Positions 1 to 64,000 of a stretch of 64,000 nt of DNA are shown in pieces (position 1 is the stretch's first letter; each line of letters begins with the position of its first letter). The stretch spans positions 2,356,001 to 2,420,000 of the forward strand of contig NZ_JACCFH010000001.1 of the NCBI RefSeq assembly GCF_013410775.1. Direction: 5' to 3'. Position numbers and translations under genes: made by a program. The DNA comes from Sphaerotilus montanus. GTDB lineage: Bacteria > Pseudomonadota > Gammaproteobacteria > Burkholderiales > Burkholderiaceae_C. The notes under the pieces are model-generated. The model was not told the origin of the DNA. It saw nothing but the letters and a program-made list of their open reading frames with translations, and did not search any database.

Positions 1-113
1 TGTTGATCGCGCAGGCTCAGTACAGGCATGGCAGAGCCGGCGGCCAGCGCACAGCACAAGGCGGTCAGGGCGGTGGCCCAGAAGGTCCGGCTGCGGGTCG
101 AGCGATGCGTCAT
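1..113 (-). CDS. Exported protein, 5' part only (runs off the left edge)
   Basis: The ATG at 113-111 opens a frame that stays open to base 1, giving about 37 residues. It begins MTHRSTRSRTFWATALTALC, with basic residues followed by a hydrophobic stretch and small residues (AAGSA), which is a typical Sec signal peptide. Its ATG overlaps the stop of the globin gene (ATGA), so it is probably the last visible member of the cyd/MBL/globin operon. The mature protein lies outside the window, so no function can be given. Confidence 0.6.
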   Translation of the reverse strand, partial: MTHRSTRSRTFWATALTALCCALAAGSAMPVLSLRDQ

Positions 114-550
114 CGCGGGCACCCCACGGCGTGGCTGGTGTCACGGGTGTTGACCATGTGCTGGGCCATGTCGGAGAAGGCCCGCTCGATCGCGTCATGC
201 AGCGCCGGGTCGGTCACCTGCTCCGCGAGCGCCTGGCGCATGCACAGCATCCATTCGTCGCGCTCCACGGGGCCGATGGCATAGGGGGCATGCCGCATGC
301 GCAGCCGGGGGTGGCCGCGCTCGCGGATGTACAGCGGTGGTCCGCCGAACCAGCCGCTCAGGTACTTGAACAGGCTGTCGGCGCTGCCCGCCAGACTGTC
401 GGGATGCAGGCGCCGCACGGTGAAGGCTTCGGGCAACTCGTCCATGAGCGTGTAGAAGCGGTCCACCAGCGCGTGGATCGCCGGAGCGCCGCCCAGACGG
501 GTGTAGACGCTGTCGGTGGCGACCGTGGTGTCATCCAGGGTGTCGGTCAT
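110..550 (-). CDS. Group II truncated haemoglobin (GlbO-like)
   Basis: A 146-residue protein. Near the N-terminus it reads YTRLGGAPAIHALVDRFY, followed by FKYLSGWFGGPPLY, then RHAPYAIGPVERDEWMLCM, with the conserved Trp of helix G expected in group II truncated globins. This family binds O2/NO and is often tied to oxygen supply or NO/peroxide protection. The ATG at 550 was chosen by family length; an in-frame ATG at 574 overlaps the 3' end of the MBL gene and is possible, and neither has a strong ribosome site. Its place behind the cyd genes fits a role in low-oxygen or NO-stressed respiration, which is inferred. Confidence 0.85.
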   Translation of the reverse strand: MTDTLDDTTVATDSVYTRLGGAPAIHALVDRFYTLMDELPEAFTVRRLHPDSLAGSADSLFKYLSGWFGGPPLYIRERGHPRLRMRHAPYAIGPVERDEWMLCMRQALAEQVTDPALHDAIERAFSDMAQHMVNTRDTSHAVGCPR

Positions 551-561
551 GGTGTGGGTTT

Positions 562-1245
562 TCAGGTTCTGCATTCGGGATGCCCGAGGGGGGGGCTGGC
601 CACCGACATCACGCGTACCCGGGCCAGGAACTCGTCGCGTGTGGCGCCCCCGAACCAGGGATGCCAGCGCCGCTGTTCGAGCACGCTGGAGACGGTGCGG
701 GCCCGCTGGGCGTGGCCGGTGAACAGCAGCGTTTCGTCGGGCCGTCGGAAGACCTTGTTCATCACGCTGTCCCACAACGACTCCGGCAGGGCCGGGCGCG
801 GCTGGAAGGGGCAGGCGTCCACGGCCAGCAGCCCGCCGCAGAACAGCCGGTCCCGCCACAGGTAGCTCAGACAGCCGGCGGTGTGCCCCGGGGTCTGCAG
901 CACCTGGATGTGTTCGTTGCCAAAGGTCAGGACGGCGTGCGCGGGCTCGGTGGTGGCGTTGCGGGTCCGGGTTCGAGTTCGGGTCTGCGAAGGCGGGGGC
1001 AGGCCATGCTGGATGCGAGGGGCACCGAGTGCTTCCAGTGCCACGACTTCGCCCTTCAATACGTCGTCGTGCTCATGGGTGCGCAGCAGCCAGCGCAGGC
1101 GCAGGCGGTGTTCGTCGAGCATGGCCCTCAGCAGGGGCACATCGGCGCCGCGCGGGTCGACCAGCACGGCCTCGCCAGCGTCCAGATCGCCCAGCAGATA
1201 GCTCACCGCGCCACTGCGTTCGTCGTGCAGGATCCGGAAATACAT
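562..1245 (-). CDS. MBL-fold metallo-hydrolase (persulfide dioxygenase/glyoxalase II-like), altered metal motif
   Basis: A 227-residue metallo-beta-lactamase fold protein resembling the short persulfide dioxygenase/glyoxalase II group. The metal motif THxHxDH reads THEHDDVLKGE, so the last His is replaced by Val. Further on, TPGHTAGCLSYL and LLFTGHAQRAR keep the later His ligands. Persulfide dioxygenases use a mononuclear iron and tolerate some ligand changes, but loss of this His makes activity doubtful. A Thr-Arg repeat at about residues 87-94 comes from a 6-base repeat in the DNA. It starts 3 bases after ybgE and is co-directional with cyd. The sulfur-rich surroundings favour a persulfide role, by inference only. 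Confidence 0.7.
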   Translation of the reverse strand: MYFRILHDERSGAVSYLLGDLDAGEAVLVDPRGADVPLLRAMLDEHRLRLRWLLRTHEHDDVLKGEVVALEALGAPRIQHGLPPPSQTRTRTRTRNATTEPAHAVLTFGNEHIQVLQTPGHTAGCLSYLWRDRLFCGGLLAVDACPFQPRPALPESLWDSVMNKVFRRPDETLLFTGHAQRARTVSSVLEQRRWHPWFGGATRDEFLARVRVMSVASPPLGHPECRT

Positions 1246-1248
1246 GGG

Positions 1249-1554
1249 TCACCCCTTCAGCATGGCGGCCAGCAGCAGCGCGGCAGCACAGGACCAGCCC
1301 GAGAAGAACACCCGCCAGATCCACCGCTGCGGCACGAAGCCCACGCCCCGGACGAACCCGGCGCTCATGGCCCAGAACAGGGCCATGGCGAGCGGGTGGT
1401 CGGCCTTGCCGGTCGCATCGGCCATCAGCGGGGGATACAGCGTGCCGACCACCATGATCAGCAGCGCCACGGCCAGGCTGGGCAGGTGCGTGCCCGGCGG
1501 CTGTGGGGGTGGTGTCATGGGGGGGACCAGGGCGGGCGACGTGTCCACGGTCAC
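1249..1554 (-). CDS. ybgE: Cyd operon membrane protein YbgE-like
   Basis: A 101-residue small membrane protein with about three hydrophobic segments (LAVALLIMVVGTLYPPL; MALFWAMSAGFVRGVGFV; FFSGWSCAAALLLAAML). Size, topology and position directly after cydX match the cyd-operon YbgE family, whose role in cytochrome bd assembly or stability is not well defined. It begins with GTG at 1554, which overlaps the cydX stop (GTGA), indicating translational coupling. The N-terminal 25 residues are Pro-rich and probably cytoplasmic. Confidence 0.75.
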   Translation of the reverse strand: MTVDTSPALVPPMTPPPQPPGTHLPSLAVALLIMVVGTLYPPLMADATGKADHPLAMALFWAMSAGFVRGVGFVPQRWIWRVFFSGWSCAAALLLAAMLKG

Positions 1555-1679
1555 CGTCTCCAGGCGGCCGAGCGCTCGGCGGCGTCGGCCCGGCCGCTCT
1601 CGTTCTCACCCCACAGCGCGTTCATGATGGCCAGCAGGACGGCAAAGCCGACGCCGAGCATCCAGGCGAAATACCACAT
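1551..1679 (-). CDS. cydX: Cytochrome bd oxidase small subunit CydX
   Basis: A 42-residue single-span protein beginning MWYFAWMLGVGFAVLLAIMN, then ALWGE. This WYFAWxLG...ANxxxWE pattern is the hallmark of CydX, the small subunit that packs against CydA and stabilises the haem b595/d site. It lies 41 bases after cydB and overlaps ybgE. The charged C-terminal tail (ESGRADAAERSAAWRR) is cytoplasmic. Recognition is clear despite the small size. Confidence 0.92.
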   Translation of the reverse strand: MWYFAWMLGVGFAVLLAIMNALWGENESGRADAAERSAAWRR

Positions 1680-1720
1680 GGTTGATGTCCTTCCGGTGGG
1701 TTGCAATGTCGTCGGCAATG

Positions 1721-2863
1721 TCAGTAGGCGGTGTGTTCGTTGGCGCGGATGTGCGCCAGCGTGACCTTGCCGCGCATCACGCGGTAAGCCCACGAGGTGT
1801 AGAACACGATCAGCGGCATGAAGATCAGCGTGGCCCAGAACATCAGGCCCAGCGTCAGGTGGCTGGAGGCGCTGTCCCACACCGTCAGGCTGGCGTTCGG
1901 CTGGGTCGAGGACGGCATGACAAACGGGAACATCGCCGCACCCGCGGTGCCGATGACCCCCACGATGGCCAGCGCGGACGCCACGAAGGCGCTGAGCGTG
2001 TGGCGCGCGGCCACCAGCGCCGCCGCGATCAGCGCCCCGGCGATGCCCAGCAACGGCAACGACCAGAGCAGCGGCTGCGCACGGTAGTTGCGCCACCAGG
2101 CGTCGGCGCTGCGCGCCACGGTCTTGGCCAGCGGGTCCGGCAGCGCGCCAGGATCGATGGCCGAGGTGATGACATAACCCTCGATGCTCCCGAACTTCAG
2201 CCACAGCCCGGCGCCGATGAAAGCCACCACCATCAGCCCCGCCGCACCCACCGCCCCCCACACGGCGCGCTGCTGGATCGCACCCTCGGTGCGGTGCGCC
2301 AGGTACATGCCGCCGTGCATCGTGATCATCGCGCTGCTCACCACGCCCGCCAGCAGCGCGAACGGGTTGAGCAGTTGCCAGAACGTGCCGGTGTAGGTGC
2401 TGATGAGGTAGTCGTCGAAGCCGAACGGCACGCCCTGCAGCAGGTTGCCGAATGCCACGCCGAAGATCAACGGCGGCACGGCCCCACCGATGAACAGGCC
2501 CCAGTCCCAGGTGCTGCGCCAGGTGGCGTTGTGGACCTTGCTCCGGTAGTCGAAGCCGACCGGCCGGAAGAACAGCGCCCACAGCACCGCCAGCATCGCC
2601 CAGTAGAAGCCGCTGAAGGCGGTGGCGTAGACCAGGGGCCAGGCCGCGAAGATGGCGCCGCCGCCGGTGATGAACCAGACCTGGTTGCCGTCCCAGTGCG
2701 GGCCCACGGTGTTGATGACGACGCGGCGTTCGTCGTCGCCCTGGCCGACAAACGGCAGCAGCGTGCCCACGCCCATGTCGTGGCCGTCCATGATGGCGAA
2801 GCCGACGAGCAGCACGCCCACCAGCAGCCACCAGAGGATCTTGAGGGTCGGGTAGTCGATCAT
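1721..2863 (-). CDS. cydB: Cytochrome bd ubiquinol oxidase subunit II
   Basis: A 380-residue multi-span membrane protein. The N-terminus MIDYPTLKILWWLLVGVLL is followed by GFAIMDGHDMGVGTLLPFVG and by TVGPHWDGNQVWFITGGG, the signature block of CydB. Its length matches the E. coli protein (about 379). CydB pairs with CydA to form the quinol oxidase that reduces O2 to water at very low oxygen and is resistant to sulfide and cyanide. It starts 17 bases after the cydA stop and is clearly co-transcribed with it. Confidence 0.97.
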   Translation of the reverse strand: MIDYPTLKILWWLLVGVLLVGFAIMDGHDMGVGTLLPFVGQGDDERRVVINTVGPHWDGNQVWFITGGGAIFAAWPLVYATAFSGFYWAMLAVLWALFFRPVGFDYRSKVHNATWRSTWDWGLFIGGAVPPLIFGVAFGNLLQGVPFGFDDYLISTYTGTFWQLLNPFALLAGVVSSAMITMHGGMYLAHRTEGAIQQRAVWGAVGAAGLMVVAFIGAGLWLKFGSIEGYVITSAIDPGALPDPLAKTVARSADAWWRNYRAQPLLWSLPLLGIAGALIAAALVAARHTLSAFVASALAIVGVIGTAGAAMFPFVMPSSTQPNASLTVWDSASSHLTLGLMFWATLIFMPLIVFYTSWAYRVMRGKVTLAHIRANEHTAY

Positions 2864-2880
2864 GTCGTGTCTCGTTGGCT

Positions 2881-4437
2881 TCAGGCGTGCGCCGGTTCGA
2901 ACTGGTAGCGGCCGGTGCCGAGCGAACCCGGGCCCTGGCGCGCGAACTTCTGCATCAGGTAGACCTCGACGACCAGCAGCACGGTGTAGAAGCCGATGAA
3001 CCCGGCCAGCGAGCCATACAGGCTGTTCACGCTGAGCGTGGAGACGCTCATGTGCGTGGGCAGCACGCCGTAGATGGTCCAGGGCTGGCGGCCGTACTCG
3101 GCCACCACCCAGCCCAGCTCGCAGGCGATCCACGGCGCCGGCAGCATCAGCACCGCAGCGCGCAGCAGCCAGGGCCGCGTCTGGAACTCGCCCTTCAGCG
3201 TGGCCCAGAAACTCAGGCCGAACAGCAGCAGCATCGCGAAGCCCAGCCCGACCATGATCCGGAAGCTCCAGAACATCGGCGTCACGCGCGGCACGGTGTC
3301 GTGCATGGCCTGGTCGATCATCGCGGGGGTGGCCTGGCGCACGTCGGTGGTGTATTTCTTCAGCAGCAGGCCGAAGCCGAGGTCGCCCTTGGTCGCTTCG
3401 AGCACGCGCTTGGCGACCACGTCGTCGCGGTGTTTGCGCAGCGTCTCCAGCGCGATCACCGCGGTGATGCCGTTGACGATGCGTTCTCGGTTCTTCGCCT
3501 TGATCTCGTGGATGCCGGGGATCTGCTTGGTCACCGAACGGGTGCCGATCAGGCCCATCACCCACGGGATCTCGACCGCCCAGTCGTTCTTCTGCTCAGC
3601 CTCGTTGATGCCCGCGATGACGTTGAAGCTGGCGGGTGCGGGCTCGGTTTCCCACATGGCCTCGATGGCGGCCAGCTTGGTCTGCTGGGCCTCGCCCACG
3701 GTGTAGCCGCTTTCGTCACCGAGCACGATGACGCTCAGCACGCTGGCCAGACCGAAGGCCGACGCCACGCGGAAGCTGCGCTTGGCGAACTCGATGTCGC
3801 GGCCCCGGAGCAGGTACCAGCTCGACACCGACAGCACGAACATCGCCCCCGTCACGTAGCCCGCCGACACGGTATGCACGAACTTGGCCTGTGCATCCGG
3901 GTTGAACACCACGGCCCAGAAGTCCGTCATCTCCATGCGCATGGTCTGGTAGCTGAACTCCGCGCCCACCGGGTTCTGCATCCAGCCATTGGCGATCAGG
4001 ATCCACAGCGCGCTCAGGTTGGTGCCGACCGCCATCAGCACGGTCACCATCAGGTGCTGGGTCTGTTTCAGCCGGTCCCAGCCGAAGAAGAACAGGCCGA
4101 TGAAGGTGGACTCCAGGAAGAAGGCCATCAGCCCTTCGATCGCCAGCGGGGCGCCGAAGATGTCGCCCACGTAGTGCGAGTAGTAGGCCCAGTTGGTGCC
4201 GAACTGGAACTCCAGCGTGATGCCGGTGGTGACGCCGAGCGCGAAGTTGATGCCGAAGAGCTTGCCCCAGAAGCGGGTCATGTCCTTCCAGATGACCAGG
4301 CCGGTCATCACGTAGACGCTCTCCATGATGACCAGCAGCCACACCATGCCCAGCGTGAGCGGCACGAACAGGAAGTGGTACATCGCCGTGGCCGCAAACT
4401 GCAGCCTCGACAGGTCGACGAGTTGTTCTGAAATCAA
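2881..4437 (-). CDS. cydA: Cytochrome bd ubiquinol oxidase subunit I (long Q-loop type)
   Basis: A 518-residue CydA. The haem ligands sit where expected: His21 in TAMYHFLF, His188 in KFVHTVSAG and Met395 in SFRIMVGL, each two residues beyond the E. coli positions 19/186/393. Glu101 and Glu109 of the proton path are present in IEGLMAFFLES. The region between about 255 and 390 is long, as in E. coli-type (long Q-loop) enzymes. The start is a TTG at 4437, inferred because it gives the conserved N-terminus SRLQFAATAMYHF and overlaps the cydP stop (TTGA), suggesting coupling. With cydB, cydX and cydP it forms the oxidase operon. Confidence 0.97.
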   Translation of the reverse strand: MISEQLVDLSRLQFAATAMYHFLFVPLTLGMVWLLVIMESVYVMTGLVIWKDMTRFWGKLFGINFALGVTTGITLEFQFGTNWAYYSHYVGDIFGAPLAIEGLMAFFLESTFIGLFFFGWDRLKQTQHLMVTVLMAVGTNLSALWILIANGWMQNPVGAEFSYQTMRMEMTDFWAVVFNPDAQAKFVHTVSAGYVTGAMFVLSVSSWYLLRGRDIEFAKRSFRVASAFGLASVLSVIVLGDESGYTVGEAQQTKLAAIEAMWETEPAPASFNVIAGINEAEQKNDWAVEIPWVMGLIGTRSVTKQIPGIHEIKAKNRERIVNGITAVIALETLRKHRDDVVAKRVLEATKGDLGFGLLLKKYTTDVRQATPAMIDQAMHDTVPRVTPMFWSFRIMVGLGFAMLLLFGLSFWATLKGEFQTRPWLLRAAVLMLPAPWIACELGWVVAEYGRQPWTIYGVLPTHMSVSTLSVNSLYGSLAGFIGFYTVLLVVEVYLMQKFARQGPGSLGTGRYQFEPAHA

Positions 4438-4610
4438 GGTTGATCTCCGCTGGTGGCGACAGGGGCGCTCAGGTGAGCCGCAGCCACGTCGACATCGACG
4501 CTGACCCGCTCATCCCGCACGAAGGCCGCCCACAACCCGACCAGCACCACCAGCTTCAGGCCGATGGCGATGGCGAGATGGCGGACCAGACGGTCTTGGG
4601 GCGTATTCAT
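4434..4610 (-). CDS. cydP: Putative cytochrome bd small subunit CydP
   Basis: A 58-residue single-span protein. The N-terminus has DRLVRHLAIAIGLKLVVLVG followed by LWAAFVRDERV, matching the CydP family (basic RLVRHL, one helix, then FVRD) found in front of cydA in many beta-proteobacteria. Its stop overlaps the TTG start of cydA. The ATG at 4610 was chosen for family fit. An open frame extends upstream to 4730, and the predicted sigma-54 start point lies only 2-3 bases before this ATG, so either the leader is almost absent or that promoter call is wrong. Confidence 0.75.
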   Translation of the reverse strand: MNTPQDRLVRHLAIAIGLKLVVLVGLWAAFVRDERVSVDVDVAAAHLSAPVATSGDQP

Positions 4611-4622
4611 ACCCCAGTACGT

Positions 4623-4638
4623 ATCAAGAGGCGTGCCA
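4623..4638 (-). promoter_or_regulatory. Candidate sigma-54 (-24/-12) promoter of the cyd operon
   Basis: On the minus strand the bases read TGGCACG-CCTC-TTGAT, close to the sigma-54 consensus TGGCACG-N4-TTGCW (GG at -24; the -12 GC is GA here). It lies between cydP and three operator-like palindromes, about 65-130 bases downstream of them, the normal enhancer distance for a sigma-54 activator. One such activator is encoded divergently next door. The weakness is that transcription would start only 2-3 bases before the cydP ATG. Confidence 0.5.
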
Positions 4639-4700
4639 CCGCCCGGATGCGGAAAAAATCCTTCTGAAACAAGGTCTTGCGAGAAGGCTACGACTGGCCC

Positions 4701-4757
4701 CGCCAACATGGCAGATTCATCAACTGCCATGTTGGCGTAATGCTGCCAATATGGCAG
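4701..4757. promoter_or_regulatory. Three TGCCA-N3-TGGCA operator sites, two forming a perfect 14-bp inverted repeat
   Basis: Sites are at 4701-4714 (CGCCAACATGGCAG), 4724-4737 (CTGCCATGTTGGCG) and 4743-4757 (CTGCCAATATGGCAG). Each is itself a short palindrome around a 3-base centre. The first two are exact reverse complements separated by 9 bases. Centres are about 24 and 19 bp apart, so the sites lie roughly on the same helix face. They sit between cydP and the sigma-54 activator and are the best candidates for its upstream activating sites, possibly also for control of its own gene. Confidence 0.65.
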
Positions 4758-4814
4758 TAGACTGTTCAGCCCAATCCCGGTGTCGGGATCCCTTTCCGCT
4801 GTGGAGCGTCAACT

Positions 4815-6167
4815 GTGGCCACTGTCCTGCCTGAACTGGTGTCGTATCTGGAGGGGCTGCCAGAGCCGCACATCCTGTTTGACCGGCAATACCGGATCGT
4901 CGCGGCCAACGCCGCCTATCGGCGCCAGTTCAGCCCGCGGGGCTCGGTGATCGGGCGCACCTGCTACGAGGTGTCCCACCATTTCAGCGTGCCGTGCGAC
5001 CAGGCGGGCGAAAGCTGTCCGCTGGCCCGCTCGCGCGAGACCGGGCAGCGCGAGCGTGTGCTGCACCTGCACCACACGCCGCAGGGCGAGTCCTACGTCA
5101 ACATCGAACTGGTGCCACTGCGCGAAGTCGGTGGCGAACTGGCGTACTTCATCGAGAAGATGGAACCCTTGCGCGTGGCGCAAGGCCAGCCGGCCGCCCA
5201 GGGGCTGATCGGACGCGCGCCGGCCTTTCAGCGGATGCTGGAGTTGGTGTCACGGGTCGGGCCGTCGCAGGCCAGCGTGCTGCTGCTGGGGGAGTCGGGC
5301 ACGGGCAAGGAACTGGTCGCCCAGGCGGTCCACGAAGCCAGCCTGCGCGCGGCCAAGGCACTGGTGGTGGTGGACTGCGCCAGCCTGCCCGAGACGCTGT
5401 TCGAGAGCGAACTCTTCGGCCACGAACGTGGGGCCTTCACCGGGGCCAACCACAGCAAGCCCGGATTGGTGGAAGCGGCCAGTGGCGGCACCTTGTTCCT
5501 GGACGAGGTGGGAGACATCCCGCTGCTGATGCAGGTGAAACTGTTGCGGCTGCTGGAGAGCGGCACCTACCGCCGCGTGGGCAGCACGGAGCTGCGGCAT
5601 GCCGATGTGCGGGTGGTGTCCGCGACACACCGGCACCTGCGGGCGATGGTGGCCGACGGGCGGTTCCGTGAGGATCTGTACTACCGGCTGAGCACCTTCC
5701 CGATCGCGCTGCCGCCGCTGCGGGAGCGGGTCGAGGACATTCCCCTGCTGGCCGTCGCCTTGCTGGCGCGGGTGACCCCTGATCGCCGGATGGCGCTGTC
5801 CGCGGATGCGCTTGCGCTGCTGCAACGCTGTCCGTTTCCGGGGAATGTGCGTGAACTGCGCAATGTGCTGGAGCGCGCAGCACTGCTGGCTGATGGGGTC
5901 TGCATCGAGGCCGTTCACGTGGAGCGCGCTCTTGACACCGAGGATCCCCACGCTGGCCGGGAGCTGTGGTCCGCCGAGTCGAGTCACCCGGCGCCAGCTT
6001 CCGCATCGGGTATGTCATTGCGCTGCGTGGAGCGTGCGGCCTTGCGGGCGCAACTCCAGACCCACCGTGGCAGCCGGGCGGAACTGGCCCGCAAACTTGG
6101 CATCAGCGAGCGGTCGCTGTATCGGAAGTTGCGTGACATGGACTCGGCGGATCCGCCTGGTCCATGA
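4815..6167 (+). CDS. PAS-domain sigma-54 dependent activator, likely regulator of cyd
   Basis: A 450-residue enhancer-binding protein. Residues about 10-125 form a PAS domain carrying three cysteines (C50, C61, C68) in [12 protein letters not shown] and GESCPL, suggesting a redox, metal or sulfur-species sensor. The AAA+ domain follows with Walker A GESGTGKE (around 158), the sigma-54 contact loop GAFTGA (around 207) and Walker [10 protein letters not shown]. The C-terminus has a Fis-type helix-turn-helix ([20 protein letters not shown]). It starts with GTG at 4815, preceded by GGAG at 4803. It is divergent from cyd, and the intergenic palindromes imply control of that operon. The ligand is unknown. 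Confidence 0.9.
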
Positions 6168-6268
6168 CGGCGCAGCCTCTGCAGGACGGGTAGAAGAGGT
6201 ATACGCTGTTGGCCACGGTCAGCCGTGTGATCACGGGGCCGGACCCATCTCAACCGAGGGCTTGTTCG

Positions 6269-6685
6269 ATGATGAAACTTCGTTCGATGCTGCTTTCTGT
6301 CGTGCTATCGCTCGCCAGCCTGGCTGCGAGCGCGCAGGACAAGGTCGTTTACCACGTCAGCGACGCCGCCACGCAGGCGCTGGCGGCGCTGCGCAACGTC
6401 CGCAACCACCTCGACACCGACCCCACCGCGAAAATCACCGTGGTCACCCACGCCGCCGGGGTCGATTTCCTGATGGAGGGTGCCAAGGACCGCACCGACG
6501 TGTCGTACGACGCCCTGGTGTCGGCGCTGAAGAACCGCGGTGTGGCCTTCGAGGTCTGCGAGATCACGCTCAAGAACCGGGGGCTCAAGCGCGAGCAGTT
6601 CATCCAGGAGGCCGACTTCACGCCGTCCGGTGTCGTCCGGCTGACGAAGCTGCAGCTCCAGGGCCACGCCTACATCAAGCCCTGA
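6269..6685 (+). CDS. Exported DsrE/F-like sulfur protein
   Basis: A 138-residue protein from the ATG at 6269. It begins [20 protein letters not shown] followed by SAQ, a clear signal peptide, so it acts in the periplasm. The remainder is a DsrE/YchN-like fold, ending [18 protein letters not shown], with the single conserved Cys before the RG turn. DsrE-family proteins bind or transfer sulfur or are redox related; the exact role of periplasmic members is unsettled. The upstream GAGGG supports the start. It overlaps the convergent chemoreceptor gene by 11 bases. Neighbouring sulfide-oxidation genes make a sulfur role likely. Confidence 0.8.
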
Positions 6686-8228
6686 CCAGGCCGGCGCTGC
6701 TGCCCAGCCGGAAGACCGACATCGCGCCGACCAGCTGCTGGGCCTGCTCTTTCAGCAGGTCCGCGGCGGCAGCGCTCTGCTCGATCATCGCGGCGTTCTG
6801 CTGCGTCACCGAGTCCATCTGGGTCACCGCCTGACCGACCTGGCTGACGCCCTGGCTCTGCTCGGCGCTGGCGGTGCTGATCTCGGCCATGATCTGGTTC
6901 ACCCGCTGGATGGAGGTGACGATCTGCTCCATCGTGCGGCTGGCCTCCTCGACGAGCGTGCTGCCCTGCCGCACCTGCTCGACGCTGCCGGTGACCAGCA
7001 CCTTGATCTCCTTGGCGGCGCTGGCGCTGCGGTGCGCGAGGTTGCGCACCTCGGTGGCCACGACCGCGAAGCCGCGTCCCTGCTCGCCCGCACGGGCGGC
7101 CTCCACGGCGGCATTGAGCGCCAGGATGTTGGTCTGGAAGGCGATCCCGTCGATCACCGAGATGATGTCGGTGATCCGGGTCGAGCTGGCGTTGATGCCC
7201 TGCATGCGCTCGGAAACCTGCGCCATGACCGCGCCGCCCTTGCCCGCGATGTCGCAGGCCCCCTGCGCGAGCTGGTTCGCCTGCTGGGCGTTGTCGGCGT
7301 TGTGGCGCACGGTCGTGCCGAGCTGCTCCATCGTGGCGGAGGTCTGCTCCAGCGCGCTGGCCTGGTCCTCGGTGCGGCGGCTCAGGTCGTTGTTGCTCTG
7401 CGCGATCTGTACGCTGGCGCTGGCGACCTGCTCGGCGCTGCACTGCACACCGTGCACGATGCGGCCCAGGCTGGACTGGATCTGCTGGATCGCCTGCAGC
7501 AGCTGGATGGACTCGTCGCTGCCCTCCGGCTGGATCAGGTCGGTGAGATTGCCCCCGGCGAGCTGGTGGGCCGCATCGACTGCCTGCGTGATCGGGCGGG
7601 TCATGCGCCGCGCGAGCCAGAACGCGGCCAGCATCATGGCCATGGCGGCGCCCACCAGCGCGGCCATGACGATCCAGCGTGTGCGTTCGAGGCTGTCTGC
7701 GGCGTGCGTCCTGAACTGGTCGCCCGCCTGCTCGATGCTGCTCGACAGGGCCGCCATCTTCGGTTCGAGTGCGCTGAAGCTCGCCTGCAGCCCGGCGGAG
7801 GCTGCCGCGGCGGCCTGCGGATCGGACTTGGCGACGGCCATCATCTGGTTTGCCGCTTCGATGTACTGCTCGACCATGGGTTGCGCCTGCTTCAGCGCGG
7901 CCTGGCTGGCCGGATCGATGGACAGTGTCCCCAGCCTGGACATGGTGTCCCGGAAGATCTGTGCGTGTTCCGTCAGACCCTTTTCGGCTTGCCCGATCGG
8001 GCCCGGGTCGTTGCGCAAGGCACCGATCAGCGCGAGCTGGGCGTCGCCGCGGATGGCGTCGTGCATCATGTCCGCCTGCTGGCTGGCCTGCAGCGCCATG
8101 CCCGCCACGACCGAGGCATCCAGCTCCTGACCCAGTCGGGCATTGGACAGCAGGCCCATCCCGCCCACCATGGCAGCCAGAGCGGTGCCGGCCAGGCCGA
8201 AGGTGATGATCTGGGTGCGCATTTTCAT
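6675..8228 (-). CDS. Methyl-accepting chemotaxis protein (Tsr/Tar type)
   Basis: A 517-residue chemoreceptor. A first membrane helix ([20 protein letters not shown]) is followed by a four-helix periplasmic sensor of about 150 residues. A second helix ([20 protein letters not shown]) and a HAMP domain lead into the signalling tip [20 protein letters not shown]. The start at 8228 (MKMRTQ) has GGAG seven bases upstream; a start at 8222 is also possible. The C-terminus lacks an obvious CheR-docking pentapeptide. It lies 96 bases after the YeeE transporter gene and could be co-expressed with the sulfur genes, but its ligand is unknown. Confidence 0.95.
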
Positions 8229-8324
8229 GGGGATACTCCTGCAGGGAGCCCGCATGGTGGCGCGATTGCCGGCCGTCCGTTCCCGAAAAGACGGTGCGAA
8301 ATCCGGCCTTCCTTTGCGCGCTTC

Positions 8325-9446
8325 TCAGGGCCTTGCGTAGCTCGCGCTCAGCTCGGGATCCCCGTGCGGGCTCATCGGCGGGACGGGCCGCTTCGCCTCT
8401 TCCGGCTGATCGAGCAGCCGGTCGGTCAGCATCGCCGCGCCCCACATGGCCGATAGCGTGACCCACGAGGTCAGCGTGAACACCGCTGCCCCCGACACGC
8501 CCGCGCCGACCGCGCAGCCGCCGGCGAGCATCCCTCCGAAGCCCATCAGCATGGCTCCGACGATGTAGCGGCGCATCGCCTGTCCGCCCTGGAAACCTTC
8601 CAGTTTCAGTTCGCGCCACAGCAGCGCCGACAGGAAGGCCCCCACCGCCACACCCGGCACCAGCCCGAGGTCGAACTTCAGCGGCTGTCCCGGCGGCGAG
8701 AGCACCAGCATCAGCGTGTCCGCGGCCGGGCCGGTGAAGGACAGGCTTTGCACGGGCACGATCAGGTCAAAGACCTGACGCGACATCGCCCAGGTCAACA
8801 GCCAGGCGCCCGCGACCATCACGCCCACGCCGACCGCCCCGAACCAGCTCCAGAAGCGCACCCGCTGCCGCCGCGCCCAGACCAGTGCCGCCACCAGCCA
8901 CACCGCGCCGAACAGCAGTCCGCCGAGGTGGCCGGCGCCGGTCAGCGCCAGGAGGTCGCGCGAGGCACCACCCTCGACCGTCCACCAGCCGGCGATCGCC
9001 GTGCGCAGCGGCGACAGCAGGCCGGACAAGGCGGACTGCGCCGTCACCGCGAACACGAGACCCGACAGCAGCGCCCGCAGGTTGCCCTGCGCCGCCAGCA
9101 CCAGCAGCCGGCTGGAGCAGCCGCGTGCCAGGATCATCCCGGCGCCGAACATCGCGCCACCGATCACCGCACCCGACAGGCTGCCCCGCCCGGCGAGCTG
9201 CCGCGCCCCGCTGACGTCCAGCCAGCCGAGCTGGATGAAGGTCTGCGTCAGCAGCACCGCGGTGGAGAAGGTGAACAGCCAGACGGTGAGCTTGCCCTCC
9301 TGCGTGCCGCGGGAGAACTCGATCACCGCCGAGCGCAGGCAGAAGCGCGCACGGTGTGCGAAGAAGCCGAACAGCAGCCCGATCACCGTGCCGGCCAGCG
9401 TCACGGTCCACATCTCGCCCAGCCGGGCCATGAGCGATTCCAGCAT
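8325..9446 (-). CDS. YeeE/YedE family thiosulfate/sulfur-compound transporter
   Basis: A 373-residue integral membrane protein with about nine to ten hydrophobic segments. It carries the repeated family motifs AHRARFCLRSA, ARGCSSRLL and GGMLAGGCAVGAGVSG, whose cysteines line the path for thiosulfate in characterised YeeE (TsuA) proteins. It follows fccB by 95 bases on the same strand, with a sulfur-box core in that gap. The likely job is thiosulfate or related sulfur import, or sulfur transfer to the cytoplasm. The C-terminal 30 residues are polar and cytoplasmic. Confidence 0.88.
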   Translation of the reverse strand: MLESLMARLGEMWTVTLAGTVIGLLFGFFAHRARFCLRSAVIEFSRGTQEGKLTVWLFTFSTAVLLTQTFIQLGWLDVSGARQLAGRGSLSGAVIGGAMFGAGMILARGCSSRLLVLAAQGNLRALLSGLVFAVTAQSALSGLLSPLRTAIAGWWTVEGGASRDLLALTGAGHLGGLLFGAVWLVAALVWARRQRVRFWSWFGAVGVGVMVAGAWLLTWAMSRQVFDLIVPVQSLSFTGPAADTLMLVLSPPGQPLKFDLGLVPGVAVGAFLSALLWRELKLEGFQGGQAMRRYIVGAMLMGFGGMLAGGCAVGAGVSGAAVFTLTSWVTLSAMWGAAMLTDRLLDQPEEAKRPVPPMSPHGDPELSASYARP

Positions 9447-9469
9447 CGCCGTCTCCTGATGACCATCGT

Positions 9470-9490
9470 TGATGGCTGATATAAGAGGGC
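9470..9490. promoter_or_regulatory. Partial copy of the sulfur-operon box upstream of the YeeE gene
   Basis: The stretch TGATGGCTGATATAAGAGG shares the 10-base core GCTGATATAA with the box at 25940-25960. The outer CGAAT/ATTCG arms are not kept, so this is the weakest of four candidate sites for the ArsR-type regulator encoded at 27385. Confidence 0.3.
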
Positions 9491-9541
9491 GATGATGCAG
9501 TCCGGGGCGCAGGCCGGACTTGATGTGGGTCAGCTCCGGCC

Positions 9542-10819
9542 TCAGGTGAGCATGTCGGCCCAGATGTTCTTCGCCCAGGCGTCGGCGTAGCGGCCTTCCA
9601 GATCGGAGCGCACGTCCGACACCCCGCCCGAGCCGCCGATGGTGAAGAAGCTCTTCTTCGGCGCCTGGTACTCGTGGACGCTGGCGACGTGGATCACGTG
9701 GGCGTCATCGACGAAGCTCATGCAGACATTGGTCAGCATCGGGTGCGGGTTGACTTCCAGGCCCTGCAGCTCGGCGACGATGGCGGCGGCGGTGACCTTG
9801 GCGTGCGAGTTGGCCATGTGGCCGGACTTGGGCATGCCCTGGGCGATCTGGATCGCGTCGCCGATGATGTGGATGTCCTTGGCCGCAGTGGACTCGAAGT
9901 TCAGGAAGTTGACGTGGCACCAGCGGGCGTTGGCGTTCGCCAGCCCGGTGTTCACCGCCAGCGCTCCGGCGCGCATCACCGGCAGCACGTTCAGCACGTC
10001 CGCCTTCACGTCGTCCTGCACCTCGAACTTCACGGTGCGCGTCTTCGCATCGACGCCGATCGCCTTGTGCTGCGGCCGGTACTCGACCATCCCGCCGTAC
10101 AGCTCCGCCCAGGCCTTCTTGAACAGCGGTCCCTTGGAGGTCACGTCCGGGTTGCCGTCGAGGATCAGCACCTTGGACTTCGGCTTGGCCTTCTTGAAGT
10201 AGGCGGCGATGACGCTGGCGCGCTCGTACGGGCCGGGCGGGCAGCGGTAGGGCGCTTCGGGGATGGTGATCGCGTAGGTGCCACCGTCGCGCATGGCTTC
10301 GAGCTGCTGGCGCAGCGCCACCGTCTCGGCGCCGGCCTTCCAGGCGTGCAGGATCTGGCCGGCCTCGTGCGCAGCCTTCAGGCCTTCGGTCTGGTCCCAC
10401 ATGAAGTCGATGCCGGGCGACATCACGAGCTTGTCGTACTGCACGACGGTGCCGCCCGCCAGCGTCGCGGTCTTCTTCACCGCGTCCACGGACGTCACCA
10501 TGTCGTGGACGATGCGCACGCCGTGCTTGTCGCTCAGGCCGTTGTACGGGTTGGTGATGTCGGCCATCTTGCGCTGGCCGCCGATCACCAGGTTCGACAC
10601 CGGGCACGACACGAACTGCCGGTTCGGCTCGACCATCATCACGTCGATGGTGTAGTCGGACAGCAGGCGGATGTACTTCGAGGCGGTCGTGCCGCCGTAA
10701 CCGCCGCCGATGACCAGCACCCTGGCTTTCGATGCCGAGGTGCCGCCGAGCGATGCACAGCCGGCCAAGCCGAGCGTTCCGCCCGCGATCAGGCCCTGGA
10801 GGAGATGTCTGCGTTGCAT
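9542..10819 (-). CDS. fccB: Flavocytochrome c sulfide dehydrogenase, flavoprotein subunit
   Basis: A 425-residue periplasmic flavoprotein that oxidises sulfide and passes electrons to its cytochrome partner. The N-terminus MQRRHLLQGLIAGGTLGLAG has a twin-arginine and a Cys (AGC), indicating Tat export as in known FccB. The FAD motif VLVIGGGYGGTTASKYIR follows at about 34. The active-site disulfide cysteines are visible in APYRCPPGPYERA and LTNVCMSF, equivalent to C161/C337 of the Allochromatium enzyme. It starts 18 bases after fccA and belongs to one operon with it. Confidence 0.95.
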   Translation of the reverse strand: MQRRHLLQGLIAGGTLGLAGCASLGGTSASKARVLVIGGGYGGTTASKYIRLLSDYTIDVMMVEPNRQFVSCPVSNLVIGGQRKMADITNPYNGLSDKHGVRIVHDMVTSVDAVKKTATLAGGTVVQYDKLVMSPGIDFMWDQTEGLKAAHEAGQILHAWKAGAETVALRQQLEAMRDGGTYAITIPEAPYRCPPGPYERASVIAAYFKKAKPKSKVLILDGNPDVTSKGPLFKKAWAELYGGMVEYRPQHKAIGVDAKTRTVKFEVQDDVKADVLNVLPVMRAGALAVNTGLANANARWCHVNFLNFESTAAKDIHIIGDAIQIAQGMPKSGHMANSHAKVTAAAIVAELQGLEVNPHPMLTNVCMSFVDDAHVIHVASVHEYQAPKKSFFTIGGSGGVSDVRSDLEGRYADAWAKNIWADMLT

Positions 10820-10837
10820 GGTGTGGGGCTCCTCGGC

Positions 10838-11173
10838 TTACTTCAGGGCGGCGAAATACTTCGCCAGCGCTTCGAGCTGCTCCTGGGAGTAGCCCTTGGT
10901 GATCTGGTGCATGATCGTTGCCTTGCGCTCGCCCGAACGGAAGGCCATCAGCTGGGACAGGATGTAGTCCTGCGGCAGACCGGCCAGGCGGATCAGCGCC
11001 TCCCCCTCGACGGCATGGCCATCCGTGCCGTGGCACTGGGCACACGTGGCGGCCAGCGAACGCAGGCGCAGGCGGTCCTGGTCTTTGGCCTGGGCCACGG
11101 AGGCACTCATCAGACTGGCGCTGCACAGCAGCGCGCCGGTCAGCCAGCGGGTGGCGGCGGTCGGTCGGGGCAT
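10838..11173 (-). CDS. fccA: Flavocytochrome c cytochrome subunit (monohaem class I c)
   Basis: A 111-residue exported cytochrome. A signal peptide ends near VAQA. One haem site CAQCH spans residues 44-48, and a downstream Met lies in MHQITKGYSQEQL, ending in the family pattern LEALAKYFAALK. The small single-haem type is like SoxE/FccA of beta-proteobacteria rather than the dihaem FccA of Allochromatium. It precedes fccB by 18 bases and accepts electrons from its flavin. A sulfur box lies about 55 bases upstream, in the divergent promoter region shared with the redoxin gene. Confidence 0.92.
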   Translation of the reverse strand: MPRPTAATRWLTGALLCSASLMSASVAQAKDQDRLRLRSLAATCAQCHGTDGHAVEGEALIRLAGLPQDYILSQLMAFRSGERKATIMHQITKGYSQEQLEALAKYFAALK

Positions 11174-11226
11174 GGAACACTCTCCTCGGGACAATGGCTT
11201 CAACGGTGTAGTGTCTTTAATATCAT

Positions 11227-11247
11227 TGAATGCTGATGTAGTATTTT
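11227..11247. promoter_or_regulatory. Sulfur-operon box between fccA and the redoxin gene
   Basis: The core GAATGCTGATGTAGTATT differs at only three positions from the core at 25941-25958 (consensus GAATGCTGATRTARYATT). It lies in the 101-base divergent intergenic region, so one protein bound here could control both genes. The proposed binder is the ArsR-family protein at 27385; this is inferred. Confidence 0.5.
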
Positions 11248-11274
11248 CCCGGGTTTCCTCGAAGGGCAACAAAC

Positions 11275-11796
11275 GTGAAGACTGGTCCGCGCATCTCCCT
11301 GGGTCGGCGTCGTGCCGCGGCATGGACCTGCGCGCTGCCCTGGGTGCTCGGCGTGCGGCGGGTGCAGGCGGCGCCGACGGTGATCGGCCAGTCGGTGCCA
11401 TGGCCGACGATCCGCCTGCTGGACGGGCGCACGGTGGTCGCCGAACAGCTGCGGGGCCGGGCGCTGGTGGTGACCTTCTTCGCCACCGACTGCGGGTACT
11501 GCCAGCGCCACAACCAGCGGCTGGACCGGCTCGCGCGCACCAGCGGCGCGTTGCCGCTGACGGTGCTCGGCGCGGCGCTCGACCGCGACGTGGTGCCGGT
11601 CGAGGCCTATCTGGCACGCCAGGGCTACACCTTCCCGGTGACGATGGACGCCGCGCCGCTGCGGGCCGTGCTCACCGCGCGGCGCAGTTACCCGCTGACC
11701 TGCGTGATCGACCGGCAGGGCGTGCTGCGCGAGGTGATCCCGGGCGAGATGGCGGAAGACGACGTGATGGGGCTCGCGAAGTGGGCCACGACCTGA
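11275..11796 (+). CDS. TlpA/AhpC-type periplasmic thiol-disulfide redoxin
   Basis: A 173-residue thioredoxin-fold protein. A basic N-terminus (GRRRAAAWTCALPWVLGV) ending VQAAP looks like a signal peptide, possibly Tat. The redox motif is C73-G-Y-C76 in FFATDCGYCQRHNQRL, and the cis-Pro is in SYPLTCVIDR. This is the TlpA/SoxW-like group that reduces periplasmic thiols or partner proteins in sulfur oxidation or cytochrome c maturation. It starts with GTG at 11275 with AAGG upstream. It is divergent from fccA with a shared box, so a sulfur role is favoured. Confidence 0.85.
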   Translation: MKTGPRISLGRRRAAAWTCALPWVLGVRRVQAAPTVIGQSVPWPTIRLLDGRTVVAEQLRGRALVVTFFATDCGYCQRHNQRLDRLARTSGALPLTVLGAALDRDVVPVEAYLARQGYTFPVTMDAAPLRAVLTARRSYPLTCVIDRQGVLREVIPGEMAEDDVMGLAKWATT

Positions 11797-11878
11797 ACTG
11801 CTGATCAACGTCGGCACAACGGCTGATCCCGGATGGTACCGACGCGCTCATGATGGGCCGTTCCGGAAGGAGCTGCAC

Positions 11879-11989
11879 ATGAACAGGCACAGGGCGAACA
11901 CACTGGAAACCGCGGGAGCGGTCGCGGGCCGCTGGAAGGTCAGGCGCTGGCCGGTGCTGCTGGGGGCGGCGGCGGTGGCCGTGTTCTGA
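11879..11989 (+). CDS. Small single-span ORF, unknown
   Basis: A 36-residue reading frame preceded by a strong ribosome site (GGAAGGAG, six bases before ATG). It encodes a basic N-terminus and WKVRRWPVLLGAAAVAVF as a possible membrane helix at the very C-terminus. I do not recognise it. The good ribosome site argues for translation; the short length and compositional bias argue for caution. It could be a small membrane protein or a remnant. Confidence 0.35.
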   Translation: MNRHRANTLETAGAVAGRWKVRRWPVLLGAAAVAVF

Positions 11990-12062
11990 TCCGGTTGCGC
12001 GGTTGGCTGTTCCCGATCTGGCAAAGTCTGGATGAACCATGTTTCATCCGGGGAGAGCAGCC

Positions 12063-12919
12063 ATGCTGCACCAGAAACTCGACGACGAGGCCAACAGCCT
12101 GCCGCAGCCACTGCTGCTGGGCACTCAGGCGCTGACCAGCCTCGATGCCGTGCAGCGCGAGGTTCAGCGCAAGCTCGGGCGCTGCCTGATTCGGCTCCAG
12201 CAATATGAGCGGTTGTTGAAGGCGCTGCTACCGACAACGGATTTCCAGACAAGCTGGCAGCCAGGGCAAGTGCCGCAGACCAATCTGCAGGCGGCCACCG
12301 AACGCCTTCAATCTCAGACCCTGGGCCAACTGATGAACGAGTTCATCGGGATCCATTCCGAACCACGGCAGGATGTGGAGGAAACGGACGAAGAATCCGG
12401 GCCGGAGGGAGTGTTTTTTTCCGGTCTCAATTCCGCATCGAGACGGCTTTTGGCGGTCTTGCCGGCATCAAATCGAACCTGCGCGGCTTGGTGGCGATGC
12501 GCAATGAACTGGTCCACCATTACCGCGCGTTGCACACCAGCGCACTCGCTGCTGATGCAGCACGGCAAGCGATGGCGGTGTTCATGCGCTCCCCCGAGTT
12601 CATGAACCAGTTGTACGAAGGCGTCTTGCCGGATGGCCAGATTCACTGGCCATCGACCCGGATCGTGCAATGTCTGCTTCAGCACTGCGCAGTTGATCCC
12701 GTTGCGTGGGTGGTACTCGGCCCGGTGATCCAGTCCATGCGGGCTGATGTTCCTGAAGAGGTGCCTTCGAAATACGGGTGCAAGACTTGGCGTCAGTTGC
12801 TCAAGCGTTCGGAGCTGTTCGAAGTCCGCACGGATCTTGACAACCGGACTGGGCAAGGGCGAACTTGGTTTCGTCCGATTACTTCAGATAAAACTGAATC
12901 CACAAGTCAAACAACATGA
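12063..12919 (+). pseudogene. HEPN-like + OST-HTH/LOTUS protein, reading frame broken at a seven-T run
   Basis: Frame one runs from ATG 12063 (GGGGAGAG upstream) to a stop at 12605, but coding character switches to the -1 frame at TTTTTTT (12414-12420) and continues to the stop at 12919. Joined, it gives about 285 residues. The second part contains RNELVHHY, matching the Rx4-6H motif of HEPN ribonucleases. It ends with YGCKTWRQLLKRSELFEV and WFRPI, typical of an OST-HTH/LOTUS RNA-binding domain. The run T-TTT-TTT is also a classic -1 slippery site, so programmed slippage or phase variation is possible, as is mutation or a base-call error. GC is lower than in the neighbouring cbb genes. Function is unknown; RNA targeting is inferred from domains. 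Confidence 0.7.
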
Positions 12920-12929
12920 ATTTACCTTA
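12883..12929. promoter_or_regulatory. Candidate CbbR box upstream of cbbM
   Basis: Three elements occur in order: TTCAG-N6-CTGAA as an inverted repeat (12883-12898), then 17 bases after CTGAAT the 13-mer TGAATTTACCTTA (12917-12929). The same arrangement, with identical 17-base spacing and the identical 13-mer, occurs before cbbE at 18469-18515. The left half lies inside the end of the LOTUS gene, and its TGA stop is the first three bases of the 13-mer. Confidence 0.7.
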
Positions 12930-12988
12930 GCCATCCCGGCTCCTACAGTGCGTTCAACCCCACCGCACAACGCCCACAGGAGCCGTCC

Positions 12989-14371
12989 ATGGACCAGTCC
13001 AACCGCTACGCCGACCTCAGCCTCCACGAAGCCGACCTGATCAAGGGCGGTCGCCACATCCTGGTGGCGTACAAGATGAAGCCCAAGGCGGGCCACGGCT
13101 ATCTGGAGGCCGCGGCGCACTTCGCCGCCGAGTCCTCCACCGGCACCAATGTCGAGGTCTCCACCACCGACGAGTTCACCAAGGGCGTGGACGCGCTGGT
13201 GTACTGGATCGACGAGGCGACCGAGGACATGCGCATCGCCTACCCGCTCGACCTGTTCGACCGCAACATCACCGACGGCCGGATGATGATCGTCAGCTTC
13301 CTGACGCTGGTGATCGGCAACAACCAGGGCATGGGCGACATCCAGCACGCCAAGATCCACGACTTCTACATGCCGCCGCGGGCGATCCAGCTCTTCGACG
13401 GCCCGAGCAAGGACATCTCCGATCTGTGGCGCATCCTGGGTCGCCCGGTCACGGACGGTGGCTACATCGCCGGCACGATCATCAAGCCCAAGCTCGGCCT
13501 GCGTCCCGAACCGTTCGCGCAAGCGGCCTACCAGTTCTGGCTCGGCGGCGACTTCATCAAGAACGACGAGCCGCAGGGCAACCAGGTCTTCGCGCCGATG
13601 AAGCGGACCATCCCGCTGGTGGTGGACGCCATGAAGCGCGCGATGGACGAGACCGGCGAGGCCAAGCTGTTCTCCGCGAACATCACGGCGGATGACCACT
13701 ATGAAATGCTGGCCCGCGGCGAGTACATCCTGGAGCAGTTCGGCCCGGACGCGGACAAGGTGGCCTTCCTCGTCGACGGCTACGTCGGCGGCCCCGGCAT
13801 GATCACCACTGCCCGTCGCCACTTCCCGAACCAGTACCTGCATTACCACCGCGCCGGCCACGGAGCGGTCACGTCGCCGAGCGCCAAGCGCGGCTACACG
13901 GCCTACGTGCTGGCCAAGATGAGCCGGCTGCAAGGGGCGTCCGGCATCCACGTCGGCACCATGGGCTACGGCAAGATGGAAGGCGAGCACGACGACCGCG
14001 CCATCGCCTACATCATCGAGCGCGACAGCTACACCGGCCCCGTCTACCACCAGGAGTGGTACGGCATGAAGCCCACCACGCCGATCATCTCCGGCGGCAT
14101 GAACGCGCTGCGCCTGCCCGGTTTCTTCGAGAACCTCGGCCACGGCAACGTCATCAACACCGCTGGCGGCGGCAGCTACGGCCACATCGACTCGCCGGCG
14201 GCCGGCGCCACCTCGCTGCGGCAGGCGTATGAATGCTGGAAGGCCAAGGCCGACCCGATCGAGTGGGCCAAGGAGCACCGCGAGTTCGCCCGCGCCTTCG
14301 AGTCGTTCCCGAAGGACGCCGATGCGCTCTACCCGGGCTGGCGCGAGAAGCTGACCGGCGTGCACCGCTGA
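12989..14371 (+). CDS. cbbM: Ribulose-1,5-bisphosphate carboxylase/oxygenase, form II
   Basis: A 460-residue form II RuBisCO that fixes CO2 onto ribulose 1,5-bisphosphate. Numbering matches the Rhodospirillum rubrum enzyme: K166 in [12 protein letters not shown], carbamylated K191 with D193/E194 in [15 protein letters not shown]287 in HYHRAGHGA and loop-6 K329 in [10 protein letters not shown]. No small-subunit gene is present, as expected for form II. The ribosome site CAGGAG lies seven bases before ATG. A CbbR-type box lies about 60 bases upstream, and cbbQ-cbbO follow. Form II enzymes suit high CO2 and low O2. Confidence 0.99.
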
Positions 14372-14390
14372 GCCGGCCGGGAGACCGACC

Positions 14391-15218
14391 ATGCCCCCGC
14401 CGACCGACCGCCCCGATCCGCTCGCCGCCTGGCGTCTGACCGCGCCGCCGCACTACCAGCCCCAGGCCGATGAGGTCGCGCTGTTCACCGCCGCCTACGC
14501 CGCCCGGCTGCCGGTGATGGTCAAGGGGCCGACCGGCTGCGGCAAGTCGCGCTTCATCGAGCACATGGCGTGGACGCTCGGCCGGCCGCTGGTGACGGTG
14601 GCGTGCAACGAGGACATGACCGCCGCCGACCTGGTCGGGCGCTTCCTGCTCGAAGCAGGTGGCACGCGCTGGCAGGACGGGCCGCTGACGCTGGCGGCGC
14701 GGCACGGCGGGATCTGCTACCTCGACGAGGTGGTCGAGGCGCGGCAGGACACGACGGTCGTGATCCACGCGCTGACCGACCACCGCCGCTGCCTGCCGCT
14801 GGACAAGAAGGGCGAGCTGCTGCGGGCGCACCCGGACTTCCAGCTCGTCATCTCGTACAACCCCGGCTACCAGAGCCTGATGAAGGACCTGAAGCCCTCG
14901 ACCCGGCAGCGCTTCACCGCCCTCGATTTCGACTACCCGGCGGCCGCGCTGGAGGCGGGCATCGTCGCGCGGGAAACGGACCTCGATCCCGCCCGCGCCG
15001 CGCAGCTCGTGCAGATCGCCCACGCCGCCCGTCGCCTCAAGGGCCACGGTCTGGCCGAGGGCATCTCGACGCGGCTGCTGGTCAACGCGGCGACGCTGAT
15101 CGTGCGCGGCGTGGCGCCACGGGCGGCCTGCCGCATGGCGCTGGTGCGGCCGATCACCGACGACGCCGACCTGCGCGACACGCTCGACCACGCGATCGAT
15201 GCGGTGCTCGCGCCGTGA
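14391..15218 (+). CDS. cbbQ: RuBisCO activase ATPase subunit CbbQ
   Basis: A 275-residue MoxR-family AAA+ ATPase. Walker A is GPTGCGKS at residues 46-53; Walker B is ICYLDEVVEARQDTT; ISYNPGYQS is the sensor region; STRQRFTAL contains the arginine finger. CbbQ forms hexamers that, with CbbO, remove inhibitory sugar phosphates from RuBisCO. It lies 19 bases after cbbM and 17 before cbbO. Pairing with cbbM suggests it serves the form II enzyme, as known for CbbQ2/O2 systems. Confidence 0.95.
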   Translation: MPPPTDRPDPLAAWRLTAPPHYQPQADEVALFTAAYAARLPVMVKGPTGCGKSRFIEHMAWTLGRPLVTVACNEDMTAADLVGRFLLEAGGTRWQDGPLTLAARHGGICYLDEVVEARQDTTVVIHALTDHRRCLPLDKKGELLRAHPDFQLVISYNPGYQSLMKDLKPSTRQRFTALDFDYPAAALEAGIVARETDLDPARAAQLVQIAHAARRLKGHGLAEGISTRLLVNAATLIVRGVAPRAACRMALVRPITDDADLRDTLDHAIDAVLAP

Positions 15219-15235
15219 GCCCGCGGGGTGGGCCC

Positions 15236-17491
15236 ATGGACAACACCGCCCTCCGCCAGCGCCTGAACAGCCGTTTCCCCGAAGTCGATGCGGTGTTCGA
15301 CGACCACGTCGCCCGCGCCCGCACGCTGCTGGGCGCGGACGAGGCCACGCTGCTGGCCTGGATCGATCTGGCCGGCTGGCTCGGGCGACTGGGTCGCGGG
15401 GTCGAGCCGCTGCTGGTCGCCCTGGAAACACTGCCCGAGGTGCTGCACACGGCCGGCGTCGGCGTGCTCCAGCCGCTGCGGGAGACGCTGGCGGCGCTGC
15501 AGAAATCGCCCGATGGCCGCGCCCTCGGGCCGCTGCTGCAGAGCCTGCCCGCGGTCGCGCGGCGGCTGCCGTCGGGGCCGCTGCTGGCGCGCTACTTCGC
15601 GCTGGTGCTGCGGCTGGCGGCGCGCACGCGGCTGTCCATCCACGGCCACCACGCCACCGAGCCCAGCCCCTGCCTGCCGACGCTGCTCGACCAGGCGCCG
15701 CGGCTGGTCGCGCAGGTGCCGCTGGACGGGCTGGCGCGCTGGATCGACGAAGGCGTGCGGCTGCACGGGCGCCACCCCGGGCACCTCGTCGCGTGGTTCG
15801 GGCTGGAGGCGCCCGACAGCCGCGCCGTGCTGCAGCGCGAGCGCCATGGCACGCTGCTGGTGGACGTGGAGCGCCGGCTCAGCCTGACGCTGCGCGGGCT
15901 GTGGAGCGACGAGGCGGCGCTGGTGCCGTGTCCGGTCGATCGCGACGGGCCGCCGTTTCGCCCGCACCTGGAGCCGGACGGCTTCCGCTTGCCCGAGGTG
16001 CTTGATGCCCGCGGCGACGTGTCCGCCCTGGCGCGCTACCGGGCGATGCTGGCCCACCTCGCCGCGCACCGCCGCTGGAGCCGGCCGCTGGTGGCCGACA
16101 ACCTGAGCCCGATGCAGCGGCTGGCGATCGAGTGTGTCGAGGACGCGCGCATCGACCAGCTGACGCTGCGCCGGCATCCCGGGCTGGCGCCGGTGCTGCG
16201 GGCGCTGCATCCGGTGGCGCCGGCCCCCGAGGCGATCGACGCAGCGGAGGCGGCCGGGCGGAGCACGCTGCGGCTGCGCCTGGTGCGGCTGTCGCGGGCG
16301 CTGCTGGACCCGGCCTTGCCCTGTGCGGGCGCCGATGACGAACTGCGCGGCCGGTTCCAGGCGCTGCTGGCCGAGGGCGAATCCGACACGTGCCAGATGG
16401 CCGACCTCGCGCTGCGCTGGGTGGCGCGGACGCGGCGGCAGAGCGACCAGTCGGCCCAGGTGGTGTTCGACGCGACCGAGGTTGACTGGCGCGACGACAA
16501 CCGCCACCTGTGGACCTACATCGAGGCGGGCGACGAGGAAGTCGCCTTCGACGACACGCACCGCCCGCCCCGCACGGCGCCCGACGACACCCGCCTGCCA
16601 CCCCACCTGTACCCCGAATGGGACCACGCGATCCGCGCCCACCGCCCCGACTGGGTCAGCGTCCACGACACGCTGCAGCCGGCGGGCGATGCGCGGCAGA
16701 TCGATGCGCTGCTGCAGCGCCACCAGCACACGGCGCGGCACCTGCAGCGGCTGCTCGACGCGCTCAAGCCGCAGGACCGCACCCGCCTGCGCCAGCAGGA
16801 AGAGGGCACCGAGCTGGACCTCGACGCCGCCGTGCGCGCGCTGATCGACACCCGCGCCGGCTGCACGCCCGACACCCGGGTGCAGATGTCCACCCGCACC
16901 GACGGGCGGGATTTCGCCGTGCTGCTGCTGCTCGACCTGTCGGCGTCGGTGAACGACGCGGTGCCGGCGGCGCCGGGCGAGACGGTGCTGTCGCTGAGCC
17001 GGGCGGCGGTGGCCTTGCTGGCCGGTGCGGTGGCGCAGCTCGGGGACCAGCTGGCGATCGCCGGCTTCCACTCGAACACGCGCCACGAGGTGCGCTACCT
17101 GCACCTGAAGGGCTTCGGCGAGGTCTGGGACGACACGCCCAAGGCGCGGCTGGCGGCGGTGGAGGGCGCGTACTCGACCCGCATGGGCGCCGCGCTGCGC
17201 CACGCTGGCCACCTGCTGTCAGGCCGGCGCGCCGACAAGCGCCTGCTGCTGGTCCTCACCGATGGCCAGCCCGCCGACATCGATGTCGCGGACCCGGCGC
17301 ACCTGATCGCCGACGCGGCCGAGGCCGTGCGCGCGCTGGACCGGCTGGGGCTGCACACCCACTGCATCAGCCTGGACGCGCGGGCGGACGACTACGTCGG
17401 GCAGATCTTCGGGTCGCGCTGGGCGGTGGTCGACCGGGTCGAGCAGTTGCCGCGGCGGCTGGTGGAGGTGTTCGCGGGGCTGACCCGTTAA
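15236..17491 (+). CDS. cbbO: RuBisCO activase adaptor CbbO (VWA domain)
   Basis: A 751-residue protein. The start MDNTALRQRLNSRFPEV is at ATG 15236. The long N-terminal half is helical and unlike other families. The C-terminal third is a von Willebrand A domain with a MIDAS metal site DLSAS around residue 567 (LLLLDLSASVND) and LVLTDGQPADID later. CbbO binds RuBisCO through the metal site and docks on the CbbQ ring. Its stop overlaps the stop of the convergent cbbR by two bases (TTAA), so there is no room for a terminator between them. Confidence 0.95.
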   Translation: MDNTALRQRLNSRFPEVDAVFDDHVARARTLLGADEATLLAWIDLAGWLGRLGRGVEPLLVALETLPEVLHTAGVGVLQPLRETLAALQKSPDGRALGPLLQSLPAVARRLPSGPLLARYFALVLRLAARTRLSIHGHHATEPSPCLPTLLDQAPRLVAQVPLDGLARWIDEGVRLHGRHPGHLVAWFGLEAPDSRAVLQRERHGTLLVDVERRLSLTLRGLWSDEAALVPCPVDRDGPPFRPHLEPDGFRLPEVLDARGDVSALARYRAMLAHLAAHRRWSRPLVADNLSPMQRLAIECVEDARIDQLTLRRHPGLAPVLRALHPVAPAPEAIDAAEAAGRSTLRLRLVRLSRALLDPALPCAGADDELRGRFQALLAEGESDTCQMADLALRWVARTRRQSDQSAQVVFDATEVDWRDDNRHLWTYIEAGDEEVAFDDTHRPPRTAPDDTRLPPHLYPEWDHAIRAHRPDWVSVHDTLQPAGDARQIDALLQRHQHTARHLQRLLDALKPQDRTRLRQQEEGTELDLDAAVRALIDTRAGCTPDTRVQMSTRTDGRDFAVLLLLDLSASVNDAVPAAPGETVLSLSRAAVALLAGAVAQLGDQLAIAGFHSNTRHEVRYLHLKGFGEVWDDTPKARLAAVEGAYSTRMGAALRHAGHLLSGRRADKRLLLVLTDGQPADIDVADPAHLIADAAEAVRALDRLGLHTHCISLDARADDYVGQIFGSRWAVVDRVEQLPRRLVEVFAGLTR

Positions 17492-18438
17492 CCCGGACCG
17501 GCGCCCCCACCGCCCATCCACGGCCGGTCATGTTCGGCCAGGTAGGTTTCACCCTCTTCCAGGATGAAGTAGCGGAACGCCTCCGCCGCCGGCGACAGCA
17601 GCCGCGACTGCAGATGCACCACGTTCCACGTCCGGATCACCGGCGAGTTCTCGACGTGGACCAGTTCGATCTCGCCCGCCCGCAGCTCCAGCCCGAGCGT
17701 GTGCAGCGACAGGAAGCTCAGCCCCATGCCGGCCATCACCGCCTGCTTGATGGTCTCGTTGCTGGGCATCTCCATCACGATGCGCGGTTCGGCGCGGTGC
17801 TGCTGGAAGAAGCGGTCCATCAAGGCGCGCGTGCCGGAGGCCGGCTCGCGCACGATGAGCGGGTAGTTCGACAGCATCTCCACCGAGGGCTGGCCCGAGC
17901 GCAGGACCGGGTGGCCGGGCGGCGCGACGAACACATGCGGGTGTGCGGCGAACGCTTCGGCACGGCAGGCCATCTCGCGCGGCGGGCGGCCCATGATGGC
18001 CAGATCGACCTCGCCGTCGGCCAGCATCGCCACCAGCTCCTCCCGGTTGTTGCCGACCTGCAGCCGCACGTCCACGCCCGGGTGCTCGATGCGGAATTTC
18101 GCCAGCAGCCGCGGCACGAAGTACTTCGCCGTGCTGACCAGTCCCACCGACAGCATCCCGGTTTCCAGCTTGCGGAACCGCGCCATCGCGTCGTCGGCGT
18201 CCTTCAGCGTGGCCAGCAGGCGCTTGGCGTAGACGAGGAAGTATTCGCCCGCGGTGGTCAGCGTCACCTTGCGCCCCTGCCGGTCGAACAGCGGCAGCTC
18301 GATCGCGGACTCCAGCTCCTTGACCTGCATCGTCACCGCGGGCGGTGTCAGGTGCAGCGCTTCGGCCGCGCGCACGAAGCTGAGGTTCCGGGCGACCTCG
18401 GTGAATACCCGGAGCTGTCGGAAGGTGACGGTCTTCAT
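17488..18438 (-). CDS. cbbR: LysR-type Calvin cycle regulator CbbR
   Basis: A 316-residue LysR regulator. The N-terminal helix-turn-helix is in [21 protein letters not shown], followed by [20 protein letters not shown]. The effector domain contains [20 protein letters not shown] and REPASGTR, typical of CbbR, which senses Calvin cycle metabolites or NADPH. ATG 18438 was chosen over an upstream frame to 18495, because it gives the usual [12 protein letters not shown] start. It is divergent from cbbE with a 104-base gap holding the predicted box, and convergent with cbbO. Confidence 0.96.
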
Positions 18439-18468
18439 CGCGTGGGGATCTCGGCTCGATTTGTCTCG

Positions 18469-18515
18469 ATTCAGTTTCTCTGAATTACAAGACAAATATC
18501 GGTGAATTTACCTTA
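18469..18515. promoter_or_regulatory. Candidate CbbR box between cbbR and cbbE
   Basis: ATTCAG-N5-CTGAAT (18469-18485) is a perfect 6-bp inverted repeat. Seventeen bases after it comes TGAATTTACCTTA (18503-18515), the same 13-mer with the same spacing as before cbbM. The position in the cbbR/cbbE divergent region is the textbook site for CbbR binding and autoregulation. Confidence 0.75.
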
Positions 18516-18542
18516 AACGAGCGGCCGCCTAAATTGGGCTGC

Positions 18543-19244
18543 ATGAACCACCTTCCGCACCACCGCATCGCCCCGTCCATCCTGTCCGCCGACTTCGCCC
18601 GCCTGGGCGACGAGGTGAAGAACGTGCTCGCCGCGGGCGCCGACTGGATCCACTTCGACGTGATGGACAACCATTACGTCCCCAACCTGACCTTCGGACC
18701 GATGGTCTGCCAGGCGCTCAAGAAGCACGCGGTCAAGCCTGACGGCACGCCCGCCCCGATCGACGTGCACCTGATGGTGTCGCCGGTGGACGCGCTGGCG
18801 CAGGCCTTCTGCAAGGCGGGTGCGGATCTCGTGTGTTTCCACCCCGACGCGTCGCGCCACGTGGACCGCACGCTGCAGCTCATCCAGTCGGAGGGCTGCC
18901 AGACCGGCCTCGCGTTCAACCCGGCCGAGCCGCTGGACGTGCTGGAGTGGGTGATGGGCGAGGACGCGGACCGGGTGGATCTGGTGCTGATCATGAGCGT
19001 GAACCCCGGCTTCGGTGGCCAGAGCTTCCTCCCGAGCGCGCTGCGCAAGGTCGAGCGGGCGCGGCGGCTGATCGAGGCCAGCGGGCGCGACATCCGGCTC
19101 GAAGTCGATGGCGGCATCAAGACCGACAACATCCGCCGCGTTGCCGACGCGGGCGCCGACACCTTCGTCGCCGGCAGCGCCATCTTCAACCAGCCGGACT
19201 ACCGCGCCGTGATCGACGCGATGCGGGTCGAGCTGGCGCGCTGA
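18543..19244 (+). CDS. cbbE: Ribulose-phosphate 3-epimerase
   Basis: A 233-residue TIM-barrel enzyme interconverting ribulose 5-phosphate and xylulose 5-phosphate. Seen: [17 protein letters not shown] near the N-terminus, [17 protein letters not shown] (metal His/Asp), [20 protein letters not shown] and [15 protein letters not shown] 18543 was preferred to a TTG nine bases earlier; the ribosome site is weak. It is the first gene of the cbbEFPTZYA operon and is also known as rpe. Confidence 0.96.
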
Positions 19245-19305
19245 CGGCGTCGCCGCCGCTGATCCCACTGATTTCAAGAATTCCAAAGTCCCCCAGGAGA
19301 TTGCC

Positions 19306-20406
19306 ATGCCCTTGTCCAACCGGTCCACGCTGACCCAGTACCTGATCGAGGAGCGCCGCCGCTTCCCGAACGCCAGCGGCGCGCTGAACGCGCTGATCCT
19401 CGATGTCGCGCTCGCCTGCAAGGCGATTGCCCGGGCCGTCGCGTTCGGCGAACTCGGCGACGCGATGGGTGGGGTGGACGCCGCGGCGGTGCAGGGCGGG
19501 GCGGTCAACGTGCAGGGCGAGGAGCAGAAGAAGCTCGACGTGCTCAGCAACGAGGTCTTCATCCGGCGCAACGAGTGGTCGGGCTGTCTGGCCGGCATGG
19601 CGTCCGAGGAGATGGAGGCGCCGTACCAGATCCCTGCCCAGCACCTGCGCGGCCACTACCTGCTGGTGTTCGACCCGCTCGACGGCTCGTCCAACATCGA
19701 CGTGAACGTGTCGGTGGGCAGCATCTTCTCGATCCTGCGCGCGCCGCAGGACGTGATCGACAGCGGGCGCGATGTCGTCGAGGCCGATTTCCTGCAGCCG
19801 GGCGCGGCGCAGATCGCTGCCGGTTACGCGCTCTACGGGCCGACGACGATGTTCATGCTCAGCGTCGGCAACGGCGTGGCCGGCTTCACGCTGAACCCGA
19901 ACCTGGGCGAGTTCATGCTGACGCACGCCAACGTCCGCGTGCCCGAGGACACCCGCGAGTTCGCGATCAATGCGTCGAACGCGCGCTTCTGGGAGCCGCC
20001 GGTCAAGCGCTACGTGGACGAATGCCTGGCCGGTGCGCCAGGGCCGCGGGGCAAGGACTTCAACATGCGCTGGATCGCCTCGATGGTGGCCGAGGCGCAC
20101 CGCATCCTGATGCGCGGCGGCGTGTTCCTGTACCCACGTGACACCAAGGACGCCAGCAAGCCGGGTCGGCTGCGGCTGCTGTACGAGGCCAACCCGGTCG
20201 GCTTCCTGATGGAGCAGGCCGGCGGGCGCGCCTCGACCGGGCGGCAGCCGGTGCTGGGCGTGGCGCCGTCGTCACTGCACCAGCGCATCGGGCTGGTCTT
20301 CGGCTCGAAACACGAGGTCGAGCGCATCGAGCGCTACCACCGCGAACCGCCGCCGCGCGAACTGCACAACCCGCTGTTCAGCGAACGCAGCCTGTTCCGC
20401 GACTGA
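19306..20406 (+). CDS. cbbF: Class I fructose-1,6-bisphosphatase
   Basis: A 366-residue sugar phosphatase, the usual length for CbbF. Metal-binding motifs are [20 protein letters not shown] and, later, [14 protein letters not shown]. It also has the substrate-contact stretch [10 protein letters not shown]. It hydrolyses fructose 1,6-bisphosphate, and in CBB-linked copies often sedoheptulose 1,7-bisphosphate as well; no separate SBPase is seen here. AGGAG lies seven bases before the ATG. It follows cbbE by 61 bases and precedes prk. Confidence 0.96.
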
Positions 20407-20449
20407 CCCGACCCGAACCGACCAGATCAGACCCTCCGGAGACCCCGCC

Positions 20450-21334
20450 ATGTCCGAACGCCACCCCATCATCGCCATCACCGGCTCGTCCGGTGCCGGC
20501 ACCTCGTCGGTGACCCGCACCTTCGAGAACATCTTCCGCCGCGAACAGGTGCGCGCCGCGATCATCGAAGGCGACAGCTTCCACCGCCACGACCGCAAGG
20601 CCATGCGCGCCCGCCAGGCCGAAGCCGAAGCCGACGGTAACAAGCACTTCAGCCACTTCGGCCCGGAGAACAACCTCTTCCCCGAACTGGAGCAGCTCTT
20701 CCGCAGCTACGGCGAGACCGGCAACGGCATGCGCCGCAAGTACCTGCACGACCCGGTCGAAGCGGCGCCCTACCAGCAGGAGCCGGGCACGTTCACCGCC
20801 TGGGAGCGCCTGCCGGAGCACACCGACCTGCTGTTCTACGAAGGCCTGCACGGCGCCGTGGTCACCCCCGAGGTCAACATCGCGCAGCACCCGGACCTGC
20901 TGATCGGCGTCGTGCCGGTGATCAACCTGGAGTGGATCCAGAAGCTCTACCGCGACAAGAACGTGCGCGGCTACTCGGCCGAGGCGGTGACCGACACCAT
21001 CCTGCGCCGCATGCCCGACTACGTGAACTACATCTGCCCGCAGTTCGCGCACACGCACGTCAACTTCCAGCGCGTGCCGGTGGTGGACACGTCGAACCCG
21101 TTCATCGCCCGCGACATCCCGTCGGCGGACGAGAGCCTCTGCGTGATCCGCTTCGCCAACCCGAAGGGCATCGACTTCCAGTACCTGATGAACATGATCA
21201 AGGACTCGTTCATGTCGCGCGCCAACACGATCGTGGTGCCGGGCGGAAAGATGGAGCTGGCGATGCAGCTGATCTTCACGCCCTTCATCTGGCGAATGAT
21301 GGACCGCCGCAAGCGCGTCCTCCACGCGATCTGA
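20450..21334 (+). CDS. cbbP: Phosphoribulokinase
   Basis: A 294-residue kinase making ribulose 1,5-bisphosphate from ribulose 5-phosphate and ATP, the committed Calvin cycle step. The P-loop is ITGSSGAGTSSVTRTF at about residues 10-25. Further markers are EGDSFHRHDR, LFYEGLHGAVV and the RRMPDYVNYICPQF block of proteobacterial PRK. The length is standard for the bacterial octameric type (about 290). It sits between cbbF and tkt, with GGAG ahead of the start. Confidence 0.98.
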   Translation: MSERHPIIAITGSSGAGTSSVTRTFENIFRREQVRAAIIEGDSFHRHDRKAMRARQAEAEADGNKHFSHFGPENNLFPELEQLFRSYGETGNGMRRKYLHDPVEAAPYQQEPGTFTAWERLPEHTDLLFYEGLHGAVVTPEVNIAQHPDLLIGVVPVINLEWIQKLYRDKNVRGYSAEAVTDTILRRMPDYVNYICPQFAHTHVNFQRVPVVDTSNPFIARDIPSADESLCVIRFANPKGIDFQYLMNMIKDSFMSRANTIVVPGGKMELAMQLIFTPFIWRMMDRRKRVLHAI

Positions 21335-21404
21335 TCCGCCACCGCGCCCCGCCACCCGCCATGCCCGCGCACGCGGGCACCCACGCACCCCACCAGGCCC
21401 CTCC

Positions 21405-23414
21405 ATGACGTCCCCCTCCACCCCGGCCGACATGGCCAATGCTCTGCGCGCCCTCTCGATGGACGCCGTCCAGCGCGCCAACTCCGGCCACCCCGGCGCC
21501 CCGATGGGCATGGCCGAGATGGCGGTGGCGCTCTGGTCGCGCCACCTGCGCCACGACCCGAGTGATCCGCACTGGCCCGACCGTGACCGCTTCGTGCTCT
21601 CGAACGGCCATGCCTCGATGCTGCTCTACGCGCTGCTGCACCTGACCGGCTACGACCTCTCGATCGACGACCTGAAGGCGTTCCGGCAACTCGGCAGCCG
21701 CACCCCGGGCCACCCGGAAGTCGGCCACACGCCCGGCGTCGAGACCACCACCGGCCCGCTCGGCCAGGGCCTGACCAACGCGGTCGGCTTCGCGCTGGCC
21801 GAGAAGCTGCTGGCGCACGAGTTCAACCGCCCCGGCCACGCCATCGTCGATCACCACACCTACGTCTTCCACGGCGACGGCTGCCTGATGGAAGGCATCA
21901 GCCAGGAGGCGATCTCGCTGGCCGGCGTGTGGCAGCTGAACAAGCTGGTCGCGCTCTACGACGACAACGGCATCTCGATCGATGGCCCCGTGCAGGGCTG
22001 GTTCGCCGACGACACCGCCGCGCGTTTCCGCGCCTGCGGCTGGGACGTGATCGGCCCGATCGACGGCCACGACGTGGCGCTGGTCGACACCGCGCTGGCC
22101 CGCGCCCGGATCAGTGCGCAACGCCCCACGCTGATCATTTGCAAGACCCGCATCGGCCAGGGCTCGCCCAACCGCGCCGACACCGCCAAGGCCCACGGCG
22201 AGCCGCTCGGCGCGGCCGAGATCGCACTGACCCGCGCGGCGATCGGCTGGGCGCATGCGCCGTTCGAGATCCCCGACGCGGTGCGACTGGCCTGGGACGC
22301 GCGCGAAAACGGCCAGGCCGCCCACCGCGGCTGGCAGCAACGCTTCGCCGCCTACCGCGCCGCCCACCCGGCGCTGGCCGCCGAGTTCGAGCGCCGCGTG
22401 CTGCAGCGCGCGCTGCCGGCGGACTTCGCCGAGACGGTGGCAGAGACGCTGGTCCGCTTCGGCCAGTCCACCGAGCACGTCGCCTCGCGCAAGGCCTCGC
22501 AGAAGGTGCTGGCCCAGCTCGCGCCGCGCATCCCCGAACTGCTCGGTGGCTCGGCCGACCTGACCGGCTCGAACCTGACCGACTTCCCCGGCTGCGGCGC
22601 GGTGACCGGCGGCCATGTCGAAGGGCGCCACATCCACTACGGCGTGCGCGAGTTCGGCATGGCGGCGGTCATGAACGGCCTGGCGCTGCACGGCGGTTTC
22701 ATTCCCTACGGCGGCACCTTCCTCACCTTCAGCGACTACAGCCGCAACGCGTTGCGCATGGCCGCGCTGATGAAGCAGCGTGTTCTCCACGTCTTCACGC
22801 ACGACTCCATCGGCCTGGGAGAAGACGGCCCGACCCACCAGCCGGTCGAACATGCCGCCAGCCTGCGCCTGATCCCGAACCTGGATGTCTGGCGCCCCTG
22901 CGACGAGGCCGAGACCGCCGTCGCCTGGGTGCACGCGCTGTCGCAGGCGGACCGGCCGAGCGCGCTGCTGCTGTCGCGCCAGAACCTGCCGGCGCAGCCG
23001 CGCACCCCCGCGCAGGTGCTGGAGATCCGCCGCGGTGGCTATGTGCTGAGCGACCGCGCGCAGGCGCAGGCCGTGCTGCTGGCCACCGGCTCCGAGGTGG
23101 GCATGGCGGTGGCGGCGCAGCAGCGGCTGGACGCGCTCGGCGTGCCGGTGCGCGTGGTGTCGATCCCGTCGACCACGGTGTTCGACCGCCAGGACGCCGC
23201 CTGGCGGCGCACCGTGCTCGGCACCGGGCTGCCGCGCATCGGGGTCGAGGCCGGCGTGTCGCGCTGGTGGGGCCAGTACGGCTGTGTCGCGGCCCTTGGC
23301 GTCGACCGCTTCGGCGAGTCCGGCCCCGCGGCCGCCGTGTTCGCGCACGTCGGCCTGACGGTGGAGGCGCTGGTCGAGCTGGTGCAGCAGACCCTGGCGG
23401 CGGAGGCCGCATGA
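21405..23414 (+). CDS. cbbT: Transketolase
   Basis: A 669-residue thiamine-diphosphate enzyme of the regenerative phase. It shows ANSGHPGAPMGMAEMA, LSNGHASMLLYALLHL, GPLGQGLTNAVGFA, the ThDP motif HGDGCLMEGISQEA, EFGMAAVMNGLALHGG and DSIGLGEDGPTHQPVEH. The length is normal. The stop overlaps the gph start by four bases (ATGA). A short GCCCGC/GCGGGC hairpin without a T-run lies at 21363-21378, between cbbP and this gene. Confidence 0.97.
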   Translation: MTSPSTPADMANALRALSMDAVQRANSGHPGAPMGMAEMAVALWSRHLRHDPSDPHWPDRDRFVLSNGHASMLLYALLHLTGYDLSIDDLKAFRQLGSRTPGHPEVGHTPGVETTTGPLGQGLTNAVGFALAEKLLAHEFNRPGHAIVDHHTYVFHGDGCLMEGISQEAISLAGVWQLNKLVALYDDNGISIDGPVQGWFADDTAARFRACGWDVIGPIDGHDVALVDTALARARISAQRPTLIICKTRIGQGSPNRADTAKAHGEPLGAAEIALTRAAIGWAHAPFEIPDAVRLAWDARENGQAAHRGWQQRFAAYRAAHPALAAEFERRVLQRALPADFAETVAETLVRFGQSTEHVASRKASQKVLAQLAPRIPELLGGSADLTGSNLTDFPGCGAVTGGHVEGRHIHYGVREFGMAAVMNGLALHGGFIPYGGTFLTFSDYSRNALRMAALMKQRVLHVFTHDSIGLGEDGPTHQPVEHAASLRLIPNLDVWRPCDEAETAVAWVHALSQADRPSALLLSRQNLPAQPRTPAQVLEIRRGGYVLSDRAQAQAVLLATGSEVGMAVAAQQRLDALGVPVRVVSIPSTTVFDRQDAAWRRTVLGTGLPRIGVEAGVSRWWGQYGCVAALGVDRFGESGPAAAVFAHVGLTVEALVELVQQTLAAEAA

Positions 23415-24100
23415 GCGTCGATGCCGTCACCTTCGACCTCGACGGCACGCTGGTCGACACCGCCGCGGAGATCGCCGAGGCGGTCAACCGGACGCTGGCC
23501 GACTTCGGCCTCGCCCCGCGTCCGCTGGACGAGATCACCCACCTGATCGGCCACGGCCTGCACCCGCTGATGACCCGGCTGCTGCAGCGCCTGCAGGCCG
23601 AGCAGCCGGCGCTGGTCGGGCAGCTGCTGGCCGCGGAGGTGCTGCCCGCGCTCGACCGGCACTACGCCGCGACGGTCGGCACGCAGGCGCGGCCGTATCC
23701 GGGCGTGCCCGAGGCGCTCGACGTGCTGCTGGCCGAGGGCGTGCGGCTGGGCTGCGTCACCAACAAGGAAGGCCGCCACGCCCGGCGCGTGCTGGAGGTC
23801 TGCGGCCTGGCCGGCCGGCTGGAGCTGCTGATCGCCGGCGACACGCTGCCCGAGAAGAAGCCGCACGCCTCGGTGCTGCAGCAGGCGGCGCAGCGGCTGG
23901 GTGTGGTGCCCGGGCGGCTGGCGCATGTCGGCGATTCGCGCACCGACATCGAATCGGCCTGCAACGCCGGGGCCGCGGCCTGGGCGGTGCCCTATGGCTA
24001 CAACGGCGGCGAGCCGATCGAGGCCGCGGCGCCGCAACGGATCTTTGTCGGGCTGGCCGAGGTGGCCGCCCACGTGATCGACCTGAGGAGTGCCCGATGA
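23411..24100 (+). CDS. cbbZ: Phosphoglycolate phosphatase (HAD family)
   Basis: A 229-residue HAD hydrolase. Motif I is [14 protein letters not shown], motif II TNKEG, and motifs III/IV are EKKPH and [16 protein letters not shown]. It matches Gph/CbbZ, which removes 2-phosphoglycolate produced by the oxygenase side reaction of RuBisCO, an important task with an O2-sensitive form II enzyme. It overlaps cbbT at its start and cbbY at its end (both ATGA), so the three are translated together. Confidence 0.94.
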
Positions 24101-24879
24101 GCCAACTCGCTGCCGTGGTCTGGGATGTGGACGGCACGCTCGCCGAAACCGAGCGCGATGGCCACCGGGTGGCCTTCAACCGCGCGTTCGAGGCGCTCGG
24201 CGTGCCCTGGCGCTGGGACGTGGCGCGCTACGGCGAGCTGCTGACCGTCACCGGCGGGCGCGAGCGGCTGCTGCGCGACATGGGCACCCACGCCGATGCG
24301 CCAGCCCTGCTCGCCGAGCGGGAGGCCCTGGCGCAGCGGTTGCACGAGCGCAAGAACCAGTTCTACGCCGAGCTGGTCCAGGACGGCGCCATCGCGCTGC
24401 GTCCCGGTGTGGTCGCGCTGATGTCGGCGTGCGCGGACCGTGGCGTGCGCATGGCGCTGGCCACCACGACCAGCCGGACCAATGTCGCGGCGCTGCTGCG
24501 GGTGCACCTGGGCGTGCGCTGGGCGGCGTGGTTCGACGTGGTCGTCTGTGGCGAGGACGTGCGCCACAAGAAGCCCGACCCGGAGGTCTACCTGCAGGTG
24601 CTGGCCGGCCTGCGCCTCGGGCCGCTGCAGACGCTGGCGATCGAGGATTCGCCGGTCGGCGCGGCGGCGGCGCGGGCGGCGGAGGTGCCGGTGGTCGTGA
24701 CCCGCAGCGTGTACTTCGAGCAGGCGACCTTCGACGACGCCATCGCCATCGGCCCCGGCCTGCACCGCCGTGCGGACTGGCGGCCGGTCCTGCGCGGCGG
24801 GCACGGGGACTCCCCCGTCGGCCTCGACGACCTCATCGACTGGCACGCGCAGATGGACCGCGTGTCGCAGTTCGGCTGA
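24097..24879 (+). CDS. cbbY: CbbY, xylulose-1,5-bisphosphate phosphatase (HAD family)
   Basis: A 260-residue HAD phosphatase. Motif I is [18 protein letters not shown] with the CbbY-specific HR, followed by [16 protein letters not shown]. Later motifs are [20 protein letters not shown] and [11 protein letters not shown]. CbbY hydrolyses xylulose 1,5-bisphosphate, a misfire product that inhibits RuBisCO. With CbbQ/O it gives both physical and chemical repair in this locus. The start overlaps the cbbZ stop. Confidence 0.94.
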
Positions 24880-24908
24880 ATTCCTTCCTTGCACCCAGGA
24901 GACTTCCG

Positions 24909-25931
24909 ATGGCCCTCATCTCACTGCGCCAGCTGCTCGACCACGCCGCCGAGCACGGCTATGGCGTGCCGGCGTTCAACATCAACAACCTCGAACAGGT
25001 CCAGGCGATCCTGCAGGCCGCCCAGGCCACGAACAGCCCGGTGATCCTGCAGGCCTCGGCGGGTGCGCGGAAATACGCGGGCGAGGCGTATCTGCGCCAC
25101 CTCGTGCTGGCGGCGGTCGAGACGCATCCGGACATTCCCATCGTGCTGCACCAGGACCACGGTGCTTCGGCCGCGGTGTGCGTGCAGGCGATCCGCTCGG
25201 GCTTCACCAGCGTGATGATGGACGGCTCGCTGCTCGAAGACGCGAAGACCCCGGCCAGCTACGACTACAACGTGCGTGTCACGGCCGACGTCTGCCGCAT
25301 CGCGCGGGCGGTGGGCGTGTCGGTCGAGGGCGAACTCGGCTGTCTCGGCTCGCTGGAGACCGGCGAGGCGGGCGAGGAGGACGGTGTCGGCGCCGAAGGC
25401 AAGCTCCGCCACGACCAGATGCTGACCGACCCGACCGAGGCGAAGGACTTCGTCGCGCGCACCGGCGTCGACGCGCTGGCCATCGCCATCGGCACCAGCC
25501 ACGGCGCCTACAAGTTCACCCGCCCGCCCACCGGCGAGATCCTCGCCATCGACCGCATCGCCGCCATCCACGCCGCGATCCCGAACACGCACCTGGTGAT
25601 GCACGGCTCGTCGAGCGTGCCGCAGGAGTGGCTGGCCATCATCCGCGAGTTCGGCGGCGACCTGAAGGAGACCTACGGCGTGCCGGTCGAGGAGATCGTG
25701 CGCGGCATCCGCAGCGGCGTGCGCAAGGTCAACATCGACACCGACATCCGGCTGGTGATGACGGGGGCGATGCGGCGCAGCTTCGCCCAGCAGCCGTCCG
25801 AGTTCGACCCGCGCAAGGCGCTGGCCGCTGCCACGAAGGCCGCGCAGGCGCTGTGCCAGCAGCGCTTCGAGGCGTTCGGCTGTGCGGGCATGGCCGGACG
25901 GATCCGGGCAAACCCGGTTGTGATGGCCTGA
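24909..25931 (+). CDS. cbbA: Class II fructose-bisphosphate aldolase
   Basis: A 340-residue class II (zinc-dependent) aldolase acting in the Calvin cycle. Seen: [36 protein letters not shown] with zinc His, [38 protein letters not shown] and [11 protein letters not shown]. Aldolases of this type also join erythrose 4-phosphate with DHAP to form sedoheptulose bisphosphate. AGGAG lies nine bases before the start. It is the last gene of the cbb operon; no terminator is evident, and a sulfur box begins nine bases after its stop. Confidence 0.97.
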
Positions 25932-25939
25932 AATATCCG

Positions 25940-25960
25940 CGAATGCTGATATAACATTCG
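25940..25960. promoter_or_regulatory. Sulfur-operon box with CGAATG/CATTCG inverted repeat, upstream of the cytochrome genes
   Basis: CGAATG and CATTCG form a perfect 6-bp inverted repeat separated by nine bases (CTGATATAA). It lies about 50 bases before the first of three cytochrome genes and resembles the sites at 11227 and 27341. The proposed binder is the ArsR-type regulator three genes downstream. Confidence 0.55.
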
Positions 25961-26008
25961 GCACCGCGCAAATGTTCATTTGCCACCTGCTTGATCTGGT
26001 ACCTGCTG

Positions 26009-26560
26009 ATGCCCATTTTTCCTGGCCCTGCCCGTCTGTTCGTGTCCGTGGCGACGGTGTTCGTGCTGTCAGCCTGCGCGCAGATGGACATGCACCGCGG
26101 CGGCCATGAGCCGGCCACCCACGCTGGCCATGCCGGCCATGGCGTCAACATGGGGGCGCCGGCCGCCGCATCGGTCGCGCTGGCCGCGCGCACGGTGGTC
26201 GATGTCACACCCCAGGAGAGCGCGCATGTGCTGGGTGACATGCAGAACCTGCTGCGTTCGGTGGGCGAGATCAACGGCGCACTGGCGGCCCGCGACTGGA
26301 CCACGGTCGAGCGGATTGCCTCCAGCCTGCGCCCCGAGAAGACCATGGGCAGCCAGGAACCAGCCGCCATGAGCTTCCACGCCAAGCTGCCCGCCGGCTG
26401 GTCCAGTTTCGGTGCGCCAATGCACCAGGGCTTTGCCCGCATTGCCGACGAGGCCCGAGGCGGGCAGCGTGTCGACGAGGTGCTGCGCACGCTGTCGCAG
26501 ACCACCCGCCAGTGCGTGGGCTGCCACGCCCAGTTCCAGCTGCGCGCGGCCCTGCGCTGA
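26009..26560 (+). CDS. Lipoprotein cytochrome with C-terminal CXXCH and His/Met-rich N-terminus
   Basis: A 183-residue protein from ATG 26009 (a TTG at 25991 is also in frame). The signal ends in the lipobox LSAC (Cys23), so it is probably membrane anchored. The next 30 residues are rich in His and Met (MDMHRGGHEPATHAGHAGHG), suggesting copper or haem handling. The body is helical, and the only haem motif, CVGCH, is about 10 residues from the C-terminus, as in cytochrome c'/c556 folds. It is first in a three-cytochrome operon with ArsR and SQR genes nearby, suggesting electron transfer from sulfur compounds. The exact family is uncertain. Confidence 0.75.
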   Translation: MPIFPGPARLFVSVATVFVLSACAQMDMHRGGHEPATHAGHAGHGVNMGAPAAASVALAARTVVDVTPQESAHVLGDMQNLLRSVGEINGALAARDWTTVERIASSLRPEKTMGSQEPAAMSFHAKLPAGWSSFGAPMHQGFARIADEARGGQRVDEVLRTLSQTTRQCVGCHAQFQLRAALR

Positions 26561-26612
26561 GCGGAGCCCGTTTCGATCTCCCCTTCCTTTTGTCCGTTCC
26601 AAGGAATTGCCC

Positions 26613-26936
26613 ATGTCCCTGACCCGCTCCCTGATCGCCCTGGTACCCGCCGCCCTCGTGCTGGCCGCGCCGCTGACCGCCCACGCCAACCTCGAACTGG
26701 CGAAGAAAAATGCCTGCATGGCCTGCCATGCCGTGGACAAGAAGCTGGTCGGTCCGGCCTACCTGGAGGTCGCCAGGAAGTACGAAGGCAAGAAGGACGC
26801 GGTCGAGGCCGTGATGGCCAGCATCAAGGCGGGCGGTTCGGGCAAGTGGGGGCCGATTCCGATGCCCGCGCAGGCCGCGTTGAGCGATGCCGACGTCAAG
26901 ACCCTGGCGAGCTGGATTCTGGGCGGGGCCAAGTGA
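26613..26936 (+). CDS. Periplasmic class I cytochrome c (c-551/c5 type)
   Basis: A 107-residue exported cytochrome. The signal peptide MSLTRSLIALVPAALVLAAP ends at AHA. The haem site is CMACH at residues 35-39, and the Met ligand lies in GPIPMPAQ, the standard pattern of cytochrome c-551. AAGGA lies upstream of the ATG. One base separates its stop from the next cytochrome gene. It would carry electrons from periplasmic sulfur oxidation to terminal oxidases. Confidence 0.93.
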   Translation: MSLTRSLIALVPAALVLAAPLTAHANLELAKKNACMACHAVDKKLVGPAYLEVARKYEGKKDAVEAVMASIKAGGSGKWGPIPMPAQAALSDADVKTLASWILGGAK

Positions 26937-26937
26937 G

Positions 26938-27288
26938 ATGCGGGCGGCCGCGATCCGTCGGGGCCTGGGCGGACTGCTGCTGGCCGGGGCCGGCGTGATG
27001 GGGTGGGCGCAGGCGCAGACGCAGTCCGTGCCAGCCATCTTCCGTGGCGCGGACCTCGCCCTTGGTGAGCGCCTGATGCGCGAGCACCGGTGTGCCGAGT
27101 GCCACACCCGGCAAGTCGGCGGGGATGGCCGCGACATCTACAACCCGAAGGGGCGCATCTCGACCCCGGGTGCCTTGCGGGGCATGGTGGAGTTGTGCAA
27201 CACCGAGATGAACCTGGGGATGTTCCCGGAAGAGGTCACGGCCGTGGCCGCCGTGCTGCAGCGCGACCATTACCGCTTTGCCCCCTGA
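26938..27288 (+). CDS. Periplasmic monohaem c-type cytochrome
   Basis: A 116-residue exported protein. An N-terminal signal with RRGLGGLLLAGAGVMGWAQ is followed by a mature domain with one haem motif CAECH at 52-56 (LMREHRCAECHTRQVGGDG). A possible Met ligand lies in MNLGMFPEEV. A second Cys in ELCNTEMNL is unusual for a small cytochrome. The start is one base after the previous stop, so it belongs to the same transcript. The family is not clear beyond class I-like. Confidence 0.85.
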   Translation: MRAAAIRRGLGGLLLAGAGVMGWAQAQTQSVPAIFRGADLALGERLMREHRCAECHTRQVGGDGRDIYNPKGRISTPGALRGMVELCNTEMNLGMFPEEVTAVAAVLQRDHYRFAP

Positions 27289-27340
27289 GCGAAGCCGCTG
27301 TGCCTTCGCCGTCGAGGCCGTATGCGTTCATCCATGCGTA

Positions 27341-27365
27341 CGAATACAATAGGACCCATTCGAAT
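27341..27365. promoter_or_regulatory. Putative autoregulatory site of the ArsR-type regulator
   Basis: CGAAT (27341) and ATTCG (27358) form an inverted repeat around 12 bases, and CGAAT recurs at 27361. A -10-like TACAAT (27345-27350) lies inside. It is 20 bases before the regulator ATG, so bound protein would block transcription. The arms match those of the box at 25940. Confidence 0.5.
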
Positions 27366-27384
27366 CTGACTGTGGGCTTTCAAC

Positions 27385-27750
27385 ATGGACCGCGACGCGG
27401 AAGTCGACAAGGCTGACAACGTCTACGAATCGGTGGCCGAGCTGTTCTCGCTGCTCTCCACGCCGATCCGGCTGAAGATCATCGGCGCGCTGTGCAACGG
27501 CGAGAAGAACGTGTCGCAGTTGCTGGCCGAGATCGACACGACCCAGCCCAACATGTCGCAACACCTCTCGACCCTCTACCGCGCCGGCGTGCTCGGCAAG
27601 CGGCGTGACAGCACGCAGATCTACTACCGGCTGCAGAGCGAGCGCGTGGCCACGCTGTGCCGCGCGGTGTGCACGCAGGTGGCGATCGAACTGGACCCCG
27701 AGGCGGAGGTCGAGCCGGCGGACCGGCTGCTGCCGGGCGGCGCCCGGTAA
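27385..27750 (+). CDS. ArsR-family (SqrR/BigR/SoxR-like) regulator, likely sulfide/persulfide sensor
   Basis: A 121-residue winged-helix repressor. The DNA-reading part is VSQLLAEIDTTQPNMSQHLS with the wing GVLGKRRDSTQIYYRL. Cysteines are C37 (GALCNGEKN) and C92/C96 (LCRAVC), placed like the persulfide-sensing pair of SqrR/BigR rather than the metal sites of ArsR or SmtB. It lies after three cytochrome genes and convergent to the OsmC/CsoR-like/SQR cluster, with related boxes at several sulfur promoters. Repression relieved by persulfide is inferred from family and context. Confidence 0.85.
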   Translation: MDRDAEVDKADNVYESVAELFSLLSTPIRLKIIGALCNGEKNVSQLLAEIDTTQPNMSQHLSTLYRAGVLGKRRDSTQIYYRLQSERVATLCRAVCTQVAIELDPEAEVEPADRLLPGGAR

Positions 27751-27766
27751 CGGGCCGGCTCCCGTC

Positions 27767-28213
27767 CTATTTCAGCGCCGCCCCGGTGCTGTCGAACACC
27801 TGGACGGTGACGGGGAACCCCTGGCGGATGCTCTCGGTGACCGTGCAGAAGGACTCGAACTGCGCCAGCACCCGGTCCAGATGCGCGAGCGACGCGGCCG
27901 GCACGCCCAGCGTCAGCCGGGCTGTCATGCCGAGTACGCGCAGCCGGTTCTCGGCGTTGCGCCCCACTTCGGCCTCGACTTCGCACGACAGCGGTTCGGG
28001 CGCGAGCTTGTACTTGCGCATCGAGAACAGCAGCGACGCCGACAGGCAGTTGCCCACCGCCGCACACAGCAGCTGCACCGGCGAGGGCCCCAGCCCGTGG
28101 CCGAGCGGTGCAGGCTCGTCCGCCACCAGATCGGGGACCGTGTCGCCGAAACGGGTGTCGAACTGGTAGTCCTGGCGCTGCGTCAGGCGGATGGTGGTCA
28201 GGGCGTCGGACAT
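27767..28213 (-). CDS. OsmC-family protein
   Basis: A 148-residue OsmC/Ohr-fold protein. The two family cysteines are visible in VGNCLSASLLFS and ESFCTVTESI, so thiol peroxidase-type chemistry is possible. The N-terminal stretch with GPSPVQLLCAAVGNC is typical of the YhfA/OsmC branch. It is the last gene of the SQR-DUF2892-CsoR-like cluster on the minus strand. OsmC proteins near persulfide regulators may reduce organic persulfides or peroxides; here this is inferred. Confidence 0.85.
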   Translation of the reverse strand: MSDALTTIRLTQRQDYQFDTRFGDTVPDLVADEPAPLGHGLGPSPVQLLCAAVGNCLSASLLFSMRKYKLAPEPLSCEVEAEVGRNAENRLRVLGMTARLTLGVPAASLAHLDRVLAQFESFCTVTESIRQGFPVTVQVFDSTGAALK

Positions 28214-28239
28214 GGCGATGGGTTCCGGGTGGCGGGCGG

Positions 28240-28530
28240 TCAGCGGACCTTGCCCAGCAGCGTCTGCATGTCGCCCAGCATCGTGTCGAGCTGGGTGACG
28301 TCGTCTGGCTGCAGGTTCAGGCGGTCCTTGAGTTCCTGGTGCATGAAGCACACCGTCATGCGCACGTAGGCGCTGTCGAGGGCCTTGCGCACCGCGGCCA
28401 TCTGGCTGGCGATGTCGAGACAGGGCTCGCCCGCCTCGATCATGCGCTGGATGCCGCGCAGCTGGCCTTCGGCGCGCTTGAGGCGGTTGAGCAGGTCGGT
28501 GCGGCTGGTTTCGTCTTGGAGCTGGGCCAT
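28240..28530 (-). CDS. CsoR/CstR-superfamily (DUF156) transcriptional repressor
   Basis: A 96-residue all-helical repressor: LLNRLKRAEGQLRGIQRMIE, then C37LDIASQMAAVRKALDSA and C61 in VRMTVCFMHQELKDRL. The His of the copper site (C-H-C) is absent at the expected place, so it is not a standard CsoR. Two cysteines point to a CstR-like persulfide sensor, although the second is displaced by several residues from the usual position. It sits between DUF2892 and OsmC genes behind SQR, which supports sulfide-stress control. The start MAQLQDE was chosen as the family N-terminus. Confidence 0.85.
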   Translation of the reverse strand: MAQLQDETSRTDLLNRLKRAEGQLRGIQRMIEAGEPCLDIASQMAAVRKALDSAYVRMTVCFMHQELKDRLNLQPDDVTQLDTMLGDMQTLLGKVR

Positions 28531-28591
28531 GGTGCAAGCCTCTCGGGAGGTCAGGTCGGTCATCGGATGCCCCATTGTCCCTGCTCCGTGT

Positions 28592-28816
28592 TCAGCGTGC
28601 GCAGACCGAGGGGCCTTCCGGCACACCGAGCTTCTTCAGGATCCACCCCAGCGGGCAGGCATTCGTGAAGCCGAACTGCAGCAGGTTGGCGCCGACGAAG
28701 GCGGTGAAGGCCAGCGCCCAGCGGCTGACGAACAGCGGGCTGCCCTCGATGCCGAGTGCCAGCGAGAGGAGGATGAAGGTGCCCGCGAAGATGCGGATGA
28801 GACGGTCGACAGTCAT
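28592..28816 (-). CDS. DUF2892 small membrane protein
   Basis: A 74-residue protein with two hydrophobic segments (LIRIFAGTFILLSLALGI and WALAFTAFVGANLLQFGFT) followed by ACPLGWILKKLG, the signature of DUF2892. The same module forms the membrane part of YgaP-type rhodaneses. Stand-alone copies often accompany SQR, rhodanese and CstR genes. The role may be sulfur-species handling at the membrane; it is not established. Confidence 0.85.
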   Translation of the reverse strand: MTVDRLIRIFAGTFILLSLALGIEGSPLFVSRWALAFTAFVGANLLQFGFTNACPLGWILKKLGVPEGPSVCAR

Positions 28817-28828
28817 GGAAATGCTCCG

Positions 28829-28860
28829 GTAGTGCGGTAGTGCGGTGGTGTGGTGGTGTG
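28829..28860. repeat. 8-base tandem repeat between SQR and DUF2892 genes
   Basis: Two copies of an 8-mer (GTAGTGCG type) are followed by two of a variant (GTGGTGTG). The array lies just upstream of the DUF2892 start on the minus strand, between the ribosome-site region and the SQR stop. It could change spacing or mRNA folding between the two cistrons. It is short and may be incidental. Confidence 0.5.
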
Positions 28861-28881
28861 AAGGCGGGGGCCGGGCGTGCG

Positions 28882-30156
28882 TCAGTCGTTCAGGCGCACG
28901 ATGCCCAGCAGCTTGAGCACGTACTTCTCGTAGACCGGCTCCGAGTGGCCGGAGCGCATCTTGGCGAGGAAGTACTTCTCGAAGGCGATCTTGGCCAGGT
29001 GGACCCACTTGCCCTTCCTGAACCAGTTGACGTTGCGTGGCGGGATCTGCGGCAGCGCGACGAAGGCCGCCCCGGTGTCGCCCATGTCGGCCAGGCAGAT
29101 GGCGTTCCAGGTGCCGCGGGCGGTGGCGGGCCGGCCGGCCAGCTCGTCCACGATGTTGCGGGCGATGGCCGTCACCATGGTCTCGATCATGTAGCCGGTC
29201 TTGGGTGCCCCGGTGGGCACCGGGGTCACCTCCACCGGTGGAATCGCCACGCACACGCCGGCCGAGAAGATGTTGCGCCAGGCCTTGCTGCGCTGGAACT
29301 CGTCGATCAGCACGAAGCCGCGCGGGTTGCACAGCCCCGGCACCGCCGCCACCGGCGCGACGCCCTGGAAGGCGGGCAGCATCATCGCCAGCTTGAACGG
29401 CACCTCGTGCTCCTTGTAGACCTGCCCGAGGTCGTCGAGCTGGGTGACGTGCATCCGGTCTGCCTCGACGGAGGTGGTGCGGGCGCTGGTGATCCACTTG
29501 ATGTCGCGGCTGCGGAATTCGGACTCCAGCATCGACTTGCTGTCGCCTACGCCGCCGAGGCCGAGGTGGCCGATGTAGGGCTCGCTGCTGACGTAGGTCA
29601 TCGGCACCTTGTGGCGCAGCTTGCGCCGGCGCAGGTCGGTGTCGAGGATGAAGGCGAACTCGTAGGCCGGCCCGAAGCAGCTGGCACCGGGCATCGCGCC
29701 GACCACCACCGGGCCGGGGTTGTCCAGGAAGGCCTGGTAGTCGGCCCAGAACTGCTCGGCGTGGTCGACCGTGCAGACCGAATGGGTGTGGCCGCCGTGC
29801 GGGCCGGCGCCGGGCACCTCGTCGAAACCGAGCTTGGGGCCGGTGGTGATGACGAGGTAGTCGTAGTCGAGCGTGTCGCCGCCATCGAGCGTCAGGCGGC
29901 AGGCCTCGGCATCGATCTGCGTCACGGCCTTCGCGATGAAGCGGATGCCCTTGCGTTCCAGCAGCGGGGCGATCTGCAGCGTGATGGCGCTGCGCTCGCG
30001 CCAGCCCACGGCCACCCAGGGATTGGACGGCGTGAACTGGAAGTAGTCGGTCGCGCTGACCACCGTGACGCTGTGTGCCGCGTCGAGCTGCTCGCGCAGT
30101 TCGTAGGCCGCGGGCATGCCGCCGATGCCGGCGCCCATGATGACGATGTGGGCCAT
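28882..30156 (-). CDS. sqr: Sulfide:quinone oxidoreductase, type I
   Basis: A 424-residue FAD enzyme oxidising sulfide to sulfane sulfur with electrons to quinone. The N-terminal FAD motif is IVIMGAGIGGMPAAYELRE. The three catalytic cysteines appear as C128 (HSVCTVDHAE), C160 (MPGASCFGPAYEF) and C354 (AICLADMGD), matching the C128/C160/C356 set of the Acidithiobacillus type I enzyme. The C-terminal amphipathic helices (WFRKGKWVHLAKIAFEKYF) anchor it in the membrane. A GGAG ribosome site precedes the ATG. It leads the cluster with DUF2892, CsoR-like and OsmC genes. Confidence 0.95.
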   Translation of the reverse strand: MAHIVIMGAGIGGMPAAYELREQLDAAHSVTVVSATDYFQFTPSNPWVAVGWRERSAITLQIAPLLERKGIRFIAKAVTQIDAEACRLTLDGGDTLDYDYLVITTGPKLGFDEVPGAGPHGGHTHSVCTVDHAEQFWADYQAFLDNPGPVVVGAMPGASCFGPAYEFAFILDTDLRRRKLRHKVPMTYVSSEPYIGHLGLGGVGDSKSMLESEFRSRDIKWITSARTTSVEADRMHVTQLDDLGQVYKEHEVPFKLAMMLPAFQGVAPVAAVPGLCNPRGFVLIDEFQRSKAWRNIFSAGVCVAIPPVEVTPVPTGAPKTGYMIETMVTAIARNIVDELAGRPATARGTWNAICLADMGDTGAAFVALPQIPPRNVNWFRKGKWVHLAKIAFEKYFLAKMRSGHSEPVYEKYVLKLLGIVRLND

Positions 30157-30238
30157 GACAGTCTCCTGCTTGTCGCCCTGGGTGTTCGGCGGCCAGCACC
30201 CCGGGGCGACGCTGGGGCGCAGGCTGTTGGACCGGGCG

Positions 30239-33200
30239 TCAGTGGGCGTGGCGCTTGCGCCAGACGGCGTAGTAGAGGACCGGGATCACGACCAGCGTCA
30301 GCAGCGTCGAGACCATGATCCCGAAGATCAGCGCGATCGCCAGCCCGTTGAAGATCGGGTCGTCGAGGATGAAGAAGGCGCCGATCGTGGCCGCCAGGCC
30401 CGTCAGCACGATGGGCTGCGCGCGCACCGCGGCGGAGTTCATCACCGCCTCCTGGAACGCCATGCCCTGCGCGACCTGCAGCTCGATGAAGTCCACCAGC
30501 AGGATCGAGTTGCGCACGATGATCCCGGCCAGCGCGATCATCCCGATCATCGAGGTCGCCGTGAACTGCGCGCCCAGCAGCGCGTGGCCCGGCATCACGC
30601 CGATCATCGTCAGCGGGATCGGCGCCATGATGATCAGCGGCGTCACGTAGCTGCGGAACTGCGCCACCACCAGCAGGTAGATCAGGATCAGCCCGACGCC
30701 GTAGGCCGCGCCCATGTCGCGGAAGGTGTCGTAGGTGATCTGCCACTCGCCGTCCCACTTGATGGCGTACTGGCGGTACGGGTCGCTCGGCTGGTGGATC
30801 CAGTATTCGCCGAGTTCGCCGGTGCCGGGCAGGGCGGCGTCCTGCAGCTTCGGGCGGATCGCGAACAGGCCGTAGAGCGGCGAGTCCAGCTTACCGGCCA
30901 TGTCGCCGAAGACGTAGCTCACGCCCTGCAGATCCTTGGTGAACAGCGGCTTGTCGATGACGGCCTTCTCCACCCGCACCAGCTCGCTCAGCGGCACCAG
31001 CTGCCCGTTCGCGGCGCGCATCGGCAGCGCGAGCAGCGCGTCCAGCCCGACCTGCGATTCACGCGGCAGTTGCAGCCGCACGGGGATCGGGTACTTGCTC
31101 TGGCCGTCGTGCAGGTAGGCCGCGTCCATGCCCGACAGCGCGCCCTGCACGGTCTGCGCGACCGCAGCGACCGGGATGCCGAGCGACTCGGCGCGCTGGC
31201 GCTGCACGCGCAGGAAGGTGCGCGGGGCGTCTTCCCGGAGCGAGGTGTCGGTGCCGACGATGTCGGGCGTGGCGGCGAAGGCCTTGGCGATGCGCGCGGC
31301 GAGCTGCTGGCGACCTGCCTCGTCCGGGCCGTAGACCTCGGCGACCAGCGGGCTCATCACCGGCGGGCCGGGCGGCACTTCGACGACCTTCACGCGGGCG
31401 CCGTGCGCTGCGCCGATCTTCTCCAGCGCCGGGCGGTGGCGCTGCGCGATGACGTGGCTCTTGTCGCTGCGGTGCGCCTTGTCCACGAGGTTGACCTGCA
31501 GATCGCCCTGTTCGGCGTCGGCGCGCAGGTAGTACTGGCGCACCAGGCCGTTGAAGGTGATCGGGCTGGCCGTGCCGGCGTAGCCCTGCAGGTCCAGCAC
31601 CTCGGGCTGCTTCGCCAGGTAGGCGCCGAGGTCCTGCAGCGTCGCGGCGGTGTCCTCCAGCGCGGAGCCGGCGGGCATCTCGACCACCACCTGGTACTCC
31701 GACTTGTTGTCGAACGGCAGCATCTTCAGCACCACGAGCTGCACGACGGCCAGTCCGACGCTGAGGAACAGCGCCCCCAGGATGCCGGCGAGCAGCAGCC
31801 AGCGCTTGGCCGCACTCTCCAGGAACGGCGACAGGACACGGCGGAACAGCCCGGGCAGCTTCGCGGTGAGGCCGGTGGGTTCGGCGTGCGCGTGCGCGGC
31901 GTCCATCGGCTTCATCAGCTTGGCCGCGAGCCACGGCGTCACCGAGAACGCGATCGCCAGCGAGATCGCCATGCCGAGGCTCGAATTGATCGGGATCGGG
32001 CTCATGTACGGCCCCATCAGCCCGGACACGAAGGCCATCGGCAGCAGCGCCGCGATCACCGTGAAGGTCGCCAGGATGGTCGGGCCGCCGACTTCATCGA
32101 CCGCCGCGGGGATGATCGCCAGCAGCGGCTTGCCCGGATGGAGCTGCTGGTGGCGGTGGATGTTCTCCACGACCACGATCGCGTCGTCCACCAGGATGCC
32201 GATCGAGAAGATCAGCGCGAACAGCGACACCCGGTTCAGCGTGAAGCCCCAGGCCCAGCTGGCGAACAGCGTGGCCGTCAGCGTCAGGATCACCGCGGCG
32301 CCCACGATCACCGCCTCGCGCCGCCCGAGCGCGAAGCCGACCAGCAGGATCACCGAGCCGGTCGCGAACGCCAGCTTCTGGATCAGCTTGTTGGCCTTCT
32401 CGGCGGCGGTCGCGCCGTAGTCGCGGGTGATGGTCATCTCGATGCCGGCCGGCACCACGGTGTTGCGCAGCTCGTCGAGGCGGGCGCGGGCGGCCTCGGC
32501 CACATCGACGGCGTTCTGGCCGGGCTTCTTGGTGACCGTCATCGTCACCGCCGGGTACACGCCGCCCGCGCCGGACGCGGCCACGCCGGGCGTGAACCAG
32601 ACGTGGCGCTGCGGCTGCGCGGCGCCAGTCTCGATCTTCGCGACTTCGCGCAGGTAGACCGGCTTGCCGTTGTGCACGCCGACCACCAGCTCGCCCACGT
32701 CCTCGGCCGAGCGCAGGAACTCGCCGGTCTCGATGGTCAGCATCTGCGCCGCGCCGTTGGGCATGGCGGCATCACGATGGACCACGGTGCCAGCAGGCAT
32801 CGCCAGGTTGGCGGCGGCGATCGTCTGCTTCAGGCGCAGCACGTCGACACCACGTTCGCGCAGCCGGCTCGGGTCGAGCACGACCTGCACCGCCTGGCCG
32901 GGGCCGCCGATGGTCTGCACTTCACGGGTGCCGGGGACGCGCTTGAGTTCGGTTTCCAGCGCGCGGGCCACGCGCTCGATCTCCAGCGCAGAGGTTTCGT
33001 CCCGGCTCCACAGCGTCACGCCGAGCACGGGCACGTCGTCGATGCCCTTGGGCTTGACGATGGGGGGGAGGGTACCCAGGTCGCGCGGCAGCCAGTCCTG
33101 GTTCGCGTTGAGCACGTCGTACAGCCGCACCAGCGCTTCGGTGCGCGGCACGCCGACCTGGAACTGCACCGTCAGCACCGCCACGCCCGGTCGCGCCACC

Positions 33201-33498
33201 GAGTACGTGTGCTCGATGCCGGCGATCTGGCTCAGTGCCTGCTCGGCGGGGCGGGCGACCATGTTCTGCACATCCGCGCTGCTCGCCCCGGGGAAGGGGA
33301 TCAGCACGTTGGCCATGGTCACGTTGATCTGCGGCTCTTCCTCGCGCGGCGTGACCAGCACGGCGAACAGGCCCAGCAGCAGCGCGACGATTGCCAGCAG
33401 CGGCGTGATCGCGTTCGACTGGAACATCGCGGCCATGCGGCCGGCGATGCCGAGCGCGGGCGTTCCGGTCTCGGCGGTGGCGGGGGTGTGGTCGTGGC

Positions 33499-33502
<4 letters not shown>
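30239..33502 (-). CDS. RND efflux transporter permease
   Basis: A 1087-residue inner-membrane pump of the AcrB/MexF superfamily. It has two large periplasmic loops and twelve predicted spans. Motifs include the early TPREEEPQINV, the helix-4 stretch FALIFSIGILVDDAIVVVENI with the proton-relay Asp pair, and near the end GIIVRNSILLVDFIELQ. It starts with GTG overlapping the MFP stop (GTGA). The VDDAIV relay and the lack of His/Met-rich ligand clusters fit an AcrB-like or SQR-linked RND rather than the metal-exporting CusA group. No outer-membrane partner is in the window. Confidence 0.93.
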
Positions 33503-35785
<2,283 letters not shown>

Positions 35786-35825
35786 GCGTGGCCGGCCAGG
35801 CCGGCTCTGCGACAATCTCGCCTTC

Positions 35826-35860
35826 ACCGCCTGCTCGCCCGATGCAGGCGGTTTTGTTTT
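35826..35860 (+). terminator. Rho-independent terminator after add
   Basis: A perfect 9-bp stem ACCGCCTGC/GCAGGCGGT with a 9-base loop is followed by TTTTGTTTT. It lies 40 bases after the add stop and separates it from the BMP gene, so the two are probably distinct transcripts. Confidence 0.85.
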
Positions 35861-35893
35861 CACCCTCCGTATCGGGCCATGTCGAGGACCACC

Positions 35894-36985
35894 ATGTACA
35901 AAAACCTCCTGCGCGCCACCCTGGCCGCCTGGATTTCCATGCCCCTGGCCGCTGCGGCGGCCACCCCGGCCAAGCCGCCGCTGAAGGTCGCGTTCGTCTA
36001 CGTCAGCCCCGTCGGCACCGCCGGCTGGACCTACCAGCACAACATGGGCCGCCTCGGCCTGGAGCGCAAGCTCGGCGACGCGGTGAAGACCACGGTCGTC
36101 GAGAACGTCGCCGAGGGCGCGGACGCCGAGCGTGTGATGCGCGATCTGGCCGCGCAAGGCCACAAGCTGATCTTCGCCACCAGCTTCGGCTACCTGGAGC
36201 CTGCGCTGCGCGTGGCCCAGGAGTTCCCCGATGTCGCCTTCGAGCACATGGGCGGCTACAAGACCAGCGCCAACCTCAACACCTACAACGCCCGCTTCTA
36301 CGAAGGCCGCTATCTGGCCGGCATGGTCGCCGGCAAGATGAGCAAGACGGGGCTGGCCGGCTACGTGGCGGGCTTCCCCATCCCCGAGGTGGTGCAGGGC
36401 ATCAACGCCTTCACGCTGGGGATGCGTGCCGCGAACCCGAAGGCGCAGGTCAAGGTGGTCTGGCTCAACACCTGGTTCGACCCCGCCAAGGAGCGCGAGG
36501 CCGCCCAGAGCCTGGTCAACGACGGCGCCGACATGCTCACCCACCACAGTGGCTCGACCGCCATTCCCGTGCTGGCCGAGGAGAACGTCGCCAAGGGCGT
36601 GCGCCTGCTTGGCTACCAGAGCGACATGCGCCCGTTTGCTCCGAAGGCGCAGCTCACCAGCGTCACCCACCACTGGGAAGACCGCTACACGGCGGTCGCG
36701 AAGGCCGTGATCGCCGGCACCTGGAAGCCGAAGCCCTTCATCGGCGGCGTGCGCGAACGCATCATCCAGATGGCGCCGTATGCCGACGAGGTGCCGCGCG
36801 ACGTGCAGCGCCAGCTGAACGAGGTCGAGCGCGCGATGGCCGCGGGGCGGGTGCACCCGTTCTCGGGCAAGCTGGTCGACCAGACCGGGCAAGTGCGCCA
36901 GAGCAAGGGCGTCATGAACGACGAGGCGCTGGCGAAGATGGACTTCTTCGTGCAGGGTGTCGTCGGGCAGATGCCCAAGCGCTGA
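35894..36985 (+). CDS. BMP-family periplasmic substrate-binding protein
   Basis: A 363-residue protein with a signal peptide (LLRATLAAWISMPLAAAAA). The mature part has KVAFVYVSPVGTAGWTYQH, EGADAERVMRDLAAQGHKLI, FATSFGYLEPALRVA and FYEGRYLAGMVAGKMSKTG, typical of BmpA/PnrA-like binding proteins for purine nucleosides. Linkage to adenosine deaminase supports a nucleoside ligand. The ABC permease and ATPase are not in the window. ATG 35894 with GAGGA upstream was preferred to one at 35879. Confidence 0.9.
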   Translation: MYKNLLRATLAAWISMPLAAAAATPAKPPLKVAFVYVSPVGTAGWTYQHNMGRLGLERKLGDAVKTTVVENVAEGADAERVMRDLAAQGHKLIFATSFGYLEPALRVAQEFPDVAFEHMGGYKTSANLNTYNARFYEGRYLAGMVAGKMSKTGLAGYVAGFPIPEVVQGINAFTLGMRAANPKAQVKVVWLNTWFDPAKEREAAQSLVNDGADMLTHHSGSTAIPVLAEENVAKGVRLLGYQSDMRPFAPKAQLTSVTHHWEDRYTAVAKAVIAGTWKPKPFIGGVRERIIQMAPYADEVPRDVQRQLNEVERAMAAGRVHPFSGKLVDQTGQVRQSKGVMNDEALAKMDFFVQGVVGQMPKR

Positions 36986-37015
36986 GACAATCGCCCCCTC
37001 ACTCCCTGGACCCCC

Positions 37016-38296
37016 ATGTCATTCGCTTCCCTTGGCCTGAACCCGGCACTGGTCCGTGCCGTCCGCGACATCGGCTTCACCGAGCCGACGCCCATCCAGG
37101 CCCGGGCCATTCCCGCGGCCCTGTCGGGCGCTGATGTGCAGGGTGCTGCGCAGACCGGCTCGGGCAAGACGGTGGCGTACGCACTGCCGCTGCTGCAGGC
37201 GGACATGGCGACCCCCCGCGCCTGGCCGCGTGCGCCGCACGGGCTGGTGCTGGTGCCGACCCGCGAGCTGGCGATCCAGGTGGGCGAGGTGCTGCGCGAT
37301 CTGGCCCGGATGCTGCCGGACCCGCCGCGGGTGTCGGTGCTGTTCGGCGGCGTGTCGATCAATCCGCAGATGATGGGCCTGCGCGGCGGCACCGAACTCG
37401 TCGTCGCCACGCCCGGCCGGCTGCTCGATCTGGTGGACCACAACGCGCTGCGGCTGGACGCCATCCGCTTGCTGGTGCTGGACGAGGCCGACCGGCTGCT
37501 CGACCTGGGCTTCTCGGACGAGCTGAACCGCGTGCTGGCGCTGCTGCCAGCCAAGCGGCAGAACCTGTTCTTCTCGGCGACCTTTCCTGAAGCGGTGCAG
37601 GCGCTGGCCGACGGGCTGCTGCAGGCGCCGACGCGCATCGACATCAGCGCGTCCGTGGCCGAAGCGGGTGGCGACGAGGTGCACCCCGACATCGTCGAGC
37701 GCGCCATTGCGCTGGACGCCGGCCGGCGCACGGGCGTGCTGCGTTACCTCATCAAGGAAGGCGGCTGGGACCGCGTGCTGGTGTTCGTCGCGACCCGCTA
37801 CGCGACCGAGCTGCTCGCGCACAAGCTCGGCCGCGAGGGGCTGCACGCCGCGCCGCTGCACGGCGAACTCAGCCAGGGCACGCGCGCCGAGGTGCTGAAC
37901 GCCTTCCGCGCCGGCCAGGTGCAGGTGCTGGTGGTGACGGACCTGGCCGCGCGCGGCATCGACATTCCGCGCCTGCCGGCGGTGGTCAACTTCGACCTGC
38001 CGCGCTCGGCCGACGACTACACCCACCGCGTGGGCCGCACCGGCCGCGCGGGTGAGCCGGGCACGGCGGTCAGCTTCATCACGGCAGCGACCGAGTCCCA
38101 TTTCCGTCTGATCGAGAAGCGCCAGGGGCGGCGCATTCCGCGCGAGCAGATCCCCGGCTACGAGCAGGTCGAGACGGCCACGCCCGACCAGGCCGCCGGC
38201 GGCATCAAGGGCCACCGCATGAGCAAGAAGGACAAGCTGCGGGCGGCCGCCGCTGCAGCCGCCGCCGCCGGGGGCGGGCAGCAGGACGGCGAATAG
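37016..38296 (+). CDS. rhlE: DEAD-box RNA helicase (RhlE-like)
   Basis: A 426-residue ATP-dependent RNA helicase. Motifs in order: Q motif GFTEPTPIQ, I AAQTGSGKT, Ia PTRELAIQ, II VLDEADRLLDLGF, III FFSATF, IV VFVATR, V DLAARGIDIP, VI HRVGRTGRAG. A short basic tail (MSKKDKLRAAAAAA) with an Ala run follows, as in RhlE-type proteins. It probably acts in ribosome assembly or RNA turnover. It starts 30 bases after the BMP gene. Confidence 0.94.
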   Translation: MSFASLGLNPALVRAVRDIGFTEPTPIQARAIPAALSGADVQGAAQTGSGKTVAYALPLLQADMATPRAWPRAPHGLVLVPTRELAIQVGEVLRDLARMLPDPPRVSVLFGGVSINPQMMGLRGGTELVVATPGRLLDLVDHNALRLDAIRLLVLDEADRLLDLGFSDELNRVLALLPAKRQNLFFSATFPEAVQALADGLLQAPTRIDISASVAEAGGDEVHPDIVERAIALDAGRRTGVLRYLIKEGGWDRVLVFVATRYATELLAHKLGREGLHAAPLHGELSQGTRAEVLNAFRAGQVQVLVVTDLAARGIDIPRLPAVVNFDLPRSADDYTHRVGRTGRAGEPGTAVSFITAATESHFRLIEKRQGRRIPREQIPGYEQVETATPDQAAGGIKGHRMSKKDKLRAAAAAAAAAGGGQQDGE

Positions 38297-38428
38297 CACA
38301 CAGGACGACACGCAGAACGGCGGGCAAATGGTCCGTTTTCCGGGCACCACGGTGGGGCATTCCGGGCAGGATGGCATTTCCGACTGTCCGATCCAGAGCC
38401 CTATTCGAGCCGCTACCGCGGTCTGCCC

Positions 38429-40471
38429 ATGTCTTCTGTCGCTACCCCCACTGCGCTTGCACCTGCCAGGCTGCCTTCGCCTGAGCGGGCATCGGGCTTT
38501 TTTGCCCACCACGGTCTCTGGTCGCCCGGTGTGCGGCTGTTCCGGCGCCTGAACTTCGCGTCGAAGGCCCTGGTCATTTCCCTGGCGCTCGTCGTGCCGC
38601 TGCTGCTGCTGCTGGGGCTGCAAGTCTCCAACCAGTACCAGCAGTCGATGCAGGCCCACCTGTCCGCCACCCGGCAGCAGGTCGAGACCGCCCATGGACT
38701 CCTGGCCTGGTTCCAGGCGCAGGAACGGGCCGGCACGCTCACCCGTGCGCAGGCGCAGCAGTCGGCCCGGCAGGCGATCGCCGCGCTGCGCTACGACGGG
38801 GACAACTACTTCTGGATCAACGACCTGCAGATCCGCATGGTCATGCACCCGGTCCAGCCCCGGCTGGACGGACAGGATCTCGGCAATCTGCGCGATCCCG
38901 ATGGGGTGGCCATCTTTCGCGAGTTCGTCGAGACAGTCCGCCAGCATGGGGAAGGGGCTGTGCGGTACCGCTGGCCCAGGCCAGGCAGTGCAGACCCCGT
39001 GGACAAGCTGTCCTACGTGAAGGGATTCACCCCCTGGGGCTGGGTGATCGGCTCGGGCCTCTACGTCGATGACGTGGCGGCCGCGATGGTCCGGCAACTG
39101 CAACTGGATGGCGCGATCCTGGCGGGCACCCTGCTCGTGGCGGGATACCTCTTCGTCAGTTTCTACAAGGTCATCAATGGCGGGCTGCTCGAAACACGCC
39201 GCCACCTGCGGGCCATGACCGACGGTGACCTGACGACGACGCCGCACCCCTGGGGCAAGGACGAGCCGGCCCAGCTGATGCACGACCTGCGGGCGATGCA
39301 GGACGCCCTGCGCCACATGGTCCGGCGGGTGCGCCACTCCAGCCAGGAGATCGTGCACTCCACCGACGAGATCGCCACCGGCATGACCGATCTGTCCAGC
39401 CGCACGGAGCAGGCCGCCGTCAGCCTGGAGCAGTCGGCCGCGTCGATGGAGGAACTCACGGCAACCGTCAGCCACACGCTGACCAACACCGAAACCGCTG
39501 CCCAGGTGGCCCGGCAGAACGCCGAGATCGCCAGCGAGGGTGGTCGGGTGATGGAGGAGGTGGCCCTGACGATGGAGGAGATCCGCCTGGCTTCGGCGCG
39601 CATCGGCGAGATCATCAGCACGCTGGACGGCATCAGCCTCCAGACCAACCTGCTGGCGCTCAACGCCGCGGTCGAGGCGGCCCGTGCGGGCGAGCAGGGG
39701 CGGGGTTTCGCGGTGGTCGCTGGCGAGGTGCGCCTGCTGGCGCAGCGCAGCACGCAGGAAGCGCGCGAGATCCGCGGGCTGATCGCCAGCAGCGTCAGCC
39801 AGGTCGAGACCGGCACGGCGGTGGTCCGCAAGGCCGGGGCGGCGATCAGCGCCATCGTCGCGTCCTCGCGCCAGGTCAATGAACTCCTGGACGGCATTGC
39901 CGCCAGCGCCCGCGAACAGAACATCGGCATCACGCAGATCGGTCAGGCCGTCCACGAGCTGGACCGTGCCACGCAGCACAACGCGGCGCTGGTCGAGCAG
40001 ACTGCGGCCGCTTCGGCGGCCATGCACGATCAGGCGCAGGTGCTGTCCGAGGAGGTCTCGCAGTTCCGGTTGCCTGCCGGCATGGCGGCGATCCAGGAGG
40101 CGCCCGCCACGGCTGTCGGCGAATTCGATTTCTCCAGCGCCATCGAGGCCCACCGGCAATGGAAGGTGCGGCTGCGCTCCGCCATTGCCGAGCATGGCCA
40201 GCTGGATGCGCAGACCCTTTGCCGCGACGACCGCTGTCCGCTGGGGCAGTGGCTGCATGGGCCGGGCGGGGCCCGCTGGGGCCAGCGTCCGCTGTTTGTC
40301 GAACTGGTGGAGCGCCACGCCACGTTCCACCGCACGGCCGCTGACGTCGCGCAGACCATCAACCGCGGGCAATACGACGAGGCCAGGCGCCTGATCGGCG
40401 CCGGCTCTGCCTTCACGCAGGTATCGACCGAGGTGGCTTCGCTGCTGACCCGCGCCAAGCGGGAGCTTTGA
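38429..40471 (+). CDS. Methyl-accepting chemotaxis protein with Cache sensor and C-terminal CZB zinc domain
   Basis: A 680-residue chemoreceptor. The first membrane helix [17 protein letters not shown] is followed by a single-Cache sensor ([29 protein letters not shown]), a second helix, HAMP, and the signalling tip [20 protein letters not shown]. The C-terminus is a CZB domain: [26 protein letters not shown] and [13 protein letters not shown] supply the His/Cys zinc ligands. CZB domains sense hypochlorous acid or zinc in other bacteria. The Cache part probably binds small carboxylates; the ligand is not known. Confidence 0.95.
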
Positions 40472-40477
40472 AGCCGC

Positions 40478-41326
40478 TCAGCCGGTCTGTGCGCGCAGGC
40501 GCCGCGCGGCGTCTTCCGCCCGGGCATCGTCGATCTCGCGCACCACGCTGCCGACATCCACCGGCCCTTGCTTGTGGACAAAGCGCCCCGTCAGTGGCGT
40601 TTCGGTGCGCAGCAGGCCGCGCTCGTACAGCGCCCAGAGTTCGTGGCCGTAGTCGCTGCGCAGCAACTCCGGCGCGAAGCGGCCGAAGAAGTTGCGCAGG
40701 TTCTCCACGTCGCGCAGCAGCATGCGCTTGGCGTGGTTGTTGCCCGCGGCGTCCACCGCCTGCGGCAAGTCGATGATCACCGGTCCGTCCGCCCCGAGCA
40801 GGATGTTGAACTCCGACAGATCACCGTGCACGACGCCGGCACCGCACAGCATGCGCACCACCTCGGCGATCAGCGTGGCGTGGTGGCGGCGGGCATCGAC
40901 CGGGGTGAACTCGACGTCGTTGAGGCGCGGCGCGGCATCGCCGTGTTCGTCCGTCACCAGCTCCATCAGCAGCACGCCGTCCAGGAACAGGTAGGGCTGT
41001 GGCACGCGCACGCCCGCCGCGGCGAGCCGGTACAGCGCATCGACCTCGGCGCTCTGCCACGCGGCTTCCGTCGCCTCGCGGCCGAATTTGGTGCCCTTGG
41101 CCATGGCGCGCGCCTGGCGGGTGTTCTTGACCTTGCGGTTTTCGGTGTAGTCCACGGCCTGCCGGAAGCTGCGGTTCGTCGCTTCCTTGTAGACCTTGGC
41201 GCAGCGTGTGTCCTCGCCGCTGCGCACGACGTAGACCGTGGCTTCCTTGCCGCTCATCAACTGGCGCACGACCGTGTCGATGAGACCTTCCTCGATCAGC
41301 GATTGCAGTCTTTTGGGTGGTTTCAT
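40478..41326 (-). CDS. RIO-type serine protein kinase
   Basis: A 282-residue RIO kinase. Seen: SGKEATVYVVRSGEDTRCAKVYKE (glycine loop and Lys), the catalytic loop GVVHGDLSEFNILL and the metal motif VIIDLPQAV in place of DFG. This matches the bacterial RIO1-like family (PA4780 type) whose substrates are unknown. The ATG at 41326 gives the usual MKPPKRLQSL start. It is convergent with the chemoreceptor, seven bases apart. Confidence 0.9.
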   Translation of the reverse strand: MKPPKRLQSLIEEGLIDTVVRQLMSGKEATVYVVRSGEDTRCAKVYKEATNRSFRQAVDYTENRKVKNTRQARAMAKGTKFGREATEAAWQSAEVDALYRLAAAGVRVPQPYLFLDGVLLMELVTDEHGDAAPRLNDVEFTPVDARRHHATLIAEVVRMLCGAGVVHGDLSEFNILLGADGPVIIDLPQAVDAAGNNHAKRMLLRDVENLRNFFGRFAPELLRSDYGHELWALYERGLLRTETPLTGRFVHKQGPVDVGSVVREIDDARAEDAARRLRAQTG

Positions 41327-41435
41327 CGGGCGATTTTGCGCCAGCAGCGGGCCGATGGCTGATTTGCGTTCCGTCAATACGGTGCGGGGTATATGGCGCA
41401 TGATGCACGATCTGACGCAACCACCGGAGAACACC

Positions 41436-42236
41436 ATGCCTTCCTTCCTTTCGACCACGGTCGCTGCGTCCTCCGCCCGTCGCCAGCTGCTGGCGGCGCT
41501 GGTGCTGCTGCCCTTGGTGCACGCGCTGCCAGCGACGGCAGCGACGGTGCTGAAGGACAAGGCCCGCTCGGCGATGGTCGCGTTCGATGCGGTCTACATT
41601 CCTGCACTGTTCCTGACCGGCAGTGCCGGCAAGAGCGCCGACGGTCCGGCGAAGGCCGAGGCCGCGATGACGCGGCTGCTCACCGACTGGGCGTCCCGCC
41701 GCGCAGGGCTGGTGGCGGCAGTGCCCGGTGCCAAGGTCTGGACCGATGCCCTGGGCAAGGTCGGACGCCACCTGACCGAAGCCGGCCAGCAGGTTGCCAG
41801 TCGCCGCTGGGAAGAATCGCACGCGACGCTGGAACACGTGCGCGAGGCGATGTTCGAGGCCCGCCACGCGCTGGGCGTCGATTACGCGCTGGACCACTAC
41901 ACCGCCTACCACGGCGCGATGGAAGCCCTGGCGAACGCCACCACGGTGCAGCGCCCCGCGATGGAAGCGGACTACGCCAAGGCCCGTGCACTGTGGCGTG
42001 GCCTGGAACAGGTCACCATTGATCCGGCCGCCTACGGCCTGTCCGCGCCACGCCAGGCCCAGCTGGTGAAGGCGCTGGCCGACGAGACCGAGGCCCTGAG
42101 CCGGCTGTCATCGGCCCTGCGCGGCGCCAGCGATGCCGACCTGCTGAAGGCGGCCGCAGCGCTCAAGCCACCGTTCGTGCGGGCCTATGTGGCCTTCGGC
42201 TGGGCGCCGGGCGAATCGCCGGTCCTGCCGGGCTGA
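41436..42236 (+). CDS. Exported helical protein, unknown
   Basis: A 266-residue protein. Its N-terminus (RRQLLAALVLLPLVHALPAT AA) is a signal peptide, possibly Tat because of SARRQLL. The mature part is Ala-rich and strongly helical, with no cysteine and no haem motif. Segments such as HATLEHVREAMFEARHALGV and DHYTAYHGAMEALANATTV carry several His/Glu, recalling periplasmic four-helix bundles. I do not recognise the family. The GGAG ribosome site is good. It overlaps the convergent 42185-42592 gene by 52 bases. Confidence 0.8.
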   Translation: MPSFLSTTVAASSARRQLLAALVLLPLVHALPATAATVLKDKARSAMVAFDAVYIPALFLTGSAGKSADGPAKAEAAMTRLLTDWASRRAGLVAAVPGAKVWTDALGKVGRHLTEAGQQVASRRWEESHATLEHVREAMFEARHALGVDYALDHYTAYHGAMEALANATTVQRPAMEADYAKARALWRGLEQVTIDPAAYGLSAPRQAQLVKALADETEALSRLSSALRGASDADLLKAAAALKPPFVRAYVAFGWAPGESPVLPG

Positions 42237-42592
42237 GCGGGTTGCGCCCACAGCCGCCGCAGCACTTCGGCGGCCCAGTCGGTGAGCGACCGGCCGTCCC
42301 AGGGTTCGGCCAGCGTGTACTCGTCGCCGTCGATCACGGCGCTGTGCGTCAGCAGCGCGTGGCCGTCCACCGACAGCGTCACCCAGCCGCGCTCGCCAGC
42401 CTCCCAGCCGAGGTGAATGGCGCCATCGGGCTGCACCTCGATCTCGCCCGGGGGCCACGCCGGTTCGGTGGCCAGCAGCGCGAGCAGGCGCTCGGCTTCG
42501 GCTTCGGTGGCTGGAGTGGGGGGTGTCCACGGGCGGTCGGCGCCGAGGAGGCGGGCTTCATGGAGCGCGGTACGGAGTGTTTCAGAGGACAT
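42185..42592 (-). CDS. Small soluble protein, unknown
   Basis: A 135-residue acidic protein without signal or membrane segment. It reads as a compact alpha/beta domain (EIEVQPDGAIHLGWEAGERG, WVTLSVDGHALLTHSAVIDG) ending in a Pro/Gly-rich tail. The last 17 codons overlap the end of the convergent exported protein gene, so the stop may be downstream of the natural domain end. Function unknown. Confidence 0.6.
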   Translation of the reverse strand: MSSETLRTALHEARLLGADRPWTPPTPATEAEAERLLALLATEPAWPPGEIEVQPDGAIHLGWEAGERGWVTLSVDGHALLTHSAVIDGDEYTLAEPWDGRSLTDWAAEVLRRLWAQPAQPGRTGDSPGAQPKAT

Positions 42593-42666
42593 GGCAGCGT
42601 AGGATATCCCCTTGACCGGCGCATCGCCGGTTGATGAACCCCACCCTGTATCGATCGGAGATCACC

Positions 42667-42804
42667 ATGCCCAAAGGCCAGCGCAGCAGCAAGGAAGCCA
42701 AGAAACCGAAGAAGGACACCTCGCCGCCGAAGCCGATGTCGTCCGACCCGGTGCGTCCCACGGTCACGACGGTCGTGCCGGATCGCTCGAAGAAGAAGGC
42801 GTGA
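42667..42804 (+). CDS. Small basic conserved protein
   Basis: A 45-residue Lys/Pro-rich peptide starting MPKGQRSSKEAKKPKKD and ending DRSKKKA. A strong ribosome site (CGGAG, eight bases before ATG) supports translation. Similar short KEAKKPKK proteins occur widely in Burkholderiales; they have no known role and are probably disordered, perhaps nucleic-acid binding. Its 3' end overlaps the convergent transglycosylase gene by 41 bases. Confidence 0.65.
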   Translation: MPKGQRSSKEAKKPKKDTSPPKPMSSDPVRPTVTTVVPDRSKKKA

Positions 42805-44026
42805 CCGGCTCGGGTGCTGCCGGTGCGGCCGGTGGCGCCTCAGCCCGCAGCGCTTTCAGCAGCCGCTGACCCGCCCGCCCGCTGACCTCGTGGCCGAGGC
42901 GGGCCTGCTCGGCGCGCACCGCGGCCTTGCTGCGGTCGCCGAGCATGCCGTCCACCTCGCCGATGTCGTGGCCACGGGCGGACAGCAGCGTCTGCACCTC
43001 GCGGCGCTCGGCGCGGGACAGGCCGGCATCGTCGGTCGGCCAGGGCGTCGCGAACGGGCTGCCGCCGCGCAGCCGGTCCGACAGGTGCGCAATCGCCAGC
43101 CCGTAGCTCTCGGCGGCGTTGTAGCTGTAGAGCGCGTCGAAGTTGCGCGTCACCAGGAAGGCCGGCCCGGCCGCTCCCGCCGGGGTCATCAGCCCGGCGG
43201 CCTCCGTCCCGGCTGGCAAGGGGCTGCCATCCGCGAGCCGCAACCCGGCCGCCGCCCAGGTGCTCAGCGGCTGGCGGACCTTGCGCCCTTGTCCGGCGAC
43301 GGAAAACCCCGCCGGCAGCCGCACCTCCCAGCCCCACACCCGCCCGTCCTGCCAGCCCGCCTTGGCGAGGAAGTTGGCGGTCGAGCCCAGCGCGTCCGGC
43401 ACGCTGTCCATCAGGTCGCGCCGGCCATCCCCATCGAAATCCACCGCCAGCCGCTCGAAGGTGCTCGGCATGAACTGCGTGTGCCCGAAGGCGCCGGCCC
43501 ACGAGCCGACCAGCCGCTCCGGCGCGATGTGGCCCGCCTGCAGGATGCGCAGCGTGGCGAACAGCTCGCCGCGGAAATACGCCTGCCGCCGCCCGATGCA
43601 CGACAGCGTGCCCAGCGCCTGCACCAGCGGGTACTTGCCGAAGGTCTGCCCGAAATTGCTCTCCACGCCCCAGACCGCCACGACCGTGGCCGGATCGACG
43701 CGGTAACGCGCCTGCACCTGCGCGAGCACCTCGGCGTGCTGCGTCAGCAGGGCACGACCTTGTTCGACCCGTTCGTCGTCCACCAGCCCGGCGAGGTAGT
43801 CCCAGATCGGCGTCCGGAACTCGGGCTGGAAGTTCAGCTTGTCGATCACCGTCAGGTCGGCGGCGAGGCCCTCGACATGGCGGTCAAAGGTGTCGCCGCG
43901 CACGCCCGCGGCCTGCGCGGCGGGTTTCAGGTCGGCCAGGCAGCGGGAGAACTCGTCGGCCTGGGCCAAGGCGGTCGAACAGGTCAGCGCGAGGGCCGCG
44001 GCGGTGCAGCAGGTGGACAGGGTCAT
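42764..44026 (-). CDS. MltB-family lytic murein transglycosylase
   Basis: A 420-residue exported enzyme that cleaves peptidoglycan with formation of 1,6-anhydro-MurNAc. After the signal peptide (CTAAALALTCSTALAQA) it shows VVAVWGVESNFGQTFGKYPL with the catalytic Glu, LGTLSCIGRRQAYFRGEL, GSWAGAFGHTQFMPSTF and VDFDGDGRRDLMDSVPDALG. A C-terminal peptidoglycan-binding type 1 domain (LSRAERREVQTLLSARGHDI) follows, then a Pro/Ala tail. The start overlaps the stop of the Cys-rich gene. Confidence 0.93.
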   Translation of the reverse strand: MTLSTCCTAAALALTCSTALAQADEFSRCLADLKPAAQAAGVRGDTFDRHVEGLAADLTVIDKLNFQPEFRTPIWDYLAGLVDDERVEQGRALLTQHAEVLAQVQARYRVDPATVVAVWGVESNFGQTFGKYPLVQALGTLSCIGRRQAYFRGELFATLRILQAGHIAPERLVGSWAGAFGHTQFMPSTFERLAVDFDGDGRRDLMDSVPDALGSTANFLAKAGWQDGRVWGWEVRLPAGFSVAGQGRKVRQPLSTWAAAGLRLADGSPLPAGTEAAGLMTPAGAAGPAFLVTRNFDALYSYNAAESYGLAIAHLSDRLRGGSPFATPWPTDDAGLSRAERREVQTLLSARGHDIGEVDGMLGDRSKAAVRAEQARLGHEVSGRAGQRLLKALRAEAPPAAPAAPEPVTPSSSSDPARPS

Positions 44027-44379
44027 GGGGCGGGATCGTGGGCAGGGGCGGGGACGTCGTTGTCCAGTTCGATGTCGCAGTCGCAGCCGACACCGGCCGC
44101 GATCATCCGCCGCGCGCCGCGCTGCAGCAAGCCGGCCAGTGGTCGCCACCCGGCCGGCAGCACGTCGCGCCGACCGACCAGCACGCCGCAGAGGTAACGC
44201 GCCTGCGCGTCGTCCCATACCAGCGCGCGGCAGGCGCCACGGCGTCGCCCGCTCAGCAGCATCCCGATCGGGCAAGGCTCGCTCAGGCAGCACACGCCGC
44301 AGCCGTTGCACGGTGCGCCCCAGGCTGGCTTGGGCGGGGCCTCGGCGTGGATGGCGATGACGCGCGGAGCAGCGGCCAT
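44023..44379 (-). CDS. YkgJ-like cysteine-cluster protein
   Basis: A 118-residue protein with CNGCGVCC followed by CPIG, CRAL, CGVL and a C-terminal CDCDIE. The CxxCGxCC opening is that of the YkgJ/DUF-type zinc or iron-sulfur binding cluster proteins. It has no signal peptide. It overlaps the transglycosylase gene by four bases (ATGA), so the two are translated together, although no functional link is known. Confidence 0.75.
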   Translation of the reverse strand: MAAAPRVIAIHAEAPPKPAWGAPCNGCGVCCLSEPCPIGMLLSGRRRGACRALVWDDAQARYLCGVLVGRRDVLPAGWRPLAGLLQRGARRMIAAGVGCDCDIELDNDVPAPAHDPAP

Positions 44380-44389
44380 GGGGGTGGCC

Positions 44390-45769
44390 TCAGCGCTCGC
44401 GGAAGGATTCGTCCAGCGTGCGGATGATCGGGTAGAGGAAGTAGGAGATCACCCGCCGCTGCCCGGTGATGACCTCGCCGCTCATCGTCATGCCGGGCAG
44501 CAGGCGCGGCGGCTCCTTCAGGCCGTCCAGCCGCGTGTCCTCCAGGGTGATGCGGGCGAGGTAGTAGTAGTCGGTGCCGCCCAGCGGCGCCGGGCGGCTG
44601 AAGGCGTCGGCGCTGACGCTGCTGATGCGTCCGGTGGCGGTGCCGTGTTTCTGGAAGGGGTAGGCGTCGATCTTCAGGCGCGCGGTGTCACCGGCGCGGA
44701 TCTCGGCGATGTCCTCGGGGCGGATCTCGACCTCGGCCTCCAGCGTCTGCCCGATCGGGACCAGCGTCAGCAGTGGCTCGGATTCGCGCACCACGGCGCC
44801 GACCGCCACCTTGCCGATCTCCAGCACCACCGCGTCCTGCTGCGCCACCAGCGTGACCAGCGACGAGCGCAGCCGCGCCTTGTTGGCCTGCTCGGTGACC
44901 TCGTCGCGCTCCTGCACGGTGGTGGAGAGCTTCTCCATCGCTTCCTGGCGCCATGCCTTGCCGAAGGTGGTGCGCTCGGCCTCGACGGCGGCGATCTCGC
45001 GCAGGATCTCCTGCTCGCGGTTGATGGCCTGCGTGCGGTCGCGCTGGACTTCTAGCCGCTTGTCCTGGATCTCCAGCCGCTGCGCGCGCGAGACGAACTG
45101 GCTGTTCTCCAGGTCCGTCTGCATCTTCTCCAGTTCCTCCAGCGCGGCGACCCGCCGGGCGAGCGCGGCCTGGTCCTGGCGGTTGGTCTCCAGCGTGGCC
45201 TTCAGGCGGGCGATGCCTTCGTCGAACTGGCGCATCCGCGCGGCGAAGGTGGCCTGCCGCTCGGCCAGCAACTGCGACTGCAATGCGCGCTGGCCGATGT
45301 CGCCGTTGGTGCTGCGGGCGCCGGGGGTGGGGGTGTGCGTGCCGTCGACTTCCCGCTGCAGGCGCTGCGACTGCAGCGTCAGCGTCTCGCGGCGCGAGTC
45401 GAGCTGGCGGGCGTCCGCGCCGGCGAAGGTCTGGTCGAGTGTCGCCAGCACCTCGCCCTTGCGCACCACCTGCCCGACCCGCACGTGCAGGCTGCGCAGC
45501 ACACCGCCTTCGAGCGGGCGCACGGTGAGGTTGGCGACCGGCGCGACCAGCCGGCCGGTGCCGGTGACGAGGCGGTCGATCTGCGACACGCTGGCCCAGG
45601 TGATGGCCGTGGCGATGAGGGCCAGCAGCGCGTACAGGGTCCAGCGTCCGCTGGCGGGCGGCTCCTGCAATTCGATGGCGCGCGCTTCGGGCACGAAGTC
45701 GCGCAGGAGCTGGTCTACCTGGGCAGCGTTGGCGACGGGCTGGGCGGCGGCGGGTGGGTGGGTCGTCAT
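44390..45769 (-). CDS. Type I secretion membrane fusion protein (HlyD family)
   Basis: A 459-residue adaptor. A cytoplasmic N-terminal part is followed by one span (GRWTLYALLALIATAITWAS), a lipoyl half (VSQIDRLVTGTGRLVAPVAN), long coiled coils (about 120-300, Gln/Glu/Arg-rich) and a C-terminal barrel ending VISYFLYPIIRTLDESFRER. It pairs with the upstream ABC exporter (13 bases apart). No RTX-type substrate and no TolC-like channel are in the window. Confidence 0.93.
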   Translation of the reverse strand: MTTHPPAAAQPVANAAQVDQLLRDFVPEARAIELQEPPASGRWTLYALLALIATAITWASVSQIDRLVTGTGRLVAPVANLTVRPLEGGVLRSLHVRVGQVVRKGEVLATLDQTFAGADARQLDSRRETLTLQSQRLQREVDGTHTPTPGARSTNGDIGQRALQSQLLAERQATFAARMRQFDEGIARLKATLETNRQDQAALARRVAALEELEKMQTDLENSQFVSRAQRLEIQDKRLEVQRDRTQAINREQEILREIAAVEAERTTFGKAWRQEAMEKLSTTVQERDEVTEQANKARLRSSLVTLVAQQDAVVLEIGKVAVGAVVRESEPLLTLVPIGQTLEAEVEIRPEDIAEIRAGDTARLKIDAYPFQKHGTATGRISSVSADAFSRPAPLGGTDYYYLARITLEDTRLDGLKEPPRLLPGMTMSGEVITGQRRVISYFLYPIIRTLDESFRER

Positions 45770-45782
45770 CGTCGTGGTCCCG

Positions 45783-47981
45783 TCACAGGCTCTGCATCTG
45801 CTGGCGCCACAGCAACTGGTAGATCTCGCAGCGCTTGACCAGCTCCTCGTGCCGCCCGGCGTCCACGATCAGGCCGCGGTTGAGCACCATGATCGCGTCC
45901 GCCTTGACCAGCGTGGACAGCCGGTGCGAGACGATGATCACCGTGCGGCCTGCGGCGATGCGGCCGAGGTTGGCCAGGAAGATGGCCTCGGACTCGGGGT
46001 CGAGCGCGCTGGCGGCCTCGTCGAGGATCAGGATGCGTGGCTGCAGCAGCATCGCCCGCGCGATCGCCAGCCGCTGGCGCTGGCCGCCGGAGAGGTTGGT
46101 GGCGTTTTCCTCCAGCAGCGTGTCGTAGCCCTGCGCCAGCCGCTCGATGAACTCGTCGGCGCCGGCGATGCGGGCCGCTTCGACGATCTCCTCCAGCGAC
46201 GCGCCCGGCTTGGCGATGGCGATGTTGTCGCGCACCGTGCCGCGGAAGAGGAAGTTCTCCTGCAGCACCACGCCGATGCTGCGCCGCAGGTGGGCGAGGT
46301 CGATCTCGCGGCTGTCGACGCCGTCGAAGCGGATGACCCCTTCCTGCACCGGGTAGAGGCCCTGGATCAGCCGCGTCAGCGTCGTCTTGCCCGAGCCGCT
46401 GCGCCCGACCACGCCGACCACCTTGCCCGCGGGGAGCGTGAAGCTCAGCCGGTCCAGCGAGGGCGGGGCGTTGGGGGCGTAGCGGAAGGTCACGCCGTCG
46501 AACTCGATCTTGCCGGTCAGCACGGGCTCCAGCCCGCCCGAGGCCCGCATGCCCTCGGCCGGCCGGTTCATGATCTCGCCGAGCATCTTCACCGACAGCG
46601 CCGTCTCCTGGTACTCATGGACCAGCGAGACGATCTGCACCAGCGGCGCGACCACCCGGCCCGACAGCATCTGGAACGCGATCAGCGCCCCCACCGTCAT
46701 GGTCTGGTCGAACACCGCGTGCGCGCCGACGGCGATCACCGCCACCGGCATCAGCTTCTCCAGGAAGCCCATCACCGCCTGCGCGGTCATCGAGATGCGG
46801 CCGACCTTGAAGTGCAGGCCGATGGTCCGCGCCGAGCGTTCCTCCCACTCGCGCCGGCGCTGCGGCTCGATCGCCATGGCCTTGACGGTGCGCATGCCCT
46901 GGATGGTCTCGACCAGCATCGCCTGGCGGTCGCCGTCGGCGGTGTAGAGCGCCTGCAGCCGCGCCCGGAACGCCGGGATCAGCGCGAACACCACCGCCCC
47001 GATCGCCAGCGCGAAGGCCACGACGATGCCGGTGAGCGTCGGCGAATAGAAGAACAGCATCGGCAGGAACACGATCAGCACGCTGGCGTCGAGCAGCGTG
47101 AAGAACATGCGCCCGGTCAGGAACTGGCGGATCTTCTCTCCCTGCTGCATGTGGCGGGTGATGACACCCGCGGTGCCGGTGTCGAAGAAGGTGATGGGCA
47201 GCTTCAGCAGGTGCGCGAAGGTCTTGCGCGCGAGCTGCATGTCGATGCGGTTGGTCGCGTGCAGCAGGTGGTTCTGGCGCAGGTACGTGAAGATCGCCTC
47301 GAACAGCAGCGCCAGCACGATGCCCGCGGTCATCACGTACAGCGTCGAGTAGCCGCGGTGGACGATCACCTTGTCCACCACGAGCTGCGTGAAGATCGGC
47401 ATGGCGAGCGCCAGCACATGCAGCACCAGCGCGCTCACCGCCACGTCGCGCAGCAGGTGCCGCTGGCGCAGCAGCTCGGGGATGAACCAGCGCAGGCCGA
47501 AGGGCTGGCTCTCGTCGCTCAGGGCGTAGTCGCGTTTCACCAGGAGCACGTCACCGGACCAGGCCGCTTCGAAGCGCTCCTTTTCCAGCAGGAAGATCGC
47601 GTTGGGCGGCTGCGCCAGCGGGTCCAGCACCGCGACCGCCGGCCCCTCGGTCGTCTCCTTGCGCGCCACGATCACCACGAAATGCCCGTTCGACAGCACC
47701 GCGATCATCGGCAGCGTGTCCTGCAGCTTGTCGAGGTCGGCCCACTGGATGCGCGTGCGGCGGGCCTTCAGGCCGAGCGACGCGGCGGCGGCCAGGAGCT
47801 GCTCGGGCGCCGGCGTCTGCGCGGTCATGCCGTCCAGATGCGAGCGGCGGATCTGCTCCTCGGAGGTGGACAGGCGGTGGTGTCGGGCCACGGCGACCAG
47901 GCAGTGCAGACCGGTGTCGAGGGGCGGGGTTTCGTGGGGCAGGGGGGCGGTGGCCAACGGGGCGGTCCAGAAGTGGTCCAA
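45783..47981 (-). CDS. Type I secretion ABC exporter with inactive C39-like domain (HlyB/RtxB type)
   Basis: A 732-residue exporter. Residues about 1-140 form a C39 peptidase-like domain in which the catalytic Cys is Thr (DTGLHCLVAVARHH), so it docks substrates rather than cutting leaders, as in HlyB. Six spans follow. The ATPase has Walker A GRSGSGKTTL, Q-loop VLQENFLFRGTV, signature LSGGQRQRLAIARA, Walker B ILILDEAASALD and the switch His in VSHRLS. Uncut substrates with a C-terminal RTX signal are expected. It lies first in the hlyBD-like pair. Confidence 0.95.
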   Translation of the reverse strand: MDHFWTAPLATAPLPHETPPLDTGLHCLVAVARHHRLSTSEEQIRRSHLDGMTAQTPAPEQLLAAAASLGLKARRTRIQWADLDKLQDTLPMIAVLSNGHFVVIVARKETTEGPAVAVLDPLAQPPNAIFLLEKERFEAAWSGDVLLVKRDYALSDESQPFGLRWFIPELLRQRHLLRDVAVSALVLHVLALAMPIFTQLVVDKVIVHRGYSTLYVMTAGIVLALLFEAIFTYLRQNHLLHATNRIDMQLARKTFAHLLKLPITFFDTGTAGVITRHMQQGEKIRQFLTGRMFFTLLDASVLIVFLPMLFFYSPTLTGIVVAFALAIGAVVFALIPAFRARLQALYTADGDRQAMLVETIQGMRTVKAMAIEPQRRREWEERSARTIGLHFKVGRISMTAQAVMGFLEKLMPVAVIAVGAHAVFDQTMTVGALIAFQMLSGRVVAPLVQIVSLVHEYQETALSVKMLGEIMNRPAEGMRASGGLEPVLTGKIEFDGVTFRYAPNAPPSLDRLSFTLPAGKVVGVVGRSGSGKTTLTRLIQGLYPVQEGVIRFDGVDSREIDLAHLRRSIGVVLQENFLFRGTVRDNIAIAKPGASLEEIVEAARIAGADEFIERLAQGYDTLLEENATNLSGGQRQRLAIARAMLLQPRILILDEAASALDPESEAIFLANLGRIAAGRTVIIVSHRLSTLVKADAIMVLNRGLIVDAGRHEELVKRCEIYQLLWRQQMQSL

Positions 47982-48008
47982 GCGGGGACCGCCAGCATAT
48001 CTGCCAGA

Positions 48009-48953
48009 TCAGGCATCGACCCCCTGCTTTGCGGGGGATGTGTCCGCCACCTGCACATGCAACCACCGCTGCGCCGGGTCGATGTCATGCCGCCGGTGCC
48101 ACACCATCTGCAATTGCAGCGGCGGCAGCTTCACCGGCAGCGGCCGGCACACCAGGTCCTCTGCCGCACCCGTGACCGCCAGAAAGGCGCGCGGCATCAC
48201 GGTCAGCAGGTCGGTGCGGGCGACGACCCGTCCGGCGGTGAAGTACTGGTTCACCGCCAGCACCACCCGGCGCTGCAGCCCCAGCCCGGCCAGCGCTTCA
48301 TCGACCTGGCCGTGGGCGCGCCCCGAAAAACTCACCAGCAGATGCTCGGCGGCGCAGTAGTCCTCCAGCGTCAGCTCGACCGCCTCCAGCGGATGCCCGC
48401 GCCGCATCACGCAGACGTGTTCGCTCTCGTCGAGTCGCTGGTGGCGCAGCGGGGCGTTGGCGCCGAGGGTCACCTGCCGCGAGATCAGCTCCGGGAAGTG
48501 CCCGATGGCGAGGTCGGCTTCGCCCCGGTCGAGCAGCGGCGTCGGGTCGCGCGTGATCAGCGGCAGCACGCGCAGGTCCGCCAGCGCCCGCTGTTCCTGC
48601 AGGCGCTGCACCAGCGGCGGCAGCAGCAGCGCCGAGGCCGCATCCGCCATCGCCAGCGCGAAGGTGCGGGGCTGGTGGACCGGGTCGTAGTCGGTCGGCT
48701 CGAAGACGTGCCGCAGCTGCGCCAGCGCCGTGCGCACCTCGGGCCAGAGCGCGTCGGCCCGGGCGGTCGGCACCACGCCGAAGGCGGCGCGGGTGAACAG
48801 CGTCTCGCCCACGGCGTCCTTCAGCCGGCGCAGCGCGTTGCTCACCGCGGGCTGGGTCATGGCGAGGCGGTTGGCGGCGCGGGTGAGGTTGCGCTCGGCC
48901 ATCACGGTGTCGAAGACGCGCAGCAGGTTGAGGTCGAGGGTGCGGAAGTTCAT
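48009..48953 (-). CDS. LysR-family transcriptional regulator
   Basis: A 314-residue regulator. N-terminal helix-turn-helix: FDTVMAERNLTRAANRLAMT followed by QPAVSNALRRLKDAVGETLF. The effector domain has RTFALAMADAASALLLPPLV and DLAIGHFPE, as in the NahR/LinR-like group. It diverges from the 86-residue gene at 49054; two AGGGTTWACCC palindromes lie between. The effector is unknown. The type I exporter is adjacent but oriented the same way with a small gap, so co-transcription is possible. Confidence 0.92.
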   Translation of the reverse strand: MNFRTLDLNLLRVFDTVMAERNLTRAANRLAMTQPAVSNALRRLKDAVGETLFTRAAFGVVPTARADALWPEVRTALAQLRHVFEPTDYDPVHQPRTFALAMADAASALLLPPLVQRLQEQRALADLRVLPLITRDPTPLLDRGEADLAIGHFPELISRQVTLGANAPLRHQRLDESEHVCVMRRGHPLEAVELTLEDYCAAEHLLVSFSGRAHGQVDEALAGLGLQRRVVLAVNQYFTAGRVVARTDLLTVMPRAFLAVTGAAEDLVCRPLPVKLPPLQLQMVWHRRHDIDPAQRWLHVQVADTSPAKQGVDA

Positions 48954-49001
48954 TCACAAATCGTATATCAATGATTCACACAACGACCTAACAGCATATC
49001 T

Positions 49002-49040
49002 AGGGTTTACCCCATACTTCGGCTCACCAAGGGTTAACCC
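49002..49040. promoter_or_regulatory. Two AGGGTTWACCC palindromes before the 86-residue gene
   Basis: AGGGTTTACCC (49002-49012) and AGGGTTAACCC (49030-49040) are 28 bases apart, start to start; the central GGGTTAACCC of the second is a perfect palindrome. The second ends 13 bases before the ATG at 49054. They lie in the divergent region with the LysR gene and could bind it or another factor. Confidence 0.5.
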
Positions 49041-49053
49041 TAAGGAGTCTGAA

Positions 49054-49314
49054 ATGTCGATGGTTTTCGTTCCCGCTTCCAATCCCGCCACCGCCCGTTC
49101 GTTCGCGGTGTTCCTCGTCGATGCTGCGGCCAACGCGCTGCACAAGCTGTCCACGCGCATTGCCGAAGCCGGCCAGCCCTATGAGCCGCGCACCGCTGAA
49201 GAGCTGATCGAATGGGCCAACAGCTACGAGGCCACCCAGCCGTCGTATGCGGCTGACCTGCGCGCCGCGGCGCTGCATGCCCAGGAAATCGCTGGCCGCG
49301 CCAAGTACAACTGA
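49054..49314 (+). CDS. Small soluble protein, unknown
   Basis: An 86-residue, mainly helical protein (MSMVFVPASNPATARSFAVF; LIEWANSYEATQPSYAADLR; AALHAQEIAGRAKYN). It has an excellent ribosome site (TAAGGAG, seven bases before ATG) and its own strong terminator, so it is probably well expressed as a single gene. I do not recognise the family. It diverges from a LysR regulator that may control it. Confidence 0.75.
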   Translation: MSMVFVPASNPATARSFAVFLVDAAANALHKLSTRIAEAGQPYEPRTAEELIEWANSYEATQPSYAADLRAAALHAQEIAGRAKYN

Positions 49315-49342
49315 TCCTGCCGATCCCGTCGGATCCGGACGC

Positions 49343-49370
49343 AAAAAAGCCGGGCACACCGGCCCGGCTT
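49343..49370. terminator. Bidirectional rho-independent terminator
   Basis: Stem AAGCCGGGC/GCCCGGCTT with a 6-base loop. On the minus strand it is followed by TTTTTT (the A-run at 49343-49348), ending the thiolase transcript; on the plus strand TTCCTTT follows, ending the 86-residue gene. Confidence 0.85.
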
Positions 49371-49412
49371 CCTTTGCGTTCAGGCGCCTGAGGTCAGGCG
49401 CCCGAGGCGGGA

Positions 49413-50594
49413 TCAGCAGCGCTCGAAGATCGCCGCGATGCCCTGACCGCCACCGATGCACATCGTGGCCAGCGCGTAGCGGCCGTTGATGCGCTGCAGT
49501 TCGTACAGGGCCTTGGTCGTGATGATCGCGCCGGTGCCACCGATCGGGTGGCCGAGCGAGATGCCCGAGCCGTTCGGGTTGACCTTGGCCGGGTCGAGGT
49601 CGAGTTCCTTCGACACGGCGCAGGCCTGTGCGGCGAAGGCTTCGTTGGCTTCGATCACGTCCATGTCGCCGATCGACAGGCCGGCACGCTTCAGCGCGAT
49701 GCGGGTCGACGGCACCGGGCCGATGCCCATGATGGTGGGGTCGACACCGGCGTGCGCGTAGGTCACCAGGCGGGCGATCGGCTTCAGGCCGTGCGCCTTG
49801 ACCGCCTCGCCGCTGGCCAGCACGACGGCGCCGGCGCCGTCATTGATGCCCGAGGCGTTGCCCGCGGTGACCATGCCGTCCTTCTTGAAGGCGGGGCGCA
49901 TCTTCGCCAGGCTTTCCATCGTGGTGTCGGCCTTGACGTGCTCGTCGATCAGGAAGGGGACCATGCCCTTGCGGGTCTTGATCTCGATCGGCACGATCTG
50001 GCTGGTGAAGCGGCCTTCGGCGATGGCCTGCGCCGCACGGCGGTGGCTCTCGACCGTCAGCTCGTCCATCATCTGGCGCGTGATGCCGTACTTCTCGGCC
50101 ACGTTCTCGGCCGTCAGGCCCATGTGGATCTTGTGGAACGGGTCGTGCAGCGCGCCGACCATCAGGTCGATCACCTGCGTGTCGCCCATGCGCGCGCCCC
50201 AGCGGTTGGTCGGCAGCAGGTAGGCGCCGCGGCTCATGTTCTCCGCGCCGGCACCGATCGCCACTTCGCAGTCGCCCAGCAGGATGGCCTGGGCCGACGA
50301 GATGATGGCCTGCAGGCCCGAACCGCACAGGCGGTTGACGTTGAAGGCGGGCGTTTCCTGCGAGCAGCCGGCGTTCACGGCGGCCACACGGCTCAGGTAG
50401 CAGTCGCGCGGCTCGGTGGTGACGACGGTGCCCATCGCCAGGTGGCCGACGGCGTCGGCCGGCACGCCGCTGCGCTCCAGCGCGGCCTTGACGATGGTGG
50501 TGGCCAGATCGACCAGCGGCGTGTCCTTGAGGGTACCGCCGTAGGTGCCGATGGCCGAACGGGCTGCGCTGACGATGAATACTTCGCGGGTCAT
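49413..50594 (-). CDS. Acetyl-CoA acetyltransferase / beta-ketothiolase
   Basis: A 393-residue thiolase. The nucleophile Cys lies in NVNRLCGSGLQAIISSAQAI, the second His in NPNGSGISLGHPIGGTGA, and the second Cys in ATMCIGGGQGIAAIFE. Length and motifs fit the biosynthetic PhaA/BktB type, which condenses acetyl-CoA units toward polyhydroxyalkanoate or works in beta-oxidation. No phaB or phaC is adjacent, so the pathway cannot be fixed. It is a single gene with a strong terminator. Confidence 0.93.
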   Translation of the reverse strand: MTREVFIVSAARSAIGTYGGTLKDTPLVDLATTIVKAALERSGVPADAVGHLAMGTVVTTEPRDCYLSRVAAVNAGCSQETPAFNVNRLCGSGLQAIISSAQAILLGDCEVAIGAGAENMSRGAYLLPTNRWGARMGDTQVIDLMVGALHDPFHKIHMGLTAENVAEKYGITRQMMDELTVESHRRAAQAIAEGRFTSQIVPIEIKTRKGMVPFLIDEHVKADTTMESLAKMRPAFKKDGMVTAGNASGINDGAGAVVLASGEAVKAHGLKPIARLVTYAHAGVDPTIMGIGPVPSTRIALKRAGLSIGDMDVIEANEAFAAQACAVSKELDLDPAKVNPNGSGISLGHPIGGTGAIITTKALYELQRINGRYALATMCIGGGQGIAAIFERC

Positions 50595-50716
50595 GGTGTC
50601 TTCCTCCAGGGGTGGATCGGGGATCCGGAATCAGGGTTCGGGTTCGAGGTTCAAGTGCGAGCGCAAACGGTACTCCGCCTGCAATACAGATTGCTGACGA
50701 ACGTCAATGCCGGCGA

Positions 50717-51337
50717 TCAGGGGGCGTCGACGTCGGCCGTGTCGCCGCCGGACGGCGCCGTGTCGTAGTGCTGGCGCAGCCGCTCCAGCCCTTCCCGGTA
50801 GGCCTGTGCATCGCCGTATTCGAAGAAGCGCGGGTAGCGGTCGTGGGTGGCGACCATGCGCCGGGCGTGCTTGATCGGGCACCAGTACTGCTCGGTGCGC
50901 GCCGCCGCCTCGCGCAGGTAGGCCGCCACGCCGTTGCCGTACGAGCAGTAGAAGCAGTTGAACTTCTCGATCACGTTCAGGTAGGGCAGGTCGGTGCGGT
51001 CGAAGACGATGTAGTCGCTGCGGCGCGCCTTGGGAATGCCGTAGACCGGAAAGCAGACCGCCTGGTAGACGGTGACGAACAGGTCCATCACCACGAAGGC
51101 GATGAACCCCGCATAGATCACCGGCGCCGTCAGCACCGCGGCCAGGCTGCTCTGTGCGAGGTAGCGCCACATCCCGACCTTGTGCTGGCGCTGCAGGTGC
51201 ATCACCTCCTGCGCGAACTTGACGCGGCGGTTCTCGATCACGAACTCGATCTCGCCGCGCCGGCGGGCGAGTTCGGCTTCGAGTTCCGCTTCGAGGTGCT
51301 GCATGCGGGCGAGCAGGTCGTCGAGGTGGGTGTTCAT
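50717..51337 (-). CDS. Conserved membrane protein, unknown
   Basis: A 206-residue protein. An N-terminal coiled coil (LLARMQHLEAELEAELARRR) is followed by a basic stretch and one long hydrophobic region of one or two spans (LAAVLTAPVIYAGFIAFVVM, DLFVTVYQAVCFPVYGI). A soluble C-terminal part has FNCFYCSYGNGVAAYLREAA and EQYWCPIKH, with three cysteines conserved in style. Similar proteins occur in beta-proteobacteria without assigned function. Confidence 0.75.
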   Translation of the reverse strand: MNTHLDDLLARMQHLEAELEAELARRRGEIEFVIENRRVKFAQEVMHLQRQHKVGMWRYLAQSSLAAVLTAPVIYAGFIAFVVMDLFVTVYQAVCFPVYGIPKARRSDYIVFDRTDLPYLNVIEKFNCFYCSYGNGVAAYLREAAARTEQYWCPIKHARRMVATHDRYPRFFEYGDAQAYREGLERLRQHYDTAPSGGDTADVDAP

Positions 51338-51409
51338 GGGCGGATCTTCTTACACTGCACGGTTCACGCGTCCCCTGATGATGCAGAACAACAGTTACTG
51401 GACAACAAG

Positions 51410-52741
51410 ATGAAGTCGGCCCTGTTCGTGGATTTCGACAACGTGTACTCGGGCCTGCGCAAGCTTGATCCGATGATCGCCGAGCGTTTCGGCCGCCAGC
51501 CCCTGGAGTGGGTGCAGTGGCTCATCAAGGACCTGGCGCTGCCGGATGGCGCGCCGGCGAACGCGCAGCGCCGGCTGCTGGTGCGGCGGGTCTACCTCAA
51601 CCCGCAGGTCTACCAGCGCTTCCGGCCCTCGTTCAACCACGGCGGCTTCGAGATCGTCGACTGCCCGGCGATGACCAGCGAGGGCAAGACCAGCACCGAC
51701 ATCCACATGGTGCTCGACATGGTCGACCTGCTGCAGCACCAGGTGCACTACGACGAGTTCATCGTCTTCTCCGCCGACGCCGACTTCACGCCCGTGCTGC
51801 GCAAGCTGCGGCGCTGGGACCGGCGCACGACGGTGCTGGCCGTGGGCTTCCCCTCGGCCGCCTACCGCGCTTCGGCCGATCTGCTGATCGACACCGACCT
51901 GTTCGTGCGCGATGCGCTGGACATGGGGGTGCGGGAGTTCGACGAGCCGCCGCTGCCGGTGATCTCGCCGCCGGACGCGTCGCCATCCCCGGCCCCCTTC
52001 ACGCCGTCGATGCTGGCCTACCCTGCAGCCGCCCCTGTCCCGGCCGCCCCGGCATTGCCGACCGCCGACGCCCTGGTCGAGCGCATCCGCGCCGAGGTGG
52101 CGCGGGCGGATCTGCCGGTGCCGTGTGCCCGTCTGGCGTCGCGCCTGATGCACGAATACCCGGGGCTGTCGCCGGACTGGCTGGGGCAGGGCGGCTTCCG
52201 CCGTTTCCTGGAGTCGCTGGCCCTGGCGCCGCTGGTGCTGGACTGGGGGGCCTCGGGCGGGCATCTCTACGACCCGGTGCGCCACGTGCTGCGGGCGCCG
52301 TCACCGGCCCGCAGCAGCTTCGATGCCACGGACTGGGGCATCGAGCCGCCCCTGCTGGCGCTGATCCGCCAGGTGCACGACACCACCGGCGTGCCGCTGC
52401 TGTCGCCGCGGGATTTCCGGGCGCTGTTCGATGCGGTGGCGTCCGATGTCGCCGACCAGCCCTTCCAGCTCAACGACACCGGCAAGCGCGTGCGCGACCG
52501 GCTGCGCGAGAACGGCCACGATGTCAGCCGCGAGTCGGTCAACTGGGTGCTGCGCGGGCTGCTGCTGTGCGGCCACGAGTTCGGGCGTGGCGAGGACGAC
52601 GTGCCGACGCTGTCCTACCGACTCGTCGGCAACCTGATCAACCTGTGCCGGCGCGAGCAGGTGCTGATGGACGACGGGGCGCCTGCCCTGCTGCAGCGCT
52701 GGGTCAGCGGCAAGATTGCCAGCGAGGCGCCGGAGCTCTGA
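51410..52741 (+). CDS. NYN-domain nuclease-like protein with OST-HTH/LOTUS domains
   Basis: A 443-residue protein. Residues 1-175 form a NYN (PIN-like) domain with acidic sites D8/D10 (LFVDFDNVYSGL), D in SEGKTSTDIHMVLDMVDLL, and FIVFSADADFTPVLRKL. A Pro/Ala linker (about 185-225) leads to OST-HTH/LOTUS-type winged helices (RLASRLMHEYPGLSPDWLGQ and following) and a second C-terminal helical region. Related LabA/MARF1-like proteins bind and cut RNA. It is the second LOTUS protein in the window after 12063-12919. The start follows a weak ribosome site. Confidence 0.88.
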   Translation: MKSALFVDFDNVYSGLRKLDPMIAERFGRQPLEWVQWLIKDLALPDGAPANAQRRLLVRRVYLNPQVYQRFRPSFNHGGFEIVDCPAMTSEGKTSTDIHMVLDMVDLLQHQVHYDEFIVFSADADFTPVLRKLRRWDRRTTVLAVGFPSAAYRASADLLIDTDLFVRDALDMGVREFDEPPLPVISPPDASPSPAPFTPSMLAYPAAAPVPAAPALPTADALVERIRAEVARADLPVPCARLASRLMHEYPGLSPDWLGQGGFRRFLESLALAPLVLDWGASGGHLYDPVRHVLRAPSPARSSFDATDWGIEPPLLALIRQVHDTTGVPLLSPRDFRALFDAVASDVADQPFQLNDTGKRVRDRLRENGHDVSRESVNWVLRGLLLCGHEFGRGEDDVPTLSYRLVGNLINLCRREQVLMDDGAPALLQRWVSGKIASEAPEL

Positions 52742-52777
52742 GTCGCGGTCCCTGACGGTGTGCTGACAGAATGGGGC

Positions 52778-54496
52778 ATGACCACGCCCCATCCCCCGCA
52801 TCCGTCCGCACCGTCGTCCACGCTGGAGGCGCTGCGTCTGCCCCCGTTCCACCTCGACGACGCGGGCATCGCCTGGGTCGCCGACCAGCTGCGCACGCTC
52901 ACCACCAAGCAGAAGGTGCGCCAGCTCTTCAACGTCGCCGCCCACGGCGATGACGAGGCGCAAGTGGCCGCCCTCGCCGCGCTCGGCGTCGGCGGCGTCA
53001 CCCGCTTCGGCGGCGCGGACCTCGACGCGAGCTGGCGCGCCACCCGGGCGCTGATCGAACGCAGCGAGATTCCCTTGCTCATCAGCGGCGACATCGAGGG
53101 CGGCGCGATCGGCCTGCCGTTCGGGACCGCGCTGCCCAACCAGCTGGGATTGGCGGCCACAGGGTCGACCGCGCTGGCGGAGGAGGCCGTCACCGTGCTG
53201 GCGCGGGAAGCGCGGGCGATGGGCTACAACTGGACCTTCACGCCGGTCACCGACCTCAACGCCGCCTTCCGCAGCGCCATCGTCGCCACCCGCTCCTACG
53301 GCTCGGACCCGGACACCGTGCTGGCGCAGGCCCGCGTCAACGTCGCCACGTTCCAGCGCCACGGCATCGCCGCCACCGCCAAGCACTGGCCGGGCGAGGG
53401 GTTCGATGACCGCGACCAGCACCTCGTCACCACCATCAACCCGCTGGACATGCCTGCGTGGCGCGAACACTTCGGGCGGATCTACCGCGGCCTGATCGAC
53501 GACGGGCTGATGACGGTGATGTCGGCGCACATCGCGCTGCCCGCCTACGCGCGTGAACACGGTGCGACCGGGCTGGAGCTGTGCCGGCCGGCGTGTGTGT
53601 CGCGCTGCCTGAACGAAGACCTGCTGCGCGGTGAACTCGGCTTCAACGGCCTGATCGTCTCGGACGCGAGCGGCATGGCCGGGCTGTCGAGCTGGGCCAG
53701 CCGCGCCGAGTGCATCCCGGAGGTGATCGCCAACGGCTGCGACGTGCTGCTGTTCCCGAGCCCGTTCGAGGCGGACTTCGGCCACGTCCTGCGCGCGCTG
53801 TCCGATGGCCGGCTCACCGAGGCGCGGGTCGAGGAGGCGGTGACCCGCGTGCTCGGCCTGAAGGCGGCGCTGGGGCTGCACCGCAAGACGCTGGACGAGC
53901 TGCTGCCGCCACTGGAACAGGCGCGCGCCGTGGTCCGCCAGCCGGCGCATCTGGCGGTGGAGCAGCGCGTGGCGAGCGCCAGCGTGACGCTGGTGAAGGA
54001 CGTGCGCGGGCTGCTGCCGCTCAGCGTCGAGCGCCACCGCCGCATCGTCGTCGTCACCGATCCGGCGCGGGGTGGCTTCGCCGGGCAGGCACCGAAGGAG
54101 CTGGAAGTGCCCGCGCTGCTGGCCGCGCACGGCTTCGAGGTGCGCGCCTTCGATACCGCGCAGCCGCCGACGCCCGCCGACACCGACCTCGTGCTCTACC
54201 TGCTGGCGCAGGAGTCGCTGCTGGTGCAGTCGCACATCTATCTGGACTGGGCGCGCCTGCACGGCCACTGGACCACGGCGATGCGCCGCTACTGGCACGA
54301 CATCCCGTGCGCGCTGGTGTCGTTCGGCCAGCCGTATTACCTGTACGACGCGCCGCGCATGCCGTGTGTCGTCAACGCCTACACGGCGGCGTCGCCTGTG
54401 CAGCATGCGGTGGTGCGCAAGCTGCTGGGCGCGGAGGCGTTCACGGGGATCAGCCCGGTGGATGCGTTCTGCGGGTTGCCGGACGCGGCGTACTGA
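52778..54496 (+). CDS. Glycoside hydrolase family 3 (NagZ-like) with C-terminal domain
   Basis: A 572-residue GH3 enzyme. The N-terminal barrel has LLISGDIEGGAIGLPFG, YNWTFTPVTDLN and AKHWPGEGFDDRDQH, retaining the Asp-x-His dyad of beta-N-acetylhexosaminidases although the usual PGHG is PGEG. The nucleophile Asp is in NGLIVSDASGM near residue 297. About 180 further residues form a GH3_C-like domain, as in larger NagZ relatives. No signal peptide is seen, so it acts in the cytoplasm. ATG 52778 was preferred over GTG 52760. Confidence 0.85.
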   Translation: MTTPHPPHPSAPSSTLEALRLPPFHLDDAGIAWVADQLRTLTTKQKVRQLFNVAAHGDDEAQVAALAALGVGGVTRFGGADLDASWRATRALIERSEIPLLISGDIEGGAIGLPFGTALPNQLGLAATGSTALAEEAVTVLAREARAMGYNWTFTPVTDLNAAFRSAIVATRSYGSDPDTVLAQARVNVATFQRHGIAATAKHWPGEGFDDRDQHLVTTINPLDMPAWREHFGRIYRGLIDDGLMTVMSAHIALPAYAREHGATGLELCRPACVSRCLNEDLLRGELGFNGLIVSDASGMAGLSSWASRAECIPEVIANGCDVLLFPSPFEADFGHVLRALSDGRLTEARVEEAVTRVLGLKAALGLHRKTLDELLPPLEQARAVVRQPAHLAVEQRVASASVTLVKDVRGLLPLSVERHRRIVVVTDPARGGFAGQAPKELEVPALLAAHGFEVRAFDTAQPPTPADTDLVLYLLAQESLLVQSHIYLDWARLHGHWTTAMRRYWHDIPCALVSFGQPYYLYDAPRMPCVVNAYTAASPVQHAVVRKLLGAEAFTGISPVDAFCGLPDAAY

Positions 54497-54534
54497 CGGC
54501 CCGTGACCAGACTCGCCCGCGATCGGTGCCAGCC

Positions 54535-54732
54535 CGTCGATGCCGTCCGTGTTTCCCCTCCGCTGAGCAGCACGCACGGCACGGCGAACGGATGACCGTG
54601 GCTGGCGGTCTGTCGGGCAAGTCCGGCCAGCGTCGTGCCCATGGCACGGGCTTCGCCTTCGAGGTCATCGCCGAGCACCCAGGGCGTGACCCCGGCCGAT
54701 GCGCTGGCCCAGCAGTCTGTCGCCGCCCGACT
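54535..54732 (-). pseudogene. Remnant of glycerate 2-kinase (MOFRL domain, TtuD/GckA type)
   Basis: A minus-strand frame encodes about 65 residues including PWVLGDDLEGEARAMGTTLA and PCVLLSGGETRTA, hallmark pieces of the MOFRL domain of glycerate 2-kinase. There is no start and neither N-terminal nor full C-terminal parts exist. Similarity begins right at the stop of the PEP-CTERM gene and fades beyond 54535. It is a decayed fragment, left after deletion or replacement of the rest of the gene. Confidence 0.7.
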
Positions 54733-55274
54733 CAGCGGCGGCTGGTCTGACGGCGGCCCTTCAGGCCGAGCGCGCCCAGGCCGGCCAGCAGCATGGCCAT
54801 CGTGCCGGGCTCGGGCACCGGTGCCGTCAGGGGGGCCGTCGTCCAGATGTTGGCGGCTGGGCTGGAGGTGTAGCCCGAGCTGCCGATCGGGCCCAACAGC
54901 CCGATCTGCGTGTCCTGCAGACGCCACAGCCCGTTGCTGGTGTAGGCGTACAGACCCATGCTGCTGAAATGGCCCATGCCGAGGGTGCTGTCGAACCAGA
55001 ACGTCGCGCTGATGCCGTTCTGGAAGCTGGAAATGGCTTGGCCCCGGATGGTACCGGTGATGCTGGTGATGGCCTCGGGGCTGCTGGCGTCGCCGGCGGT
55101 GGTGATTTCCATGTCGACGACCAGCGGCGTGCCGAGCGGCGGGCTGAACGGGTTCGCCTCGTTGAACGTCCCGCTGAAATCGACCGTGAAGGTATCAGCC
55201 TGGGCCTGGCCGGCGCAGCACAGCAGCGCGGCCATGGCGGTGGCGATCAGGGTGGTTTTGTTTCGTGCTGGCAT
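54732..55274 (-). CDS. PEP-CTERM sorting-signal exported protein
   Basis: A 180-residue protein with an N-terminal signal peptide (TTLIATAMAALLCCAGQAQA), a beta-rich Ser/Thr/Gly middle, and a C-terminal PEP-CTERM tripartite tag: VPEPGTMAMLLAGLGALGLK followed by GRRQTSRR. Such proteins are processed by exosortase/EpsH and linked to exopolysaccharide or biofilm. No exosortase is in the window. The function of the middle domain is unknown. It abuts a glycerate kinase remnant on the same strand. Confidence 0.92.
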   Translation of the reverse strand: MPARNKTTLIATAMAALLCCAGQAQADTFTVDFSGTFNEANPFSPPLGTPLVVDMEITTAGDASSPEAITSITGTIRGQAISSFQNGISATFWFDSTLGMGHFSSMGLYAYTSNGLWRLQDTQIGLLGPIGSSGYTSSPAANIWTTAPLTAPVPEPGTMAMLLAGLGALGLKGRRQTSRR

Positions 55275-55610
55275 CGTGTCCTCTATATAGAAAAACGCAT
55301 CCGAAAGTGGATTTTTGTCAATCTACATGGCAACTTTTGCGATCGATACGGGTACTCCCGTGATCACGGGGCATGTTGCAAACGATGAAAGACGGAGAGA
55401 CGGATTCTTTCGCCCGAGCGATCCCTCTGACCCTCGCGAATGCGGGGGGAGGCCACGAGAACGCTGGCTGTGCCCGGTGTGGATACCCGTCTGGGGAAAT
55501 CTCGCTGAACATTGCCGCTGGCCTGGGCGACGACGAGGGCTGCCTGGGCCTGTACCGCGAGATGCCGGCGCTGTCAGCCTGATTCGACCGGTGAGTACCT
55601 GACTGACCGC
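55275..55610. other. Intergenic region without a supported gene
   Basis: This 336-base stretch, of lower GC at its left end, lies between the 5' end of the PEP-CTERM gene and the 3' end of the idonate dehydrogenase gene. The left part probably holds the PEP-CTERM promoter (TATATAG near 55286). A 69-codon plus-strand frame (55373-55582) has no clear ribosome site and no recognised family; I do not call it. No repeat or RNA gene is evident. Confidence 0.6.
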
Positions 55611-56699
55611 TCAAGCGTCGAAGTCGATCAGCACCTTCATCGCCCGCCGCCGATCGCTCGCCAGCTCGAACGCCTCCCGCGCCTGCGCCAGCGGATAGGT
55701 CCGCGTCACCATCGGCCGCAGATCCACCCGCCCCTCGTTGATCAGCCGCACCGCCAACGCGAACTCGGCGTGGAAGCGGAAACTGCCGCACAGGCTCAGC
55801 TCCTTGGCGACGATCAGGTTCTGCGGGATGTTCACGTCGCCGCCCAGGCCGAGCTGCACCACCACGCCGCGCGGGCGCATCACGTCCAGGCCCGCCCGCA
55901 GCGCCCGCTCGTTGCCCGAGCACTCGATCATCACGTCGAAGGTGCCCTTGTCTGGGCTGTAGCGCGCGACCCAGTCGGTGTCGGTGGCGACGTTGATCGT
56001 CCGGTCGGCGCCCATGGCCTGGGCGACGGCCAGCGTCTCGTCGGTCACGTCGACCGCGACGATCTCCGCCGCGCCATGCACCCGCGCCGCCGCGATCGCC
56101 AGACACCCGATCGGCCCGCAGCCCGACACCAGCACCCGCTTGCCCAGCAGCGACCCGGCCCGCGACACCGCGTGCAGCCCGACCGAGAACGGCTCTGCCA
56201 GCGCCGCCAGCGTCAAGGGCACGCCCGACGCCACGGTCTCGCACTGCACCGCGTTGCACACCAGCAGCTGCCGGAACGCGCCTTCGACATGCGGATCGCG
56301 CATCGCGCTGCCGTAGAAGCGCATCTCCAGGCACTGGTTCGGCAGGCCCTCCAGACAGAACTTGCACGTCCCGCACGGCCGGCTCGGGTTCACCGCCACG
56401 CGGTCGCCCACCTGCACCCGCGTCACGTCCGGCGCCACCGCGATCACCGTGCCGGCGACTTCATGCCCGAGCACCATCGGCCGCTTGATCCGCACGGTGC
56501 CGAAGCCGCCGTGGTGGAAGTAGTGCAGGTCCGAGCCGCAGATGCCGCCCATGCCGACCTGCACCGTCACCTGGCCCGGCGCCATCTCGCCCGCGTCCTG
56601 CTCCTCGATGCGCAGGTCGTCCGGCGCGTGGATCAGCAGGCAGCGGCAGCGCAGGCGCAGCGGGCGGCCGGTCATGTCATCGGCGATGTCATCAGTCAT
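55611..56699 (-). CDS. idnD: Zinc-dependent alcohol dehydrogenase, L-idonate 5-dehydrogenase-like
   Basis: A 362-residue medium-chain dehydrogenase. Zinc and substrate motifs: GGICGSDLHYFHHGG, LGHEVAGTVIAVAPD, and the structural-zinc cysteines CGTCKFCLEGLPNQC. The NAD-binding motif is VLVSGCGPIGCLAIAAA. Similarity in style is to IdnD, which oxidises idonate to 5-ketogluconate, fitting the divergent gluconate 5-dehydrogenase. ATG 56699 was chosen because GAGGAG lies six bases upstream. Confidence 0.88.
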   Translation of the reverse strand: MTDDIADDMTGRPLRLRCRCLLIHAPDDLRIEEQDAGEMAPGQVTVQVGMGGICGSDLHYFHHGGFGTVRIKRPMVLGHEVAGTVIAVAPDVTRVQVGDRVAVNPSRPCGTCKFCLEGLPNQCLEMRFYGSAMRDPHVEGAFRQLLVCNAVQCETVASGVPLTLAALAEPFSVGLHAVSRAGSLLGKRVLVSGCGPIGCLAIAAARVHGAAEIVAVDVTDETLAVAQAMGADRTINVATDTDWVARYSPDKGTFDVMIECSGNERALRAGLDVMRPRGVVVQLGLGGDVNIPQNLIVAKELSLCGSFRFHAEFALAVRLINEGRVDLRPMVTRTYPLAQAREAFELASDRRRAMKVLIDFDA

Positions 56700-56767
56700 C
56701 GGATCTCCTCGGAATGTGCGGGCCACTATAGCGACGCGCCGCAGGTGGACAAGGCGGGTTTCGCGGG

Positions 56768-56796
56768 TTGACCTTTCCGGGCGATGTCGCTACTTT
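56768..56796 (+). promoter_or_regulatory. Sigma-70-like promoter in front of idnO
   Basis: TTGACC (56768-56773), a 17-base spacer and TACTTT (56791-56796). The predicted start falls on or near the ATG, so the mRNA would be almost leaderless; this weakens the call. Confidence 0.35.
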
Positions 56797-56799
56797 CAT

Positions 56800-57573
<774 letters not shown>

Positions 57574-57690
57574 GCAGACTGCGGACGGCGGACATCGGTA
57601 CACCGTGCAGGGCTTCACGGTGTTGTCACGTCCGCCACCTACTGTCACGGGTTGCCCTTGTTTCATCACCCCGTGCAGAAGGAATCCGCC

Positions 57691-60033
57691 ATGTCTTTCC
57701 CCAACCTCCGTCAGTCGGCCATCGCCCTGGCCGTGTCGATGCTGGTGACCCTGGCCGCCTGCGGCGGCGGTGACGACACCCCCAAGACCGACACCGTCCA
57801 GGCCTCGACGCCCGATGCGACGATGCATTTCAACCGGGTATCGACCTTCACCATCTGTGCCCAGGTGGGGTCTTCCTGCGAGTCGGCGACTCCCGTCAAC
57901 GCCGAGATCGTCGCGGCCAGCACCGACGGCATGACGCTGGTCTACACCAGCGGTCTGAGCAAGCAGATCGGCTTCGTCGACATCACCGATCCGGCGGCGC
58001 CGGTCGGTCTGGGATCGTTGACGCTGGACGGCGAGCCGACCTCGGTGGCCGTGGTCGGGGCGCATGCACTGGTGGCCGTGAACACCTCGGCGTCGTTCAC
58101 CGCGCCGACCGGCAAGCTGGTGGTGGTGCACATCGCCACGCGCACCAAGGTGGCCGAGCTGGACCTGGGCGGGCAGCCGGATTCGGTGGCGGTCAGCAAG
58201 GACGGCCGCTACGCCGCGGTCGTGATCGAGAACGAGCGCGACGAGAGCGTCAACGGCGGCGCGATCCCGCAACTGCCGGCCGGCCGCCTGGCGATCGTCG
58301 ATCTGGTCGGCGCCCCGGCGGCGTGGACCCGCCGCGATGTGGCGCTCACCGGCCTGGCCGCGCTGTACGGCACCGACCCGGAACCCGAGTACGTCTCGAT
58401 CAACGAGGACAACGTCGCGGTCGTCACGCTGCAGGAGAACAACCACCTCGCGCTGGTCGACCTCGCCACCGGCAAGGTCAGCGGGCATTTCTCCGCCGGC
58501 AGCGTGACGCTGACCGACGTCGACCTGACCGACGAGCGGCCGAACCTCGTCCAGTTCAACCAGACCCAGGCCGACCGCCTGCGCGAGCCCGACGGCGTGA
58601 CCTGGGTGTCGAAGACCCGCTTCGCCACCGCCAACGAAGGCGACCTCAACGGCGGCAGCCGCGGCTTCACCATCTTCAACACCGACGGCAGCGTGGCCTT
58701 CGATGTCGGCATGGACCTCGAATATCGCCTCGCCCGCATCGGCCACACCAACGACCGCCGCAACGACGCCAAGGGCAACGAGCCCGAGAACGTCGCCTTC
58801 GGCCGCTTCGGCTCGACGGACTACCTGTTCGTCGCGTCCGAGCGCTCCAGCGTGGTGGCCGTCTACGACATGAGCCAGCCGACGGCGCCGGTCTACAAGC
58901 AGGCGCTGCCCGGTGCCCTGAGCCCGGAAGGGTTGGTGACGATCCCGTCGCGCGGCCTGATGGTGTCCGCCAGCGAGGTGGACGACCGCAGCCTGCCAGC
59001 CCGTGCGGCGCTGAACCTCTACCGCTACCAGAAGGCCGCGGCCCAGTACCCGACGATCCAGTCCGCCGACCGCGCGGACGGCAAGCCGATTCCGTGGGCC
59101 GCCCTGTCCGGCATGGTGGCGGCGCCCAGCGGCAACACGGTGTACGCGGTCGACGACAGCTTCTTCCGCGCCAACCGCATCTTCACGGTCGATGTCGGCG
59201 TCACGCCCGCCGTCATCCGCAGCGAGCTGCGCATCACCGACACCAACGATGTGCTGAAGACCTTCGGCGCCACCTTGCCGGCCGCCAAGGACAACCAGGC
59301 CTTCGACCAGACCGACGTCACGGCGATGATCAACGCCGACAAGACGGTGAACCTGGATCCGGAGGGCATTTCGCTGGCCAGCGCCGGTGGCTTCTGGATC
59401 GCCTCGGAAGGCGCGGGTTCGAAGACCGCCTACGAGACCGGCCGCAACATCACCTCGGCCAACCTGCTGCTGCGGGTGTCGGCGACGGGGGTGGTCCAGG
59501 AGGTGGTGGCCCTGCCGGACGCGGTCAATGCGCTGCAGGCCCGCTACGGCTTCGAGGGCGTGGCCGAGTCGAACGGCAAGCTGGTCGTGCCGATCCAGCG
59601 CGCCTGGCTGGGTGAGACGATGCCGCGCATCGCGGTGTACGACCTCGCCACCAAGACCTGGCAGTTCCATTTCTACCCGCTGGACACGGCGACCTCGCCC
59701 AACGGCGGCTGGGTGGGGCTGTCGGAAATCACTGCGCTCGGCAACAACCGCTTCCTGGTGGTCGAGCGCGACAACCAGAACGGCCCGGACGCCCGCATCA
59801 AGCGCCTCTACCGCATCGACCTGACCGGCGTGGCGGCCGGCGGCACGTTGACCAAGACGCTGGTGCGCGATCTGATGCCCGACCTGCGTGCCACCCAGGG
59901 TCCGGTGCTGGAGAAGATCGAGGGCCTGGCGGTGCTGGCCAGCGGCGAGGTGCTGTTCGTCACCGACAACGATGGCGTCAACGACAGCAGCGGCGAGACG
60001 CAGCTGGTGCGGCTGGGCAAGATCCTGAACTGA
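57691..60033 (+). CDS. Lipoprotein with esterase-like activity of phytase domain
   Basis: A 780-residue surface or periplasmic protein. The signal ends in the lipobox LAAC (VSMLVTLAACGGGDD). The first half is a beta-propeller of repeats (GLGSLTLDGEPTSVAVVGAH; LDLGGQPDSVAVSKDGRYAA). The second half carries the phytase-type esterase-like domain (NLDPEGISLASAGGFWIASE; YGFEGVAESNGKLVVPIQRA; EKIEGLAVLASGEVLFVTDN) with conserved Glu in EGI/EGV/EGL. It may act on phosphate esters. ATG 57691 has AAGGA upstream. Confidence 0.88.
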   Translation: MSFPNLRQSAIALAVSMLVTLAACGGGDDTPKTDTVQASTPDATMHFNRVSTFTICAQVGSSCESATPVNAEIVAASTDGMTLVYTSGLSKQIGFVDITDPAAPVGLGSLTLDGEPTSVAVVGAHALVAVNTSASFTAPTGKLVVVHIATRTKVAELDLGGQPDSVAVSKDGRYAAVVIENERDESVNGGAIPQLPAGRLAIVDLVGAPAAWTRRDVALTGLAALYGTDPEPEYVSINEDNVAVVTLQENNHLALVDLATGKVSGHFSAGSVTLTDVDLTDERPNLVQFNQTQADRLREPDGVTWVSKTRFATANEGDLNGGSRGFTIFNTDGSVAFDVGMDLEYRLARIGHTNDRRNDAKGNEPENVAFGRFGSTDYLFVASERSSVVAVYDMSQPTAPVYKQALPGALSPEGLVTIPSRGLMVSASEVDDRSLPARAALNLYRYQKAAAQYPTIQSADRADGKPIPWAALSGMVAAPSGNTVYAVDDSFFRANRIFTVDVGVTPAVIRSELRITDTNDVLKTFGATLPAAKDNQAFDQTDVTAMINADKTVNLDPEGISLASAGGFWIASEGAGSKTAYETGRNITSANLLLRVSATGVVQEVVALPDAVNALQARYGFEGVAESNGKLVVPIQRAWLGETMPRIAVYDLATKTWQFHFYPLDTATSPNGGWVGLSEITALGNNRFLVVERDNQNGPDARIKRLYRIDLTGVAAGGTLTKTLVRDLMPDLRATQGPVLEKIEGLAVLASGEVLFVTDNDGVNDSSGETQLVRLGKILN

Positions 60034-60109
60034 GCGGCGGCGGGGGCGGGCCGCCGTCATGCCTCACATGCTGTCGAGAAGATGCGGGGCTCTGACCTAT
60101 GATGGCGCG

Positions 60110-60349
60110 ATGCCGGTCGTCTTCCGCCATCGCAACTTCCGCTTCTTCTTCTATTCCAACGAAGGCAATCCGCGTGAGTCGCTGCACATCCATGTGCAGG
60201 GCGATGGGGCCGAAGCGAAGTTCTGGGTGCGGCCCGTCTGCCTGGCCCACAGCGACGGATTCGACGCTCGAACACTGCGCGAACTGGCCGCAGTCATCGA
60301 GACGAAGGCTGACCAGATCGAAAGGACGTGGAATGACTACTTCGCCTAA
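60110..60349 (+). CDS. DUF4160 protein
   Basis: A 79-residue protein: MPVVFRHRNFRFFFYSNEGN, HIHVQGDGAEAKFW, RTLRELAAVIETKADQIERT. This is the DUF4160 family, small alpha/beta proteins with HxHV. Its end overlaps the following DUF2442 gene by 17 bases. The pair is widespread and sometimes listed as toxin-antitoxin-like; function is not proven. Confidence 0.85.
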   Translation: MPVVFRHRNFRFFFYSNEGNPRESLHIHVQGDGAEAKFWVRPVCLAHSDGFDARTLRELAAVIETKADQIERTWNDYFA

Positions 60350-60581
60350 GTCGGTGCGTTTCGACGACAACAGCCTGTGGGTCGATCTGACCGATGGCCG
60401 GGTGATCGCGGTGCCGCTGACGTGGTTTCCACGGCTGCTGAGCGCCTCGCCGCAGCAGCGCGAGCAGGTGGAACTCAGCCGCTACGGGCTGCACTGGGAG
60501 GCGCTGGACGAGGACATCTCGGTGGCTGGCTTGCTGGCGGGGCAGGGCGACATGACCCGCCAGCATCCCAAGGCGGCCTGA
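60333..60581 (+). CDS. DUF2442 protein
   Basis: An 82-residue protein: SVRFDDNSLWVDLTDGRVIA, VPLTWFPRLLSASPQQREQV, YGLHWEALDEDISVAGLLAG. This is the classic DUF2442 pattern (variable plus PLxWFPRL and LHWxxLDEDISV). It may act as a DNA-binding partner of DUF4160. The 17-base overlap points to coupled translation. Confidence 0.9.
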   Translation: MTTSPKSVRFDDNSLWVDLTDGRVIAVPLTWFPRLLSASPQQREQVELSRYGLHWEALDEDISVAGLLAGQGDMTRQHPKAA

Positions 60582-60633
60582 ACTGCCCGGCTCACACTGC
60601 TTGAACGTCGCAGTGGTCGGCATGAACGTCCGT

Positions 60634-63600
60634 TCAGGCCGATAACAGCATTCGTTCATCCATGGCGTTTGCTGCGTCCATAGCGGTCTTCAGCTTGCCG
60701 TGGTCTCCTAGTGCCAGACCTTCGATTTCGCATTCGAGCGAGGATGTGTCGATGGCGGGTGTCGCTTGTCCTTGTGCCAATACCTTGGTCAGTGACTGGT
60801 GCATGTCCGGGTGCAGGAGCAGCGCGGTGGCTGCCTCCGACGCTGGGCAACCAAGTGAGATGCTCATGTTCGGGATAGGGAACGGTTCGACAGTTGAGGC
60901 ACAAGCCCGACGCAGATCGAGTAGGGCTGCTGTCAAGCGTGCCCATCGGGCGTCAGCTATCGAATCGTGACCGGTTTGTCGGAACTGGTCCGAGACCAAG
61001 AGGCCGAGTCCGGCAATCACCAGTGCAGGCTGCCGATGCAGGGATCGCACCAGATCGAACAACTGCTGGGCAGAGGTGCAGCGTGTCATCTGCTGCAGCC
61101 AAAAGTGTGTGAATCGGGTTCCCAGTTGCTCAATCGCTGTACGGCCAGTCGGTGACAGACCGTGCCAATCTTGTGCCAGCTTGGCGCGCAAGAGTCGCCG
61201 GGCGGCGGTCGGTTCCTGACGCGCGATCGTGACGAGTTCGGTTTGCAAGTCATGCAGGAAACGTGGCCACAGGGCTGGCTTGGTGCCGGTTGGGCCTGCG
61301 GTGCCCGAGAGCGGCTTGAGTGGATCGTCGAGCAGCGCGCACAGTTGCTTCTCTTCAGGTCCGTCATCCGCAATCGGATCACTGCCATGGTTGCGGTGAA
61401 TGGCCTGGATGCGCAGCAGTAGCAGGCACAGTCGGGTGTTCTGTGACGCTGACAGCGATGGTGCCGAGGTGGTGTGAACGCTGGCGGTCAATTCGCACCA
61501 CGCGCTTTTCAGGTGGATGTGGGCTTGTTGCAGGCGATGCCAGGCGGGTGCTGTCGCCTCGGCCATGGTGGGCCACCTGTGCTGCAGGGCCTGCATGAGC
61601 CGCTGGCGTTCGTCTAGGAGGAACAGGGCGGCCTCCATGTGCAAAGGCAAGCGTTGCAGCCGCTGGAGGTCTACCTCCGTGAGCGGGGTCGTCTTGGTGG
61701 CCAGCGTCAGGAGGTGTTGCATGGCCCGGACGTGGTAAAGCTCACCGCAGGTCTGCAATGCTGCCAGCAGGATATCCGCGCCGGAGGGGGCTTCCGGGCC
61801 GGTGTCGCCGCACCAGTCGCGCAGCAGCCGAGCCAGTTCGACGCGGTAGCCACCTCGGCCGATCCACTGACGCTGTCCTGGCTGACCGTGGCGCGGTTTC
61901 AGGGCGACAGCCAGCAGGGCTCGGCCTTCGTGTGCCATGCGATCCATCGCCTCCACGTCAGGCCCGGACAGCGTGGTCTGTGTGCCTCCGAGAATCTGGA
62001 AGAACGTTTCCAGGGCCTTGTTCAGTGCCTGGCTGTACTGGCGGTGCTCGGCGTTGTCCCGGCGGGTCAGCATGTGCATCTGCGGTGTTGAGCCGATGAT
62101 CAGCGCGGGCAGCCATTGCTTGACATCAAAGGTGCCATGGATGAGCGCGTTGGCGTACTGCTCGGCATCGGCTGCCGCTGGCCAGCCGAGCAGCGCGGCG
62201 AGCCGGGCCGGGGCTGCCTTCTGGCGGTCGGCCCATTCGGCAGGGCTGTCTGTGGCCAGAGGAATCTGCGCCGAGTCCACATCGTGGATCACCAGGGCAG
62301 CATCGGCCTTCGGTGCAGCGGGGCCAAACCAGACATCGAGGTAGCCGCTGGCGAGCATCGACAGCCCCGGAACCTGGGTCACCAGCAGAAGGGCCTGGTG
62401 TGGCGGACACAATTCGAACAGCAGCCGCATCTGCTGTTGCAGCGCCGGTGATGGAATGTCGACGTGACGCAGGACGATGATCATGGCTGGCGCCGAGCGT
62501 TTGCGCAGCGACTCGAATCGGCGTGGTGCGTAGATCTGTCGCCGCAGCCAGTGGCGGCGGCATCGTTCCGAATGGACGAGGCGGTGCCAGCGCGAACTTG
62601 GCTCGATGGCTGAAGCAAGGATCTTTTCGAGACGTGGTACTGTCTTCGACAGTATTTTGCCTAGCCATGTCAGCAGAGGCAGGAGTCCGATGCGCAGACT
62701 CGCTGGCAGGGTGCGGATCAGCAGTAGCAGGAAGACCAGTAAGTACGCCGTTGTGCCGAGCGCCAATTTTGCGCGATGAGCTTTGAGCCAAGCGGTGTCC
62801 TGCAGGTTGGTCAGAATTTTCTGGCCGAGTTGGCGTAGGTGTACGCCTGACAAATCCGGCGCGCTGACGAAGGCCGGATCAATCAAGTAAACCAAACCGG
62901 CGACAACCAGCAGTGTCATCACTGCCATGACCAGGAGGGCAGCTAGAAAATATGCGGCCGGCATGAAGAGCAGGCTTTCCAGAACTGCGGCTCCGCGTTG
63001 CCACCACCGTGTGCGGTCGGCCAAGAGGTGTTGCTCGATGAAGTCGATCGCCGCAGCGTTGGAACTGGTCTGCTCCTGCGCACCGGCCAGATCGAAGATG
63101 CGCACACGCACATCGGCTGCCGAACTGCCTGCAGGCAGGGCTGATGCCATGTCGTCACGGCGCGCGGCGATGTCTTCCAGCCAGTGGTCCAGGGCTGGGT
63201 CGTTTGCACTGACGACGCCTGCGAGCCAGTGAGGGGCGATGGCGATATCCCCGTCTTTGGTTACCTTCCTGCTGCGCGCCTGTTGCAGTTTTTGACCAAA
63301 CAGTGGCATCAGGGCGGTTAGCGCCGCGAGGCCGGGGGCAGGGGGCCGTGGGCTGCGCCACCAGTGGCTGTCTTGAGCAGCGATGCCGCGGATCGCGACT
63401 GAGGCAATGGTGCGGGTGACTTGGTAGACGCGCAGCGATCGGGGAGGCGTCTGTGACGTGCTCGCACTGGATGCCGGTGGTTGGGCGATCAGTACAGGCT
63501 GTGTCGGACTGCCGGGTTTGTGATGCCAGAACTGGTCGAAGCAGCCTTGGCAGCCGCCGGAGAGAAGGAAATCTGCCAGTGCTGCCGTTTGGGCCACTGC

Positions 63601-64000
63601 TGCGGGTTGCCCGGTAGCGGCGAGGTTGGCGATGTGCAGGGCTTGCGGGCTGTGTGTGTCTGCCGAAGCGATTGGCTCAGGCGTGCCGGTCGCGCCATTG
63701 GCCCAGACAATGTTGCCTTCGGAGTGACCGATGTTGGCAATCAGCGCAATGCCGGATTGCTTGTTGTGATGGCATCGATTGCCAATGACGTCCACTTCGG
63801 ACGCACAGTCAGGCAAATTTTGGTCTCGTTCAATACTGATGCCGCTTAGTGTGCGATTGCCCCAGCAGTCGTTTTTTACTACGCGGCCTTGGCTAGAAAA
63901 AAAGATAATTCCTGCTTGCTTATTATCGTGGCATTTGTTGCCTATGACATCCACTTCGGATGGGTGTGTGGGCGACTTTGGGTCGCGTTGAATGAGAATG
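60634..64000 (-). CDS. Large beta-helix / transmembrane protein (5' end beyond window)
   Basis: At least 1,121 residues; the frame is open to the right edge. The visible N-terminal part holds right-handed beta-helix repeats of about 53 residues (SEVDVIGNKCHDNKQAGI and SEVDVIGNRCHHNKQSGI), NosD-like. A Pro/Ser linker follows, then membrane helices (AAYFLAALLVMAVMTLLVVA; LGTTAYLLVFLLLLI). The last about 650 residues are helical and unrecognised, without a visible Walker A or protease motif. GC and codon use look lower and less biased than in neighbours, suggesting transfer. The enzymatic part, if any, may lie upstream, outside the window. Confidence 0.75.
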   Translation of the reverse strand, partial: ILIQRDPKSPTHPSEVDVIGNKCHDNKQAGIIFFSSQGRVVKNDCWGNRTLSGISIERDQNLPDCASEVDVIGNRCHHNKQSGIALIANIGHSEGNIVWANGATGTPEPIASADTHSPQALHIANLAATGQPAAVAQTAALADFLLSGGCQGCFDQFWHHKPGSPTQPVLIAQPPASSASTSQTPPRSLRVYQVTRTIASVAIRGIAAQDSHWWRSPRPPAPGLAALTALMPLFGQKLQQARSRKVTKDGDIAIAPHWLAGVVSANDPALDHWLEDIAARRDDMASALPAGSSAADVRVRIFDLAGAQEQTSSNAAAIDFIEQHLLADRTRWWQRGAAVLESLLFMPAAYFLAALLVMAVMTLLVVAGLVYLIDPAFVSAPDLSGVHLRQLGQKILTNLQDTAWLKAHRAKLALGTTAYLLVFLLLLIRTLPASLRIGLLPLLTWLGKILSKTVPRLEKILASAIEPSSRWHRLVHSERCRRHWLRRQIYAPRRFESLRKRSAPAMIIVLRHVDIPSPALQQQMRLLFELCPPHQALLLVTQVPGLSMLASGYLDVWFGPAAPKADAALVIHDVDSAQIPLATDSPAEWADRQKAAPARLAALLGWPAAADAEQYANALIHGTFDVKQWLPALIIGSTPQMHMLTRRDNAEHRQYSQALNKALETFFQILGGTQTTLSGPDVEAMDRMAHEGRALLAVALKPRHGQPGQRQWIGRGGYRVELARLLRDWCGDTGPEAPSGADILLAALQTCGELYHVRAMQHLLTLATKTTPLTEVDLQRLQRLPLHMEAALFLLDERQRLMQALQHRWPTMAEATAPAWHRLQQAHIHLKSAWCELTASVHTTSAPSLSASQNTRLCLLLLRIQAIHRNHGSDPIADDGPEEKQLCALLDDPLKPLSGTAGPTGTKPALWPRFLHDLQTELVTIARQEPTAARRLLRAKLAQDWHGLSPTGRTAIEQLGTRFTHFWLQQMTRCTSAQQLFDLVRSLHRQPALVIAGLGLLVSDQFRQTGHDSIADARWARLTAALLDLRRACASTVEPFPIPNMSISLGCPASEAATALLLHPDMHQSLTKVLAQGQATPAIDTSSLECEIEGLALGDHGKLKTAMDAANAMDERMLLSA

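Follow-up and report, generated by a model that had tools for sequence, protein, structure and literature searches.

The window, the 64-kb stretch of DNA analysed here, carries a cytochrome bd operon and, divergent from it, the gene for a predicted sigma-54-dependent activator (Table 1). The genes cydP, cydA, cydB, cydX and ybgE, together with those for a metallo-beta-lactamase (MBL)-fold hydrolase and a truncated globin, are so closely packed that they probably form one operon. Only the MBL hydrolase, with its partial similarity to Blh, is an adjacent candidate for sulfide oxidation; its relatives lie near 19 of the 95 activators compared below. Elsewhere the window encodes a flavocytochrome c sulfide dehydrogenase (FCSD) flavoprotein, YeeE/YedE-type sulfur transport, an SQR-like protein, RuBisCO and phosphoribulokinase, so that the host looks like a sulfur-oxidizing autotroph. 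The SQR-like gene (28882-30156) is adjoined by a gene for a CsoR/CstR-family (Trns_repr_metal) repressor (28243-28626), possibly a second, independent sulfur-responsive control in this genome.

Table 1. Features of the cyd-activator locus (window coordinates).
Feature	Position	Strand	Remarks
Truncated (bacterial-like) globin, likely last operon gene	110..574	-	Pfam PF01152
MBL-fold hydrolase	562..1245	-	partial similarity to GloB and part of Blh; all NCBIfam matches below cut-off
ybgE	1249..1554	-	Pfam PF09600
cydX	1551..1679	-	Pfam PF08173 on 1554-1679
cydB, cytochrome bd subunit II	1721..2863	-	NCBIfam TIGR00203, 494.5 bits (cut-off 117.3)
cydA, cytochrome bd subunit I	2881..4437	-	Pfam PF01654; TTG start overlaps cydP stop
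cydP, small bd subunit	4434..4610	-	NCBIfam NF045611, 44.3 bits (cut-off 29.6); ATG at ~ +3 of predicted transcript
Predicted transcription start	4611..4613	-	~4612, 12 nt from -12; derived from the element at 4623-4638
Sigma-54-type -24/-12 element, TGGCACG-N4-TTGAT	4623..4638	-	faces cydP; GA at -12, not GC
IHF-like site CAAGACCTTGTTT	4667..4679	-	one mismatch to YAANNNNTTGATW; 41 bp upstream of -24 element
Predicted enhancer palindrome CGCCAACATGGCA (4701-4713)	4701..4714	.	one mismatch to TGCCA-N3-TGGCA; centre ~ -95
Predicted enhancer palindrome TGCCATGTTGGCG (4725-4737)	4724..4737	.	one mismatch to TGCCA-N3-TGGCA; centre ~ -119
Predicted enhancer palindrome TGCCAATATGGCA (4744-4756)	4743..4757	.	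exact TGCCA-N3-TGGCA core; centre ~ -138; type enriched beside orthologous activators
FisR-like activator	4815..6167	+	Pfam PAS_4, Sigma54_activat, AAA_lid_14, HTH_8

The first-pass annotation had placed three TGCCA-N3-TGGCA palindromes between cydP and a divergent PAS-AAA+-Fis activator, and Pfam and NCBIfam matches confirmed both the activator's domains and cydP. All three palindromes are present in the intergenic region, although only one has the exact core, the other two departing from it by one mismatch each; the exact 14-bp inverted repeat attributed to two of them was likewise found, 4701-4714 and 4724-4737 being reverse complements of each other. The number of such palindromes in the window is ordinary (4 with at most one mismatch, against ~3.4 expected), but their clustering is not: none of 600 windows simulated with a first-order Markov model had three within 56 bp, and 8 of the 600 had two. 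The host genome contains 7 perfect palindromes, and only that of the window has a -24/-12 core inside its 3-kb locus.

On the cydP side of the palindromes, the proposed -24/-12-like element was read directly from the minus strand as TGGCACG (4638-4632), a CCTC spacer and TTGAT (4627-4623). We take the sigma-54 consensus to be GG at -25/-24, G at -13 and C at -12: the GG and the G are present at the right spacing (TGGCACG-N4-TTG, 4638-4625), whereas 4625-4624 reads GA and the C is missing, so that we call the element a sigma-54-like variant rather than a member of the consensus. With the distance from -12 that we presume for such promoters, transcription would start only 2-3 bases from the cydP ATG, a proximity that had been flagged as a caveat from the outset and that holds. 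The candidate IHF site further upstream was recognized by its likeness to the IHF consensus YAANNNNTTGATW; it contains a TTGAT that is also an FNR half-site.

Conservation of the palindromes beside orthologous activators had been set beforehand as a test, for which we compared 95 loci that match a strict PAS motif, out of 107 examined (12 were dropped for want of a match or for truncation; in a smaller earlier set, 11 of 67 loci had been dropped for lack of a strict match). As these loci are related by descent, the counts that follow are not independent trials. Palindromes with at most one mismatch numbered 30 before the 95 activators, compared with the 2.7 that other windows at these loci would predict, an approximately elevenfold enrichment, and perfect ones 15 compared with 0.33; the prediction thus stood, though in 23 of the 95 loci only, the other 72 having no palindrome with at most one mismatch. 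A -24/-12 core pointing away from the activator was present at 68 of the 95 loci as opposed to 60 of 4870 control windows from the same loci, and the strict core was not found in the remaining 27. When IHF-like cores with at most one mismatch were sought at 108 offsets upstream of the -24 element in the 68 loci, 31 matches were obtained, so that most loci have none by this rule; 21 of the matches fell at offsets 38-44 and 20 at 40-42, the window's own lying at 41. At the level of sequence, these comparisons define an activator family with its predicted operator and -24/-12-type promoter and, for part of the family, a preferred position of an IHF-like site.

That a short intergenic region matches the palindrome and -24/-12 patterns by mere chance is, in light of these figures, barely credible. 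Single one-mismatch palindromes are common, as the count for the window shows, and the base at -12 is uninformative by itself, since the 68 family cores (A 36, C 21, T 6, G 5) and the 60 control cores (A 27, C 19, T 9, G 5) have A there about as often, which is no proof of a selected A. Chance fails, however, to account for the clustering, for the enrichment over 95 loci and for the co-occurrence with the activator described below. The support for the window's element comes from its place and from the repeated TCTTGAT form in close relatives. A search of the host genome for TGGCAYRNNNYTTGA returned 4 places, of which 2 are the promoters of the two activator copies that this genome encodes; at the other 2 no palindrome was seen by eye. 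The pattern TGGCAYGNNNYTTGAN{11,14}ATG, run over 349 family genomes, matched in 67 of them and was non-discriminating, and it was not used as evidence; the activator itself is found at E <= 1e-150 in 50 of the 349.

The activator consists of a PAS domain (residues ~12-112), a sigma-54 AAA+ domain (131-297) with a GAFTGA loop, and a Fis-type helix-turn-helix (HTH; 402-440), the sensor, AAA+ and Fis HTH arrangement of the FisR type, and the genome encodes one RpoN match and three DNABII proteins. Three cysteines stand in the PAS domain, C50 (4962-4964), C61 (4995-4997) and C68 (5016-5018). Among 44 aligned PAS domains (that of the window and those of 43 of the 54 loci L009-L062, i.e. without L019, L031, L036, L040, L044, L050, L052, L056, L059, L061 and L062), the invariant residues are C50, S54, H55, P60, C61, G65, E66, C68, P69, H84 and H86. 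The motif C-x10-C-x6-C occurs in the window and in 52 of the same 54 loci, the exceptions being L019, where the match begins past C50, and L062, which gave no PAS match. According to the accessible parts of the respective accounts, the regulatory cysteines of FisR number three (PMC9774590), and the Cupriavidus protein forms a tetrasulfide between C53 and C64 (PMC8614764, PMC9495516), a step of 11 residues equal to that from C50 to C61. Architecture and cysteine spacing assign the divergent protein to the FisR type of bacterial enhancer-binding proteins, and it is accordingly predicted to bind DNA.

A second copy of the activator, 75% identical, lies in the same genome (G000:C1:1686061-1687392; L089:6062-7426), divergent from a Rieske protein gene and with TGGCATGCATCTTGAT and an ATG close behind. 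This arrangement suggests that the regulon includes an extra Rieske subunit, and the second copy could share the palindrome sites with the first.

The first-pass annotation had offered redox, NO or sulfide as the signal. The neighbourhoods of the relatives, along with the cysteine spacing, favour sulfide or sulfane sulfur: within 6 kb, 13 of the 95 activators have SQR1, 9 SQR2, 10 PDO and 9 SQR-DUF442. Among the relatives' neighbours are genes for SQR-like and persulfide-dioxygenase-like (Blh-like) proteins and for a fusion of an SQR-like protein with a TIGR01244 sulfurtransferase domain; SQR and Blh are names given on NCBIfam matches below the model cut-off, TIGR01244 on one above it. A pdo or SQR-like gene accompanies the activator in L198, L027, L029 (pdo), L060, L114 and others. 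Cupriavidus metallidurans CH34 encodes a homologue, 52% identical, whose gene is divergent from pdo and an SQR-like gene; the perfect palindrome TGCCAACTTGGCA and the element TGGCACGGGTTTTGAG face pdo there, and another perfect palindrome, together with TGGCACGGAATTTGTA, is found ahead of a downstream gene whose product is hydrophobic. In L027 (an Oxalobacteraceae MAG), pdo and the SQR fusion gene lie on one side of the activator and cydPAB on the other; L029 (Pseudomonas sp. LD120) has pdo on one side and cydPAB on the other, no sqr being seen at that locus. At both loci cydP is preceded by a perfect palindrome and a -24/-12 element, the latter looser in L029. Towards pdo, L027 has a strict core and palindromes with two mismatches only, and L029 lacks a strict core. 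The activator of L060 is divergent from an SQR-like gene, with two perfect palindromes at the 24-bp spacing of the window, and in L114, from the same genus, the cyd operon comes with an SQR-like gene. The L114 operon (L114:1116-4202) includes SQR-like, DUF302 and Rieske genes that the operon of the window does not have.

Redox and NO persist as competing signals: sigma-54 and the activator would still control cyd, while the PAS domain would sense NO or O2/redox, directly or by means of a cofactor, metal or Fe-S, liganded by C50, C61, C68 and the invariant histidines. We regard this reading as unlikely, albeit one to be taken seriously. H55, H84 and H86 are invariant alongside the three cysteines, and a cytochrome bd with a truncated globin is also compatible with NO stress. 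The PAS fold was predicted with a mean pLDDT of 89.7, and the model resembles LOV, NifL and VqmA domains, binders of diverse ligands; the 50 Foldseek matches listed for it are generic PAS/LOV folds, and a search of solved structures with the PAS profile gave no match at E <= 0.1. In the available text on Acinetobacter baumannii, moreover, FisR works without the regulatory cysteines (PMC7315123), which means that cysteines and signal are not tied everywhere. Against this reading stand the recurrence, no more than 6 kb from relatives, of genes for SQR-like or persulfide-dioxygenase-like proteins, the score of the activator with the NorR equivalog model (310 bits, cut-off 476) and the lack of an NO reductase among those recurrent neighbour clusters that were named. 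The signal is likely to be sulfide or sulfane sulfur, and the output sulfide-resistant respiration.

The proposal that the linked activator controls cyd through sigma-54 gained support from the cydA loci. In the genus, a window-type cydA (E <= 1e-100) is found in 3 of 13 genomes, and the activator adjoins all three; with 24 more from 120 order-level genomes, this gave 27 loci. Of the 9 loci with an adjacent activator, 8 had a core in the 500 bp upstream of cydA, and of the 18 without, none had one (Fisher p 4e-6, a value that overstates independence because the cydA loci are related by descent). Loci counted as being without have no activator within ~1.5 kb on either side of cydA, and they include L237 and L252, with ~0.6 kb of upstream sequence only, and L248, L249 and L251, with a match of 29-33% identity. 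The last three belong to another family of the order, and their activator-like region, accompanied by no -24/-12 core upstream of cydA, may encode a different activator; brief inspection did not bring out its reading frame. Within the set examined, the predicted promoter before cyd is present solely where the activator is adjacent.

Divergent regulators often control themselves. This general tendency, the off-consensus -12 and the purely predicted start would all suit an arrangement in which cyd is transcribed from a different promoter (a sigma-70 promoter under FNR, ArcA or a comparable regulator), while the palindromes serve the activator's own gene or a distant target, and a perfect FNR-like box does occur in the promoter region of L014. 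Yet a simple scan found no sigma-70-like site in 4400-4900, which speaks against a sigma-70 promoter for cyd, and the TTGAT of the window's promoter was rejected as an FNR/Anr site for want of a second half-site: TTGAT-N4-ATCAA within two mismatches has 12 matches in the window and 0 in 4437-4815. The core, moreover, faces cyd and is found there only with the activator adjacent (27 cydA loci), and the cyd operons of L027 and L029, although situated downstream of the activator, each carry a palindrome and -24/-12 element of their own. Another promoter for cyd is accordingly hard to sustain. The L014 box, TTGATGGCCATCAA (L014:5680-5990), lies between the palindrome and the -24/-12 element, where relatives have the IHF-like site, and there may be FNR input in some relatives.

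A linked sigma-54 activator beside cyd had been called unusual, which does not hold within the activator family: of the 95 activators, 30 have a bd operon no more than 6 kb away, and in 12 of those cases the same span also includes an SQR-like or PDO-like gene. A quick tree of the 95 activators shows at least 18 changes in linkage to the bd operon. A divergent cyd-like oxidase is present in L009, L035, L037 and L038; its matched pieces are 32-46% identical to CydA, and we take it to be of the CIO type. The cbb3 oxidase assembly protein CcoG is encoded, frequently together with a Rieske protein, within 6 kb of 17 of the 95 (L013, L014, L117-L119, L123, L164, L165, L168, L173, L174, L177, L183, L185-L187 and L189), in place of cyd except in L173, which has both. 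Some activators fetched by AAA+ similarity (L065-L068, L073 and L075) follow what appears by eye to be a histidine kinase gene, and perfect TGCCA-N3-TGGCA palindromes occur in L066, L067 and L068.

The closeness of the predicted start to the cydP ATG recurs in the family. A relaxed core lies within 420 bp of cydA in 32 of the 35 loci with a CydA match, and in 16 of the 32 a cydP-frame ATG follows 11-13 nt past the -11 base, at about +2 to +4 (the window, L010, L011, L024, L027, L029, L114, L116, L158-L161, L175, L184, L192 and L196; L024 and L184 have another in-frame ATG nearby). An ATG at such a distance is also present in L193 and L197, with a second in frame six bases on. The likely cydP start is 25-32 nt past the -11 base in L025, L166, L170, L173, L179, L180, L181 and L188, with an earlier in-frame ATG as well in L170 and L188, and L194 has an ATG at 29 with a stop soon after; no start class was given to the remaining five (L016, L022, L026, L042 and L047). 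The position of the ATG suggests that cydP would be translated from a near-leaderless mRNA.

Akin to the protein of the window, FisR of Cupriavidus pinatubonensis JMP134, reportedly the subject of Li et al. in 2017, is a Fis-family sigma-54 activator with a cysteine pair 11 residues apart, and an operator and promoter of the same form occur in the pdo/sqr-like cluster of C. metallidurans, whose homologue served as proxy for the protein comparison. It differs in that its targets named in the accessible descriptions are sulfide-oxidizing genes, whereas the adjacent target in the window is the cytochrome bd operon. The NorR-norVW system also pairs a divergent sigma-54 activator with three enhancer sites, but it has another DNA motif and another sensor, and the window's activator scores well below the cut-off of the NorR model. 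YgaV/SqrR-type repressors, presumably of the ArsR family, are not sigma-54 activators. The available portion of PMC11858517 implicates YgaV in coupling sulfide to cytochrome bd expression in Escherichia coli, a likeness to the present case. A further parallel is A. baumannii, where FisR is a sigma-54 activator divergent from the pdo1-sqr operon and where sulfide induces cydAB too; apart from the cysteines that FisR lacks there, the difference is that this induction is not assigned to FisR in the part of the article available (PMC7315123). The same text describes cytochrome bd as refractory to sulfide, and its expression as raised by sulfide in A. baumannii, E. coli and M. tuberculosis (PMC7315123). 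For C. necator, a partial text reports that a point mutation upstream of cydA2B2 raised a reporter ~1000-fold and that rpoN mutations arose in some CO-tolerant isolates (PMC10164946). Among literature on FisR, sigma-54/RpoN and sulfide with cyd, the accessible parts of PMC7315123, PMC8148161, PMC9774590, PMC11540253, PMC11858517, PMC10164946, PMC2864759 and PMC3916325 report no FisR or sigma-54 control of cyd; subscription journals fall mostly outside this coverage, and an earlier report is possible. The FisR type is known for sulfide-detoxifying genes; the target predicted here is a cytochrome bd operon.

Taken together, the results make it quite probable in our judgement that a FisR-type activator, sigma-54 and three enhancers drive cyd in response to sulfane sulfur, for sulfide-resistant respiration. 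Sulfide oxidation would give rise to reactive (sulfane) sulfur, which would modify C50 and C61, and perhaps C68, of the PAS domain. The three TGCCA-N3-TGGCA-like enhancers, centred near -95, -119 and -138, would then serve as the sites from which the activator works; DNA bending at the IHF-like site (~ -60) would bring this protein to RNA polymerase-sigma-54 at TGGCACG-N4-TTGAT, and ATP hydrolysis by the activator would open the cyd promoter. The single operon cydPABX-ybgE-MBL-globin thereby made would supply a sulfide-insensitive quinol oxidase with accessory genes, and respiration could go on while sulfide poisons haem-copper oxidases.

A FisR-type regulator thus appears to control a sulfide-insensitive respiratory enzyme here and in many relatives. 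Considerably more tentative, and in our view possible rather than probable, is the wider idea that activators of the FisR type serve throughout beta- and gammaproteobacteria as a general switch to respiration that withstands sulfide, governing terminal oxidases (bd, CIO-like), an extra Rieske protein, CcoG and pdo/sqr through sigma-54 promoters, many of them with TTGA at -12, with a near-leaderless cyd branch in which the cydP start at +2 to +4 ties promoter position to translation. The off-consensus -12 and a start codon lying almost at the 5' terminus of the transcript bear on the form that a sigma-54 promoter and its mRNA may take. If the proposal is true, a sensor wired via sigma-54 to an oxidase operon would provide a direct, testable mechanism for sulfide-resistant respiration and a compact sulfur-responsive genetic switch. 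It would also bring sulfide detoxification and the remodelling of electron transport into a single regulon, and would help to explain how cells keep breathing in sulfide.
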